The notes under the pieces are model-generated. The model saw nothing but the letters and a program-made list of their open reading frames with translations, was not told the DNA's origin and did no database searches. From positions 2,663,501 to 2,727,500 of the forward strand of contig CANXME010002087.1 in the NCBI GenBank assembly GCA_948144175.1: a DNA stretch of 64,000 nucleotides, read 5' to 3'. Positions 1-64,000 of this stretch are shown here, one piece after another. A program made the position numbers and the translations under genes. This stretch comes from Closterium sp. NIES-65. Its lineage: Eukaryota > Streptophyta > Zygnematophyceae > Desmidiales > Closteriaceae. Numbering within the stretch: position 1 is the first letter of the stretch; each line of letters opens with the position of its first letter.

Positions 1-262
1 AGCTGACGGAGCCGCGCTGGGGCTCGTACGGAGCAAAGGTAGGTTGTTGCGGTTGATTTCCACGTGCGTAGGATGAACCATCGAGGCTCATTGGAGTCAT
101 GTCGTTGTTGTTGTTGCTGTTGTGTGACTGCGCAGGTGCCGATTGCTGGTGTTGCTCGTAGAAGGACATGAAGGAGAAAAGCTTCTCCATCATGCTCTGG
201 TCGAAGCCTGCAGGTTGATTTGCGGGAGTCTCGGTGGATGTTGTCCTGGGTCTCGTTGCCAT
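1..262 (-). CDS. gag-like N-terminus of element Z (partial)
   Basis: An open frame starts with ATG at 262 and runs off the window (about 87 residues seen). It begins MATRPRTTSTETPANQPAGF and continues with a short amphipathic stretch (MMEKLFSFMSFYEQHQQ) and an Asn-rich run. The position just inside the primer-binding site is the reason to call it gag; no diagnostic gag domain is visible in this short piece. Confidence 0.5.
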   Translation of the reverse strand, partial: MATRPRTTSTETPANQPAGFDQSMMEKLFSFMSFYEQHQQSAPAQSHNSNNNNDMTPMSLDGSSYARGNQPQQPTFAPYEPQRGSVS

Positions 263-411
263 ACCCTCCTCTGTGTAGGCTAGAGGCAGGAGGTGGAGTA
301 GGAGTAGTGCCGGGAGAACCAATAGAGGAACTCCTTTCCTTCTGAGTAGCCATGTCTTCTGATGTTGTAGGTGTCTTGATAGTTGAATTCCCCTTGATAG
401 CTCTCATACCA

Positions 412-819
412 TGTTGGGCTGAGAAAATAGACCTTAGGATCTTTATAGGGGTGAACTCTGGGTAGAACTGATGTAGTAGCGGAAGCGTTTAATGAAGAGT
501 TGTGAACCACCTTGCGCAAGTATGTGAGGGCAAAGTTGATTAATTAAAGTAGAGAGATACAAGATTATATAAGAGTACAAGGAATACGAAGAGATACGGC
601 TCCAACTATTTTACTGTTGATGTTGCGGTTCGATACAATGATGACTCGGGCAACTGCTCTGTAACGAATCAGTTGTGTGTCCTTGCTGTCGCGCTGCACT
701 TGTCAGGTCAAAGGTCGCTGACCTTTGACTTTCGCGTAGCCTCCAGCAACTGCTCAACCTTCGCTTCTGACTTGGTGTTTCGACACGACAGAGGCGCTTA
801 GAGTTAATTGTTTCCAACA
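412..819 (-). repeat. LTR of element Z
   Basis: The LTR is bounded by a perfect 6-bp inverted repeat, TGTTGG at 412 and CCAACA ending at 819. On the minus strand it contains a TATATAAT box (complement of 564-571), suitable as the element's promoter. The primer-binding site abuts its inner edge directly. Confidence 0.75.
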
Positions 820-999
820 GCCATCACATGCGACGCGTTAGTGACATCCTTTTTATTAGTGGTATACTGATGCATCAGGATTTTTACAAACGCAACACTG
901 ATATTTCAGGCTTTTTTTCTTTGGAACACTGTCAATCAGAGTTTACACACAGGGGGACCCTGATGGGTTGAGGACCCTAAAACTGAATCTGAGGGCCTG
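820..999. other. Possible hAT-type transposon relic (right terminus)
   Basis: The stretch is rich in TGAT..CAGG and poly-T motifs like the non-autonomous hAT element at 56962-58515, and ends GAATCTGAGGGCCTG at 999, close to that element's right end (GAATCTGAGGCCCTG). A matching left end was not found, possibly because element Z inserted here. Tentative. Confidence 0.35.
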
Positions 1000-1171
1000 A
1001 TTAGAAGGTTCATTTGCGCGCTTGTCGGGAGCCCACTTGGACTGGAGATAATGGAGTTTACAGATTGTGTTGTTTCATGCGACTGCTAATAGTTCAAAAA
1101 TTATGCTATTAGTTCCCCTCCATGCTAGGCAGGGGATGCGGTAGCATAGTTTTTGGGTCGTTAGCTTTCAC
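1000..1171. repeat. Dispersed repeat, copy 1 (left part)
   Basis: Around 1055-1160 the sequence (CAGATTGTGTTGTTTCATG ... CCATGCTAGGCA.GGGAT.CGGTAGCATAG) matches 30622-30715 plus 37873-37890. Copy 1 is interrupted by copia A, copy 2 by copia D. A second shared block (GATTGTAATAGGT.GCTTC.CAACC) occurs beyond each insertion, at 9087-9111 and 38240-38264. The nature of the repeat is unknown. Confidence 0.5.
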
Positions 1172-1298
1172 TGTCAGACTTATATGACTTAGCCTATGTA
1201 GGCTATAGTGGGGTAGCACATATGGAGTACAACACATTTCTAGGGTTTGTACTTGTACCCAACCTTTCCTCTAGTCAATCATTCCTCGTTCTTTCACA
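1172..1298 (+). repeat. 5' LTR of copia A
   Basis: 127 bp, TG...CA bounded. The primer site TGGTATAGAGTAGGTTCC follows immediately at 1299. It matches the 3' end of plant initiator Met-tRNA imperfectly. Confidence 0.9.
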
Positions 1299-2275
1299 TG
1301 GTATAGAGTAGGTTCCCTAGTGGGAACGTCTCCTAGGGCCCAAGGAAAAATCGATTTTTTTTCTTGCCCAAACGCGCTTCGCCCCTGCCCGAGTCGCGCC
1401 CCGTGTGCCTACCCTCCCGTCGAGGCCTCTGCCCTCAGTGGCCCGTCGCGCTCCCTTTCGGCCCCGTAGCAGCCCCTCTCACGGCCCCTCTCACGGCCCT
1501 TCGCAGCCCCTTCATGGCCCCTCGCGGCCCCTTCGTGGCCCTGTCGCCGCCCCTAGCGGCCCCGTCGCCGACCTTTGAGGCCCCTCGCGACACCCTTCGC
1601 GGCCCCATCACCGCAAATAGCGGCCCCGTCGCCGCCCTTCGAGGCCCCTCGCGGCCCCTTCTCGGCCCCGTCGACGCCCTTCGCGGCCCACTCGCCGCCC
1701 CTAGCGGCCCCGTCACCGCCCTATGAGGCCCCTCGCGGCCCCTTCGCGGCCCCGTCGCCGCCCCTAGCGGCCCCGTCGCCGCACGTGACACTTCGCGGCC
1801 CCGTCGCCGCCTGTAGCCGCCCCGTCGCCGCTCTTCGAGGCCCCTTGCGGCCCCTTCTCCGCCCCGTCGCCGCCCTTCGCGGCCCCGTCGCCGCCTGTCT
1901 CGGCCCCGTTGCCGCCCTTTGCGACCCCGTCACCGCCCTTCACGGCCCCGTCGCCACCCTTCCCGGCCCCTTCTCGGCTCCTCCGCCACCTCCAGCAGCC
2001 GCCGCCAGCAGCAACCGCAGCCGCCGCCAGCAGCAGCCAACAGCAGCAGACGCCGCCGATTGCAGCGGCGGCCGCCGACAGCAGCAGCCGTCGCCGCCGA
2101 CAGCCGCACCTGCCGCCGCCGCTGACAGCAGGAGCCGCCGCCGCGATCGCGGCCCTGTCCCTGCCGACGCGCCTCGGCTCTGCCCCACCGCTTGCGGGCC
2201 CCTACCCACCCGCCCTGGTAAGCACTGCCGAGCCACGCCTGCTGCTGCTGCCCCTAGCCTGCTGCCTCTACTGTC
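1299..2275 (+). repeat. GC-rich tandem-repeat leader of copia A
   Basis: From about 1380 to 1990 the leader between primer site and gag is a degenerate tandem array of units such as GGCCCCGTCGCCGCCC and CCCTTCGCGGCCCC. It then passes through a CAG/CCG-rich part. Long overlapping open frames on both strands here come from base composition, not from genes. Confidence 0.8.
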
Positions 2276-3500
2276 ATGGCTACCACTAGCGTTCTAGTCT
2301 TTGATGCGGAGGGTCGGGCTGTTGACTTTGAGGTCTGGGTCAATAATCTACAGCTTTTCCTATAGTGTGATAGAAAGGACGGTCTCTCACTGTTCGATCT
2401 CACGTCTGGCGCCTCTGCTGCCCCTGCTGCCGATGGTGACAGCACTGTTTGCTCACAGTGGGCCACACACGATGCTGGTGCCAGTCTTGCTGTGCATAGT
2501 CACTTGCCGTCCACTGAGCGCCCGCACTTTAGTCATTACAAGAGTGCTAAGACCTTGTACGATGCTGTAGTTGCACGCTACTCTTCCCCTGCCACTGCTC
2601 CCCTTAGCCTCCTCATGCTGCCGTACCTGTTTCATGACCACGCTGCCTTTCCCATAGTCGCTGACCTAATTATGCACATTCGTACTAGTGACACCAGCTA
2701 CCGTGCTGCGCTTCCAGCTAAAGTCTGCGCCAAGAAGCCCCCCCCCTCCCATGTACATCACACTCTACTACATAGTCACCCGGCTCCCTGACTCCCTTTG
2801 CTCGGTCAGGGACCACTTCCTCTCTGTTTGCCCCACCACACTCACTGTTGACCTCCTCGAGGAGCGCCTCCTGGCAGCTGAGAAGCGGATAGTCGCTGTA
2901 GGAGCCTCTCGTGGTGACCCTCGTGCCCCTGTCTTTGAGGGGTGCTCCCCCTCTCCCCTTTTGCCCTCTGTTGCCTCTGCTGCTACCGTCGACTTCGTTG
3001 GCACCGAGTTGGTCCGCGCTGCGTCTGCCCCTAGCGGGAGACGTCGCACCGGCAAGGGGAATGGGGGCAATGGCGCTAGAGGGGCTGGCAGGGGCGGTGG
3101 AGGTGGCGGTGGAGGCGGCGGAGGGAGTGGGGGTGGCGATGGGAGTGGTGACGGGGGTGGGGGCTTCGGTGGTGGCGGCGGAGGCGGCAGCGGCGGTGGC
3201 AGCGGCGGCGGTGGCGGTGGGAGCGGAGGAGGAGGCGGTGGCGGCAGTGGCTGAGGTGGCGGCGGCGGAGGTGGAGCTGGTCGGGGTGGCTCTGCGCAGC
3301 GGAGCGGCTTTGGTGGTGGTCAATGCCAGCAGTAGCAGCGCACTCGTGAGACCCCGCCCCCCCAACAGCTTCGTGAGTGGTACGCTACGCGTCAGCGGGG
3401 TGGGGGTGCTGGTCCTTGTGCCTACGTCCTGCGTACCGGCGACCGCACAAGTGAGCTGTGCGGTGGCCCGCACACCATGAAGCGCTGCTTCGGCCGCCTT
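2276..3500 (+). pseudogene. gag region of copia A (broken)
   Basis: Starts at ATG 2276 in the same context as the gag starts of copies B, D and E (ATGGCTA..., then a VFDAEGRAVDF-like segment). A glycine-rich tract follows at about 3055-3300, then the variant zinc-knuckle segment near 3420-3500. Old copy with several breaks. Confidence 0.8.
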
Positions 3501-6500
3501 ATGGACGCTGGGCGTCTCCAGTTCCCTGATGCCACTGAGATCCCCCGCTGGGGCATGCTGCTTAGGTCGGGGGTTGCTATCTTTGATCTCGATTATGATG
3601 CCATTCTTGCTACCATGTATGTTGTTTCTACTAGTGATGAGGGTGACGGTTACCTGTTTGTTCCGCCTGACCCCGGCATTGAGGCTGCTTCTCTAAGTGC
3701 TGGTGAGGTTGCTGCTCTAGGTGCTAGTGCGTCTGCTGCCCCAGGTACTGGTGCGTCTGCTCTCTCAGGTACCACGTCGGCACAAGCCTTCCACACCTTC
3801 ACCCTTGACTCGGGTGCTTCCCGCTCCTTCTTTCCAGACCGCACCATGCTTACGCCGCTTAGTCGGCCAGTTGCGGTCTCCTAGGCCGACCCCTCTGGGG
3901 GTCCTGTCCTTGCCCACTTCTCCACTGTCTTATCTTGTCTGGCGCCCCCCTCTAGCACCCTGTCAGGTCTCTACCTCCCCTCGTTCTCTATGATGGGGGG
4001 TTTGACCAGTTCACTCCTCCAAGTCAGCGGGTGACCCACTGCACGTGTGCTGGGACGGGCCGACACTTGGCCACATTTACCCGTTAGCCGGGGTCGAGCC
4101 TGTACTACTAAGTCTCCTCCGGTTGCTAAGTCTGGTCACGTAGCTGCGTCGGGTCAGGTTTTTGCTGCAACGTCCACGTCTGGTCCTAAGTCTGCTCCCT
4201 GCTCGTGCCGTCTCCTGTCCCACCAGACTCTCCTTTGGCACCACCGCCTTGGTCACCCCTCCCTGCCTCATCTCCGAGGCATGGCCTCCCGTTACCTTGT
4301 CTCTAGTCTCCCCCGGTCCCTCCCTCCCCTCCCTCCAGGGCCTGCCCCTACCTGCGTTCCCTGCGTCGAGGGGCGGCAGCATGCCGCTCCTCACTTCTCC
4401 GAGTTTCCTCCGACAGAGGCTTCGCTGCAGACTCTTTACATGGACGTGTGGGGCCCCGCACGCGTCCGTGGCTAGGGTCACTAGCGTTACTTCCTGTTGG
4501 TGGTTGACAACTATTTGCGTTACACCACGGTGTTCCCCTTGCGCAGCAAGGGTGACATCACTTAGGTGTTGATCGACTGGATCCGCGCAGCTCGTCTCCA
4601 GCTCAGGGAGAGTTTCCGCTCGGACTTTCCTGTTCTGCGTCTGCACTCTGGCAGAGGAGGGGAGTTTTCCTCTGCCCGTCTGGGAGCCTTCTGTCGTGCA
4701 CAGGGCATCCGCCAGACGTTCACCCTTCCGGCCTCTTCACAGCAAAATCGGATTGCTGAGCGCCGCATTTGCATGGTCATGGACGTCGCTCGTACGTCCA
4801 TGATCCATGTGGCTGCTCCCCATTTTCTGTGGCCGTTTGCGGTTCGGTGCTCAGCGCATCAGATCAACCTTCAGCCCCGGGTCTCCTTGCTAGAGACCTC
4901 CCCCACCTTGCGGTGGACGAGGAAGGTTGGCGATGCGTCTGCGTTTCGCGTCTGGGGATCTCGGGCGTTTGTCCATGACTTGTCTGCAGACAAGCTGTCC
5001 CCCCGTGCTGTTCCCTGCGTCTTCCTTGGCTTCCCCCCCTGACGCGCATGGTTGGCAGTTTTACCACCACACCTCGCGCCGTGTTCTGTCCTCCCAGGAC
5101 GACACGTTTGACGAGTCAGTTCCTTACTACCGTCTCTTCTCCTACCGCACTGCGCCCCTCCCCCCGCCGCTGCGCTTCCTTGCGTCAGGTCCCCCCCCGG
5201 TAGACCCTCTCCCCCCTCAGGGTCCTGCCCCGTCAGGTGTGTCCCAGGTAGACGCAGTCGAGCCTGTCAAGGTATCTGTTGACTCTGGTGCTGCTAGGGG
5301 TGCAGAGCCTGGGGGTGCTGGGTCTGGGGGTGCTGAGACTGGGGGTGCTGAGCGTGGGGTTGCTTAGTCTGGGGGTGCGGAGCCTTGGGGTGCGGAGCCT
5401 GGGGTTGCTGAGCTTGGGGGTGCGGAGCCTAGGGGTGCTGGATCTGCTCGTTTGGCCTCTGGCAGTGCTGGGTCTAGGGGAACTTCGGGTGCTTCGTCTC
5501 GGTGGGAGCTACCCTCTTTACAGGAGCTCCGCCAGTGGTTTGCCCGGCGCTGGAGCCGTGCTGCTGGAGCTGGAGGTGCTAGTGTTGCTGCTGACTCTTG
5601 GGTCGGCGCTGGATATACTGGAGCCACTTGTCCTAGAGGTGCTAGTACTAGCGGTACTGGAGCTTCTGGGACTGGGGGTGCTGCTGGGTCTGCTGGAGTT
5701 GGTCCTGTTGGAGGTGCTGCTGGTGCTACTGGAGGTACTGGAGGTACTGATGCTGCTGGGCCTTGAGATGCTCCTGGTGCTGGAGCTGCTGGCGGTGCTG
5801 GAGCTGACGGTCCTACTGGAGTTGGTGCTGCTGGAGCTGCTGGAGCCTGAGCTGCTGGGGGTGTTGGCGCTGGAGGTGATGCTGGCGCTCGTGCTTCTCA
5901 GGGTGCTGGAGTTGGCGCTGCTTGAGCTGGAGGTGCTGCTGGCGCTGGTGCTGCCGCAAGGGGTACGTGTGCTGTCCCTGCTGCTTCTAAAGGCACTGCG
6001 CGGCCGCAGCCTTACTTCGTTTTGCTCCGTGAGCAGGTTCTTGGTCTCCCGCCTTCTATTAGTCCTGCTCCTCCCTTAGAGTGTCCATAGCCTGTGCAGT
6101 CCTGGTCACAGTTACAGCATGCCTCCCCCCTGCCTGCTCTTTCTCCCTACACTGGTCCTACTGGAGGTCTTGCTGAGCGTCGTGAGCCTGCGTCTCGTCC
6201 TGCGTCGCCTGTTCGTGCTGCTCGCACTAGTAGTCGTGCTCCGCGTCCGCGTCCTCCTGCGGTCCCAGACACACAATAGATGGCACTGCGTCCTTCCACT
6301 GCTCCACTGCGTGTCCGTTTGCCGTCTCCTCTAGAGTCCTCTCTTTGTGCTCTTGCTGACCCTGAGTTGGACTCCCTTCGTGCTGCCAGCCCTAGTGTTG
6401 TGCTCTCACTGACCCTTCCTTTGAGTCCACTGCTGCGTCTTTTTTAGTTGGTGAGCTTGTCGACTTTGCTGCGCGCTGTCATCTAGACTATGCCGCTAGT

Positions 6501-8160
6501 CTTGTTGCTGAGTCTGCCTGTCCTCCGTCCGTCGGGGTTGAGTGTGCTCTTAGCACGGACGTCCTCGAGGAAAGGCAAGAGGAGTTCCAGTGTTTTGCTG
6601 CTGCTTTGCCTCATCTCGTGTCCACGCTGATTGCCCCTGAGGGAGACCCGAATGAACCAAACATCCCGACTCCTCGATCGTATGCTGAGGCGATCGAGGG
6701 TCCCTACTCCTCTCAGTGGCAGCTAGCTATGGACGCAGAGATGGCTTCTTGGAAGTCCACAGGCACCTACGTCGACGAGGTTTCCCCACATGGACGAACA
6801 TTGTCAGTGGCATGTGGATTTTCAGGGTGAAGCGGCCGTCGGGTTCTTTGCCTATCTTCAAGGCGCGTTACGTGGCTCGAGGCTTCAGTCAGCAGCAGGA
6901 AGTTGACTACTTTCAGACCTTCTCTCCCACAAGGAAGATGACAGCTCTTTGGGTGCTGCAACACATAGTCGCTTAGCGCGACTACAAGCTTCATTCTCTT
7001 GACTTCAGCACAGCTTTCCTGCAGGGCAGCCTGCACGAGGAGATCTGGCTACGCCGCCCACCTGGCTTTACTGGGTTGTTTCCTCCTGGTAACTAGTGGA
7101 GCCTCCGGCGGCCAGTCTACGGTCTCCGCCAGGCGCCCCGTGAATTGCACGACACACTGAGGACTACACTTGCGGCTCTTAAGTTTGCTCCTTCACTGCC
7201 GGCGTGTCGGTGTTTCTGCACACCGACACCTCTTTGCCACTACTGACACTGCTGGACTCGCCCACGTGAAGTCCGAGCTGTAGAAGAGACACACGTGCAC
7301 AGACGTGGGTGAACTGCGCAGCTACCTTGGCTTGCAGATCACCCGGGACAGAGCACAGCGCACCATTACCCTGACTTAGTCACACATGGTGCATTAGGTT
7401 CTTCGGCGCTTCGACTTCACGTACTCCTCGCCTCAGGCCACTCCTCTGTCTACTCGCCACTTGCTCTCAGCTCTGCCTTCGGATGAGTCTATAGAGCCGA
7501 GTGGCCTGTACCCAGAGCTTGTTGGCTGCCTCATGTACCTGATGACCTGGACTCGACCTGACCTTGCATACCATCTTAGCATCTTGGCACGCTATGTTGC
7601 TCTTGGGAGACACCGACCAGAGCACATGGCTGCAGCAAAGAGGGTGTTGCGCTACTTGTGCAGTACGTCGGGCATGGGGCCAGTGCTTGGAGGGCGGCGT
7701 TCAGTGGTCCTCACAGGTCACGCAGACGCTTCTTGGGCTGACGACCAGGCTACGCAGCAGTCGTCACAGGGTTACACCTTCAGCCTTGGCTCCGGCTCTG
7801 TTTCGTGGCGGTCTACCTGCTCGTCTTCTGTTCTCGGCTCCAGTTGTGAGGCTGAGATCTACGCGGGGGCCATGGCTGCACAAGAGCTACGCAGGCTCAC
7901 CTACCTGCTGACTGACCTAGGAGAGCCGCCTCGTTCTGCTCCAGTTCTGTACGTAGACAACAAGGCCATGCTGGCCTTGTGTCGGGAGCACAGACTGGAG
8001 CACAGAACGAAGCACATTGCTCTTGGCTACGTCCTTGCTCGTGAGCTGCAGCAGCGTTTCAGCTGCGCCTTGCTTACGTGGCCTCTGAGGCCAACACTGC
8101 TGATATCTTTACCAAGGCACTTCCGCTTTGAGATCATCAGCGCTGCTGTACGATGCTAGG
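3500..8160 (+). pseudogene. pol region of copia A (protease, integrase, RT, RNase H; broken)
   Basis: Recognisable parts in order: retropepsin motif LDSGAS near 3810; pre-integrase HHCC zinc region 4225-4400 (LWHHRLGHPS, CVPCVEGRQ); integrase core about 4430-5050; Gly/Ala/Glu-rich linker 5280-6050; reverse transcriptase about 6600-7440; RNase H about 7640-8150 with GHADASWADD and YVDNKAMLAL. The order integrase before RT assigns it to copia. Many breaks. Confidence 0.85.
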
Positions 8161-8394
8161 TGTTGTGCCTACTTGGCCTCACTTGCTCAATTCTTGACCT
8201 TGCTTGTACTGTGATCTTTCTAGACTTGCACTTGCTTGTTTACCTTTATATATGATATTGCATGTGAACTGGCCTTTTGGCCTTGAACTTATGCTCGGAA
8301 TGTGTGGTGACGTTGTGATCCACCCTAAGCTTGCTTTGCTTTGCTTGACTGGTCTTGTGACCTCTTGTTCTCCCCCACTTTGCCGATGAGGGTG

Positions 8395-8701
8395 TGTCAG
8401 ACTTATATGACTTAGCCTATGTAGGCTATAGTGGGGTAGCACATATGAAGTACAACACATTTCTAGGGTTTGTACTGTTACGGTAGTAAGCAGAGTAAGG
8501 AGCCATAGCTAGGGCTAGCAAGCTAGGCAAGAGAGAAATGAAGAAAGGAGGAGTTTTACTAACAGTAGTTGGGATACATATAGCAAACCCTAATAGGGTT
8601 GTACTCACTATAGAGCACCCCACTACAGGCTAGATAATAACATTCTGACATGTATCTGTACCTACCCTTTGCTCTAGTTAATCATTCCTCGATCTTTCAC
8701 A
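8395..8701 (+). repeat. 3' LTR of copia A, split by a solo LTR
   Basis: Matches the 5' LTR in two blocks, 8395-8475 and about 8656-8701, with another element's LTR between them. The purine-rich tract just upstream ends GATGAGGGTG. Confidence 0.88.
8476..8650 (-). mobile_element. Solo LTR of the T (TRIM-like) family, nested in copia A
   Basis: 175 bp from TGTTACGG to TTCTGACA, flanked by TGTAC (8471-8475) and TGTAT (8651-8655), a 5-bp duplication with one mismatch. It matches the LTRs of element T (30140-30315) and the solo copy at 9234. Orientation is taken from that similarity. Confidence 0.85.
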
Positions 8702-9228
8702 TTCACACATCTTTATTATTATAATTTACATCATAGATTGCCAATAACAGGTAAGCATTATTTGTATTGAACATAAAGCATGAATTTATCTTATCATATA
8801 ATATATTACATAATATATCGTATTTTATAATATTGTTATATTCATCCACATTCACCAATCATTATATTCATCTTTTCATAATCTGGAAGATTATATTGTA
8901 GTAAAGTACAACAATGTGAATCACAGAAACGAAATAGTTGTCCAAAAAATTAGAACGACCACGCTAGTAAAATTGAACTAGGCATGACCTCTTTGAGGTT
9001 ACATAGCAAGCAATTAGTGCATCTATTTTTTCTTCGCATTTGATTATAAATAAATAAATAGAATGTGAAAAAACAATGTCCACGTTGATTGTAATAGGTC
9101 GCTTCACAACCAAAAAAAAAAAAAAACAAGAGGCTACTAAATCTTCTTAGGGTTGCGAAACGCTTTGCGTTTTCCAAAATTACATTCATCAATGTACATT
9201 TTCAAACTGTATGAAATGCACGAGGCAA
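8702..9228. other. AT-rich flank without a gene
   Basis: AT-rich sequence that continues the dispersed repeat interrupted by copia A. It includes the block GATTGTAATAGGTCGCTTC at 9087 shared with 38240. No coding region or RNA gene was recognised. Confidence 0.6.
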
Positions 9229-9233
9229 CAATA

Positions 9234-9413
9234 TGTTGAGATAGAGGCGAGGAATTAGGCGCCATAGCTAGGAGAACCCTAGCTAGGCAAGAAACAGTTT
9301 AGGCAAAAGAGGAGGTTCACTAGAAAGCAGCAGGATACATATAGGGAACCCTAAGGGGTTGTACTCGCTATAGAGTACCCCACTGCAGGCTAGAGAACAA
9401 TAACATTCTGACA
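9234..9413 (-). mobile_element. Solo LTR of the T (TRIM-like) family
   Basis: 180 bp, TGTTGAG ... TTCTGACA, flanked by a perfect 5-bp duplication CAATA (9229-9233 and 9414-9418). It is related to the LTRs at 8476 and 30140. No internal region remains, as expected after LTR-LTR recombination. Confidence 0.88.
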
Positions 9414-9596
9414 CAATATTGATGAGTATTACTGAAGCCTTTTTAGTTGAATTCTCCACATTCAATCAATTTCATGCTATATACTTATATGCTTTGTGTT
9501 GTGGTAAAAGAGGAAATCAAACTAAATGTTGATAGTCTTGCAAGAAGAATTTGGTATTACAGATCTAAAAGAAACTGCAAAAGGAAACTGTAAGGA

Positions 9597-9861
9597 TTTA
9601 CAGAATCCTTACTGAGGCACTCGTTAGCGAGGCCATCCCGAGGGTCACGCGACAAACCTGTCCTTCCTATTTCGTCGCACCGAACCACTCCCGAGTCGCC
9701 TCCGCTCCAATCGCAACCATCACCGAACCATCCTCGCCCAACCTCTCCGCCTAGCTAGGACTTCCCCTATTTAGTCATGCCTTTCTCATTGCATAGTCAT
9801 TTAGTACTCAGTCATTCTCGTTATTCGTTTTACTTCGCACTCTGCAGGTTCATTGATAACA
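9597..9861 (+). repeat. Left LTR of element F
   Basis: 265 bp alignable with 12577-12841, ending TTCATTGATAACA. It may begin slightly upstream at 9589 (TGTAAGG). Confidence 0.8.
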
Positions 9862-12576
9862 CTTGGTATCAGAGCTACTTTCCTAGCCTACCCCCGCTTT
9901 TTAGAGTGTAGTACCCCTCGGGGGGGGGGGGGGGGGACGAGGAAGGATGTCTTGGAGTCCAGGAGTTGCGTAGGCCAGCGAGGAGAACGAGTTAGTTTCT
10001 CCTCGCGACCATAGTTTTACGGGTACTCCGCCCAACCTGAAGTGCAGCGGCTTTTACTGCATGGTGGGCGCGTCATCGAGTATTTCGGCAGGAGTGCACG
10101 TGGACAGACGGGAACTTCAGACTTGCCGACACTTACGGGTTGCTACAGAAAACGGAGTGGCTAAATTGCACTCAGGATGAGTCGGACGCAGGCGGCGAGG
10201 GCAATTCGGGCCCATACACCCCGAAGAACACTCGGATGACGTTGCGTGCCTGGTACTGTTAACTGCTGGCCAGCAATTTCGAGAGTGGATTCCCTGTAAG
10301 GAAGTCATTTTCGGGGACAGCCTCAACAGCCCACGATTAAACGGTGTTCAAGGTACCATGCCGACAGTTACGGAGGAGAGTGGTACAGGCCGCCAGGACA
10401 CACGAGATGAAACTGCCCAACGGTTAAGCGGGGGTTGAAGAACGACGTAAAGGGCATGTTAAAAGCCGGTGTGAACGATTTGTGACCTTCCGTCGCTCGA
10501 ACCTCACCATCCCCACCAAGTTTCTAGTTCTGACTCATGCAGTCAACTTGCTTGGCCGAATAATGGGGGTGAACACGGGCCTACCCTGTGCTGGTTAAAG
10601 GTACCTGGATTGGTGCTCGTTCAACAGCTGTACAGAAAAAACAAAAAAAAGGTGGAGTTGCGGCACTGTTCTACTTCGACAAAAGCAGAGTGGGTGAAAC
10701 AGCACGCGAAAAAATCGGGGCGCCGCATGACAACAATGGTGTAGTTTGCTGGTTTCTCCTGACCCGGGCGTCTACACGAGGTGACAGCGCAGCGGCGGAG
10801 CTGGAACCAAGAGCTGTGGAGTTTTAGTGGCGCGACGGCACGATGGGCTGCAAAGCGGTTGGGAATGATTTCCTTTTAACTAAGGCTACCCCGACTCCGA
10901 TAGACTTTTCTTCTCCATCGTGGCTGGGTTTGTGCGGGCAACATCGACTATACCTCATCCGATAAATGTGGACGCTGGGTGAACGGCGGGAAGTGGAATT
11001 GTCGGGGGGTGAAACGACCAAAAAATTATGAAGTTGCGGGTATTTCTTCGCTTCTTGGAGTGCGGTTGAGTCGTTGGGGGACCTCGCCTGGAGGGCACTT
11101 TTCGAAGTTGCCTGGCAAGAAACACAATGGCAAAGATACCTAGGACCCCCGGTATTTAAATGCACACCTCGGGAAATTCTTCAGAAAAAGGGAAGCGTGG
11201 GAGCAGTCATAGCTTCGGGATCTATCGACAGGCAACGAGCGATGTGGTGAAACATCTGCAAAGCGCTGGTGGGAGAAAAAGGATTTTTTGTTAAGCGACA
11301 TTGACGAGAGCAGTTTTGACGACGCAGTCAACGGTGTTGATGCCTCTAGGTTCCGTGAAATTCGGTCTCGGAATAGCCCAGGGCAGTCCCCGGTTCTCGA
11401 TTGAACCCACATGCTGGGGTCGGGTAGCCGACGGAAACTGATGGTGACCGAGTGGGCGGCTATAGCACGTCCGAGATTTTCAGAGGCGAACTGCAACTGC
11501 AACTGCGGCATCACGGGGTTTGATTCGAGCAACAATTTCGGAGTGTTTACGTGGGGACTTCTTGGTTTTACGGCAAGGTGCGCCGACAATTTCGGAGGAG
11601 TTGCGGCGTTTGGTTAAACGCGCGCGTCAAACGGAGGGGGGCAGCACTACGAGATTTACACAGAACTTTTCAGGGGTACGAAGGACTTATGACAAACTGA
11701 AGAAGGCGGCAGCAACAGTGAAGGGGGGGAGCGACAGCTGTGAAATTTCATCAATCATCGACGCATTACGACAAAACTCTCGGAGAAACCATTTCCAACT
11801 CTGCTATCGACAACTCGCCTTTGACCCGCCCACGACAACTGCATTATTTCTCAGCTACGTCAGGAGCTGCCAGCTGCAACTGCTGAAGATATCGGCTGAT
11901 TCTGGCGAAGTGAAGACAAAACGGTTCAGTTCGAGTATTCGATAATTTTAGTTTCAGTTTCTGCTCTACATCTTCGGGTTCGCCCTCGAAGAAATTTTGG
12001 GCACGTAAATTCACCTGGGATTCGTCATCGAGTTTACACACCGACGCAAATTCACCTGGGTCTCTATGCTCACCAGTCTTCTCAGTGGGACTTAACTCCT
12101 GGTTTTGTTGGTTTTCATCTCGGCGCAGCTGCGAAGCTTTTCTGTGGAGCATTTCTTGAAGGGGGGGGGGGGGGAGAAAGTGCTTTGCACTATTTCTTTC
12201 CTCGGTAATCTCGGCACAATTTCTGACTATGTCAGAATGCAGCAGCACGACGGAGGACCGCGATCGCTGCTTCACGATCGACGGTTTCTGCAAAATCGCG
12301 ATTGAATTTCGCGTCAGCAGGTTCCCTCCAATCTCGCGTCAGTCTTCGACCGTCAGATCCACATCTGCTTCATCAACGGCCCACATTTCAACCTTCACTT
12401 CATATTGGGATAGTTCATTATCGACCGTCAGATCAAAATCGGACTACATCAACAGCCTACCTTCCAACCTTTTCAAAAATATTCTCGAAGGCATTTCGGC
12501 CGTCGGATTCAGCTAAAGGGGAGATCTACGGCATCCTTGCTAGTGTGGGGTCCGTTTTCAGTACAAGACTACTTTA

Positions 12577-12841
12577 TTTACAGAATCCTTACTGAGGTAC
12601 TCGTTAGCGAGGCCATCCCGAGGGTCACACGACGAACCTGTCCTTCCTATTTCGTCGCACCGAACCACTCCCAAGTCGCCCCCGCCCCAATCGCAACCAC
12701 CACCGAGCCATCCTCGCCCAACCTCTCCACCTAGCTATGACTTCCCCTATTTAGTCGTGCCTTTCTCATTGTATCGTCATTTAGTACTCAGTCATTCTCG
12801 TTATTCGTTTTACTGCGCACTCTGCAAGTTCATTCATAACA
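12577..12841 (+). repeat. Right LTR of element F
   Basis: 265 bp, ending TTCATTCATAACA. The first few bases beyond the shared block do not match the left copy, so the start is uncertain. Confidence 0.8.
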
Positions 12842-12876
12842 CGAACTCGCCTCTCCACCATTTTTCATGGCGAGGT

Positions 12877-13231
12877 TGTTAGTAGATCTGCACTGTGGAT
12901 GCCCGATTGATCCTGGAGAGGGTTACACACGGGTTCGCCTGGGGGGTTATAGGCGCACTGACCCGCTACTAAAACAAGCCTTTTTTATCCCAATGACATG
13001 GTATCAGAGCGGTCTCGGGTTCGAATCCCAGTGTATGCACATGTAGGCCGGTGCCACTGTGCTTAGTCCTGGGCCTCCCAGCATGGGGGGGTGTCAGTAG
13101 ATCTGCACTATGGATGCTTGATTGATCATGGAGAGGGTTACAGGCGCGTTCGCCTTGGGGGTTATGGGCGCACTGACCCGCTACACAACAAGCCCTTTTA
13201 TCCCAATGGTATCATGGTTGGAATTTTGACA
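12877..13231 (+). mobile_element. Complete miniature LTR retrotransposon (SMART/TRIM type)
   Basis: Two direct repeats (12877-12998, TGTTAGTAGATCTG ... AATGACA; and 13092-13231, TGTCAGTAGATCTG ... TTTGACA) flank an internal region of only 93 bp. Directly inside the first LTR is a perfect Met-tRNA primer site TGGTATCAGAGCGG (12999). Directly before the second is a polypurine tract GCATGGGGGGG (13081-13091). A perfect 5-bp target duplication GAGGT lies at 12872-12876 and 13232-13236. It has no coding capacity, so it would need proteins from another element. The second LTR is about 18 bp longer near its end. Confidence 0.9.
12999..13012 (+). other. Primer-binding site of the miniature element
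   Basis: TGGTATCAGAGCGG is complementary to the 3' end of plant initiator Met-tRNA. It is followed by GGTTCGAATCCC, which resembles a tRNA T-arm (B-box). Confidence 0.8.
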
Positions 13232-13469
13232 GAGGTTCGACCTTCTGACCTATGGCTTACTTCGGAAGTTCGAAATCACTGCTCCAAAATGATCTGTGCA
13301 ATATGGTATCGATAATTTTTATTAATATTTTGTTTGAAAAACAAGTTCCTGCCTAGGGTTCGAGAAACCTCTTTTCCCTGGCTCTTCCAAGTTATGGTTT
13401 TAGATCTAGTCCTGCTGCTCATGCCAGTCACGCCACCTACAGGTCCTCACGCCACTCACGCCATTCTAG

Positions 13470-13596
13470 TGATGAAAAACGAGAATGAATGAACTATGAA
13501 AGAGTTCGGTACAAGTACTAACCCTAATTGGGTTGTACCCCTTCTGGGCTACCCCACTACAGCCTACACAAATGTATAAGCTATAATGTTCTGACA
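13470..13596 (-). repeat. 3' LTR of copia B
   Basis: 127 bp. The polypurine tract (complement of 13597-13622, CACCCCCATAGGCAAAGTGGGGGAGA) adjoins its inner edge. Confidence 0.9.
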
Positions 13597-13795
13597 CACC
13601 CCCATAGGCAAAGTGGGGGAGAACAAGTGGTCACAAGACCAGTCAAACAAAGCAAAGCAAGCTCAGGGTGGATCACAAAGTCACCACACAGTCCGAGCAC
13701 AAGAGTAAGGCCACAAGGCAAGTTCACATGCAAGATCATAAATATAAAGGTAAACCAGCTAGTGCAGGTATAGAAAGAGTACAGTACAAACAAGA

Positions 13796-15420
13796 TCAAG
13801 AAGAGAGCAAGTGAGGCCAAGTAGGCACAAGACCTAGCAAAGTACAGAAGCGCTGATGATCACAAGGCGGAAGGACCTTGGAGAAGATATCAACAGTGTT
13901 GGTCTCAGAGGCCACATAGGTAAGGCGGCGCTGACCACGCTGCTGCAGCTCACGAGCCAGGAAGTAGCTGAGAGCAATGTGCTTCGTTCTGTGCTCCAGT
14001 TTGTGCTCCGGACACAAGGCCAGCATGGCCTTGTTGTCTACGTACAGAACTGGAGGAGAACGAGGCGGCTCTCCTAGGTCAGTCAGCAGGTAGGTGAGCC
14101 AGCGTCGCTCCTGTGCAGCCATGGCCCCCGCATAGATCTCAGCCTCACAGCTGGAGCTGAGAACTGAAGACGAGCGGGTAGACTGCCACGAAATAGAGCC
14201 GGAGCCAAGGCTGAAGGTATAACCCTGTGACGACAACTGCAGAGCCTGGTCGTCAGCCCAAGATGCGTCATCGTGACCTGTGAGGACCACTCGACGTCGC
14301 CCTCCAAGCACTAGCCCCATGCCCGACATACTGCACACGTAGCGCAACACCCTCTTCGCTTCAGCCATGTGCTCTGATCGGTGTCTCCCAGGAGCAACAT
14401 AGCGTGCCAAGATGCTAAGAGGGTATGCAAGGTCAGGTCGTGTGCAGGTCATCAGATACATGAGGCAGCCAACAAGCTCTGGGTACGGGCCACTCGGCTC
14501 TACGGACTCATCCAAAGGCAGAGCTGAGAGCGAGTGGCGAGTAGACAGAGGAGTGGCCTGAGGCGAGGAGTACGTGAAGCCGAAGCGCTGAAGGACCTAC
14601 TGCACCATGTGTGAGTGAGTCAGGGTAATGGTGCGCTGTGCTCAGTCCCGGGTGATCTGCAAGCCAAGGTAGCTACGCAGTTCACCCAGGTTTGCGCACG
14701 TATGTCTCTTCTGCAGCTCAGACTTCACGTGGGCGAGTCCAGCAGTTTCAGCAATGGCAAAGACCAAGTCGTCGACGTACACGAGGATGTAGAACGGCGG
14801 CAAAGAAGTGTCAGTGCGCAGAAACAGCGACGGGTCGGGTGTAGAAGGAGCAAACCCAAGAGCCGCAAGTGCAGTCCTCAGTGTGTCGTGCCACTCACGG
14901 GGTGCCTGGCGGAGACCATTGAGTGGCTACCGAAGGCTCCACTGGGTACCAGGAGGAAACGACCCAGTGAAGCCAGGTGGACGGCGCAGCCAGATCTCCT
15001 CGTGCAGGCTGCCCTGCAGGAAAGCTGTGCTGAAGTCAAGAGAGTGAAGCTCGTAGTCGCGCTGAGCGGCTATGTGCAGCAGCACCCGAAGAGTGGTCAT
15101 CTTCGGGGTGGGAGAGAAGGTCTGAAAGTAGTCAACTCCCTGCCGGTGACTGAAGCCTCGAGCCACGTAACGCGCCTTGAAGACAGGCGGAGAACCCGGC
15201 GGCCGCTTCACCCTGAAAATCCACATGCCACTGACGATGTTCGCCCCAGGTGGGGGAACCTCGTCGACGTAGGCGCATGTAGACTTCCGGGAAGCCATCT
15301 CTGCGTCCATGGCTGACTGCCACTGAGAGGAGTAGGGACCCTCGATCGCCTCAGCATACAATCGAGGAGTCGGGATGTCTGGTGCATCCGGGTCTCCCTC
15401 AGGGGCAATCAGCGTGGACA
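13796..15420 (-). pseudogene. RT and RNase H region of copia B (broken)
   Basis: RNase H signatures lie in 13796-14515 (SCEAEIYAGAMAAQE, LYVDNKAMLALCPEH). RT signatures lie in about 14620-15420 (VSGMWIFRVKRPPG, DYFQTFSPTPKM, DFSTAFLQGSLHEEIWLRRP). Confidence 0.85.
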
Positions 15421-15926
15421 CGAAATGGGGCAAAGGAGCAGCAAAGCACTGGAGCTCCTCGTGCCTATCCTCAAGGACGTCCGTGCTAAGAGCACACTCA
15501 CCCCTGACGGACAGAGGACAGACAGACTCAGACTCTGCAACGAGACTAGAAGCAGAGTCTAGATGACAGCAAGCAGCGAAGTCGACAAGCTCAACAACTA
15601 GGGCAGACGCAGCAGTGGACTCAAAGGAAGGGTCAGTGACAATAGTAGCAAGAAGGCGCATGACCGAAGGACTAGCAGCACAAAGGGAGTCAAACTCCAG
15701 GTCAGCAAGAGTAGGAAGAGAGGACTCTGGAGGAGACGGCAACGGAACACGCAGAGGAGCAGTGGAAGGACGCAGTGCCATCTGGTGTGTGCCGGGGACC
15801 GCAGGAGGACGCGTACGGGCAGCACGACGACTAGTGCGAGCAGCACGAACAGGAGACGCAGGACGAGACGCAGGCTTACGACGCTCAGCAAGACCTCCAG
15901 TAGGACCAGTGTAGGGAGAAGGAGCA

Positions 15927-16802
15927 TGTTGTGTGATGCAATCATATGCATTCACGTCTGTCTGCCTCCCATCATATGTTCGTGCGTTGCATGCGTGGTA
16001 TGAGCGTGTGCAAGAATTTGTGTTTTTTGCAGTTTGGTTTTTCTGAGTGTGTGTGAATATTATTTGGCTTGAGCAGATATCTGAAGTGACTCCTCTGCTC
16101 AAGAGCTTTCCGACGAACCAAGTATCGCTTCAATCGGAGCACGAACAAGAAAGTTACGAACGTTGGAGTTCGTATGCTTTTCATATTTGGTTGTGGTGAC
16201 TATGGGAAGTTGTGGGGTTGACTCAATATGGGGTACAGACTTTTGGGGGTTGGGAAATTCGTCTTTTCTAATGTAGTTGCTGCCAAGTGGTTGGGTGAAA
16301 CCAAACCAGGTTGGCAAGTGTGGCCAAGTTGGGTTGAGGTGGATTGTGGAGGTTGGGAAAGTGACAAAAGTGAAAGTGGGGTTGCCTATGGAGAGGGGAA
16401 TTGTGTGGCATGGGGTTTCCTTTGTTGGGCACTCTCTTGGGACCTTCCCTCTCGTCCTCCTCATCCATCCCACCTGGTTTATTGCCACTCTAACTCTCTT
16501 GTGTAGTAATTGTGAACTTGTGTGAGAACTTTTTGATTGAGTTAAGATTGTATGGCAGCATATCCCCTAGTGCGCCGAAGTTGATAACTCAAGAAATACT
16601 TCACCTTTTCGTATGATTTAACTTGAGAATTATAGCTACGGAGTAGAGCTATACCATATTTGTGTTTGGTGAAGTTTTGAATGTGAACTTTTTGTCGACG
16701 GCGTTTTTTGTGAGCGCGACTTTTCTGCCCAGAATTCTAAGCCAACGATTTTGAGAATTTTAGGCACCTAATCTTCATAGACTCCGTCCTTAGTCTCTAA
16801 CA
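15927..16802. mobile_element. 876-bp solo LTR nested in copia B
   Basis: The insert runs from TGTTGTGTGATG to TCTCTAACA, with TGTT.../...AACA inverted ends. It is flanked by a perfect 5-bp duplication GAGCA (15922-15926 and 16803-16807). Copy C has uninterrupted sequence at the same point (25290), which proves the insertion. No coding region is seen. The length and TG..CA ends fit an LTR of a larger, possibly gypsy-type, element that is absent from the window. Confidence 0.85.
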
Positions 16803-18570
16803 GAGCAGGTAGAGGGGAGGCGGGCTGTAACTCTGACTGCGACTGGACATGCAGTGGACACTCTAAGGAAGGAGCAGGACCAAGAGAGGGCGGGAGACCA
16901 AAAACCTGCTCAAGGAGCGGAACGAAGTACGGCCTCGGCTGCACAGCGCCTCCAGAACCAGCAAGGACGGCACCACTACCTGCAGCGGGAGCACCAGCGC
17001 CAGCAGCACCTCCAGCTCCACCAGCGCCAACTCAACCACCCTCAAAAGCACCAGCGCCAGCAGCACCACCAGCGCCAACACGCCCAACAGCTCCAGCTCC
17101 AGCAGCACCAACTCCAGTAGGACCGTCAGCTCCAGCAGCCTCAGCAGCACCCCCAGACGCACCAGCGCCAGTAGAAACACCAGCACCAACACCCCTAGCA
17201 GCTCCAGCTCCAGCACCACTAGTACCGCCACCAGTTCCAGCAGTAGCCCCAGCTGCACCCCCAATCGCAGCAGCATGTCTCAAGCAGCGGGCAAACCACT
17301 CGCGCAGCTCTTGTGGAGAAAGTGGCTCCCGGCTCGACGAAGCACCGCCGACGGCCACACGAGCAGACCCAGCGCTCCCAGGCTCGGCACCCCTAGACCG
17401 AGCACCCCCTGGCTCAGCACCCCCGGTCTCAGCAACCCACGACCCAGCAGCCCCAGGCTCAGCACCCCCAGTCTCAGCACCCCCAGACTCAGCACCTCCA
17501 GACCCGGCACCTGCAGGCTCAGTACCTCTAGCAGCACCAGAGTCAACAGCTACCTCGACAGGCTCGATTGCGTCTACCTTGGACACACCTAACGGGGCAC
17601 GACCTTGACGCGGGAGGGGGTTTACCGGGGGAGGACCTGGCGCAAGGAAGAGCCGCGGTGGGGGGGAGGAACGCAGTGCGGTAGGGGAAGAGACGGTAGT
17701 AAGGCACCAACTCGTCAAAGGTGACGTCCTAGGAGGACAGAACACGTCGCGAGGTGGGGTGGTAAAACTGCCACCCAGGCGGGTCAGGGGGGAAGCCAAG
17801 GAAGACGCAGGGAACAGCACGGGGGGACAGCTTGTCCGCAGACAAGTCGCGGACAAACGCCCGAGATCCCCAGACCCAAAACGCAGACGCATCGCCAACC
17901 TTCTCAGTCCACCGCAAGGCGGGGGAGGTCTCTGGCAGGGAGACCCGGGGCTGAAGGTTGAGCTGATGCGCGGCGTACTGAACCGCTAACGGCCACAGAA
18001 AATGGGGGGCAGCCGCATGCATCATGGACGTACGAGCGACGTCCATGACCATGCCAATGCGGTGCTCAGCAATCCCATTTTGCTGTGGAGAGGCCGGAAT
18101 CGTGAAGGTCTGGCGGATGCCTTGTGCACGACAGAAGGCTCCCAGACGCGCAGAGGAAAGCTCCCCGCCTCTGTCCGAGTGCAGACGCAGAACAGGAAAG
18201 TTTGAGCCGAAACTCTCCCAGAGGTGGAGACGAGTTGCGCTTATCCAGTCGATCAACACCTCAGTGACATCACCCTTGCTGCGCAAGGGGAAGACTGTGG
18301 TGTAATGCGAGTAGTCGTCAAACACCAGCAGGAAGTACCGCTCACGCCCCTGCCCACTAACGCGGGCGGGGCCCCACCATCCATGTGGAGAGTCTGCAGC
18401 GGAGCCTCTGTCGGAGGAAACTCAGAGGAGTGAGGGGCGGCGCGCTGTCGCCCCTCGACGCAGGGGACGCAGGTAGGGCCACGCCTCGGAGGTAGGGGAG
18501 GGAGAGACCGAGGGAGACCAGAGACAAGGACACGGGAGGCCATGCCTCAGAGACGAGGCAGGGAGGGGTG
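16803..18570 (-). pseudogene. Linker and integrase region of copia B (broken)
   Basis: 16850-17600 encodes a Gly/Ala/Glu-rich repeat linker. 17700-18570 carries the integrase core (MFDDYSHYTTVFPLRSKGD, LRLHSDRGGELSS, SPQQNGIAEHRIGMV) and the CVPCVEGRQ zinc half. Confidence 0.85.
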
Positions 18571-20579
18571 ACCAAGGCGGTGGTGCCAAAGGAGAGTCTG
18601 GTGGGACAAAAGACGACACGAGCAAGGAGCAGACTCAGGACCAGACCTGGACGCTGCAGCAAACACCTGACCCGACGCAACTACCTGACCAGACTCAGCA
18701 AGCGGAGGAGACTCAGTAGTAAGGGTTTACACGCTCGACCCTGGCCGACGGGTGAACGTGGCCAAGTGTTGGCCTGTCCGAGCACACGTGCAGTGGGTCA
18801 CCCGCTGACTCGCAGGAGTGAACTGGTCAACCCCCCAATCCTGTAGGTCCGCTCCACTCACTAAGTTCGTAGAGAACGAGGGGAGGTAGAGACTTGACAG
18901 GGTGCCAGAGGGGGCTGCCGGGCACGGTAAGACAGTGGAGAAGCTAGCAAGGAAAGGACCCCCAGAGGGGTCCGCGAGGGAGACTGCATCCGGCCGACTG
19001 AGCGGCGTAAGAGTGGTGCGGTCTTCAAAGAATGAGCGGGACGGCACCCGAGTCAAGGGTGAAGGTGTGTAAGGCCTGAGCCGGCGTAGTACCTGAGAGC
19101 GCAGACTCACCAGCACCATGGGCAGCAGACGCACTAGCACCGAGAGCTGCAGCCTCACCAGCACCTGGAGCAGTAGCCTCAATGCCCGGGTCAAGCGGTA
19201 CACACAGGTAACAGTCACCCACAACACTATCATCAACAGCATACATGGCAGCAAGAATAGCATCAAAGTCAAGATCAAAGATAGCAACCCCCGCCCTAGA
19301 CAGCTCTCCCGAGCGAGCGATCTCAGAGGCCCCAGGGAACTGGTGACGCCACGCGTTCGTCAGGCAGCCGAAGCAGCGCTGGGTGGGGTGCGGGCCCCCG
19401 CACTACTCACCAGCGCGGTCGCCGGTGCGAAGAACGTAGGTGCAGGGACCCGTACCCCCACCGCGCTGACGCGCAGCGTACCACTCACGTAGCTGCTGAG
19501 GGGACAGGGTCTCATGACTGCTCTGCTACTGCTGGCGCGAACCACCACCGGAGCCACTCCTCTGCGTAGAGCCGCGACTAGGTCCACCACTGCCGCCGCC
19601 GCCTCTACCGCGTCCTCCACCTCTGTCTCCTCTGCCACCTCCGCTCCCTCCGCCGCCACCGCCACCTCCTCCGCCTCCACTGATGCCGCCGCCGCGGCCA
19701 CCCCCGCCACCACTCCCACCACCACCCGCACCCCCTCCACTGCCTCCACCACCACCTCCACCGCCCCCGCCAGCCCCTTTAGCGCCCTTGCCCCACATGC
19801 CCTTGCCGGTGCGGCGTCTCCCGCTAGGGGCAGACGCAGCGCCGACCGACTCGAAACCAACGAGGTCGGCCGGAGCAGCAGAAGCAACAGAGCGCAAGAG
19901 GGGGGAGGGGGAACACCCCTCAAAAACGGGGGTGCGAGGGTCACCACGAGAGGCTCCTACAGCGAATATGCTCTTCTCTGCTGCTAGGAGGCCCTTGTCG
20001 AGGAGGTCAACGGTGAGAGTGGTGGGGCAAACGGAGAGGAAGTGGTCCCTGACTATGCGAAGCGAGTCAGGGAGCCGGGTGACTATGTAGTAGAGGGTGA
20101 TGTACATGGGGGGGGGGTTCTTGGCGCAAAACTCAGTAGGAAGCGCAGCGCGGTAGCGAGTGTCACTAGTGCGGAGGTGTGTAATGAGATCAGCGACTGT
20201 GGGAAAGGCAGCAAGGTCAGGGAAGAGGTACGGTAGCATAAGGCGGCTCAGTGCAGCAGTGGCAGAGGAAGAGTAGCGTGCAGCTACAGCGTCGTACAAG
20301 GTCTGAGCACTCTTGTACTGGCTAAAGTGTGCACGCTCAGTGGTCGGTAAGTGGCGACGAACAGCAAGGCGAGCAGCAGCATCACGAGTGGCCCACTATG
20401 AGCGAACAGTGCTGTCAGCAGTAGCAGGCGGGGTAGGAGAGACACCAGAGGTGAGATCGAACAGAGAGAGTCCGTCTGCCTTATTGCACTGGAGAAACAG
20501 CTGGAGGTCATCGACCCATACCTTAAAGTCAACGGCACGGCCCTCAGCATTAAAGGTAAGGACACTAGGGGGTAGCCAT
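18571..20579 (-). pseudogene. Protease and gag region of copia B (broken)
   Basis: A retropepsin-like LDSGA segment lies near 19050. The glycine-rich gag segment is at about 19530-19800. Gag N-terminal homology reaches up to ATG 20579 (same start context as A, D and E). Confidence 0.8.
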
Positions 20580-21541
20580 GACTGCAGTGGTCTAGTAGGA
20601 AGTGAGCTCACCAGTCCGAGAAAGGAGGGTCGGGGAGCACCGGTAGGAACAGCAGCGGCTCGACAGTAGGGTGGCTCGGCGGCTCGACGGCTCGGCGGTA
20701 GGGCGGCTCGGCTGTTGGGCGGCTCGGCTGCAGGGCGGCTTGGCTGCTGGGTGGCTCGGCGGTAGGGCGGCTTGGCTGGTGGGCGGCTCGGCTGCTGGGC
20801 GGCTCGGCTACTTGGCGACTCGGCTACTCGGCAGATGGTTGGCTCGGCTGCTGGGCTGCTCGGCGGTTTGGTCGCTGGGCGGCTGAGCGGTAACAGGGCC
20901 GCTAGGTGAGGGCGACGAGGCCGCGGGTGACGGCGACAGGGCCGTAGGTGGCGGCGACGGGGCCGCAGGTGGCGGTGGGGCCGCAGGTGGCGGTTGCGTG
21001 GCTGCTGGTGGCGGCGACGAGGCCGCTGGTGGCAGCGACGGGGCCGCAGGTGGCGGCGAGGCCGCAGGTGGCGGCGGCGTTGCCGCAGGTGGCGGCGACG
21101 GGGCCGCATGTGGCGGCGATGGGGCCGCATGTGACGGCGACGGGGCCGCAAAGGGGCCTAGACGAGGCCGCGGATGGGCCTAGACGGGGCCGTAAGGGGC
21201 CTAGACGGGGCCGTAAGGGGCCTAGGCGGGGCCGTAAGGGGTTGCGGAGGGGCCGTAAGGGGCCTAGGCGGGGTCGTAAGCGGCCGTAAGGGCGGCGCGA
21301 GGGGCCGTAGAGGGCGGCGTGAGGGGCCTCGGGGGGCCGTAAGGGGCCGTAAGGGCGGCGCGAGGGGCCGTAAGGGCGGCGCGAGGGGCCGTAAGGGCGG
21401 CGCGAGGGGCCATAAGGGTGGCCATTAAAGGCGGCTCGAGGGTAGGGAGGGCACACAAAGCGCGACTCGGGCAGGAGTGAAGCGCGCTCCGGGCAGGGAA
21501 AAAAAAGTATCGTGGTGGGCCCTAGGTAGCGTTCCCACTAG
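20580..21541 (-). repeat. Tandem-repeat leader of copia B
   Basis: Two different GC-rich arrays: GGCGGCTCGGCTGCTGG-like units at 20660-20890 and GGGGCCGCAGGTGGCGGCGAC / GGGGCCGTAAGGGGCCTAG units at 20900-21420. Confidence 0.8.
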
Positions 21542-21559
21542 GGAACCTGCTCGATACCA

Positions 21560-21686
21560 TGATGAGAAACGCGAATGAATGAACTATGAAAGAGTTGGGT
21601 ACACGTACTAACCCTAATTGGGTTGTACCCCTTATTAGCTACCCCACTACAGCCTACACAAATGTATAAGCTATAATGTTCTGACA
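21560..21686 (-). repeat. 5' LTR of copia B
   Basis: 127 bp. The primer site (complement of 21542-21559, TGGTATCGAGCAGGTTCC) adjoins it. It resembles the initiator Met-tRNA complement with two single-base gaps. Confidence 0.9.
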
Positions 21687-21691
21687 TCTAG

Positions 21692-22831
21692 ATCTAGAGG
21701 TAAGCTTTTCTACCTCTTATTCTTAAGCTCACTAGACATTGTAGAATATACTTGTATAGATTCAAACGCCGTTGTTTACCAGATTTATGTGTAACGACCT
21801 TCTTCAATTATCATCCTCTCTATTCACATTTTGTCTACCTCGATTTTGTTGCTTATTCTAGTTTCCTTTGCTTCTATCTCTCGCTCAGTCCGGCGTTCGT
21901 CTCTCTCCTTCATTCTTCCTTATTTATCTTCTTCCTAACGTCGTTCTGCTGGTGCAAGTCACGCTGGCTTCGTGTTGCTGGTGCCGGGCGCGCTAGAGGT
22001 GATTGCGCCACCCTCAGCGTCATGCACTTTATACGCGGAGGCAGCAGCAACGAAGGGCAAGAGCATGTTGTTAGAACTTAGTGAGTTCAGATTGTGAAAG
22101 AGAGTGAGAGAGTAGTTAATAGTTCTTAAGCGAAAATACTACGGGATAAAAAATGCGGGAGAGTGATAGAATATGAGAGCTTACTCCTTGAGTTAGCTAC
22201 TTCCGTTTTCTTCTTCCGCTTTCTGCTTCCGCTTTCGATTCCTACATTCGTTTCCTACTGTCATCTGTTCTCTACTATGGCGTTTATTCTGTTATCTGAT
22301 TTAGTATCACTTTTAGATCTTCCTTTGGTTATCTGTGCTTCCTCTTTACTTCATGCGTTGCGTATATTTAGTACCTGCGTACCTGCTTATATTTCCTCTT
22401 CCTCTATACCTCCTATTTGAAGTATACGCGACTTTCAAGTTGCGTATATTTAGTACCTGCGTTTCCTTCATTCGTTTTTTCAAAGGTTGTTGCTTCATTG
22501 TCTCGTGAAAGCCTCTTCTTTAAGTTTTCCTTTCGCTTTCTCTACTTTTCGTTTCCATTTCTTTCTCAGTTCGTTCTTTCATAGTCTTAATTTAATCAAC
22601 ATTTTATTCCCTCGTTAAAATATAATTCATTCTCTCTTCTCGTTTGTTCCTCCTTGATGAGAGTTTTACATTGGTATTTCTTGTTGTAATCTATCTACTC
22701 GTAGTTGTGGTATTTGATGGTTCGTTGGGGCCACTTAACTATTGTTTCCACTTCTATTCGAATGATGTCTGAAGTTGTTGCTTTCAAATTGTCATGTATT
22801 TTTGTTTTTTATTGGTGTTGTATCACTTGTA
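21692..22831. other. Intergenic stretch without a recognised gene
   Basis: AT-rich, pyrimidine-biased plus strand. It continues the locus interrupted by copia B (13237-13464 is its other side). It contains a short direct repeat TGCGTATATTTAGTACCTGCGT (22360 and 22440) and a 109-codon open frame at 21752-22081 without recognisable similarity. No RNA gene was seen. Confidence 0.6.
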
Positions 22832-22836
22832 AGACA

Positions 22837-22963
22837 TGATGAGAAACGAGAATGATTGAACTATGAAAGAGTTGGGTACAAGTACTAACCCTAATTGGGT
22901 TGTACCCCTTATGGGCTACCCCACTACAGCCTACACAAATGTATAAGCTATTATATTCTGACA
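22837..22963 (-). repeat. 3' LTR of copia C
   Basis: 127 bp, TGATGAGAAACG-type start and ATTCTGACA end, nearly the same as the LTRs of copy B. AGACA (22832-22836) would be the target duplication, but its partner is lost. Confidence 0.88.
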
Positions 22964-23161
22964 CACCCCATAGGCAAAGTGGGGGAGAACAAGTGGTCAC
23001 AAGACCAGTCAAACAAAGCAAAGCAAGCTCAGGGTGGATCACAAAGTCACCACACAGTCCGAGCACAAGAGTAAGGCCACAAGGCCAGTTCACATGCAAG
23101 GTCATATATATAAAGGTAAACAAGAAAGTGCAGGTATAGAAAGAATACAGTACAAACAAGA

Positions 23162-25118
23162 TCAAGAAGTGAGCAAGTGAGGCCAGGTAGGCACAAGACC
23201 TAGCAAAGTATAGAAGCGCTGATGATCACAAGGCGGAAGGGCCTTGGTGAAGATATCAGCAGTGTTGGCCTCAGAGGCCACGTAAGCAAGGCGCAGCTGA
23301 CCACGCTGCTGCAGCTCACGAGCCAGGAAGTAGCGGAGAGCAATGTGCTTCGTTCTGTGCTCCAGTTTGTGCTCTCGACACAAGGCCAGCATGGCCTTGT
23401 TGTCTACGTATAGAACTGAAGGAGAACGAGGCGACTCTCCTAGGTCAGTCAGCACGTAGGTGAGCCAGCGTAGCTCCTGTGCAGCCATGGCCCCTGCGTA
23501 GATCTCAGCCTCACAGCTGGAGCTGAGAACAGAAGACCAGCGGGTAGACTGCCACGAAATAGAGCCTAAGCCAAGGCTGAAGGTGTAACCCTGTGACGAC
23601 CGCTGTGTCGGCTGGTCGTCAGCCCAAGAAGCGTCAGCGTGACTTGTGAGGACCGCTCGACGTCGCCCCCCAAAGCACTAGCCCCATGCCCGACGTACTG
23701 CACACGTAGCGCAACACCCTCTTCGCTTCAGCCATGTGCTCTGGTCTGTGTCTCCCAGGAGCCACATAGCATGCCATGATGCTAAGAGGGTATGCAAGGT
23801 CATGTCGTGTGCAGGTCATCAGGTACATGAGGCAGCCAACAAGCTCTGGGTACGGGCCACTCGACTCTACGCACTCATCCAAAGGCAGAGCTGAGAGTGA
23901 GTGGCGAGTAGACAGAGGAGTGGCCTGAGGCGAGGAGTACGTGAAGCCGAAGCGCTGAAGGACCTGTTGCACCATGTGTGACTAAGTCAGGGTAATGGTG
24001 CACTGTGCTCTGTCCCGGGTGATCTGCAAGCCAAGGTAGCTGCGCAGTTCACCCAAGTCTGTACACGTGTGTCTCTTCTGCAGCTCGAACTTCACGTGGG
24101 CGAGTCCAGCAGTGTCAGCAGTGGCAAACACAAAGTCGTCGACGTACACGAGGATGTAGAACGGCGGCAAAGAGGTGTCGGTGCGCAGAAACAGCGACGG
24201 GCCGGCTGTAGAAAGAGCAAACCCAAGAGCCGCAAGTGTAGTCCTCAGTGTGTCGTGCCACTTATGGGGCGCCTGGTGGAGACCGTAGACTGGCCGCCGG
24301 AGGCTCCACTTGGTACCAGGAGGAAACGACCCAGTGAAGCCAGGCGGGCGGCGCAACCAGATCTCCTCGTGCAGGCTGCCCTGCAGGAAAGCTGTGCTGA
24401 AGTCAAGAGAGTGAAGCTCGTAGTCGCGCTGAGCGGCTATGTGCAGCAGCACCCGAAGAGTGGTCATCTTCGGGGTGGGAGAGAAGGTCTGAAAGTAGTC
24501 AACTCCCTGCCGGTGACTGAAGCCTCGAGCCACGTAACGCGCCTTGAAGACAAGCGGAGAACCCGGCGGCCGCTTCACCCTGGAAATCCACATGCCACTG
24601 ACGATGTTCACCCCAGGTGGGGGAACCTCGTCGACGTAGGTGCATGTGGACTTCAAGGAAGCCATCTCTGCGTCCATGGCTGACTGCCACTGAGAGGAGT
24701 AGGGACCCTCGATCGCCTCAGCGTACGATCGAGGAGTCGAGATGTCTGGTGCATCTGGGTCTCCCTCGAGGGCAATCAGCGTGGACACGAGATGAGGCGA
24801 AGCAGCAGTTAAACACAGGAACTCTTTCTTGCCTGTCCTCAAGGACGTCCGTGCTAAGAGCACGCTCAATCCTGATGGACGGAGGACAGACAGACTCAGA
24901 CTCAGCAACATGTCTAGCAGCGTAGTCTCGACGACAGCGAGCAGCAAAGTCGACAAGCTCAGCAACCAAGGCACACGCAGCAGTGGACTCAAAGGAAAGG
25001 TCAGTGACAACAGTAGCAAGAAGGCGCGTGACCGAAGGACTAGCAGCACGAAGAGAGTCAGACTCCAGGTCAGCAAGGACAGGAAGAGAGGACTCTGGAG
25101 GAGACGGCAACAGGACAC
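23162..25118 (-). pseudogene. RT and RNase H region of copia C (broken)
   Basis: A 378-codon frame (23982-25118) holds most of RT including the catalytic YVDD (ILVYVDDFVFATADT), FSTAFLQGSLHEEIWLRRP and the connecting region. RNase H follows at 23162-23975. Confidence 0.88.
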
Positions 25119-25349
25119 GCAGAGGAGTAGTGGAAGGACGCAATGTCATCTGGTGTGTGCCGGGGACCGCAGGAGGACGGAGACGTGCAGCACGACGACT
25201 AGTGCAAGCAGCACGAACAGGCGACGCAGGACGAGACGCAAGCTCACGACGCTCAGCAAGACCTCCAGTAGGACCAGTGTAGGGAGAAGGAGCAGGGAGA
25301 GGGGAGGTGGGCTGTAATTGTGACTGCGACCGGATAGGCTGAGGACACT

Positions 25350-27071
25350 CTAAGGGAGGAGCAGGACCTGTAGAGGGCGGGAGACCAAGAACCTGCTCAA
25401 GGAGCTGAATGAAGTACGGCCTCGGCCGCGCAGCGCCTCTAGAACCAACAGGGACAGCACCAGTACCCCTAGCGGCAGCACCAGCGCCAGCAGCACCTCA
25501 AGCTCCACCAGCGCCAACTCCAGCACCCTCAAAAGCACGAGCGCCAGTAGCACCACCAGCGCCAACTCCGGTAGGACCGTCAGCTCCAGTAGCCTCAGCA
25601 GCACCCCCACACGCACCGGCGCCAGGAGAAACACCAGCGCCAACACCCTTAGTTGCGCTAGCTCCAGCAGCACCAACTCCAGTAGGACTGTCAGCTCCAG
25701 CAGCCTCAGTAGCACCCCTAGATGCACCAGCGCCAGTAGAAACACCAGCGCCAACACCCCTAGCAGCTCCAGTAGGACCAACTCTTGTAGCCCTAGCAGC
25801 AACCCCAGTCTCAGCAGCACGTCTCCAGTGGGGGGCAAACGACTCGCGCAGCTATTGTGGAGAGAGCGGCCTTTGCCTCGACGAAGCACCGCCGGTGGCC
25901 ACACGAGCAGACCCAGCGCCCCCAGGCTCCGCACCCCCAGGCTCAGCATCCCTAGGCTCAGCATCCCCAGACCCAGCACCCCCAGGCTCAGCACCTCCAA
26001 TCTCAGCACCCCCAGACTGAGCACCCCAAGACCCGGCACCTTCGGCTCAGCACCTCTAGCAGCACCAGAGTCAAAAACTACCTCAACAGGCTCCACTGCG
26101 TCTACCTGGGACACACCTGACAGGGCAGGACCCTGAGGGGGGAGAAGGTGTACCGGGTGAGGACCTGGTGCAAGGAAGAGCGGCGGCGGGGGGAGAGGCG
26201 CAGTGCGGTAGGGGAAGAGACGGTAGTAAGGCACCGACTCGTCAAAGGTGACGTCCTGGGAGGACAGAACACGGCCCGAGGTGGGGTGGTAAAACTGCCA
26301 CCCAGGCGCGTCAGGGGGGAAGCCAAGGAAGACGCAGGGTACAGCACGGGGGGACAGCTTGTCCGCAGACAAGTCGCGGACAAACGCCCGAGATCCCCAG
26401 ACCCGAAACGCAGACGCATCGCCAACCTTCTCGGTCCAACGCAAGGCGGGGGAGGTCTCTGGCAAGGAGACCCGGGGCTGCAGGTTGAGCTGATGCGCGG
26501 CGTACTGAACCGCAAACGGCCACAGAAAATGGGGAGCAGCCACATGCATCATGGACGTACGAGCGACGTCGATGACCATACCAATGCGGCGCTCAGGAAT
26601 CCCATTTTGCTGTGGAGAGGTCGGAAGCGTGAAGGTCTGGCGGATGCCCTGTGCACGACAGAAGGCTCCCAGACGGGCAGAGGAAAACTCCCCGCCTCTG
26701 TCCGAGTGCAGACGCAGAACAAGAAAGTCCGAGCCGAAACTCTCTGTGAGTAGGAGACGAGCTGCGCGGATCCATTCGATCAACAACTCGGTGACGTCAC
26801 CCTTGCTGCGCAAGGGGAAGACTGTGGTGTAACGCGAGTAGTCGTCAACCACCAGCAGGAAGTACCGCTCGCGCCCCTGCCCACTGACGCGGGCTGGGCC
26901 CCATGCGTCCATAAGGAGAGTCTGCAACGGAGCCTCTGTTGGAGGAAACTTGGAGGAGTGAGGGGCGGCGCGCTGTCGCCCCTCGACGCAGGGGACGCAG
27001 GTAGGGCCACGCCCCGGAGGAAGGGGAGGGAGAGACCGAGGGAGACCAGAGACAAGAACACTGGAGGCCAT
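25350..27071 (-). pseudogene. Integrase and linker of copia C
   Basis: A 573-codon frame carries CVPCVEGRQ, the integrase core (DAWGPARVSG, DDYSRYTTVFPLRSKGD, LRLHSDRGGEFSS, SPQQNGIPERRIGMV) and the C-terminal integrase region with FLGFPPDAPGWQFY. It ends in a low-complexity Leu/Gly-rich linker. Confidence 0.88.
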
Positions 27072-27162
27072 GCCTCAGATACGAGGCAAGGAGGGGTGAC
27101 CAAGGTGGTGGTGCCAAAGGAGAGTCTGGTGGGACAAAAGATGACACAAGCAGGGAGCAGAC

Positions 27163-28466
27163 TCAGGACCAGACCTGACTCGACGCAGCTACCTGGGCAG
27201 ACTCAGCAGCAGGAGGAGACTCAGTAATAAGGGTGTACAGGCTCGACCTTGGCCGACGGGTGAACGTGGCCAAGTGTCGGCCTGTCCGAGGACACGTGCA
27301 GTGGGTCACTCGCTGACTAGCAGGAGTGAACTGGTCAACCCCCTTATCCCGTAGGTCCGCTCCACTCACCAAGTTTGTAGAGAACGAGGGGAGGTAAAGA
27401 CCAGACAGGGTGCCTGAGGGGGCTGCCGGGCATGGTAGGAGAGTGGAGAAGCTAGCAAGGGCAGGACCCCCAGAGGGGTCTGCCAGGGAGATTGCAACCG
27501 GCCGACTGAGCGGCGTAAGAGTGGTGCAGTATCGAAAGAAGGAGCGGGACGCACCTGAGTCCAGGGTGAAGGTGTGGAAGGCCTGAGCCGACGTAGTACC
27601 TGAGAGAGTAGACTGACCAGCACCTGGGGCAGCAGACGCACTGGCACCTGGGGCAGCAGACGCACTAGCACCTAGAGCAGCGGCCTCAATGCCCGAGTCA
27701 GGCGGTACACACAGGTAACAGTCACCCGCAACACTAGTATGAACAGCATACATTGCAGCAAGAATAGCATCAAAATCAAGATCAAAGATAGCAACCCCGG
27801 CCTTAGACAGATCTCCCCAGCGAGGGATCTCTGACGCCTCAGGGAACTGGCGACGCCACGCGTCCGTCAGGCGACCAAAGCACCGCTGGGTGGAGTGCGA
27901 GCCTTCGCACTGCTCACCAGCTCGGTCGCCGGTACGGAGGACGTAAGCGCAGGGACCAAAACCCCCACCGCGGTGGCGCGCAGTGTACCACTCACGAAGC
28001 TGCTGAGGGGACAGGGTCACACCACTCCGCTGCTGCTGTCGCGGACCACCACCTCAGCCACTCCTGTGCGCAGAGTCGCGACTCGCTCCACCACCGCCGC
28101 CGCCGCTGCCGCCGCCTCCTCCACCTCCGCCTCCTCCGCCACCTCCGCCGCCTCCGCTCCCTCCGCCACCTCCACTGCCTCCGCCTCCTCCACTGCTGCC
28201 GCCGCCGCCGCCACCCCCGGCACCACTCCCACCACCACCCCCACTCCCTCCACATCCTCCTCCACCACCTCCACTCTCCCCTCCAGCCCCTCCAGTGCCC
28301 TTCCCCCCCTTGCCCCTGCCGGTGCGGCGTTTCCCGCTCGGGGCAGACGCAGCGCCGATCGACTTGAAAGCAACGAGGTCGGCCGCAGCAGCAGAGGCAA
28401 TAGAGGGCAAGAGGGGGGAGGGAGAACACCCCTCAAAGACGGGGGTGCGAGGGTCACCACGAGAGG
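27163..28466 (-). pseudogene. Protease and partial gag of copia C
   Basis: The frame 27163-28020 carries the variant zinc knuckle (GPCAYVLRTGDRAGEQCEG), the conserved segment after it (RRQFPEASEIPRWGDLS) and the protease motif TLDSGASRSFF. A glycine-rich gag tract lies at 28060-28410. Confidence 0.85.
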
Positions 28467-29085
28467 CTCGGCTGCTGGGCTGCTCGGCGGCAGGGCGGCT
28501 CGGCTGCTAGGCGGCTCGGCGGCACGGCTTCTGGGCGGCTCGGCTGCTCGGTAGGCGAGCGGCTCGGCTGCTGTGCTACTCGGCGGCTCGGTCGCTGGGT
28601 GGCGGAGCGGTGTTGGGGCCGCTAGGGTAGTGCGACGAGGCCGCGAGGGGCCTAAACGAGGCCGTTAAGGGGCCAGACGGGGCCGCAGCGGGGCCTAAGC
28701 GGGGCCGCAGAGGGGCCGAAACGAGGTCGCAAGGGGCCAGACATGGCCTCGGAGGGGCCTAGACGGGGCCGCAAGGGGCCTAGACGGGGCCACGGAGGGG
28801 CCGTAAGGGGCCTAGGCGGGGCCGTAAGGGGCCGTAAGGGGCCAGACGGGGCCGCGGAGGGGCCTAGGCGGGGCCGCGGAGGGGCCGTAAGGGGCCTAGG
28901 CGGGGCCGTAAGGGGCCGTAAGGGGCCAGACGGGGCCGCGGAGGGGCCTAGGCGGGGCTGCGGAGGGGCTGTAAGGGGCCTAGGCGGGGCTGTAAAGGGC
29001 CGTAAGGGGCCAGACGGGGCCACGGAGGGACCTAGGCGGGGCCGCAAGGGGCCTAGACGGGGCCGCGGAGGGGCCGTAAGGGGCC
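28467..29085 (-). repeat. Tandem-repeat leader of copia C
   Basis: GGCTCGGCTGCTGGGC units are followed by about 450 bp of GGGGCCGTAAGGGGCCTAGGCG / GGGGCCGCGGAGGGGCCTA units, some in higher-order blocks of about 115 bp. Confidence 0.8.
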
Positions 29086-30315
29086 TAGCTAGGGTTTAGC
29101 TAGCTAGGCAAGAGAGAAATGAAGAAAGGAGGGGTTTCACTAGCAGCAGTTGGGATACATATAGCAAACAATTACAGGGTTGTACTCGCTATAGAGCACC
29201 CCACTGCAGGCTAGATAATAACATTCTGACACACCCCCATAGCCAAAATGGGGGGTAATCAGCAGAGCACGCAGTCATAGAGCAGGTTCACAAATGCAAG
29301 CAAAGCTAGAGGCTATCACAGAGGACAAGTGAGGAGGAGGAGGAACTGTGGAAGGAGAGAAGATGGGAGGCAACGAGTGAAGCTGTAGAGGCACGGGCAC
29401 AAGAGCGGCTGGTTCAGTGGCTACCGAAGCAAGGGCGTCGGACTACTGGAGTGACTGGCTCCACGGCTAAGACGAGTGGCAGGAGCAACGAACCCACTGG
29501 CGACTGGTGCAACAGGCTCACTGGCTACCCAAGCAAGGGCGTCGGACTACAAGCGCTCCAGGCGACATGACAGCTACCTCCACACAACCTCCTCCAACTG
29601 ACCCACACCCTTGACACACACCCCCTGCTGAACCCCTAACTCCACTCCCACGTCACCCCTCTAGCACCACTCCTTCGACTCCCACACACCCACTCCCCTG
29701 AGCGGCAGCTGCAGCAGCGGGAGACGGAGGAGAAGGAGGAGCAGGGGACGGCGCACACAACCGGAACCCCCACAACCGTCCCCCCCACACTCCCCACCCC
29801 CAAATCCTAAAGCGGGTGGCACGGGGTAGGAGCGCGGGGGACGGCGAGGAGGACGGCGCGCGGCCCCCAGGGCGCCACCACGGGGCAGCGAGGGGCCGCG
29901 CCGTGAAGGGCGGGGGCCGCGCGTGCTCCCCAGGGCGCCGCGACGAGCAGGGCAGGGGCCGCGCGCGGGTCCCCAAGGTACGAAACCGCCGCGCGCCTCG
30001 AGGCGCACGGCGGGCAGAAAACCCGAAAAAAAATTGGCAGGAAGAAGGAGTCGCACGCCACGGGGCGTGCAACAGACAGAGTAGCAGCGGAAGCAGTTAG
30101 GTGGGCTCACAGGCCAGGAGTGTAGATGCTGTGATAGCATGTTAGAAGAGTAAGCATAGTGAGGAGCCATAGCTAGGGTTTAGCTAGCTAGGCAAGAGAG
30201 AAATGAAGAAAGGAGGGGTTTCACTAGCAGCAGTTGGGATACATATAGCAAACCCTAACAAGGTTCTACTCGCTATAGAGCACCCCACTACAGGCTAGAT
30301 AATAACATTTTGACA
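29086..30315 (-). mobile_element. TRIM-like non-autonomous LTR element T
   Basis: The 5' LTR at 30140-30315 and a 3' LTR at 29086-29231 (missing about its first 32 bp) flank 0.9 kb. The minus-strand polypurine tract (complement of 29232-29256) and a primer-like site (complement of 30125-30139, TGCTATCACAGCATC) adjoin them. The interior is GC-rich with no recognisable coding region. It includes a repeated GCAAGGGCGTCGGACTAC (29430 and 29530). No target duplication is seen, and the left junction with copia C looks like a deletion. Confidence 0.7.
30140..30315 (-). repeat. 5' LTR of element T
   Basis: 176 bp, TGTTAGAAGAG ... ATTTTGACA. Same family as the solo LTRs at 8476 and 9234. Confidence 0.8.
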
Positions 30316-30710
30316 AAATAGACTGAGAATGCTTGTGATTTACGGTATAGGATACATGTTGTCTTTGTGATTTAGGTTTTTTATCATCTACGGTTAATAT
30401 GCTTTGTCAGTTGGCTTCGTGCGTGCGCGTAAGTGTGAATGTGTATGATCATGTGTATGCGTTGTGTTGTGTGCGTTTGTGCTTTCATTCATGTTTCCAT
30501 TCCATCAATAACGCATGTCTGTGGGTTTTGAAAATTGGGATCAAACTATCATTTCCGAGAAGGTTCTTTGCGCTCTCAGTGAGTGTGTCCATTCGAACTG
30601 GATTTGATAGAATTGACCTTTTTTTTAGATCACACAGATTGTGTTGTTTCATGTGATAGTTGGATGATTCAGGCACTATGCTATTGAACTCCCCCCCCCA
30701 TGCTAGGCAA
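30316..30710. repeat. Dispersed repeat, copy 2 (left part)
   Basis: The last 90 bp match 1060-1150. The rest is AT-rich without a gene. Copia D inserted at 30715, and the repeat resumes at 37878. Confidence 0.5.
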
Positions 30711-30715
30711 GGGAT

Positions 30716-30836
30716 TGATAAACTTAGAAGGAGAATGGATGACTAAGGAATGGAAGTGATACAAATATGCAACCCTAGAAATGTGTACCCCATATGGGCT
30801 ACCCCACTATAGCCTACACAATATTATAATTTGACA
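30716..30836 (-). repeat. 3' LTR of copia D
   Basis: 121 bp. The polypurine tract (complement of 30837-30861) adjoins it. Confidence 0.92.
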
Positions 30837-31047
30837 CACCCCCATAGGCAAAGTGGGGGAGAACAAGGGGTCACAAGACCAGTCAAGCAAAGCAAAGCAA
30901 AGCTCAGGGTGGATCACAACGTCACCACACAGTCCGAGCACAAGGTCAAGGCCACAAGGCCAGTTAACATGCAAGGAGTACACATATATATATATAAGAC
31001 TAAACAAGCAAGAGCAGGTATATATATATGTAAGAGTACAAGCAAGA

Positions 31048-32808
31048 TCAAGAGGTGAGTAAGTGAGGCAAGACAGGCACAAGACCCAGCAGTGTACAGA
31101 AGCGCTGATGATCACAAGGCGGAAGTGCCTTAGTGAAAACATGAGCAGTGTTGGCCTCAGAGGCCACATACGCAAGTCGCAACTGACCACGCTGCTGCAG
31201 CTCACGAGCAAGAAAGTAGCGGAGAGCAATGTGCTTCGTTCTATGCTCCAGGCGCTGCTCCCAACACAAGGCCAGCATGGCCTTGTTGTCTACATACAGC
31301 ATCAGAGGAGAATGAGGCGGCTCTCCGAGGTCAGTCAGCAGGTAGGTAAGCCAGCGAAGCTCCTGTGCAGCCATGGCCCCGGCGTAGATCTCAGCCTCAC
31401 AACTGGAGCCGAGAACAGAAGACGAGCAAGTAGCCCGCCACGAAACAGAGCCGGGACCAAGACTGAAGGTGTAACCCTGTGACGACCGCTGCGTAGCCTG
31501 GTCGTTAGCCCAAGAAGCATCCGCGTGCCCAGTGAGGACCACTGGACTGCGCCCTCCAAGCACTAGCCCCATGCCCGACGTACTGCACAAGTAGCGCAAC
31601 ACCCTCTTCGCTGCAGCCATGTGCTCTGGTCTGTGTCTCCCAGGAGCAACATAGCGTGCAAGAATGCTAAGACGGTATGCCAGGTCAGGTCGTGTGCAGG
31701 TCATCAGGTACATGAGGCAGCCAACAAGCTCTGGGTACGGGCCACTCGACTCTACGGACTCATCCGAAGGCAGAGCTGAGAGCGAGTGGCGAGTAGACAG
31801 AGGAGTGGCCTGAGGCGAGGAGTACGTGAAGCCGAAGCGCTGAAGGACCTGCTGCACCATGTGTGACTGAGTCAAGGTAATGGTGCGGCGTGCTCTGTCC
31901 CGGGTGATCTGCAAGCCAAGGTAGCTGCGCATTTCACCCAGGTCTGTGCACGTGTGTCTCTTCTGCAGCTCGGACTTCACGTGGGTTAGTCCAGCAGTGT
32001 CACCTGTGGCAATGACCAAGTCGTCGACGTACACGAGGATGTAGAATTGCGGCAGAGAGGTGTCGGTGCGTAGAAACAACGACGGGTCAGCAGTAGAGGG
32101 AGCAAACCCAAGAGCCGCAAGCGTAGTCCTCAGTGGGCCGTGCCAATCGCGTGGTGCCTGGCGGAGACCGTAGACTGGCCGTCGGAGGCTCCACTGGGTG
32201 CCAGGAGGGAAAGTCCCAGTGAAGCCAGGTGGACGGCGCAGCCAGATCTCCTCGTGCAGGCTACCCTGCAGGAAAGCAGTGCTGAAGTCAAGGGAGTAAA
32301 GCTCGTAGTCGCGCTGAGCGGCTATGTGTAGCAGCACCCGAAGAGTGGTCATCTTCGGGGTGGGAGAGAAGGTCTGAAAGTAGTCAACTCCCTGCCGCTG
32401 ACTGAAGCCACGAGCCACGTACCGCGCCTTGAGAACAGGTGGAGAGCCTGGCGGCCGCTTCACCCTGAAGATCCACATGCCACTGACGATGTTCGCCCTA
32501 GGAGGGGGAACCGCGTCAACGTAGGTGCCTGTGGACTTCCACGAAGCCATCTCTGCATCCATTGCTGCCTGCCACTGAGAGGAGTAGGGACCCTCTACGG
32601 CCTCCGCGTAAGAGCGCGGAGTCGGGATGTCTAGTGCATCCGGGTCTCCCTCAGGGGTAAGCAGTACGGACGCGAGATGAGGTGAAGCAGTAGCCAGACA
32701 CTGGAACTCCTCCTGCCTGTCCTCAAGGACGTCCGTGCCAAGAGCACACTCACCCCCTGACGGACGGAGGACACACAGACGCAGACTCAGCAACGAGACT
32801 AGCAGCAT
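31048..32808 (-). CDS. RT and RNase H portion of copia D
   Basis: An open frame of 586 codons. RT: VSGMWIFRVKRPPG near residue 105, DYFQTFSPTPKM, DFSTAFLQGSLHEEIW, and the catalytic YVDD in ILVYVDDLVIATGDT near residue 250. RNase H: GHADASWANDQ, SCEAEIYAGAMAAQELRW, LYVDNKAMLAL, and a C-terminal ALPPCDHQRFCTLLG tail that ends the polyprotein. Described as an element part only. Confidence 0.9.
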   Translation of the reverse strand: MLLVSLLSLRLCVLRPSGGECALGTDVLEDRQEEFQCLATASPHLASVLLTPEGDPDALDIPTPRSYAEAVEGPYSSQWQAAMDAEMASWKSTGTYVDAVPPPRANIVSGMWIFRVKRPPGSPPVLKARYVARGFSQRQGVDYFQTFSPTPKMTTLRVLLHIAAQRDYELYSLDFSTAFLQGSLHEEIWLRRPPGFTGTFPPGTQWSLRRPVYGLRQAPRDWHGPLRTTLAALGFAPSTADPSLFLRTDTSLPQFYILVYVDDLVIATGDTAGLTHVKSELQKRHTCTDLGEMRSYLGLQITRDRARRTITLTQSHMVQQVLQRFGFTYSSPQATPLSTRHSLSALPSDESVESSGPYPELVGCLMYLMTCTRPDLAYRLSILARYVAPGRHRPEHMAAAKRVLRYLCSTSGMGLVLGGRSPVVLTGHADASWANDQATQRSSQGYTFSLGPGSVSWRATCSSSVLGSSCEAEIYAGAMAAQELRWLTYLLTDLGEPPHSPLMLYVDNKAMLALCWEQRLEHRTKHIALRYFLARELQQRGQLRLAYVASEANTAHVFTKALPPCDHQRFCTLLGLVPVLPHLLTS

Positions 32809-33148
32809 AGTCTAAACGACAGTGAGCAGCAAAGTCGACGAGCTCAGCAACAAGAGCAGACGCAGCAGTGGACTCAAAAGAGGGGTCAGTGACAACAGTA
32901 GCAAGGAGACGCGTGACAGTAGGACTGGCAGCACGAAGAGAGTCCGACTCCGGGTCGGTTAGCGCAGGAAGAGAGGACTCAGGAGGAGAAGGCAAAGGGG
33001 CACGCAGAGGAGCAGTGGACGGACGCAGAGACATCCGGTGCGTGCCAGGGACAAGAGGAGGACGCTGACGCGAACCGTGACCACTAGCGCGAGCAGCACG
33101 AACAGGCGACGCGGGACGAGATGCAGGCTCACGACGCTCAGCAAGACC

Positions 33149-34588
33149 TCAAGTAAGACCAGTGTAAGGAGAGGGAGCAGGCAGTGGTGAGGCAGGCTCT
33201 AACTGTGACTGAGACGAGACAGGCGCTAGACACTCTAGAAGAGGAGAAGTACCAAGAACCTGCTGAAGGTGCGGAATGAAGTACGCCCGAGGCCGCGCAG
33301 CAACTCCAGAAACAGCAGGGACAGCACCAGCACCCCCAGCGGCAGCACTAGCGCCAATAGCACCCCCAGCTGCAGGACCTCCTGCAGCACCAGCAGCACC
33401 CGCAGCAGGACCACCGCCAGGACTGACAGCAATAGTCTCAGCGCCAACACCCTCAGCAGCTCCAGCTCCAGTAGTACGCCTCCAGCGCCGGGCAAACCAC
33501 TCGCGCAGCTCCTGTGGAGAGAGTGGCTCCCGCCGAGACGAAGCACCCGAAGAACCTCCAGGTCCAGCACCGCCAGACGCCACAAGGGGAGATCCAGCGG
33601 CCGCAGGCTCCGCACCTCCAGGCTCAGTAGCTCCAGACGCAGCACCCCCAGGCTCACCAGCTCCTGACGTAGCACCCCCAGGCTCAGCACCCCCAGTCGT
33701 AGCACCCCCAGTCGTAGTACCCCCAAGCTCAGCACCCCCAGTCGTAGCACCCCCAGGCTCAGCACCCCCAGTCGCAGCACCCCCAGACTCAGCACCCCCA
33801 GGCTCAGCACCCTCGCGCGCAGCACCCCCAGTTTCAGCACCCCCAAGCTCAGCACCCGCAGCAGTACCAGAGTCACCAGCAACCTTGACCGGCTCGACTG
33901 TGTCTACTTGGGACACACCTGAAGGGGCAGGACCCTGAGGGGGAAGGGGGTCTACCGGGGGGGGACCTGGCACAAGGAAGTGCGGTGGCGGGGGGAGGGA
34001 AGGAGTGCGGTAGGGGAAGAGGCGGTAGAAGGGGACTGACTCGTCGAACGTGACGTCCGGGGAGGACAGAACACGACGAGAGGAGGGGTGGTAGAACTGC
34101 CACCCTGGCGCGTCAGGGGGGAAGCCAAGGAAGACACAGGGAGCAGCACGAGGGGACAGCTTGTCCGCAGACAAGTCGCGGACAAACGCCCGAGATCCCC
34201 AGACACGGAACGCAGACGCATCGCCGACCTTCCCCGTCCACAGCAGAGCTGGGGAGGTCTCCGGCCGGGAGACCCTGGGGTGAAGGTTGATCTGATGCGC
34301 CGCGTACCGAACCGCAAAAAGCCACAGAAAATGGGGGGCAGCCGCATGCATCATGGACGTACGAGCGACGTCCATGACCATGCCAATGCGGCGCTCAGCA
34401 ATCCCATTTTGCTGTGGAGAGTCCGGAAGCGTAAAGGTCTGGCGCGGGGCCTCTGTCGGGGGAAACTGAGAGGAGTGAGGGGCAGCCCGGAGTCGCCCCT
34501 CGACACAGGGGACACAGAAAGGACCAGGCCCCAAAGGAAGGGGAGGGAGGGACCAGGGAAGACCAGAGACAAGGACACAGGAAGCCAT
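33149..34588 (-). CDS. Integrase and linker portion of copia D
   Basis: A 479-codon frame. It has integrase features (CVPCVEGRL, SPQQNGIAERRIGMVMDVAR, FLGFPPDAPGWQFY) and then a striking linker of GGAEPGGATTGG-type repeats (33600-33890). The integrase core is shorter here than in copy C. Confidence 0.85.
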   Translation of the reverse strand: MASCVLVSGLPWSLPPLPLGPGPFCVPCVEGRLRAAPHSSQFPPTEAPRQTFTLPDSPQQNGIAERRIGMVMDVARTSMMHAAAPHFLWLFAVRYAAHQINLHPRVSRPETSPALLWTGKVGDASAFRVWGSRAFVRDLSADKLSPRAAPCVFLGFPPDAPGWQFYHPSSRRVLSSPDVTFDESVPFYRLFPYRTPSLPPPPHFLVPGPPPVDPLPPQGPAPSGVSQVDTVEPVKVAGDSGTAAGAELGGAETGGAAREGAEPGGAESGGAATGGAEPGGATTGGAELGGTTTGGATTGGAEPGGATSGAGEPGGAASGATEPGGAEPAAAGSPLVASGGAGPGGSSGASSRREPLSPQELREWFARRWRRTTGAGAAEGVGAETIAVSPGGGPAAGAAGAAGGPAAGGAIGASAAAGGAGAVPAVSGVAARPRAYFIPHLQQVLGTSPLLECLAPVSSQSQLEPASPLPAPSPYTGLT

Positions 34589-35161
34589 GCCTCAAAGACG
34601 AGGCAGGGAGGGGTGGCCAAGACGGTGGTGCCACAGGAGAGTCTCGTGAGACAGGAGGCGACACGAGCAGGGGGCAGACTCAGGACCAGACATGGACGCT
34701 GCAGCAAACACCTGACCCGACGCAGCTACCTGGCCAGACGCAGGGACAGGAGGGGACCAAGTGGTAAGGGTGTAGAGGCTCGACCCCGGCCGACGCGTAA
34801 ACGTGGCAAGGTGCCGGCCTGTGCGAGCGTACGAGCAGTGGGTCACCCGCTGACTCGCAGGAGTAAACTGGTGAACCCCCGCATCCTGCAGATCAGCACC
34901 ACTCACCAAGTTCGTCGAGAACAAAGGGAGTTACAGACCAGACAGGGTGCCAGAGGGGGCAGCCGGACACGGGAGGACAGTGGAGAAGTGAGAGAGGACA
35001 GGACCCCCAGAGGGGTCAGCCAGGGAGACTGCAACCGGCCGACCAAGCGGCGTGAGTGTGGTGCGGTCTCGAAAGAAGGAGCGAGAAGCCCCCGAGTCAA
35101 GTGTGAAGGTGAGGGAGGCCGAAGCCGACGCAGTACCTGAGAGCGCAGCCTCACCAGTACC

Positions 35162-36634
35162 TCAGGGCGCAGACGCGCTGGCACCTAGAGCAGCAGCCTC
35201 ACTAGCACCTAGCGCAGCAGTACCAATGCCCGGGTTGGGCGGGAAACACCAGTAATAGTCACCCTCATCACTAATAGTCACAGCATACATGGCAGCAAGG
35301 ATAGCATCAAAGTCAAGATCATAGATAGCTACACCTGCCCTAGACAGCTCTCCCCAGCGGGGGATCTCACTAGCCTCGGGGAACTGCTGACGCCAAGCGT
35401 CCGTCAGGCGGCCAAAGCAGCGCTGGGTGGGGTGGGCACCCCCACATTGCTCACCCGCGCGGTCGCCGGAGCGAAGGACGGAGGTGCACGGACCAAAACC
35501 CCCACCACGCTGATGCTGCGTGTACCACTCACGGAGCTTCTGAGGAGGGGGAATGTCCCGAGAACGCTGCTGCTGTTGCTGCTGCTGGCGCTGACCACCA
35601 CCGGAGCCGCTCCGCTGCGAAGCACCACCCCGACCAGCTCCACCTCCTCCGCCACCGCCGCCTCCACCTCCGCCACCACCGCCGCGTCCGCTCCCACCGC
35701 TACCACCTCCGCCGCCTCCGCCTCCGCTGCTGCCACCGACGCCCCCACCCCCGCCACCACTCCCACCGCCACCCCCACTCCCTCCGCCTCCTCCACCACC
35801 ACCTCCACCACCCCCGCTAGCTCCACCCGCGCCCTTGCCCCCCTTGCCCTTGCCAGAGCAGCGTCTCCCGCTAGGGGCAGACGCCGCACCGACCGACTCA
35901 AGACCAACGAGGTCGGCCGCAGCAGCAGAGGCGAAAGAGGGCAACAGGGGGGAAGGGGAACACCCCTCAAAGATGGGGGTGCGAGGGTCACCACGAGAGG
36001 CTCCTACAGCGACTATGCTCTTCTCCGCTGCTAGAAGGGCCTTCTCTAGGAGGTCAACAGTGAGAGTGGTGGGACAGACTGAGAGGAAGTGGTCCCTGAC
36101 TACGCGAAGGGAGTCAGGGAGGCGGGTGACTATGAAATAGAGAGTGATGTACATGGGGGGGGGGGGGGGGGGGTTCTTGGCGCAGAACTCAGCAGGAAGC
36201 GCGGCGCGGTAGCGAGTGTCACTAGTGCGGAGGTGCGTAATGAGGTCAGAGACTGTGGGAAAGGCAGCAAGGTCAGGAAATAGGTACGGTAGCATGAGGC
36301 GGCTCAGTGCAGCAGTGGCAGGGGAGGAGTAGCGCGCAACTACAGCGTCGTACAAGGTCTGAGCACTCTTGTACTGACTAAAGTGCGCGCGCTCAGTGGT
36401 AGGCAGGTGGCGCCGCACAGCAAGATGTGCAGCAGCATCGCGAGTAGCCCACTGTGAGCGAACAGTGGCGTCAGCATCGGCAGCAGGGGCAGGGGAGGCG
36501 CCAGAGGTGAGGTCAAAGAGAGAAAGACCGTCCGCCCTATCGCACTGTAAGAACAGCTGCAGGTCGTCGACTTAGACCTCAAAGTCAATGGCCCGTCCCT
36601 CAGCATCAAAAGCGAGAGCGCTGGGAGTGGCCAT
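35162..36634 (-). pseudogene. gag region of copia D
   Basis: Gag homology starts at ATG 36634. The main open stretch (35162-36418, 418 codons) carries the retrotransposon gag core (LYDAVVARYSSPATAALSRL, LPYLFPDLAAFPTVSDLITH), a long glycine tract and the variant zinc knuckle (C-X13-C-X3-H-X4-C, CTSVLRSGDRAGEQCGGAH). The protease (LDSGASRSFF) follows near 35090. Confidence 0.85.
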
Positions 36635-36659
36635 GACAGCAGTAGACAAGCAGTGCTAA

Positions 36660-37735
36660 CAGTAGGTCAGAGGCAGTGCAGGGACCGAAGCTCTGCTCTC
36701 ACCAGACAGGACGGTTCGGGCAGCCCGGCAGCGGCTGCGGCTCTGCTGCACCCGCGGCTCGACTCCACAGCAGCTCAGGCAGCTCGGGCTGCTCGGGCGG
36801 CTCGGGCGGCTCAGGCGGCTCGGGCGGTTCGGGCGGCGTGGGCGGCTCGGCTGCTCAGCTGCGCTGCTGCAGGGCGGTGCGGTGGTCGGCGGCTCGGCTG
36901 GATGGGGCGGCTCGGGCGACGGGCGGCGCTGCAGGTGTGGATGGCGGCGGGGCCGCAAGTGAGGGCGGCGGGGTCGCAGGTGAGGGCGGCGACGGGCCGC
37001 AGCAAAGGGCGGCGGTGGGGCCGCAGGTGAGGGCGGCGACGAGGCCGCAGGTGAGGGCGGCGACGTGGCCGCAGGTGAGGGCGGCGAGGCCGCAGATGAG
37101 GGCGGCTACAGGGCCGCAGTTGAGGGCGGCAACGGGGCCGCAGGTGTGGGCGGCGACGGGGCCGCAAGTGAGGGCCGCTCGGGCGACCGGGCGGCTTTGG
37201 GCCGTTAGGCGACGGGGCCACTTAGGGCGACGGGGCCGTTGAGGGGACGGGGCCGCTAGGGCGACGGGGCCGCTTAGGGTGACGGGGCCGTTTAGGTGAC
37301 GGGGCCGCTAGGGTGATGGGGCCGTGTAGGCGACGGGGCCGTTTAGGTGACGAGGCCGTGTAGGGGACGGGGCCGCTAGGGCGACGGGGCCGTCTAGGGC
37401 GACGGGGCCGTTTAGGGGACGGGGCCGCTAAGGGGACGGGGCCGCTAGGGCGACGGGGCCGTTTAGGGCGACGGGGCCGTTTAGGTGACGGGGGCGCTAA
37501 GGAGACGGGGCCGCTAGAGCGACGGGGCCGGTTAGGGCGACGGGGCCGTTGAGGGGACGTGGCCGCTAAGGGGACGGGGCCGCTAGGGCTACGGGGCCGC
37601 GAGGGCGGCGCGATCAGCCGCAAGGGCGGCTCGACGAAACGAGAGAGGGGAGCGCGACTCGGGCTGAGCGCGCTCCGGGCAGGAAAAAAAAAAACTTTTC
37701 GATGTGGTGGGCCCTAGGCACAGTTCCCACTAGGG
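36660..37735 (-). repeat. Tandem-repeat leader of copia D
   Basis: Three successive GC arrays: GGCTCGGGCGGCTCGG (36780-36850), GCCGCAGGTGAGGGCGGCGAC (36950-37190) and GACGGGGCCGCTAGGGC (37200-37600). Confidence 0.82.
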
Positions 37736-37751
37736 AACCTGCTCGATACCA

Positions 37752-37872
37752 TGAGAAACTTAGAAGGAGAATGGATGACTAAGGAATGGAAGTGATACAA
37801 ATATGCAACCCTAGAAATGTGTACCCCATATGGGCTACCCCACTATAGCCTACACAATATTATAATTTGACA
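37752..37872 (-). repeat. 5' LTR of copia D
   Basis: 121 bp. The primer site (complement of 37734-37751, TGGTATCGAGCAGGTTCC) adjoins it. Confidence 0.92.
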
Positions 37873-37877
37873 GGGAT

Positions 37878-38454
37878 ACGGTAGCATAGGGTCTGGGTCA
37901 ATTAGCTGTTACGCATTTTCATCATGCTATGCATTCATTTCACTACCTCAGTAGCATATGCATTATATTTATGCATTTTGCGTTTACTTCATCTACGCAT
38001 AACACCATCAGGCATATGCATCACGGAATAAACACTTAGGCGTTCACAGTACATCATTTTGGCAACTCATTAAATACGGTATAGGTTCTAGCAAACTAGG
38101 AAATCAGAAGAAATGTGGTTCGCCGCGTGGTAAATTGACGTGGCAAATACTTAGCAGTCAGTCACTTAGTTACCGACACTAGATTTTTTTCATCCTTTAT
38201 TTTTTCATGTGTAGAGGATGAAAAAAAAATGTACATAACGATTGTAATAGGTTGCTTCGCAACCCAAAAAAAGTACGGTAATAAGACCCGGGTCTTATTA
38301 AAAACGTACATTTGTACCCCTCCCTCCCTCTCCCACCCACATTTTTATTGTGCGACCCTGTCAAGACGCGAGGGCCTTTTATCCTAGGCTTTACAAGAAG
38401 GATATCACTACCGTCAGTATCGAACTTCAAAACATGTACATGCACCGCAACTGG
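37878..38454. other. Intergenic stretch with three palindromes
   Basis: AT-rich and gene-free. It holds three successive inverted repeats: TTTTTTCATCCT / AGGATGAAAAAA arms (about 38185-38226), GGTTGCTTCGCAACC (38250-38264) and a perfect 22-bp palindrome with centre ACCCGGGT (38279-38300). It lies downstream of the glycosyltransferase gene and may include its 3' end region. Confidence 0.6.
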
Positions 38455-38548
38455 TCAGGAAACTGCCCTTTTTTGCGCATGTTTCATGAGATCAGTGTGC
38501 TTCTCATCAGTCATAATTGAGTTGGTGACTCGGTGCCGGATTGCGCCC
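38455..38548 (-). pseudogene. Diverged copy of the last glycosyltransferase exon
   Basis: Reads AIRHRVTNSIMTDEKHTDLM and a few more residues before a stop, against [20 protein letters not shown] in the main exon. About 30 codons stay in frame. It lies just downstream of the main stop and could be a decayed duplicate or an alternative 3' end. Confidence 0.7.
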
Positions 38549-38584
38549 CCAAACCACTAATATAATGTAGAACTTTTTATATGA

Positions 38585-41500
38585 TCAAAACATGTATATG
38601 TAACTTGTCAAGAAACTGCCTAGCAATGCATCTTTGACCAAGTCACTGCGCGTCTCGTCAGTCATGATGGAGTTGAGCCAGCGGTGCCGGATGGCGCGTC
38701 CCGAGTGCCCGGTCAGCTCCCGGAAGGGCACCACTGCCACGTCGGCAACGTGCTGCGGCATAGCGAGCAGCACGTTGAGCCTCGGCTGCTCCCAGTTGCG
38801 CCTCCACAGGTACTGCCTGGCCGGCTCCTCGTGCCAGCTGGCAAGCAGCTGTGGGGGTTGCGGAATGGACGGAGTAATAAACGGGGACAGGGGCAGGGGA
38901 GAGGGGAGAGGGGAGAAGGGAGAGGTGAGACGAGGTACTGCCTCGCCGGCTCCGTGTGCCAGTTGGCAAGCAACTGTGAAGGGGGCGGGAGACAACGGGG
39001 TGGGGGATCGGAGGGAATGGGAGATAATTGAGTGAGGGGATAAGGGGAGGTTGGGAGTCAGTGGCAGGCTCGAGGCTTGTGTGCTCTGCGTCAGGGGGAA
39101 TGTGCAGCCCCAGGGGCAGTGAGGGGGAATGTGCAGCCCCAGGGGCAGTGAGGGGGAATGTGCAGCCCCAGGGGCAGCAGCAGCAGCAGAAAGCAACAGG
39201 GAGCAGCAGCATCTTGAGGCAGTGGGGGGAGCGGCGCCACAGGGTGACCCCCGCGTTGACATACTCCATGCTGCCGTTAAACATCCCCATCAATCAACCC
39301 CCTTCCCCCTCCCCCATCCTCCGCAGTTTGAGACGTATCAAATCTCACCTTGAGGCAGTGCGGGGAGCGCCTCCAGAGTGTGACCCCCGCATTCACATAC
39401 TCCATACTGCCGTTGAACAGCGCCCCCGCCCGCCCCTCCGCCATCCCCGACGCCTCATCATCGTTCCGCGGCGCCACCACACACACCGCCGCCCGGCTCT
39501 CCCCCTCCCCCCCTCCTCCACCTCCCCAATGCCCCCCCTCTCCTGCCTCGCCTTCTCCCCCACCCTGCCCAGTCCCCACAGGTGACGGGGGGCAGGCGGG
39601 AGGTGAGTGCGAGAAGATGGAGGAGGGGGGGCGCGGGAAGCAGGTCTGGTTGGCCAGCGAGATGTTGTAGTCACGGGCGATCCAGTCAAAGTAGTGCTGG
39701 GGGGTGGGTGGAGGAGGGGGAGAAGAGGTGAAAGAGTGAGAGGGGTGGAAAGGTGGGAGAAATGGTGGGAGACAGAATGGAAGACGGAGGAGCTCTGGTA
39801 GAGCATGAGAAGAGTTGGCCCTCCCAGGTCTCATGGGCAGTATGAAGCGGTCCCCTCATGAGTGCACATAGAGGCGTATGAAAGACACATGTCTCCCCTT
39901 CACCCATCCAGCTCAGCACCCATCCAGCCATGCACCCATCCAGCCATGCACCCATCCAGCCATGCACCCATCCAGCCATGCACCCATCCAGCCATGCACC
40001 CATCCAGCCATGCACCCATCCAGCCATGCACCAATCCAGCCATGCACCCATCCAGCCATGCACCCATCCAGCCATGCACCACGAGAAGGGTGAGGTGGTC
40101 GACCCAGCAGTGCACAGAGAGGCGGTGGTTGACCATGCGAAGAATGTTTGAAGCGCCAAAGTGAAACAAGGAAAGAGACTGATGGAAAAAAGCACGGCAA
40201 GGAGAGGTGGAGAGCAGTGTAGGATTGTGTTCGTCCCAGGTTGGTCGTAGAGGCAGAGTGAGTTGGTGCACCCAGCTGGGCACGGTAGAGGCGGTGGTTG
40301 GCCATGCGGATGGACGCGTGTGAGTCGGACAAAGGAAGCGCCTGACTCATGCACGCCTGGGGTGGCAGGCCTCACCGGCAGAGTCAGTCGATCCACCCAG
40401 CTTTTGATTGGCAGGCGGTGGCTGTCCATTCGGAAGTAGGCATCTGAGTCGAGGAAGGCAAGGGAGCGATTGATGCACATGAGGTGGCAGGCAGAAAAAA
40501 CATGTGACTCGCAGGCAGGACTTACAGGCAGAGTCAGTCGATCCACCCAGCTTTGAATGGACAGGCGGTGGTTGTCCATGCGGAAGTAGGCGTCTGAGTC
40601 CAGGAAGAATGCCCACTTGCAGCAGCAAGACAGCTGGCGCTGTAAGAAACGCACCTGGGGCGGGGAGTTAGGGAGGCGGGGTGCGGGGATGGAGGATGAG
40701 AGGATAAGCGCACTTGCAGCAGGAGGACAGCTGGCACTGTAGGAAGCGCACCTGAGGCGTTAGGGAGGAGTGGGTATGGGGATGGGGGATGAGGGAATAA
40801 GCAAGGAGGGGTGCGGGGCGGGGTTTGATTTGAAGAGAATTGGGGGGAGATGGAGAATGGCCGTTGGCAGCAGCAGAAAAGTTGGAGAGAGCAGCGTGGG
40901 GTGAGGAGGGGGGGTGGCAGAATCCAGCATGTGAGGTGCCGCTTGGCATTCAACCAAAAATCATGACATCACGGTGCCGCTTGGCATTCAACCAAAAATC
41001 ATGACATCACTGTGCGGCGCAGGGAAGACGAGGCACCTTGAACCACGAGGCACCTTGAACCATGAGGCACCTTGAACCACGAGGGGTGTCTGCCTGGGTC
41101 CTTGTCCGCCTCGCCCATCTCCACAAAGCGGTACCCGTGGCGCTGCGCATACGCCCTGTGGGTGGCCCATGCAGGAACAGGGAGGGGATGGAGGGGAGCA
41201 GCGGAGCAAGGAGTGAAGCGGGAGCGCACAGCGTGATGGTGAGCGCGGGAAACAAGAGAAATGGTGCCTGCCAGCCAGGGCGAGTGCCTGCCACAGCGAG
41301 TGCACCTGTAAGCCTGCCTGAACGAAGAGTCACATGAGAAAGCATAAGATGCAACAAGACTCTCCCTTGTATTCACGTCGCCCACCTGCTTACTTCGAAT
41401 CCTACCCCCCTCCCCCCCGCTAACTCATTCCCCCAGATTGCTGTCTCATCCCACCTCACCGCTCACTCGCGCCCCACCAGTTACTGAGCTGGGTGGCGAG

Positions 41501-43638
41501 GCAGAAGGGGAGCTCGCGCCCATGCGCTCTGGACGATTCGCTGCTCAACAATCCCCCGCCCCCCTTGCTGACTCACGCCCTTCCTATTGACTCACTCCCT
41601 GCTCACCGGTTGATGAGCTTGGTGGCGAGCCAGTACGGGAACTCGCGCCCATGCGCTTCAAACGAGTCACTGCCAGCAGCTCTTAGCGAGGATGCACTCA
41701 GGCGGCGGTCGTCCGCATACAAGACGCACCCCGGCAGGCCCCTCTCCAGGCGCTGCCTCTGTGGCTCCGCTGCATGGATGAATGGGGTGAATGCATGGGA
41801 TGAGGTGTGGAATGGATGGGATGAGGTGTAGAATGGATGGGATTGTGGGAAGAGAGGTTGAAATGAAGTTGATGATGTGACAGAGAAACAAGGGGGTATA
41901 CATAGTAATGGGGTTGGATGCTAGCCTAAGGTGCCATTATTGGACCCCAACCAAGAGGTTGGGTTGGGAGATTATTGGTGGGGTCCAATAATGTTGGCCA
42001 AGTTGGGGTTGGGCCAACATTATTGGAGGGGGCCAATAATTCTACCCAACCCAACCTTTTGGGGTCCAATAATTGGACCAAGGTTGGGTTCCAACCTACA
42101 AACTGGGTTACCCCTGTTTGTACACCCAAACTAAGTTTGGGTGCTTAACTCTAGCCTAACCTATAGCATATATGCAGGTTACAAGAGAAGAGGGATTCTA
42201 ACACAACCCCTTAACCGGCAGAGATGCGGAAAGGCTTGAGGGAAGCAACCCCTGACTCAAGGCGCGCCTGGGGGAGCGAGGCCGATGAGGCGGAGAAGAG
42301 CAGAGTGCGCAGGGCGAAGAAGGGCTTTGGTAAAGATATCAGCCAAGTTGGCTGCAGCAGCGATCTTGCGAACGGCAATGAGGTTCTGGTGGACAAGGTC
42401 GCGGATGAAGAAATAGCGGAGCTCAATGTGCTTGGAGCGACCATAGAAGACGGGGTCCTGGGTGAGATAGATGGTGCTAGCGTTGTCGCACCAGAGCGTA
42501 GGACAGCGCTGGGGTGCTCCAAGCTCTGCCAGAAGAAAGCAGAGCCAGCGGGACTCTTGCGCGGCCATGGTGCCAGCATAGAGTTCAGCTTCGCAGGAGG
42601 AGAGGGCAATGGCAGAGGAGCGAGTAGAACGTCAGCTGATAAGCCATGCCGAGGTAGTTCTGCAGCGGACCAAGGTCCTTGCACTAGAGACGTTCCTGAA
42701 GTGACCGCTTGACTTGCTCCATGTCGGCTTTGGTGTCAGCGAGCTCATGTCGTCAACGTAGACCGAGATGAAGAAGCGACGGGGGGAAGAGCGGATGAAG
42801 AGGCTGGCATCAAAGTGGGAGGCGGAGAAACCAAGGGACTGGAGAGTGGCAGACAGCTTCGCATGCCATTCTCGTGGTGCCTGCTTCAGGCCATAAATAG
42901 GTCGCCGAAGTTGCCAGACGGTGTTGTCAGGAAAAGCAGCATGAAACCCGGGAGGTCGACGGAGGAAGATGCGCTCGTGCAGTTCGCCTTGCAGGAACGC
43001 GTTGGAGACGTCCATGGAGTCAATCTCCATGTCGTCACGCGCACCAATATCCATGAGGGTGCGTAGGGTGGCCTGCTTGACAGTGGGGGCAAATGTGAAC
43101 CAGAAGTCTTCAGCCCAGGTCTGAGTGAACCCCTTGGCAACGTAGCGGGCTTTGTAGATCGGTTCTTCTCCCAGCAGCTGCTTGACTCGAAAGATCCACT
43201 TGCCCTCGACAAGGTTGGCGTCAGGGGGGAGGGGAACGTCAATGAAGGAGTCGTTGCGGATAAATGCCTCACATTCCAGGAAGATGGCGGCTATCCACTT
43301 GTCAGCGTCAGCGCATGTGATAGCCTCCTGGAAGGTGGAGGGGACGAAGATGGTGGGAGCGGAGATCGCGCTAAGGATTAGAGCGCCGAGGAGGCCAGGG
43401 TAGAGCGTGGTGAGAGAGGGAGTGTGGCGCTGGACCATGGTGAACTCCTCATGGGAATCCTCGAGCTGGTTGAGGGAGGGAGGCGGCGGTGTGCCAAGGA
43501 TGGGATCGAGGGAGCGGGTGTGCATGCGAGGGAGGAGGAAGGGTGAGGAGCGGGCAATTGCCCTCTGCTGCTGCTGCTGCTGGTGCTGCTGGAACTCCTA
43601 CTGCTGTTGCGGCTGCTGCTCCTCCCGATGCTGCTGCC

Positions 43639-43733
<95 letters not shown>

Positions 43734-45900
43734 GGCGGCTGCTGCTGCGGCTGCTGCGGCTGCTGCCCCTGCTGCTGGGACGGAGGAGAAGGAGAGGGGG
43801 GGGGGAGAGGAGGGAGGGGGGGCTGCGGAGTGTGCAGGGGATGCGGGAGCAGTGGGATCGTAGATGTCGGCAGATGAGGGTGGCGGAAGCGGAGTAGGGA
43901 GAGGTGGGAGAAGGGGTGCAGGAGGGAGGAGGGGAGGGAGCACAGTGTCGGTCCAGGTGAGAGGACGTGAAGGAGGAGGGAGGGGGTCTGGGGGTGAAGA
44001 GGAGTAATAGGGGGTGGTTTCGTCAAAGACGACGTCAATGCTGCGGATGAGGCGTCCAGAGGGAGGGTGAAGGAAGAGGTAGCCAGGCGAGTCGCGGTTG
44101 TGCCCGAGGTAGACACACTCGAGGGCGCGAGAAGCGAGCTTGCCGTGGGTGCGATCGGGTGGAGGGATAAGGACATATGCCTTGCAACCCCAGACACGGA
44201 GACCAGCGGCGTCAGGTTTGGTGCCCGACCAAAGCTCCGTGGGGGTGGTGGTGGTATGTTGGGGATGGGAGTGAAGGTTGAGGAGGAGGGCAGCATGGAG
44301 CAAAGCATAGCCCCAGAGGGAAGGGGGGGTTGAGGCGTGAGCGAGGAGACAGCGGGCGATCTTGGTGATTTCGCGAATCCGGCTTTCTGCGACGCCATTC
44401 TGCTGCGGGGAGTGGGGGAGGGTGTGAGTCTGTTGGATGCCATGGGTGGTGCAGTAATGGGAGAGAGTGCGATTGAGGAATTCGCCTCCCCCGTCAGAGT
44501 GTAGGCGGCCGATGGGACGCTTGAAGTGGGCGCGGCATTGCTCGGCCCAGTTGATGATCATGGTCGGCGCCTGGTCTTTCGTGTGGAGGAGAAAAATGGA
44601 GGAGTAGTGGCTGTGGTGGTCGACGAGGACCAGCATGTAGCGATGGCCCTGACGAGAACGAGTGGGGGAGGGTCCCCAGAGGTCCATATGGACGAGGTCA
44701 ATTGGAGCGGGAGTGAAGGATGGGTGGCTGTGGTGGGGGGACTGTTTGAGTTTGCCGTGGATGCACGAGGGGCATGGAGGGGCTGGAGAGGAAGGGAGGG
44801 GGGGGAGAGTGGGAGGGAGGCCGTGAAGGAGGCGAGAGGTGATGGCAGTGCGGAGGGCGGCGAAATTGGGGTGGCCGAGACGGTGGTGGAGCAGTACAGC
44901 GGGGTGGGAGAGATGATCGGAGGTGGAGGGGGTTGGAGTGAGTGAGAGAGGGGGAGGTGACTGCTGCTGCTGCTGTTGCGGCTGCCGCTGCTGCTGCAGC
45001 CCCTGCTGCTGCCTCTGCGGCGGCTGCTGCTGCTGCTGTGGCTGCCCCTGCTGTGGCGGCTGCTGCTGCTGCTGTTGCTGCGGCCCCTGCTGCTGCCTCT
45101 GCGGCGGCGGCTGCTGCTGCTGCTGCTGCTGCGGCCCCTGCTGGTGGCGTGGAGGTGAGGTAGGGGGATGGGGAGGGTTAGTGGAAGTGCCAGCACGGGT
45201 GGTGACATGGCAGAAGGATGGCCAAGGGGTGCGGAGAGTGTAGAGGCGAGTGCGGGGGCAGAGGGGAATGCGTAGAAGGAAGCGACCAGTGGCGGTGTGG
45301 TAGAGGTCACAGTAGGTGGCATTACCTGGATAGACGGCAGTGATACCTGCAGTTTGGATTTCACGGTGGGAGAGGAGGTTGTTTCGGAGGGTGGGGATGT
45401 GGAGACCAGTTACCTTACCAGAGGGGAAGAGTGTGCAGGGGAGAGTGGAGAGGTGTGTGCATGGGATGGTGAAGCTGCTGTCAGCGCCGTGAACGTGCGT
45501 GGGAGGAGAGAGGGGTGTGAGTGTACCAGCATCCTTGAGAGCGGTCTCAGTGGCCCCACTATCGAGGACAAAGTCCAGAGTGGGTGAGGAGGAGGAAGAG
45601 ACGGAGTACTGGAAGGTAGTTTCATTAACGGTGGATGGGTACATGGAAGGAAGTGAGGGTGAGACAGCAATGTTGCCAAGAAAGCTCTCCTGGGTAAGAG
45701 GAGGGGCAGTGCTACTAGGGGGTGGAGCACCCCAAAGGGGGGACGGTGAGGCTTGAGCGGCTATGGCAGCTGTGCCAAAATTCAGCTGCTGCTGCTGCCA
45801 AGGAGGAGGGCTGGGTCCCCACTGGGGTAGGAGTCCAGTTCCCCATGGGTGCGGCTGGGGTTGCGGCTGCTGCTGCTGCTGTGGCTGCTGATGAAACAGC

Positions 45901-45932
<32 letters not shown>

Positions 45933-48900
45933 GTGCTGCTGCAGGAGGTGCTGCTGTTGGAGATTGAGGAGCGGTGTGGGGGGAACAAGGAGGCGGAGGT
46001 GGGCAGGGAGGTAAGCGGGGTTGGTTTGGATGTCGGCAAGGGAGGGACGTGGGGAGATCGTTCCCCACTTGGGAGGAGTGCCAACATTGCCCCGCACGTA
46101 CCAGGCATCATCGAGAGCCTTGAAGCAAGTGCTAGGGGGATGGTTTGTCTGCCCGCAGGGTGTTCCAGCCCGGGGACCATAGCGACGGACATAGGTGCAG
46201 GGCGGAAGAGTGCCAGGACGACTTCCGCGGCCTGCAGAGGCTCCGCCCGAATTAGTGGTGCCATGCTCATCCCCAGTGGCGCCGCCACGGCTGTTTGTGC
46301 TGCCGTTGCCCTGACCGCCACCTCCCTTGCCCCCACCTCCCCCTTTGCCGTTGTTCCGAGCCTGCTTGCGGGGCTGGGTAGCGTTGAGGGAGGAGGAGGA
46401 GGGTTGGGAGGAGGCGAGGTTGACAATGGGGGTGCGAAGTTTGACTTCGGTGTCTATGATCCACTGCTCAACAGAGGCGAGATCGGCCATGGGATTGGCT
46501 TCGGTAAAGGCGTGAAGGCGTGATTCATAGTCTGGGGTGAGGTTAAACAGGAGGCGATGGATTTGGAGGGGTTCGGAGAGGCCAGCCTGGCGGGCTTCGA
46601 GGCGATCAGCTACTTCTCGCATACGTCCGACATAGTCGACCGCTCCGTCACATGTAGCGAGGGTGATTGAAAAGTACTCTTGAAAGAGGATGCCAACCGA
46701 GCTGATGTCGCGGCGCTCGAACATGGCATGGAGTTCGGCCCAAATGATCGAGGCACGGAATTCCCGAGCCTAGAAACGGCGCATAAGGGAGTCAGGGAGA
46801 GCCCCGAGGAGAACGGTGCAGGCGCGGGTGTTAGCAGCTGTCCAGGCGATGAGGCTTGGGGTAAAGGTAGCCAAGTCGTCGTTGTATTTGGCGACGACGG
46901 CAAGATGAGCATTGCGGCCAGCAACTGCCTGGTCATAGGCTTCAACTACTGCATCGTACTCAGCTTTGCGAATAAGGTATGCACGTCGTCGTAAGATGAA
47001 GTCTGCATCAGCGGTGGCTTGGTCGACGGTGAGTTGGAGGTCGGGTTCACGAGGAGAATCGCCAGGAGAGGGAGGGAGAGGAGGGGTCTCGCCGGGGTGG
47101 TCAGGAGCGGTGGGGGGGAGAGCATGGGGACGGCGGAGGATGACGTCAAGGACGCGGTAGGGGGGAATAGGGATGAGCAAGGTGGCGAACACCTGTTCGG
47201 TTCGCCTCGAACGGGTTTCGTTTTTTAGCTCAAATCGTTCGCCGAACAGTGTTCGATGTTCGCCCGAACACGTTCGTGTTCGGGCCGCTGCTGAAATTTG
47301 CCCGCGACGAACACGAACAGTGTTCGAGGTTCGCCCGAACACGCCTCCACAGGCGAACAGCGAACACCTGTCTTTTCCTAAACTGTTCGCCGAACCGAAC
47401 AGTGTTCGGTTCGGCAAAAGAGGGTGTTCGACAAGGGGCGAAGACGAACATGTTCGTGTTCGCCCTTTGCTCATCCCTAGGGGGGAACCCATGTATCGGA
47501 GAGAACTCGACGAATGCTGCCGATGAAGGAGTGCCAGTTGACGGCGGATTTGTCCGCGGCGAGTTGCAGCTTATCGATAGAGGAGGTATCAATAGGAGGA
47601 GGGAGGGGGGAGGGTGTGGCGTGAGCCATGATGGACGGCCGCGGGTGGACCCGCAGTGGTCCCGGAGGGGCGTGAGGAGAGGTGGAGACGAGGCCGCGTA
47701 GGGGAAGGGCGCGGGCGGCAGCGGCTGTTAAGGCCGCGGGACGCTGGCGCGGAGGCGGCGTCGAGGCCGCGGAGGGGGAGGGCGCTGGCAGCGACGGCTG
47801 GCGAGGCCGCGGCGGCGCTGGCGCGGAGGCGGCGGCGAGGCCGCGGAGTGGCGCGGGCGGCGGCTGGCGAGGCCGCGACGAGGCGCGGAGGCGGCGTCGA
47901 GGCCGCGGAGGGGAAGGGCGCGGGCGGGCGGCGGCTGGCGAGGCCGTGGCGGTGCTAGCGCGGAGGCGGCGGCGAGGCCGCGGAGTGGCGCGGGTGGCGG
48001 CTGGCGAGGCCGCGGCGAGGCGCGGAGGCGGCGTCGAGGCCGCGGAGGGGAAGGGCGTGGGCGGCGGCGGCTGGCGAGGCCGCGGCGGCGCTGGCGCGGA
48101 GACGGCGGTGAGGCCGCGGAGTGGCGCGGGTGGCGGCTGGCGAGGCCGCGGCGAGGCACAGAGGCGGCGTTGAGGCCGCGGAGGGGAAGGGCGCAGGCGG
48201 CGGCGGCGGCTGGCGAGGCCGCGGCGGCGCTGGCGCGGAGGCGGCGGCGAGGCCGCGGAGTGGCGCGGGCGGCGGCTGGCGAGGCCGCGGCGAGGCGCGG
48301 AGGCGGCGTTGAGGCCGCGGAGGGGAAGGGCGCGGGCGGCGGCGGCTGGCGAGGCCGCGGAGGGGAAGGGCGCGGGCGGCGGCGGCTGGCGAGGCCGCGG
48401 CGGCGCTGGCGCGGAGGCGGCGTCGAGGCCGCGGAGTGGCGCGGGCGGCGGCTGGCGAGGCCGCGGCGAGGCGCGGAGGCGGCGTCGAGGCCGCGGAGGG
48501 GGAGGGCGCGGGCAGCGGCGGCTGGCGAGGCCGCGGCGGCGCTGGCGCGGAGGTGGCGTCGAGGCCACGGAGTGGCGCGGGCGGCGGCTGGTGAGGCCGC
48601 GGGGAGGCGCGGAGGCGGCGTCGAGGCCGTGGAGGGGAAGAGCGCGGGCGGCAGTGGCTGGGGAGGCCGCGGCGGCGCTGGCGCGGAGGCGGCGTCGAGG
48701 CCGCGGAAGAGAGTGGTGCGGGCTGCAGCGGCTTGGGAGGTCGTGGAGCTGTGGAGGAAAAAGGGCGCTAAAGGGGGAGAGGAAGGCGGGGGGATAGCCG
48801 AGAGGGAAAAAAAAAATTAGGGAAGAGGCTGGGGGTTGCGGCGGCCAGGTGGGCTTTTTTTTTTTTTGAGAGAGGAGTAGGCCTAGGAATGACAGCTCTA

Positions 48901-50903
48901 TACCATGTGGGAAGAGAGGTTGAAATGAAGTTGATGATGTGACAGAGAAACAAGGGGGTATACATAGTAATGGGGTTGGATGCTAGCCTAAGGTGCCATT
49001 ATTGGACTCCAACCAAGAGGTTGGGTTGGGAGATTATTGGTGGGGTCCAATAATGTTGGCCAAGTTGGGGTTGGGCCAACATTATTGGAGGGGGCCAATA
49101 ATTCTACCCAACCCAACCTTTTGGGGTCCAATAATTGGACCAAGGTTGGGTTCCAACCTACAAACTGGGTTACCCCTGTTTGTACACCCAAACTAAGTTT
49201 GGGTGCTTAACTCTAGCCTAACCTATAGCATATATGCAGGTTACAAGAGAAGAGGGATTCTAACAGGGATGAGGTGTAGAATGCATGGGATGAGGTGTAG
49301 AATGGATGGGATGAGGTGTAGAATGGATGGGATGAGGTGTAGAATGCATGGGATGAGGTGTAGAAAGCATGGGATGAGGTGTAGAATGGACGGGATGAGG
49401 TGTAGAATGCATGGGATGAGGTGTAGGATGGATGGGATGAGGTGTACAATGGATGGGATGAGGTGTAGGATGCATGGGATGAGGTGTAGGATGCATGGGA
49501 TGAGGTGTAGAATGGATGGGATGAGGTGTAGGATGCATGGGATGAGGTGTAGGATGCATGGGATGAGGTGTAGAATGGATGGGATGAGGTGTAGAATGCA
49601 TGGGATGAGGTGTAGGATGCATGGGATGAGGTGTAGAATGGATGGGATGAGGTGTAGGATGCATGGGATGAGGTGTAGAATGGATGGGATGAGGTGTAGA
49701 ATGCATGGGATGAGGTGTAGGATGCATGGGATGAGGTGTAGAATGGATGGGATGAGGTGTAGAATGCATGGGATGAGGTGTAGAATGCATGGGATGAGGT
49801 GTAGAATGGATGGTGGACGAGTAATGAGAGGATGCAGAAAGGCGGCAGTCGTTGGCATACAGGACGCACCCCGGCAGGCATCTCTCCAGGCGCTGCCGCT
49901 GTGGCTCCGCTGTTTGGAGAGGTGAGGGCGACACAAAGTGCATAGGGGGAAAATTTGACGGATGCACATTAGGAAGGGGGAGGGGAAAGGGAGTTAGGAT
50001 GGGGAGGGATGGGGTGAGTGCGGGAGATGCTAGGCGGAAGGGGAATGAGCACGGGGAGGAGGAAGGGGGACGCAAGGGGCATGGGGCAATGGGCAGGCGG
50101 CATGGGGTGGCGGCGGCATGGGCATGGGGTGGCGGCATGGGGTGGCGGCATGGGGTGGCGGCATGGGGTGGCGGCATGGGCGGCGGACGGGGAGCAGCGG
50201 GCACGGTGCAGAGGTCAGGGGGCACGGTGCAGAGGTCAGGGGGCACGGTGCAGAGGTCAGGGGGCACGGTGCAGAGGTCAGGGGGCACGGTGCAGAGGTC
50301 AGGGGGCACGGTGCAGAGGTCAGGGGGCACAGCACAAGGGCGGGCGGCAGGCGGCTCACACTTGAGTCGTCGAAGCGCGGCGAGCAGCATGGTGGTGGTG
50401 GCATCGGCGCTCTGCTCCTGCGCCTCCTCCCACCGCCCCACCTCCTCCTGCCCCGTTGCGTGTCGTGGCGGGTGGGGGCATGGGCGGGTTCGTGCATGGA
50501 GAGTGCGTGCATGGGCGGGTGGGTGCATGGGAGAGGCAGGCAAGGGGAATGAGGTGAGTGGGGCACGGGCAGCAGACAGGGCAATGGCAGAGAGGAGAAG
50601 TAAGAAAGAAGGGAGGGCAGGTGTCAAGTGCAGCAGGCGGGGCGCGGTGCCTCAATTCCCATGGCGGGCGTGGGAGGTGAAGGAAAGAGCGCGCAGGGCG
50701 GAGAGGAGTACAGGGCGGTGGACAGGGGTTGGTGCAGGAATGAGGGCGGGCGGACGACAGGGCGCGGGACATGCGTAGAGAGGGACTCTTACGTAGGGGC
50801 GGGGGGGAAGGAAGCGGAGGAGCGCGGAGAGAAGCGCGAGCAGGGCGAGCAGCGGCAGCGCGGAGTCGAGGAATCCGCGCAGGAACGCGGCGGCGCCGCG
50901 CAT
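38585..50903 (-). CDS. Golgi-type glycosyltransferase (GT34-like), seven exons
   Basis: Predicted exons: 50903-50793, 50447-50360, 41769-41607, 41155-41071, 40654-40526, 39696-39349 and 38848-38585. All have GT..AG borders and agreeing phases, giving 395 residues. Exon 1 ([20 protein letters not shown]...) is a signal anchor with a hydrophobic segment at about residues 15-31, as in type II Golgi enzymes. Exons 3-5 carry [24 protein letters not shown] and [13 protein letters not shown]; this is the layout of GMA12/MNN10-type (GT34) galactosyl/xylosyltransferases, with DSD as the metal-binding DxD. Exon 6 holds [13 protein letters not shown]. The last exon ends SYIYMF. Known members decorate cell-wall polysaccharides or glycoproteins; the exact substrate is not readable. 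Exon 6 contains a Pro/Gly-rich insert that could hide an intron. Intron 2 (8.6 kb) contains copia G. Confidence 0.72.
38929..39300 (-). pseudogene. Partial duplicate copies of glycosyltransferase exons 6 and 7
   Basis: 39217-39293 repeats [20 protein letters not shown] from exon 6. 38929-38974 repeats the start of exon 7 ([14 protein letters not shown] against [14 protein letters not shown]), including its acceptor. Between them lies a 29-bp unit repeated three times (39093-39180). Both copies sit inside intron 6. Confidence 0.7.
39895..40085. repeat. 16-bp minisatellite in glycosyltransferase intron 5
   Basis: About eleven copies of CCATCCAGCCATGCAC. The open frames here ([12 protein letters not shown] repeats) follow from the repeat and are not genes. 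Confidence 0.9.
40085..40470 (-). pseudogene. Three decayed copies of glycosyltransferase exon 5
   Basis: 40376-40465 is the best ([20 protein letters not shown]..., with a GTGAGG donor and DSD kept). 40255-40330 and 40085-40140 are progressively shorter and more diverged (NHRLY..., [13 protein letters not shown]). Confidence 0.75.
40702..40752 (-). pseudogene. Copy of the 5' part of glycosyltransferase exon 5
   Basis: Repeats the acceptor and the first 15 codons ([15 protein letters not shown] against [15 protein letters not shown]), then diverges. It lies upstream of the main exon 5. Confidence 0.7.
40938..41013. repeat. 35-bp direct repeat, two copies
   Basis: GCCGCTTGGCATTCAACCAA... followed by AAATCATGACATCAC occurs twice in tandem about 40 bp apart, in intron 4 of the glycosyltransferase gene. 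Confidence 0.85.
41487..41548 (-). pseudogene. Copy of the 3' part of glycosyltransferase exon 3
   Basis: Reads [18 protein letters not shown] against [18 protein letters not shown] in the main exon; the splice donor is not conserved. Confidence 0.65.
41780..41843. repeat. 21-bp minisatellite, short left part
   Basis: Three units of GGGATGAGGTGTAGAATGGAT. The array continues at 49266 on the far side of copia G, which inserted into it. Confidence 0.88.
41844..42203 (-). repeat. 3' LTR of copia G
   Basis: 360 bp, TGTGGGAAG ... TTCTAACA. The middle is strongly palindromic: CCAATAATGTTGGCC and GGCCAACATTATTGG arms 12 bp apart, and GGTCCAATAATTGGACC. Confidence 0.93.
42257..43525 (-). pseudogene. 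RT and RNase H region of copia G (broken)
   Basis: RT at 42700-43400 ([59 protein letters not shown]). RNase H at 42257-42640 ([37 protein letters not shown]). Confidence 0.88.
43449..46724 (-). CDS. gag-protease-integrase portion of copia G
   Basis: One frame of 1091 codons. In order: gag core; variant zinc knuckle near residues 178-203 ([20 protein letters not shown], then PPSTC; C-X13-C-X4-H-X4-C); polyQ segments; protease [11 protein letters not shown] near residue 385; pre-integrase HHRLGHPNF ... CPSCIHGK; integrase core ([48 protein letters not shown]); linker with a poly-Ala run from a CAG/CTG tract. Described as an element part. Confidence 0.9.
43565..43785. repeat. CTG/CAG trinucleotide-rich tract
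   Basis: Nearly pure CTG repeats on the plus strand, inside the integrase-RT linker of copia G. Related shorter CTG tracts occur at 44960-45145 and 45860-45960. They encode poly-Ala or poly-Gln depending on frame. Confidence 0.9.
46730..47629 (-). pseudogene. gag N-terminal region of copia G, split by a MITE
   Basis: The start context ATG is at 47629. Coding-like segments 47488-47629 and 46730-47160 lie either side of the MITE at 47168-47479. The second has gag-core features ([33 protein letters not shown]). Confidence 0.8.
47168..47479. mobile_element. hAT-type MITE nested in copia G
   Basis: 312 bp with terminal inverted repeats TAGGGATGAGCAA / TTGCTCATCCCTA and a perfect 8-bp target duplication GGGGGGAA (47160-47167 and 47480-47487), which is the hAT signature. 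The interior is made of repeated GTTCG / CGAAC motifs (GTTCGCCGAACAGTGTTCG and similar), so the single strand can fold extensively. No coding capacity. Confidence 0.92.
47680..48720 (-). repeat. 137-bp tandem repeat in the leader of copia G
   Basis: GC-rich units recur at a period of about 137 bp. The marker GGAGGCGGCG occurs at 47751, 47888, 48024, 48160 and 48299. Shorter internal motifs are GGCTGGCGAGGCCGCGG. The many long open frames on both strands are compositional. Confidence 0.88.
48906..49265 (-). repeat. 5' LTR of copia G
   Basis: 360 bp, identical to the 3' LTR except at one base. Confidence 0.93.
49266..49816. repeat. 21-bp minisatellite, main array
   Basis: About 26 units of GGGATGAGGTGTAGAATGSAT within glycosyltransferase intron 2. 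Open frames such as [14 protein letters not shown] repeats are a by-product. The array is split by copia G. Confidence 0.92.
49830..49909 (-). pseudogene. Truncated upstream copy of glycosyltransferase exon 3
   Basis: Same acceptor (CCAAACAG) and coding start as the main exon 3 ([20 protein letters not shown] against ...[12 protein letters not shown]), but it runs into the minisatellite and lacks the second half. Main exon 3 at 41769 is complete. Confidence 0.75.
50095..50330. repeat. Two adjoining minisatellites in intron 2
   Basis: 15-bp GCATGGGGTGGCGGC units (50100-50180), followed by seven 21-bp GGCACGGTGCAGAGGTCAGGG units (50199-50330). Confidence 0.9.
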
Positions 50904-52144
50904 GGCGCCGCTGCGGGAGGCCGTGCCGCCCGCCAGAAGCGCGAATGGCGGAGTGGAGGAGAGGGAAGTCGTCGGGGGTTCCGCGCGGAGCTCCGGCGCC
51001 GGAACAAAGCGCGCAGCGGCGGAGAAGAGGCGGGATAGGCGTGAGGGGCTCTCCTGGGGAGACGAGAGGCGGGAAGAGCACGAGAGTGATTTGGCAGAGG
51101 AGGAGCCGCAGAGAAAAGCCGAGGATCGATAAGATTATGTTCAAAATGCCGTCACGGGAAAGTCGTGCAAGTCTGTCGCGGTTCTGCGACACTGTCGCTG
51201 CTCAATTGCGCTAAAAAACGGGTCGCTGTAGGGGTCGCTTAGGACGCGTCACCTGCCTCGATCGATCCTGCGCAGGATCGAATTTTGATTCGGTTCAAAA
51301 AGTTTTCAAATAAATTTGAATGCAACACGCGGGATTTAAGTGCGGTGTAAGATCGATCTTCCTTGATTTTGCACGATCGATCGAGGGAGGTGCGCGTCCT
51401 TAGTACCGACACAGAGATAGATACAGGTGGTTACAGTGCGGTGGCGGATCGACACTCCGTTTCGACCCTTGATCTTGGTACTTGTCTGCCTTCGTGTCCT
51501 GGGTGACTGGTTTGCACACTGGTCCAAACAAATGACACCGTAAGTCCGGTTTATTGAAACCGGGAACGACACCAAGGGCGATTATTTTGTGTAGTTCCTT
51601 CCAAACCTCACTGTACTCCACGCAGAACAGGCAATCCGCGTCTCGCCTCAAGCGAAAGTGCGTAGTCCGTCCCACTAGTGGCGACAACTATCCTTTCGCC
51701 GCTAGCGCGGCTGGATTCATAGCGAACTGGGATGTGCGCAACCGACCCCCACCACAAGTTCGCAGATTTCGCAGCATGCGGTTGGGATCATTTTCTGACA
51801 CCGCGATAAATGCACCTCCCTTTCACAACACCACGACACACACAGCAACCATCTTCACGTCTGCTGGGCTGAAGGTTGAAGCACTCGTTTGTTGTCCTGC
51901 TTGCGTGTCTCACCCCTTCACCTCTATCCTCAAGCCTTGCCGCCCCGTGCAGCCTCGGATAGATTAGCAGCCTGCTTCACCTCTACCAGCATTAGGGTTT
52001 TCTTCAGTATTTTCGGGCCATTCCAGCAAACCTTCTGCGGTGCAAATTCCGCACTCCAGCAGGCTCGACGCGTGTCGCGACCTCGCCACTCGTCATCCAA
52101 CTCGCTAGCTCTCACGCGTTCTCGCGTCGCGATCGCACTGGCTT
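50904..52144. promoter_or_regulatory. Divergent promoter region between two host genes
   Basis: The glycosyltransferase starts leftward at 50903 and the zinc-knuckle gene rightward at 52145, so this 1.2 kb should hold both promoters and 5' leaders. It contains a perfect 20-bp palindrome TCGATCCTGCGCAGGATCGA (51262-51281) and related GATCGATC motifs near 51350 and 51375. Open frames at 51554-51967 (+) and 51400-51687 (-) show no recognisable domain and are not called as genes. Confidence 0.5.
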
Positions 52145-55100
52145 TTGGAGAGTTCCTTAGGCAACGCATCTTGCGAGCGCCGATTGCATGCGGGCCGTGG
52201 CCGGCCGACAATGGCGATGCTAGAGAAGGCGAGCCCGGCAGAGGGAGTGAGCGCTTCCGCCAGGTCTTCCCCCGGGACTTCCGCCGTCCTTCCGCCGTCG
52301 GCCCTTCCGTCGGTTCTTCCGCCATCGATCGTTCCGCAGTACGAGCGACTGTTTTTTGCGTCGAGGGCTTTAGGCGAGGATGAGGGGACAGCGCGGGTTT
52401 TAGGCGGAGCGGACGGCACAGCGCAGGTTTTAGGCGGAGCGGACGGGACAGCGCGGGATTCAATAGGAGCTGACGAGACAGCTCGGGATTTAGGAAGAGC
52501 GGACGGAACAGCGCGGGTTTTAGCCGAGCGGAAAGGGGCAGCGAGGGGTTTAACGGGCGACGACATCGATCAGCTTGTAGTGCAGAACGAAGCCGCCTTG
52601 TCACGCGCTGATGCTGATCGGATCGCCACAGTCAGTGAACGCGCTGCGGTCAATGAACGCGCTACAGCCGACCTGGGCGCTACAGCCGATCGGGCTGCTA
52701 CAGCCTCTCACGACGACGACAATTTAGCTGGGCGGGAAGCTACAGTAATGCACCGCGATGCTGCTGCAGCGAAAGGAGCAGATAGTAGTCGTGAAGATGC
52801 TGTCACGAGGGATGCCATTGTCGAAGGTGAGACTACCGTGACGCACGTTGTCACTGAGGCGCGCGGAGATGCCCGTACAATAGCGAGAATGCCACTAACG
52901 AGTCCGATCATTGACTTGACGCTAGAGGGGAGCGACACGTCTGACGTAGAGCATGCACGGGCTGACGTTAGCGCCGCCAGAGCTGACTTGGAGAACACTG
53001 GGGCTGACGTAAGCGATACAAGGACGGGCGTGGAGGAGTCTAGAGTCCCCATGAACATGGAAAGTACAAGGGCTGATGGCGTGGAGCAGTCAACGGCTGA
53101 CGTGGAAACGACATCGGCTGACGTGGAACAGTCAACGGCGGACGTGGAAGCGAAGAGAGCCAAGGTGGACGAGGCAAGGACAGACGAGCAGGCCAGAGGG
53201 GGCGGGGAGGCTATGAGTGGTGTAGGGGCGGAGACACGGGATGAGCGCGAGGAGCGAGCAGGTGAGGCGACGGCAGGCAAGACAACGTCAGGTGGTGAAA
53301 TGGCAATGGGGGCTGCGGAGTACGCTGGGGCGAGGGAAGGGGAGAGGGGAGCGGATGGGGCGGAGAAGATTGGCAAAGGGAGGAGAAAGAAAGGACGCCG
53401 AGAGGGGAGAGGAGAGGAGGAGGGGACGATGACAGTGGCAGGCGAGGGACAGGCGGAGGCGTTGGAGGGCGGGCAGAATGAAAACCAGGAGGACGGGCAG
53501 GAGAGGAAAAAGAAAAGGAAGAAGAAGTGGAAGGGCAAGGGAGCAGAAGGAGCAACGGGCGATGGCGCAGCAGCGAATCAACTGCAGGGCGACCAGTCGG
53601 AACCCCAAGAGAAGGCCCAGTCAGAGCCTCAGTGGAAATCGGAAGCAGCAGGCGAGGCAGGGGGGGACGCAGGCGGGGAGAGCGTGGAGATGCGGCGGCT
53701 GCTACGGCTGCCACGTTACTTCACACCGGCCGAGGGGCAGCACCAGTGCTACCTCTGTGGCCTCGTGCTCGCCGGGCCCCTTCCCCACGTCTGCCAGGGC
53801 GTGCAGCAGGGGGACGGGGGTGAAGGGGGAACTGGGGGAAGGGCGGGGGAGGGCGAGGGCGAGGGGAGGGTGTGCTGCGTGTGTGGGGGGTTGGGGCATT
53901 CGGAGCGGCGGTGCCCCGAGAGGGTGATGTGTGTGCGCTGTGGGCAGCCGGGCCACGTGGTCAGGCACTGCCCCTCCCGCACGTGGACCCGGGCGCAGGG
54001 GGCGGCTGGTGATGGCGGGCGCAAGGGCGCTCACGGTGGCCGTGGTGCTGCTGGTGGTGGGGGTGGGGATAGTACCGTTGCTGCTACTGGCGATGGTGGC
54101 ACTGCTGCTGCGGGCGGAGAGAAAAAGGCTGAGGTTGATGAGGGGGCGAAGGCGGAGGGGGAGGGGGCGCAGAGGGGAGGGAGGGAAGGGGGGGCAGCGG
54201 AGTGCATGCGGTGTGGTGGGGAGGGGCACGTGTTTGGGGAGTGCTGGCAGCCGTATGACCCCGCTGACCTGGCGAGGGTGCAGTGCCACGTGTGCCTGCA
54301 GTGGGGCCACCTGGCGTGCGCTGACCTGGCAGACCCGCCGCCCAAGCCGTCGTGCTGCTGCTGTGGCGCCAGGGGACACCACGGCGAGGTGAGCGGCAGC
54401 ATGAAGGTGCGGGGAGAGGTGGGGGGGGGGGGGGGGGGGGGGGGGGGGAGAGGTTAGGTGGGGGGCAGCTTGGGTGAGAGGTGGGGGGCAGCAAGGGGGG
54501 GTGAGAGGTGGGGGGTAGCTTGGGGGGGTGAGAGGTGGGGGGGAGCAAGGGGGGGTGAGAGGTAGGGGGGAGCAAGGGGGGGTGAGAGGTGGGGGGTAGC
54601 TTGGGGGGGTGAGAGGTGGGGGGTGAGAGGTGGGGGGTAGCAGGGAGAGGGCGGTGGAGGGAGGTAGAAAGGGTTGCAGGCCGGCAAGAGTCCACCTGCA
54701 CAACCATCCCTGGTTCCCTGCGCTCTTCGCATTCCGTCTCCTTCAATCCGCTTCCACCTCACCGTTTTTCCTACCACCAAACGAACTAATGAAAAAGAGG
54801 AAGGGCTGAGGGGCCCTTATATAGCTAGGGAATAGAGGGAAGAGGGCCGAGGGAAGAGGCCAGAGGCTAAGTCCTCTCTCTCTCGCTCTCCCGAACGCCG
54901 TTTTTCCTCGCCTCATCGGTTTCTCTTGTTTCCCATCTCCTCTTGTCTTTCCCCATTCCTTCTTTCACCACATGAATCCACCTCATAAGTCTGCTCCATC
55001 CTCCTCTTTGCTTTTCTCCCCTCACTTTACAGCAGCAACCACTCCCTCACACCTCCCTCCCCCTGCTCTGCGCACACCCTACCCCCTCCTCTCCCCCTTA

Positions 55101-56331
55101 CCCTGCCCACTGTCAGGAGTGCCCCTCTGCTCGCCATTTCAACTCCTTCAACTTTGCTTCACACAGCCCCGCCACCAGATACAAGACAGCAGGTGCCGAT
55201 TCGCCTGCTGCTCACCTGAGGGCAGCGGGTGCGGGCAGGGGGGCGGAGGGGCGGCGGTGCTTCCGGTGTGGCGAGGCGGGGCATTTGATTAAGGACTGCC
55301 CCAAGACGTTTCGCAGGGGGCGGGGCACGCAGGAGGATGAGGGGGAGGAGGGAAGTGGAGACGCAGAGGGGGGTGGGGGAGATGGGGGGATTTGGGGGAG
55401 GGGAGGGAAGAAGCGCTTTGTTAAGGCTCAGCTGAGTAGTGATGATGAAGAGGAAGAGATGGATGGTGGTGGTGGTGGTGGTGGTGGTGGTGACGGGGAT
55501 GACACGAGGTTTGTGGGGTATGATGACAGTGATGATAGCGGGGAGGATCGTATCAAGGATAGTATCATGATTGCCGCCCGCTTTGACACCGGGAGAGGCG
55601 GCAAACGGCAGCAGGGGCAGAGAGGGCTGTGGGGGCGGAAGGGGCAGCAGGGGCAGAGAGCGCAGCACAAGCGGTTCTGGGACAGTGATGATGGTAGCCA
55701 CGGCAATGGCAACCCCGGTGGCCATGAGTATGAGGAGGAGGACGAGGAGGGTGGGTGGAGGAATGTGAGGGTGGCAGGGCAGGTGGAGAGGAAGAGACGT
55801 GGGGGTTGGGAGGAGGAGGGGGATGACGGTGCTGGGCGGGGTGGGAAGAGAGGGAAGCGGCAGCAATTTGAGGGGGGTAGGTCTGCTTGGGATGAGGACG
55901 AGGAGGAGGAGGAGCTTTGGGGAGGAGGAGGGGGGAGGAGGGGGGGCAGAGCGAGCAACGGGAATTTCGGGGAGGATGGAAAGGGTTGGGGGGGTGAGAG
56001 GGAGAGAAATGCAGAGGGGTGGAGTGGAGCGAAAAAGGGGAGGTGGCACAAGGGTGGTGGCGAGGCGAGGGCTGCATGGGAGATGGGGACAGGGGGCAAG
56101 CAGGGAGGCTCACAGGGGAAGGGCGGAGGGAGCAAGAAGGAGAAGGGGGCAGGAAAGGGAGGGTGGGCGGGCAGCAAGCACTTGAGCGGTCAGAAGAGGA
56201 AGCGCAACGAGGGGAAGAAGGGTGGCAACGAGGGGAAGAAGGGTGGCAACGAGGGGAAGAAGGGTGGCAACGAGGGGAAGAAGGGTGGCAACGAGGGGAA
56301 GAAGGGTGGCAAGCCCAGGTGGACGGGATGA
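52145..56331 (+). CDS. Multi-CCHC zinc-knuckle protein (AIR1/ZCCHC7-like)
   Basis: Two exons, 52145-54388 and 55117-56331, joined in phase (GAG|GTGAGC donor, GTCAG|GAG acceptor), predict 1152 residues. A start at 52211 (MAMLEKASPAEG) is also possible. Residues 1-530 are low-complexity: repeats of GADGTAR type, then of ADV.STADVE type, then Gly/Lys-rich. Knuckles follow: an irregular CYLC...HVC near 534, CCVCGGLGHSERRC near 576, CVRCGQPGHVVRHC, CMRCGGEGHVFGEC near 687, CHVCLQWGHLAC, CCCCGARGHHGEEC near 738-751 (completed by the splice) and CFRCGEAGHLIKDC near 796. The C-terminus is acidic then Lys/Gly-rich, ending in NEGKKGG repeats. The knuckle order and the WGHLAC half-knuckle resemble plant proteins related to AIR1/ZCCHC7, RNA-binding partners of nuclear RNA surveillance. 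Role inferred. Confidence 0.78.
54418..54660. repeat. G-rich minisatellite in the zinc-knuckle gene intron
   Basis: A long poly-G run is followed by GGTGAGAGGTGGGGGGTAGCTTGGGG-type units. It lies directly after the donor site at 54389. The intron is 728 bp. Confidence 0.85.
56207..56315 (+). repeat. 21-bp coding repeat at the C-terminus
   Basis: Five copies of GGCAACGAGGGGAAGAAGGGT encoding GNEGKKG at the end of the zinc-knuckle protein. Confidence 0.9.
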
Positions 56332-56953
56332 TGAGCCGCAGGTTGCACGGCAGAGGGGAAGGACACTCAGAGCAGCGTGCCATGACTGCTGAGGCTGCTG
56401 TGAGTGCGGAGTCAGGGATGCAGGGAGCGGAGAGACGTGCCGCAAAAGCAAGGGCTGTTCACAGTGCCGCCACATGCAACCGGCTGGGCTGAGAGAAGCC
56501 CAGCAGATTTTTAGGGGAAACCTTGGGCGCAAGTGAGCGGAAGTAACCGGTATCAAATCCCCTTAGGTAATAAAAGCCCCTGAGGTTCTTTGGAGGTTCT
56601 GAGTGGTTATCAAGTTTTGAATACATATATTTCAACACTCCAGATTGAAGTACGGATGAGGATCTTAGTACGGTATATCATGTACGGTACTCATGATGAA
56701 TGAACTACAAGCGCAGGGTACATTCCTGTGGGGACAATTGTGTCTCAATCACTTAGTGATACCCAAAAACAACATAAACTGTGTTGTGTCCCAAATACGA
56801 ATCACCTTTCAGCGACTGGGAGACTTATCGTATCTAGAGCTATTCATACAGGCGTCTCCTGCCACGAAGAAACTGGTATTGTAGTTGCGTCACGTTCCCC
56901 AAACAACCTTCCTAACTTGGAAAGCTATGGACCTCGAATATTAAAGCGGCAGC
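56332..56953. other. Downstream region without a gene
   Basis: 3' flank of the zinc-knuckle gene. Unremarkable sequence with a few GTACGGTA motifs near 56670-56690. No coding region or RNA gene recognised. Confidence 0.6.
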
Positions 56954-56961
56954 TTCCTGAG

Positions 56962-58515
56962 CAGGGCCTCAGAAGTCAGCGAAAAAAGGCTGATTTAGGG
57001 TCTGGACGCTGATTTCCCAGACTTGTGGCTGATGTGTTGGCTGATAATTCAGTTTTTTTTTTAAGTGTTGGCTGATTGTTCAGGTTTTTTTTTTATGTAT
57101 TGGCTGATTTTCCAGCGTTTTTTTACAAGTGTTGGCTGATTTATAACGAGAGTGTAGGCTGAACTCTCACGCTATTACAGATTCGTGCCAGAGCCGTGAG
57201 TTTCGGCTGTCCAGCAGGGCTCTCACTAGGATTTTGGCCTGTCTGAAAACCTAAACCCAAAAATCCGTTTCGTCTGACGTTCGGACGGGAAATTTTCGCG
57301 TGTCTTTCTTTTCAGACGAAATTCCATTGCATGTCTGAAAATCTCAGACGATTTTTTTTTCCGCGTCTGATGTTGCAACTTGCATCTTGATGACGTAGCA
57401 GCGGTGCATTAGACTGCACGTTAGTGGACAGGACTGTAAGGCGTGGGGCTCGAGAGGGGAGTGGGGCTGGACTAGGGTAAGAGCGGTCAATGTGGGGGAA
57501 GGGTTGGGCTGGGAAAGGTATGTGAGAGTTGGGGGGGGGGGGGAGGACTTTGCTGGAAGATTTGCGACAGTGCGAGGGAGTTGGGTGAAGTGCTGGGCTG
57601 GAGTTGGTAGGGTGGCTAGGCTGGTAGAGGCAAGGGGGACTTACGGTAGCGTTTGGCTGGCGGACGTGGGGGGCGGTAGGGGGGGGGATGGTGGCTTGGC
57701 TGGGCTGGTAGAGGCCAAAGGGACTTGGTTGGGCTGGTACGAGGCGGGCTTTGTGCTGGTACAGTACACTACAAAATTCGGCCAGTGAGGCGACGCAAAT
57801 TACTACACGTGCAATCACAGCCACCAAAGGTGCCTGCCAGAACTGACAACCTATGGCTACGTGGGCAGAATTGTCGGTATCAGATGAAACGAAACTCACT
57901 ATCTGAAATTTCGGACGAAGTATAACGCCTGCTCTGATAATTCAGACTAACTAAAATCCTTTCTCTTATGGATCAGACGAAATAAAAAGCACTGTCTTAT
58001 GGTTCAGATGAAAGGAAAAATAAAGGTCTGAAAATCAGACCATCAGACCAAATTAGTCTGATAACGAGAGCCCTGCTGTCCAGGTACATCCACCTGTCAA
58101 TCACGCAAAAGTCACCATGTACAGCGCAGACGCGGGGGAAAACGAATTTCCCCGACGCGTCGGTGCTTCGTTGTCACCGACAGAATGCTTTAATTGATGT
58201 GATTGGTTGTCACATCCCTTATGCGCCAATCACCCACCACCAGTGCAGCACAGCAACGCACCGCACGCACTCACGACAAGGACACCCACCTCACCCCATC
58301 TCACCCACCCCGAACCTGCATCTATGTGCGTGCCCTAAACATAGAACCAATCCAGTTCAGCCTGCGTTTTTTAGTGAGGCTGATTAGTCAGCGTTTTTTT
58401 TTGTGACTTGTCTGAAATTTCAGTTTTTATTTTTTAACCAACTCTGATTGATCAGCCCAGCATAGCCTGCTAAGGCTGACGTATCAGCCAAGCTAAAAAC
58501 GAATCTGAGGCCCTG
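56962..58515. mobile_element. Non-autonomous hAT transposon (outer)
   Basis: Terminal inverted repeats begin CAGGGCCTCAGA and end TCTGAGGCCCTG. A perfect 8-bp target duplication TTCCTGAG lies at 56954-56961 and 58516-58523. The ends are rich in GGCTGAT..TCAG and poly-T motifs. No transposase is seen. A second hAT element is nested at 57215-58075. The insertion lies about 30 bp beyond the stop of the LysM gene. Confidence 0.92.
57215..58075. mobile_element. Nested non-autonomous hAT transposon (inner)
   Basis: Inverted repeats CAGGGCTCTC / GAGAGCCCTG with a perfect 8-bp duplication CTGTCCAG (57207-57214 and 58076-58083). The interior (57420-57790) is a G-rich segment with repeated GGCTGGTAGAGGC motifs whose composition differs from the AT-rich ends; it may be captured sequence. 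Open frames there (about 98-195 codons) are low-complexity and unrecognised. No transposase. Confidence 0.92.
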
Positions 58516-58546
58516 TTCCTGAGATTATTTTATCCACGTAGCTCTG

Positions 58547-58995
58547 TTAAGGCAGGCAGATGGTGGAGCCGGCCTTGAGGGGATCAGTGCATTTGTAGCC
58601 GTTGTACTTCACGAAAAGATTAGGCTGCCTTATGTAGTACTTGGTGATTATGGCCGCACACTTGTCAGTTGGTAGCACCTTCCTCAATTTTCCGTGGCAA
58701 CGGCCCAAAGCCAAACTTGGGAGAGCTGAAAGGGAAAGTAGAGGGCGACTGTGAGTAACAGAACAGGGATAGCAGCAACCAAGGCAACAATGACCGTGGT
58801 GAAGGGAAACCCTAGAAGAGGTGAACCATGACGGGGTGAGTCGGGAACCAGCGATCAGCGCGCGAACTCACCAGCCGAGAAAAGGAGTGCGGCAAGAATT
58901 GCCAAGACAAGGAGCGATCAGCGTGCGAACTCACCAGCCGAGAAAAGGAGTGCGGCAAGAATTGCCAAGACAAGGAGCTTGATGGAAGTCTTCAT
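58547..58995 (-). CDS. Small secreted LysM-domain-like protein
   Basis: Two exons, 58995-58935 and 58725-58547, are joined in phase (GGCTG|GTGAGT donor, CCCTTTCAG acceptor), encoding 79 residues. Residues 1 to about 25 form a signal peptide (MKTSIKLLVLAILAALLFSA...). The mature part has the LysM pattern: DKCAAIITKYY..., NLFVKYNGYKCTDPLKAG, STICLP at the C-terminus, with cysteines before, inside and at the end as in plant and fungal extracellular LysM proteins. Known LysM domains bind chitin, peptidoglycan or other GlcNAc-containing glycans outside the cell; the ligand here is not known. The protein is one domain only, with no kinase or anchor. A 63-bp duplication overlaps the exon 1 donor. 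Too short and spliced to appear as a long open frame. Confidence 0.72.
58853..58978. repeat. 63-bp tandem duplication over the LysM exon 1 donor
   Basis: 58853-58915 and 58916-58978 differ at one base. Each contains most of exon 1 plus the CTG|GTGAGT donor. Reading through the first donor meets TGA after six codons, so the first donor is the plausible one. Confidence 0.9.
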
Positions 58996-59249
58996 TTCAT
59001 CTGACGGCGAGGGTAAATCGCGAGGTTTCCAAAGCACAAGGCAGTGACTAAGGCTGAGAGAGAGTGCAGAAAGAAATACAGGTAGGTCGATGCCTAGGGA
59101 CTGATACTGTCAGAAAATAATCTGACGGCTGGAAACCCAACCCTTCTGTGCTACCCTGTTCTCGAGAACCGACATTCCGCACGGGTGTACTGTACACATT
59201 TGCGCGTTTGTGCGAAACCAATGTGCGAATCAAAACGACAAGCAGAGGA

Positions 59250-59387
59250 TGTCTAACATTGTATGTGTTATATTTGTGTAGGCTATAGTGGGTTAGCTTC
59301 TAGGGGGTACACAACTCTAGGTTTGACATACTTGTACTCTCATTCTCCTTCTAGTCCACCATTCTCGTTCACTCTTAGTTTTTCACA
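59250..59387 (+). repeat. 5' LTR of copia E
   Basis: TGTCTAACATTG ... TTTTTCACA, aligned with the LTR of copy A through GTGTAGGCTATAGTGGG. Confidence 0.82.
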
Positions 59388-59401
59388 TGGTATTACAAGC
59401 C

Positions 59402-60179
59402 TAGGTCGTTACCTAGGACCGAACGATGGGCCCACCGTTTTCGCCTAGTCGCGCCCTCGCGCGCCTCGCCTAGTCGCGCCCTCGAGCGCCCTCCTCTCTC
59501 TCACTTTCGCGCGCCCTAGCGGGCCTCTCGCAATCGGCCCCGCCTAGCCCGCACGCCCTAGCGTGCCTCGTGCGATCGGCCCCGCCTAGCCCCGCTCGCC
59601 CTTGCGAGCCTCTTACAGACCGGCCCCGCCCTTTAGCGCGCGCCCTTACGTGCCCCGTGCGACCGGCCCACACCCACCCGCGCGCCCTTGCGTGCCCTCG
59701 CGTACCGGCCCCGCCCAGCTAGACCGCCTTCGCGTACCTAGTGCGACCCGGCCCCGCCCCACCAGCCCGCCCTTGTGTGCCCCGAGCGACCAGGCCCCGC
59801 CCTAGCTAGCTCGCCACCCCGGGGACCCGAGCGCCCGTCCCCGTCGACCCATGCGTCGCCCTGTGGCCCCCCCCTCCCCGCACACCTGAGTTTGCTTACC
59901 GCACACCCGAGTTCGCTTCCCGCACACTTGTGCACGATTCGCGCACACCTCAGCTTGCTTACCCCACCTCGAGTAGCCGCTCCCTAGCTGAGCCGAGCCG
60001 CCCCACCGAACCGCGTCACTCGGCTCGAGCCGCGTCGCCCTACCGAACCGCGCCGCCCTACCGAGCCGCGCTGCCCTACCGAGCCGCGCCTCCTACCGAG
60101 CCGCGCCCCTAATTCTGTCACTGCTACTGTCACTACTGCCGTTTCTGCTACTACTACTGCTGCTCCTCCTACTGTCACT
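59402..60179 (+). repeat. GC-rich repeat leader of copia E
   Basis: Degenerate units such as CGGCCCCGCCTAGCCCGC...GCGCCCTTGCGTGCC (59440-59760) and, later, CCGAGCCGCGCCGCCCTA (59995-60110). Weaker periodicity than in copies B-D. Confidence 0.7.
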
Positions 60180-61500
60180 ATGGCTAGCCCTCCTGTGCTA
60201 GCTTTCGATGCTGAGGGCCGCCCAGTGAAGTTTGACACCTGGCTCGATGACCTGCACCTATTCCTACAGCTCACTGCCAAGGAAGACATCTCACTGTACG
60301 ATCACGCCTTAGGCCATGCTACTGCCCCTTCTTCTACTGCTGACAGCACTACCCGTTCACAGTGGCAGACTCGTGACGCCCACGCTCGCTTTGCTATTCG
60401 CAACTCCTTGCCGATAGATGAGCGCGAGCACTTTGGCCAGCACAAGACTGCACAGGCACTGTACACTGCTGTCGTTGCCCGCTACTCCTCACCTGCCTCT
60501 CCCGCACTAGGCCGTCTCTCACTCCCCTACCTGTTCCCCGACCTGTCCTCTTTCTCCACAGTCGCTGACCTCATCACGCACCTCCGCACTAGTGAGGCCC
60601 GCTTCCGTGCCGCTATGCCCGATGAGTTTCTTGCCAAGAAACCCCCCCCCCCCCGCTCTGGCTCACTCTCTACCATCTAGTCACCCGCCTCCTTGACACT
60701 CTGCGTGCAGTCAGGGACCACTTCCTAGCTCGCTGCCCCACAGAGCTCACCATTGCCTTCCTCGAGAAGGAACTACTTGCAGCTAAGGCTAGCACAATCG
60801 CTGTAGGTGCCTCTCGTGGCGACCCCCGCACCCCTTTCTTTGAGGGGTGTTCCCCTTCCCCCCTTCTCCCCTCTGTAGCCTCTACTGCTGCTGTCGACCT
60901 CCTTGGTGCTGAGAAGGTCGGGACCGCGTCCGCTCCGAGCTGGCGCCGCAGCGGCAAAGGCAAATGGGGCAAGGGAGGCGGAGGTGACGGCGGGGGAGGC
61001 GGTGGTGGGGGCGGTGGCGGCGGTGGGGGTGGTGGCGGGGCTGGAGGGTGGCAACGGTGGGGGTGGTGGCGGCAGCGGCGGGGGAGGTGGCAGGGGCGAG
61101 GGCGGAGGTGGTGGCGGCGGTGGACGCGGAGGCGGCAGGGGCGGTGGTGGACGGGGTGGCAGCGGCGGAGGTGGTGGTCGTGGAGGCGCCGGCAGTGGCT
61201 AGAGCCAGCAGCAACCTCTGTCGCCCCAAGAGCTTGTGAGTGGTACTCTCAGCACGGGGGGGGGGGGGGGGGGGGGTGGACTTAGCTACACGTACGTCAT
61301 CCGCAAAGGTGACCGCACTGGTCAGACGTGTGGGAGGGCGCACCCCACGCAGCGCTGCTTCTCCCGCCTCGACGACGCCTGGCGCACTCAGTTCCCTGGT
61401 GCCACTGAGCTGCCCCGCTGGGCCGATCTGATGAGGAAGAACATTGATATCTATGCTCTTGACTTTGATGCTATTCTCACTGCGATGAATGTCTTTTCTA
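60180..61500 (+). pseudogene. gag region of copia E (broken)
   Basis: ATG at 60180 opens MASPPVLAFDAEGRPVKFDT, then a gag core (LYTAVVARYSSPASPALGRL, LPYLFPDLSSFSTVADLITH). A glycine tract lies at 60975-61200. The zinc-knuckle segment is at 61290-61350, followed by FPGATELPRWADL. Confidence 0.85.
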
Positions 61501-63200
61501 CTAGTGGAGAGGGTGATCAGTACCTGAGTGTTCCGCCCGACCCGGGCATTCGACCCAGTGGAGCTGCCACTCTAGGTGCTAGTGTCTCTAGTGCCCTAGT
61601 TGCTGGTGAGGCTGCCGCTCTAGGTACTTACGTGTCTGCTGCCCCAGGTGCTGATGAGGCTGCTGCTCTAGGTGCTCGTGAGTCTACGCCCTCTGGTACT
61701 GGGTCTACTGAGGCACTGCACACCTTCACTCTGGACTCAGATGCTTCTCGCTGTTTCTTTCGTGACCGCAGTGCCCTTAAGCAGCTTGCTCGGCCAGTTG
61801 CAGTCTCCCTCGTTGACCCCTCTGGGGGTCCGGTCGTTGCGACCTCCTCCACTGTCCTCCCTTGTCCTGCGGTTCCGTCGGGCACACTGTCAGGTCTCTA
61901 CCTCCCCTCGTTCTCTATGAACTTGGTGGCGGGTAGTGCACTCCAGGACAGGGGTGTCCACCAGTTTACCCCTGCCTACGAGTGCGTGACACACTGCACG
62001 TGCGCTCGGACGGGCCGCCACCTGGCTACCTTCACTCGGCAGCCGGGGTCGGACCTGTACACGCTAACCACTGAGTCCCCTCAGGTAGCTGCGTCTGCGT
62101 CTGCGTCAGGTCAGCTGTCTGCCCCCTGCTCGTGTCGCTCCCTGGCACACGAGACTGTCCTCTGGCACCACCGCCTTGGTCACCCGTCAGTGCAACGCCA
62201 TCGTGCCATGCACAAACGGTACCTTGTCTCTGGTCTTCCCAGGGTTCTCCCTCCACTCCCACCGTCGCCTGCTCCTCCCTGCCTTCCTTGTGTCGAGGGG
62301 CGGCAGTGCGCTGCTCCTCACTCCTCCTCGTTCCCTCCCACAGAGGCTCCACTGCAGACTCTCCACCTGGACGTGTGGGGCCCAGCCCGTGTCCGTGGAC
62401 AAGGTCAGGAGAGGTACTTCCTGATCGTTGTTGACGACTACTCACGCTACACCACAGTCTTCCCAATTCGCACCAAGGGTGAGGTCCCTGATGTTTTGAT
62501 CCCTTGGATCCGTGCTACTCGTCTCCAGCTCAGTAAGCGGCTCCACTCGGACTTTCCTGTCCTGCGTCTGCACTCTGACAGAGGTGGTGAGTTTTCCTCC
62601 GACCTCTTGGCAGCCTACTGTGCGGAGCACGGCATCCGCTAGACGTTCACGCTTCCGGCCTCCCCACAGCAGAATGGGGTTGCTGAGCGCCGCATTGGTT
62701 TGGTCATGGAGGTCGCTCGTACCTCCTTGATCCATGCGGCTGCCCCCCACTTTCTGTGGCCGTTTGCGGTCCGATACGCTGCGCATCAGCTCAACCTCTG
62801 GCCCCGTGTCTCCCTGCCGGAGACTTCTACGACACTGCATTGGACGGGAGAGGTTGGCGATGCGTCGCGTTTTCGGGTCTGGGGTTCTCGAGCTTTTGTT
62901 CACGATACGTCCGCGGACAAGCTCTCCTCCCGCGCTGTTCCTTGTGTTTTCCTTGGCTTTGTCCCGGACGCGTCTGGTTGGCAGTTTTACCACGCCACCT
63001 TGCGCCGTGTCCTGCCCTCTCAAGACGTCACTTTTGACGAGTCCGTGCCCTACTACCGCCTCTTCCCCTACCGCACTGCCCCACTCCCCCCCCCCGCCTC
63101 TCTTTCTCGCGCAAGGTGCTGCTGTGGTAGACCCCCTCCCCCCTCAGGGTGCCGCTCCCTCAGGTGTGTCCCAGGTAGACCTGGTTGAGCCTGTCGAGGT
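61500..63200 (+). pseudogene. Protease and integrase region of copia E (broken)
   Basis: A protease-like LDSDASRCFF segment lies near 61733. HHRLGHPSV and CLPCVEGRQ lie at 62160-62310. The integrase core is at about 62360-62720 (LHLDVWGPARVRGQGQ, DDYSRYTTVFPIRTKG, LRLHSDRGGEFSS), and FLGFVPDASGWQFY near 62950. Confidence 0.87.
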
Positions 63201-63980
63201 AGCTATCGACTCTCGTCCTGCTAGGGGTGCTGAGCCTGAGCGAGCGGAGCCTGATGGTGTGGAGCTTGGGGGTGCGGAGCCTAGGGTTGCGAAGTCTGGG
63301 GGTGCTGAGCCTGGGGGTGCGGAGCCTGCGGGTGCTGAGTCTGGGGGTGCTGAGTCTGGGAGTGCTACGTCTGAGGGTACTGGGACTGAGCGTGCTTCAC
63401 CTAGAGGAGCTCTCTCCTCACAGCAGCTACGAGAGTGGTACTTATAGTACTGCAGCCTCAGGATGGGTGCCTCTGGAGCTAGGAGTGCTGCTGGTGCTGG
63501 TGCTAGTGCTTTCCCTCCTAGGCGGGAGCTGCCCTCTCCCTAGCGGCTCCGAGAGTGGTACGCTCGGCGCTGGAGTCTCCTAGTGTCGCGGACCCTGGTG
63601 CTGGAGGTGCTGCTACTGCTAGCGGTGCTGCTGGTGCTGGTGGTGGTGCTGGTGCGGCTGGAGGTGCTGCTGGTGCTGGTGCTGCTGGAGCTGCTGGAGG
63701 TGGTGCTACTACTGGAGGTGCTGCTGGTGCTGCTGGTGCTGCTGGAAGTGCTGCTGCTACTGGCCGTGCTGCTGGCGCTGCTGGAGGTGCAGCTGGAGCT
63801 GCTAGAGCCGCTGGTCCTGGGGGTGCTCGTACTGGAGGTACAGGAGCTGCTGGGACTGGGCCTGCTGAGGGGGTTGTCGCAGGAGGTGCTGAGCGGCCAC
63901 GGCTGTACTACGTTTCGTTCCTTCAGCAGGTTCTTAGTCTCCCACCCTCTACTGGTCCTTCTCCTCCCCTACTGAGTCCA
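63200..63980 (+). repeat. Low-complexity linker of copia E
   Basis: GGTGCTGAGTCTGGG-type units (63215-63400), then GGAGGTGCTGCTGGTGCTG units (63590-63860). Corresponds to the integrase-RT linker of the other copies. Confidence 0.8.
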
Positions 63981-64000
63981 CCGCCTGTCCAGTCGCAATC

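What the first reader, a model, noticed from the sequence alone, without database searches (positions are those of the whole stretch)
38455..49909. Exon-by-exon duplication and decay inside one glycosyltransferase gene
Four of the seven exons of the phase-consistent gene (3, 5, 6 and 7) have one to four partial copies lying next to them in the introns: exon 3 twice, exon 5 four times in graded decay, exon 6 once, exon 7 at its start and at its end. The end of exon 4 carries a short triplicated TGGTTCAAG tail. Copies often keep splice signals (a GTGAGG donor at 40371-40375, an acceptor at 38975). Neighbouring introns hold 15-, 16-, 18-, 21-, 29- and 35-bp tandem repeats. This looks like repeated local segmental duplication confined to one locus, and some copies could still be used as alternative exons.
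Basis: partly seen in the sequence, partly recalled or inferred. Interest (0 to 1): 0.75.

Follow-up and report, generated by a model that had tools for sequence, protein, structure and literature searches.

The report
Exon-edge duplications beside a sugar-transferase gene
In what is probably a desmid alga, exons of a sugar-transferase gene have had their edges, splice site included, copied next to themselves again and again; the same habit appears in other genes of this genome, and the copies look like by-products rather than extra working exons.

Summary
On the minus strand, 38585-50903, lies a phase-consistent 7-exon gene for a 395-aa GT34-like glycosyltransferase. Exons 3, 5, 6 and 7 have nine partial copies nearby; exon 4 ends in a 17-bp triplication. 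All nine obey one rule: a copied exon start lies upstream of its exon, a copied exon end downstream. Several units abut head to tail. These are tandem duplications straddling a splice site (or ending at the stop codon), which leave the original exon intact.

"Confined to one locus" is wrong: paralogues, chaperonin, proteasome and tRNA-synthetase genes of the same 874-Mb genome show the pattern; 12 light-harvesting loci do not. Unit number differs between related contigs in two cases. Use as alternative exons is not supported: one of eight alternative splices built keeps the frame, and a homologous contig breaks it.

A surprise: many copy-exon differences are silent, more than a simply decaying copy allows, though the few recent changes look unconstrained. 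Exchange between already diverged gene copies would explain this, but is not shown.

The parts
50793..50903 (-). Exon 1: ATG, hydrophobic signal-anchor-like stretch, ends TAC|GTAAGA
   Evidence: phase 0; the start codon is inferred
50360..50447 (-). Exon 2, ends T|GTGAGC (phase 1)
41607..41769 (-). Exon 3
   Evidence: identical on C1512 (0/163)
41071..41155 (-). Exon 4, ends TGGTTCAAG|GTGCC
40526..40654 (-). Exon 5, carries the DSD (DXD-like) motif
   Evidence: Pfam PF05637 match
39349..39696 (-). Exon 6
38585..38848 (-). Exon 7 with TGA stop
49828..49918 (-). Copy of acceptor + start of exon 3, upstream of it
   Evidence: 79/91 identical
41430..41544 (-). Copy of end of exon 3 + donor region, downstream; 15 bp from its parent unit
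   Evidence: 85/117
41028..41084 (-). 17-bp unit in 3.4 copies carrying the exon 4 donor; two units fewer on C1512
40708..40800 (-). Copy of acceptor + start of exon 5, upstream, directly abutting its parent unit
   Evidence: 79/98, gap 0
40364..40457 (-). Copy 1 of end of exon 5 + donor GTGAGG, downstream
   Evidence: 83/94
40252..40370 (-). Copy 2 of end of exon 5; its unit lies 6 bp from the unit of copy 1; donor GT lost
   Evidence: 83/119 to copy 1; donor site
40087..40139 (-). Copy 3 of end of exon 5, most decayed; a GT (GTGGTG) remains at the donor place, 40082
   Evidence: 40/53 to exon 5; donor site
39210..39283 (-). Copy of end of exon 6, downstream; donor lost (AAG|ATG)
   Evidence: 64/74; sequence
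38933..39051 (-). Copy of intron 6 end + acceptor + start of exon 7, upstream; 6 bp from its parent unit
   Evidence: 89/126
38427..38546 (-). Copy of the end of exon 7 to the stop codon, downstream
   Evidence: 86/123
41844..49265 (-). LTR retrotransposon (called Copia-type from recalled motifs in the reading) inserted in the 21-bp repeat array of intron 2
   Evidence: LTR pair 99.7%, target-site repeat GGGAT; same insertion on C1512

Best explanation
Short tandem duplications (about 95-275 bp between copies in the cases measured) keep arising in genes of this genome. Those seen here straddle a splice site: part of an exon, the splice site and some intron are repeated head to tail. Such an event is tolerated because the intact exon with its nearest splice site remains, so start-copies are left upstream and end-copies downstream. 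Shown: the copies, the orientation rule, abutting units, recurrence in paralogues and unrelated genes, and unit-number differences between related contigs. Inferred: unequal exchange or replication slippage makes them; selection removes duplications inside exons; the copies are not coding exons today. Also inferred: several copies came from, or exchanged with, already diverged functional versions of the gene, because many of their differences are silent.
For: Orientation rule: 9 of 9 copies in the window and 21 of 21 classifiable, non-overlapping neighbour pairs in three other families (6 chaperonin, 2 proteasome, 13 tRNA synthetase; homologous contigs counted separately, and some tRNA-synthetase pairs compare two copies with each other; 11 of 32 pairs set aside). 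Abutment: gaps of 0, 6, 6 and 15 bp between units. Recurrence: exon 6 end copies in three paralogue lineages are closest to their own exon (64, 69 and 64 of 75 identical, against at most 51 to an exon of another gene tested). Unit number: 17-bp unit 3 against 1; exon 6 end units 2 on C573, 3 on C1894. Coding use: the 395-aa frame is intact on both homologues while alternatives break. Current rate: copies differ between homologues by 12/631, other introns 44/2298, exons 10/1130; the two differences between C1052 and C1420 both lie in the copy and change the amino acid. Random tandem duplications of 120 bp would fall 41% on exon boundaries and 33% in introns only, with near-equal detectability (58/60 and 60/60), so selection on random events nearly suffices.
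Against: Simple decay of a neutral copy is rejected: in six window copies 29 silent and 22 amino-acid-changing differences, where a neutral copy plus a constrained exon gives 34.9 +/- 3.2 changing ones (0 of 1000 simulations as low); six paralogue pairs 30 and 32 against 42.8 (P 0.006); three chaperonin pairs 38 and 14 against 31.5 (0 of 1000; found at protein level). Exon parts of six copies have no gap columns in 387 aligned positions, intron parts 25 beside 188 aligned. No intron-only duplication at 60-1000 bp offset was found in 38.3-41.8 kb, a mild excess at boundaries (roughly 1-2% under random placement, my arithmetic). C965 carries an apparently whole exon-5-like copy upstream, which the boundary model does not predict. 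The exon/copy rate contrast is not significant (Fisher P 0.075). No transcripts were available.
Confidence: 0.68

Rival explanations
1. The copies are functional alternative exon ends or starts, kept by selection on the protein.
For: Differences between copy and exon are strongly silent for the exon 6 copy (8 silent, 1 changing) and chaperonins C1052 (14 and 1) and C43 (21 and 12). Copy 1 of exon 5 keeps a donor and adds 50 codons in frame in the window; copy 1 and the exon 6 copy have 0 changes between homologues (0/82, 0/74).
Against: Seven of eight alternative splices built in the window break the frame; the eighth is out of frame on C1512 (+149 nt). The exon 6 copy and exon 5 copy 2 have lost the donor GT. 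Pooled copies change at the intron rate. The two differences between C1052 and C1420 both lie in the copy and change the amino acid.
Confidence: 0.12
2. Copies decay neutrally from birth, as pseudo-exons, without any later exchange (the plain form of the reader's graded decay).
For: Outer exon 5 copies and the exon 7 end copy carry indels; the exon 3 end copy shows 2 silent and 7 changing differences; the pooled short-term rate equals introns.
Against: Fewer amino-acid-changing differences than expected in all three sets tested, and no indels in six exon parts.
Confidence: 0.12
3. Fragments of separate paralogous genes inserted or misassembled here.
For: The genome holds many related genes and near-duplicate contigs.
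Against: Each copy sits beside its own exon in the same orientation; for exon 6 and the first exon 5 copy, the ones compared, the copy is closer to its own exon than to the paralogues tested. The structure recurs on C1512 and C1174.
Confidence: 0.03

Closest known systems
[quoted passage not shown] Gao and Lynch 2009, not held, seen only as cited; potato RdRp case PMC4974935 and review PMC3443670, passages seen)
   Same: Short tandem duplications inside genes that copy exon sequence together with splice sites; the potato case also duplicates an upstream intron-exon structure.
   Different: There the duplication makes a new used intron or changes the product; here the gene can be read without any new intron and the copies stay in the introns, several per gene and in several genes.
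Novel intron positions by tandem duplication in Drosophila (PMC2891723, passages seen)
   Same: Partial tandem duplication of exon sequence with splice motifs.
   Different: Five of 31 novel intron positions there are ascribed to it, each with a new intron; here copies gather on both sides of one exon.
Tandem duplicated exons with mutually exclusive splicing (PMC9741552, search listing and start of abstract only)
   Same: Exon-like copies next to the exon.
   Different: Those are exons used alternatively; here the copies are partial, mostly out of frame and cover only one splice site.
Copy-number variation in Closterium genomes (PMC10407611, abstract, passages and section 7 seen)
   Same: Probably the same organism or a close relative (NIES-65 assembly 876 Mb, here 874 Mb) with pervasive gene duplication.
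   Different: Concerns whole genes; the parts I read do not describe exon-edge duplications.

Membership tests
Glycosyltransferase family GT34 | Pfam PF05637 above its gathering score | tested here: met
   29.0 bits against 23, E 1.2e-6, but only profile positions 33-96 of 238
Glycosyltransferase family GT34 | DXD-type acidic motif (recalled as typical of this fold) | tested here: met
   DSD in exon 5, invariant in 4 of 4 aligned sequences
Glycosyltransferase family GT34 | Similarity to a solved relative over the domain | tested here: inconclusive
   Best structure is the PBCV-1 glycosyltransferase 2p6w, E 0.044 and 0.0059 with the profile
Glycosyltransferase family GT34 | Sugar-transfer activity | not testable with these tools
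   no assay
[quoted passage not shown]
[quoted passage not shown]
   no transcripts; no new intron is needed to read the gene
Alternative (mutually exclusive) tandem exons | Copies are complete exons with both splice sites | tested here: not met
   9 of 9 window copies are partial and cover only one exon edge
Alternative (mutually exclusive) tandem exons | Copies keep the reading frame when used | tested here: not met
   7 of 8 alternatives built break it in the window, the eighth on C1512; tested as extended exons, not as cassettes

The most novel reading that the evidence does not exclude
Exon-edge tandem duplications form a genome-wide, long-lived reservoir: units beside an exon are exchanged back into the exon edge, so that they pass repeatedly through the filter of protein function and diverge mainly at silent sites. 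Exon edges in this alga would then evolve in concert with intronic spare copies.
Probability: 0.15. Interest if true: 0.8.

Novelty: new variant of a known kind. Interest (0 to 1): 0.52.

Why it matters
Tandem duplication over splice sites is a proposed source of new introns and alternative exons, studied largely from small numbers of cases in the passages I saw. A genome that carries several such events in one gene and in several gene families, with different degrees of divergence and unit-number differences between related contigs, would let one measure how often they arise, which survive, and whether copies feed back into the exon. It also warns that gene models and transcript alignments in such genomes can be misled by partial exon copies.

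Tried and rejected
Chance similarity: rejected by E-values and by the ordered, abutting units. Misassembly: unlikely, since copies are some 11-30% diverged and recur on C1512. Alternative splicing: disfavoured by frame tests; cassette use was not tested. A shared ancestral exon 6 copy in all paralogues: DNA identity favours separate events, but the C573 and C1358 copies share an N-to-K change (peptides), so an old copy later homogenised by its own exon is not excluded there. An identity table with end gaps free was misleading and was replaced. In one search five of eleven alignments had overlapping ranges or matched a stretch to itself; redid them, except the 17-bp unit. One search misplaced the exon 5 start copy by one base; one search replaces it. 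One search took exon 2 from 50441 instead of 50447 and exon 1 only to 50865. One search stopped with an error on C1512 (stretch begins after the ATG, and one changed base in a search motif); redid it with hand-set sites. Homologue pairs of the chaperonin loci were too alike for a proper test of constraint. A first reading frame of the light-harvesting loci was on the wrong strand; redid it. Papers: searches; among the titles and abstract starts listed I saw none that describes this pattern in an alga; I did not read most of them. Searches are limited to an open-licence library.
Full report
WHAT IS THERE. The gene lies on the minus strand. Seven exons with GT-AG ends and matching phases give a 395-aa protein: 50903-50793, 50447-50360, 41769-41607, 41155-41071, 40654-40526, 39696-39349, 38848-38585. 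The frame is equally intact on the homologous contig C1512 (395 aa counting the 13 N-terminal residues outside the fetched stretch). The protein matches Pfam GT34 over 63 residues (29.0 bits, cut-off 23); the best solved relative is the PBCV-1 glycosyltransferase, weakly. It is therefore a distant GT34-like enzyme; its activity is unknown.

THE COPIES. Nine partial exon copies and one short 17-bp array were confirmed (listed under parts). With gapped alignment the similar region crosses the splice site into the intron, and units lie head to tail: gap 0 bp (exon 5 start), 6 bp (exon 7 start), 6 bp (exon 5 copies 1 and 2), 15 bp (exon 3 end). The others have 38-72 bp between, and the exon 3 start copy is separated by a 21-bp repeat array into which a retrotransposon has since inserted. 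In all nine the copied exon start is upstream and the copied exon end downstream. A tandem duplication across a splice site gives exactly this and leaves one complete exon in place.

NOT ONE LOCUS. The window is part of contig C1789 of an 874-Mb, 2400-contig genome. Thirteen stretches with related genes were examined. On C1669 one exon 5 has four partial start-copies upstream and five end-copies downstream, the latter with 125-bp period. C573 has one and C1894 two extra exon 6 end units (145-bp period). C1358 has one. C965 has an apparently whole exon-5-like copy upstream, an exception to 'partial'. Three show little: the second C729 gene and C2293 only arrays with periods near 60 bp, C1976 one short pair. 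Among eight stretches found with the GT34 profile, two have no local repeat at all; the rest were not sorted by exon. Outside the family, profile-search tables show neighbouring overlapping exon matches: 32 pairs in 93 chaperonin, 44 proteasome and 52 tRNA-synthetase rows. Twenty-one are non-overlapping and classifiable, and all 21 obey the rule; 11 were set aside (7 share both ends, 2 neither, 2 overlap, of which one obeys and one does not). Homologous contigs are counted separately, so the number of independent loci is smaller. DNA of four examples confirms it: chaperonin C1626 (91%), C43 (82%), C1052 (91%), proteasome C2400 (95%). Control: 0 of 12 light-harvesting loci (the 12 cut out of 146 matches) have a local repeat touching the coding match, 6 of 12 have one in the flanks; these matches sit in one open frame each and several are near-identical pairs, so they are an easy control.

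AGE AND TURNOVER. C1174 repeats the locus almost exactly (no mismatches, 15 gaps in 16.5 kb), possibly assembly redundancy. C1512 differs by about 2% and shares the retrotransposon insertion. It lacks two of the 17-bp units of exon 4.

ARE COPIES USED? Eight alternative splices using surviving copy sites were built as extended exons (seven, one). Seven shift the frame or stop early. The eighth, the donor of exon 5 copy 1, adds 50 codons in frame in the window; on C1512 the added stretch is 149 nt and ends in a frameshift, and the three other splices tried there also fail. Cassette use and the exon 3 start copy were not built. Between the homologues, exons differ by 10/1130, copies 12/631, other introns 44/2298: copies match introns (Fisher P 1.0); exons against introns P 0.028, exons against copies P 0.075. 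Copy 1 and the exon 6 copy show no change. Between C1052 and C1420 the only two differences in 701 bp lie in the copy and both alter the amino acid. So there is little sign of coding constraint now, with small numbers.

THE ODD RESULT. If a copy is neutral from birth, most of its differences from the exon should change the amino acid. They do not. Simulations with the observed transition bias (23:27 in non-exonic sequence) and an exon branch under constraint (ratio 0.39 for GT34, my arithmetic from the 5 silent and 5 changing differences; 0.05 for chaperonins, assumed) expect 34.9 changing differences in six window copies; 22 were seen, with 29 silent (none of 1000 simulations as low). Six GT34-paralogue pairs: 32 against 42.8 (P 0.006). 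Three chaperonin pairs: 14 against 31.5; those were found at protein level, which favours conserved copies. One search leaves out C1894, the C573 exon 5 copy, C1669 copies other than three, the proteasome case and the frame-broken window copies (exon 5 copies 2 and 3, exon 7 end), and compares only stretches readable in frame. The effect is concentrated in the exon 6 copy (8 silent, 1 changing), C1052 (14, 1) and C43 (21, 12); exon 3 end (2, 7) shows none. Exon parts of the six copies have no gap columns in 387 positions, intron parts 25 beside 188; the introns are low-complexity and may be more prone to indels. Either the copies were made from diverged but working versions of the gene, or units are exchanged back into the exon, or they were used until recently. 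Pervasive gene duplication is reported for the probable organism (PMC10407611), which makes exchange between diverged copies plausible; none of the three is shown.

SELECTION OR TARGETING? In a shortened ancestral-like gene random 120-bp duplications fall 41% on exon boundaries, 33% in introns only, 19% inside exons, with near-equal detectability. No intron-only pair at 60-1000 bp offset was found in the window gene, a mild excess at boundaries; but shorter-period intron repeats (16, 29, 38 bp) are present. Selection on random events is nearly enough.

ORGANISM. A light-harvesting protein is closest to land-plant LHCII among solved structures once the two long 9vfj chains at the top are set aside (which plants the next chains come from is recalled). 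Assembly size fits Closterium NIES-65 (876 Mb; PMC10407611 Table 1); the paper says the analysed samples were haploid, so C1512 would be a segmental duplicate rather than an allele. This is an inference.

Noticed in passing
41844-49265: Young LTR retrotransposon (LTRs 99.7% identical, target repeat GGGAT) in intron 2, inserted into a 21-bp repeat array that flanked the exon 3 start copy; its leader holds a long GC-rich tandem array (47689-48707).
   Followed up: partly
47168-47479: A 312-bp element with terminal inverted repeats TAGGGATGAGCAA and an 8-bp target repeat GGGGGGAA (hAT-like, from recall) nested in the retrotransposon; absent from C1512, which shows the empty site.
   Followed up: yes
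39893-40080: The stretch with the 16-bp minisatellite of intron 5 (CACCCATCCAGCCATG) accounts for 119 of the 122 matches of the locus in its genome, often clustered, so it is a widespread repeat.
   Followed up: no
41912-42096: Both LTRs carry a long imperfect inverted repeat (about 74% over 192 columns), which struck me as unusual for an LTR.
   Followed up: no
52200-54200: Plus-strand open frame with CCHC zinc-knuckle-like motifs next to the gene (motif by eye, from the DNA).
   Followed up: no
L066 (C2400:3667750-3668300): The proteasome-like exon whose end is duplicated carries a stop codon in the first unit but not in the second, so this gene may be broken or may use the second unit.
   Followed up: no
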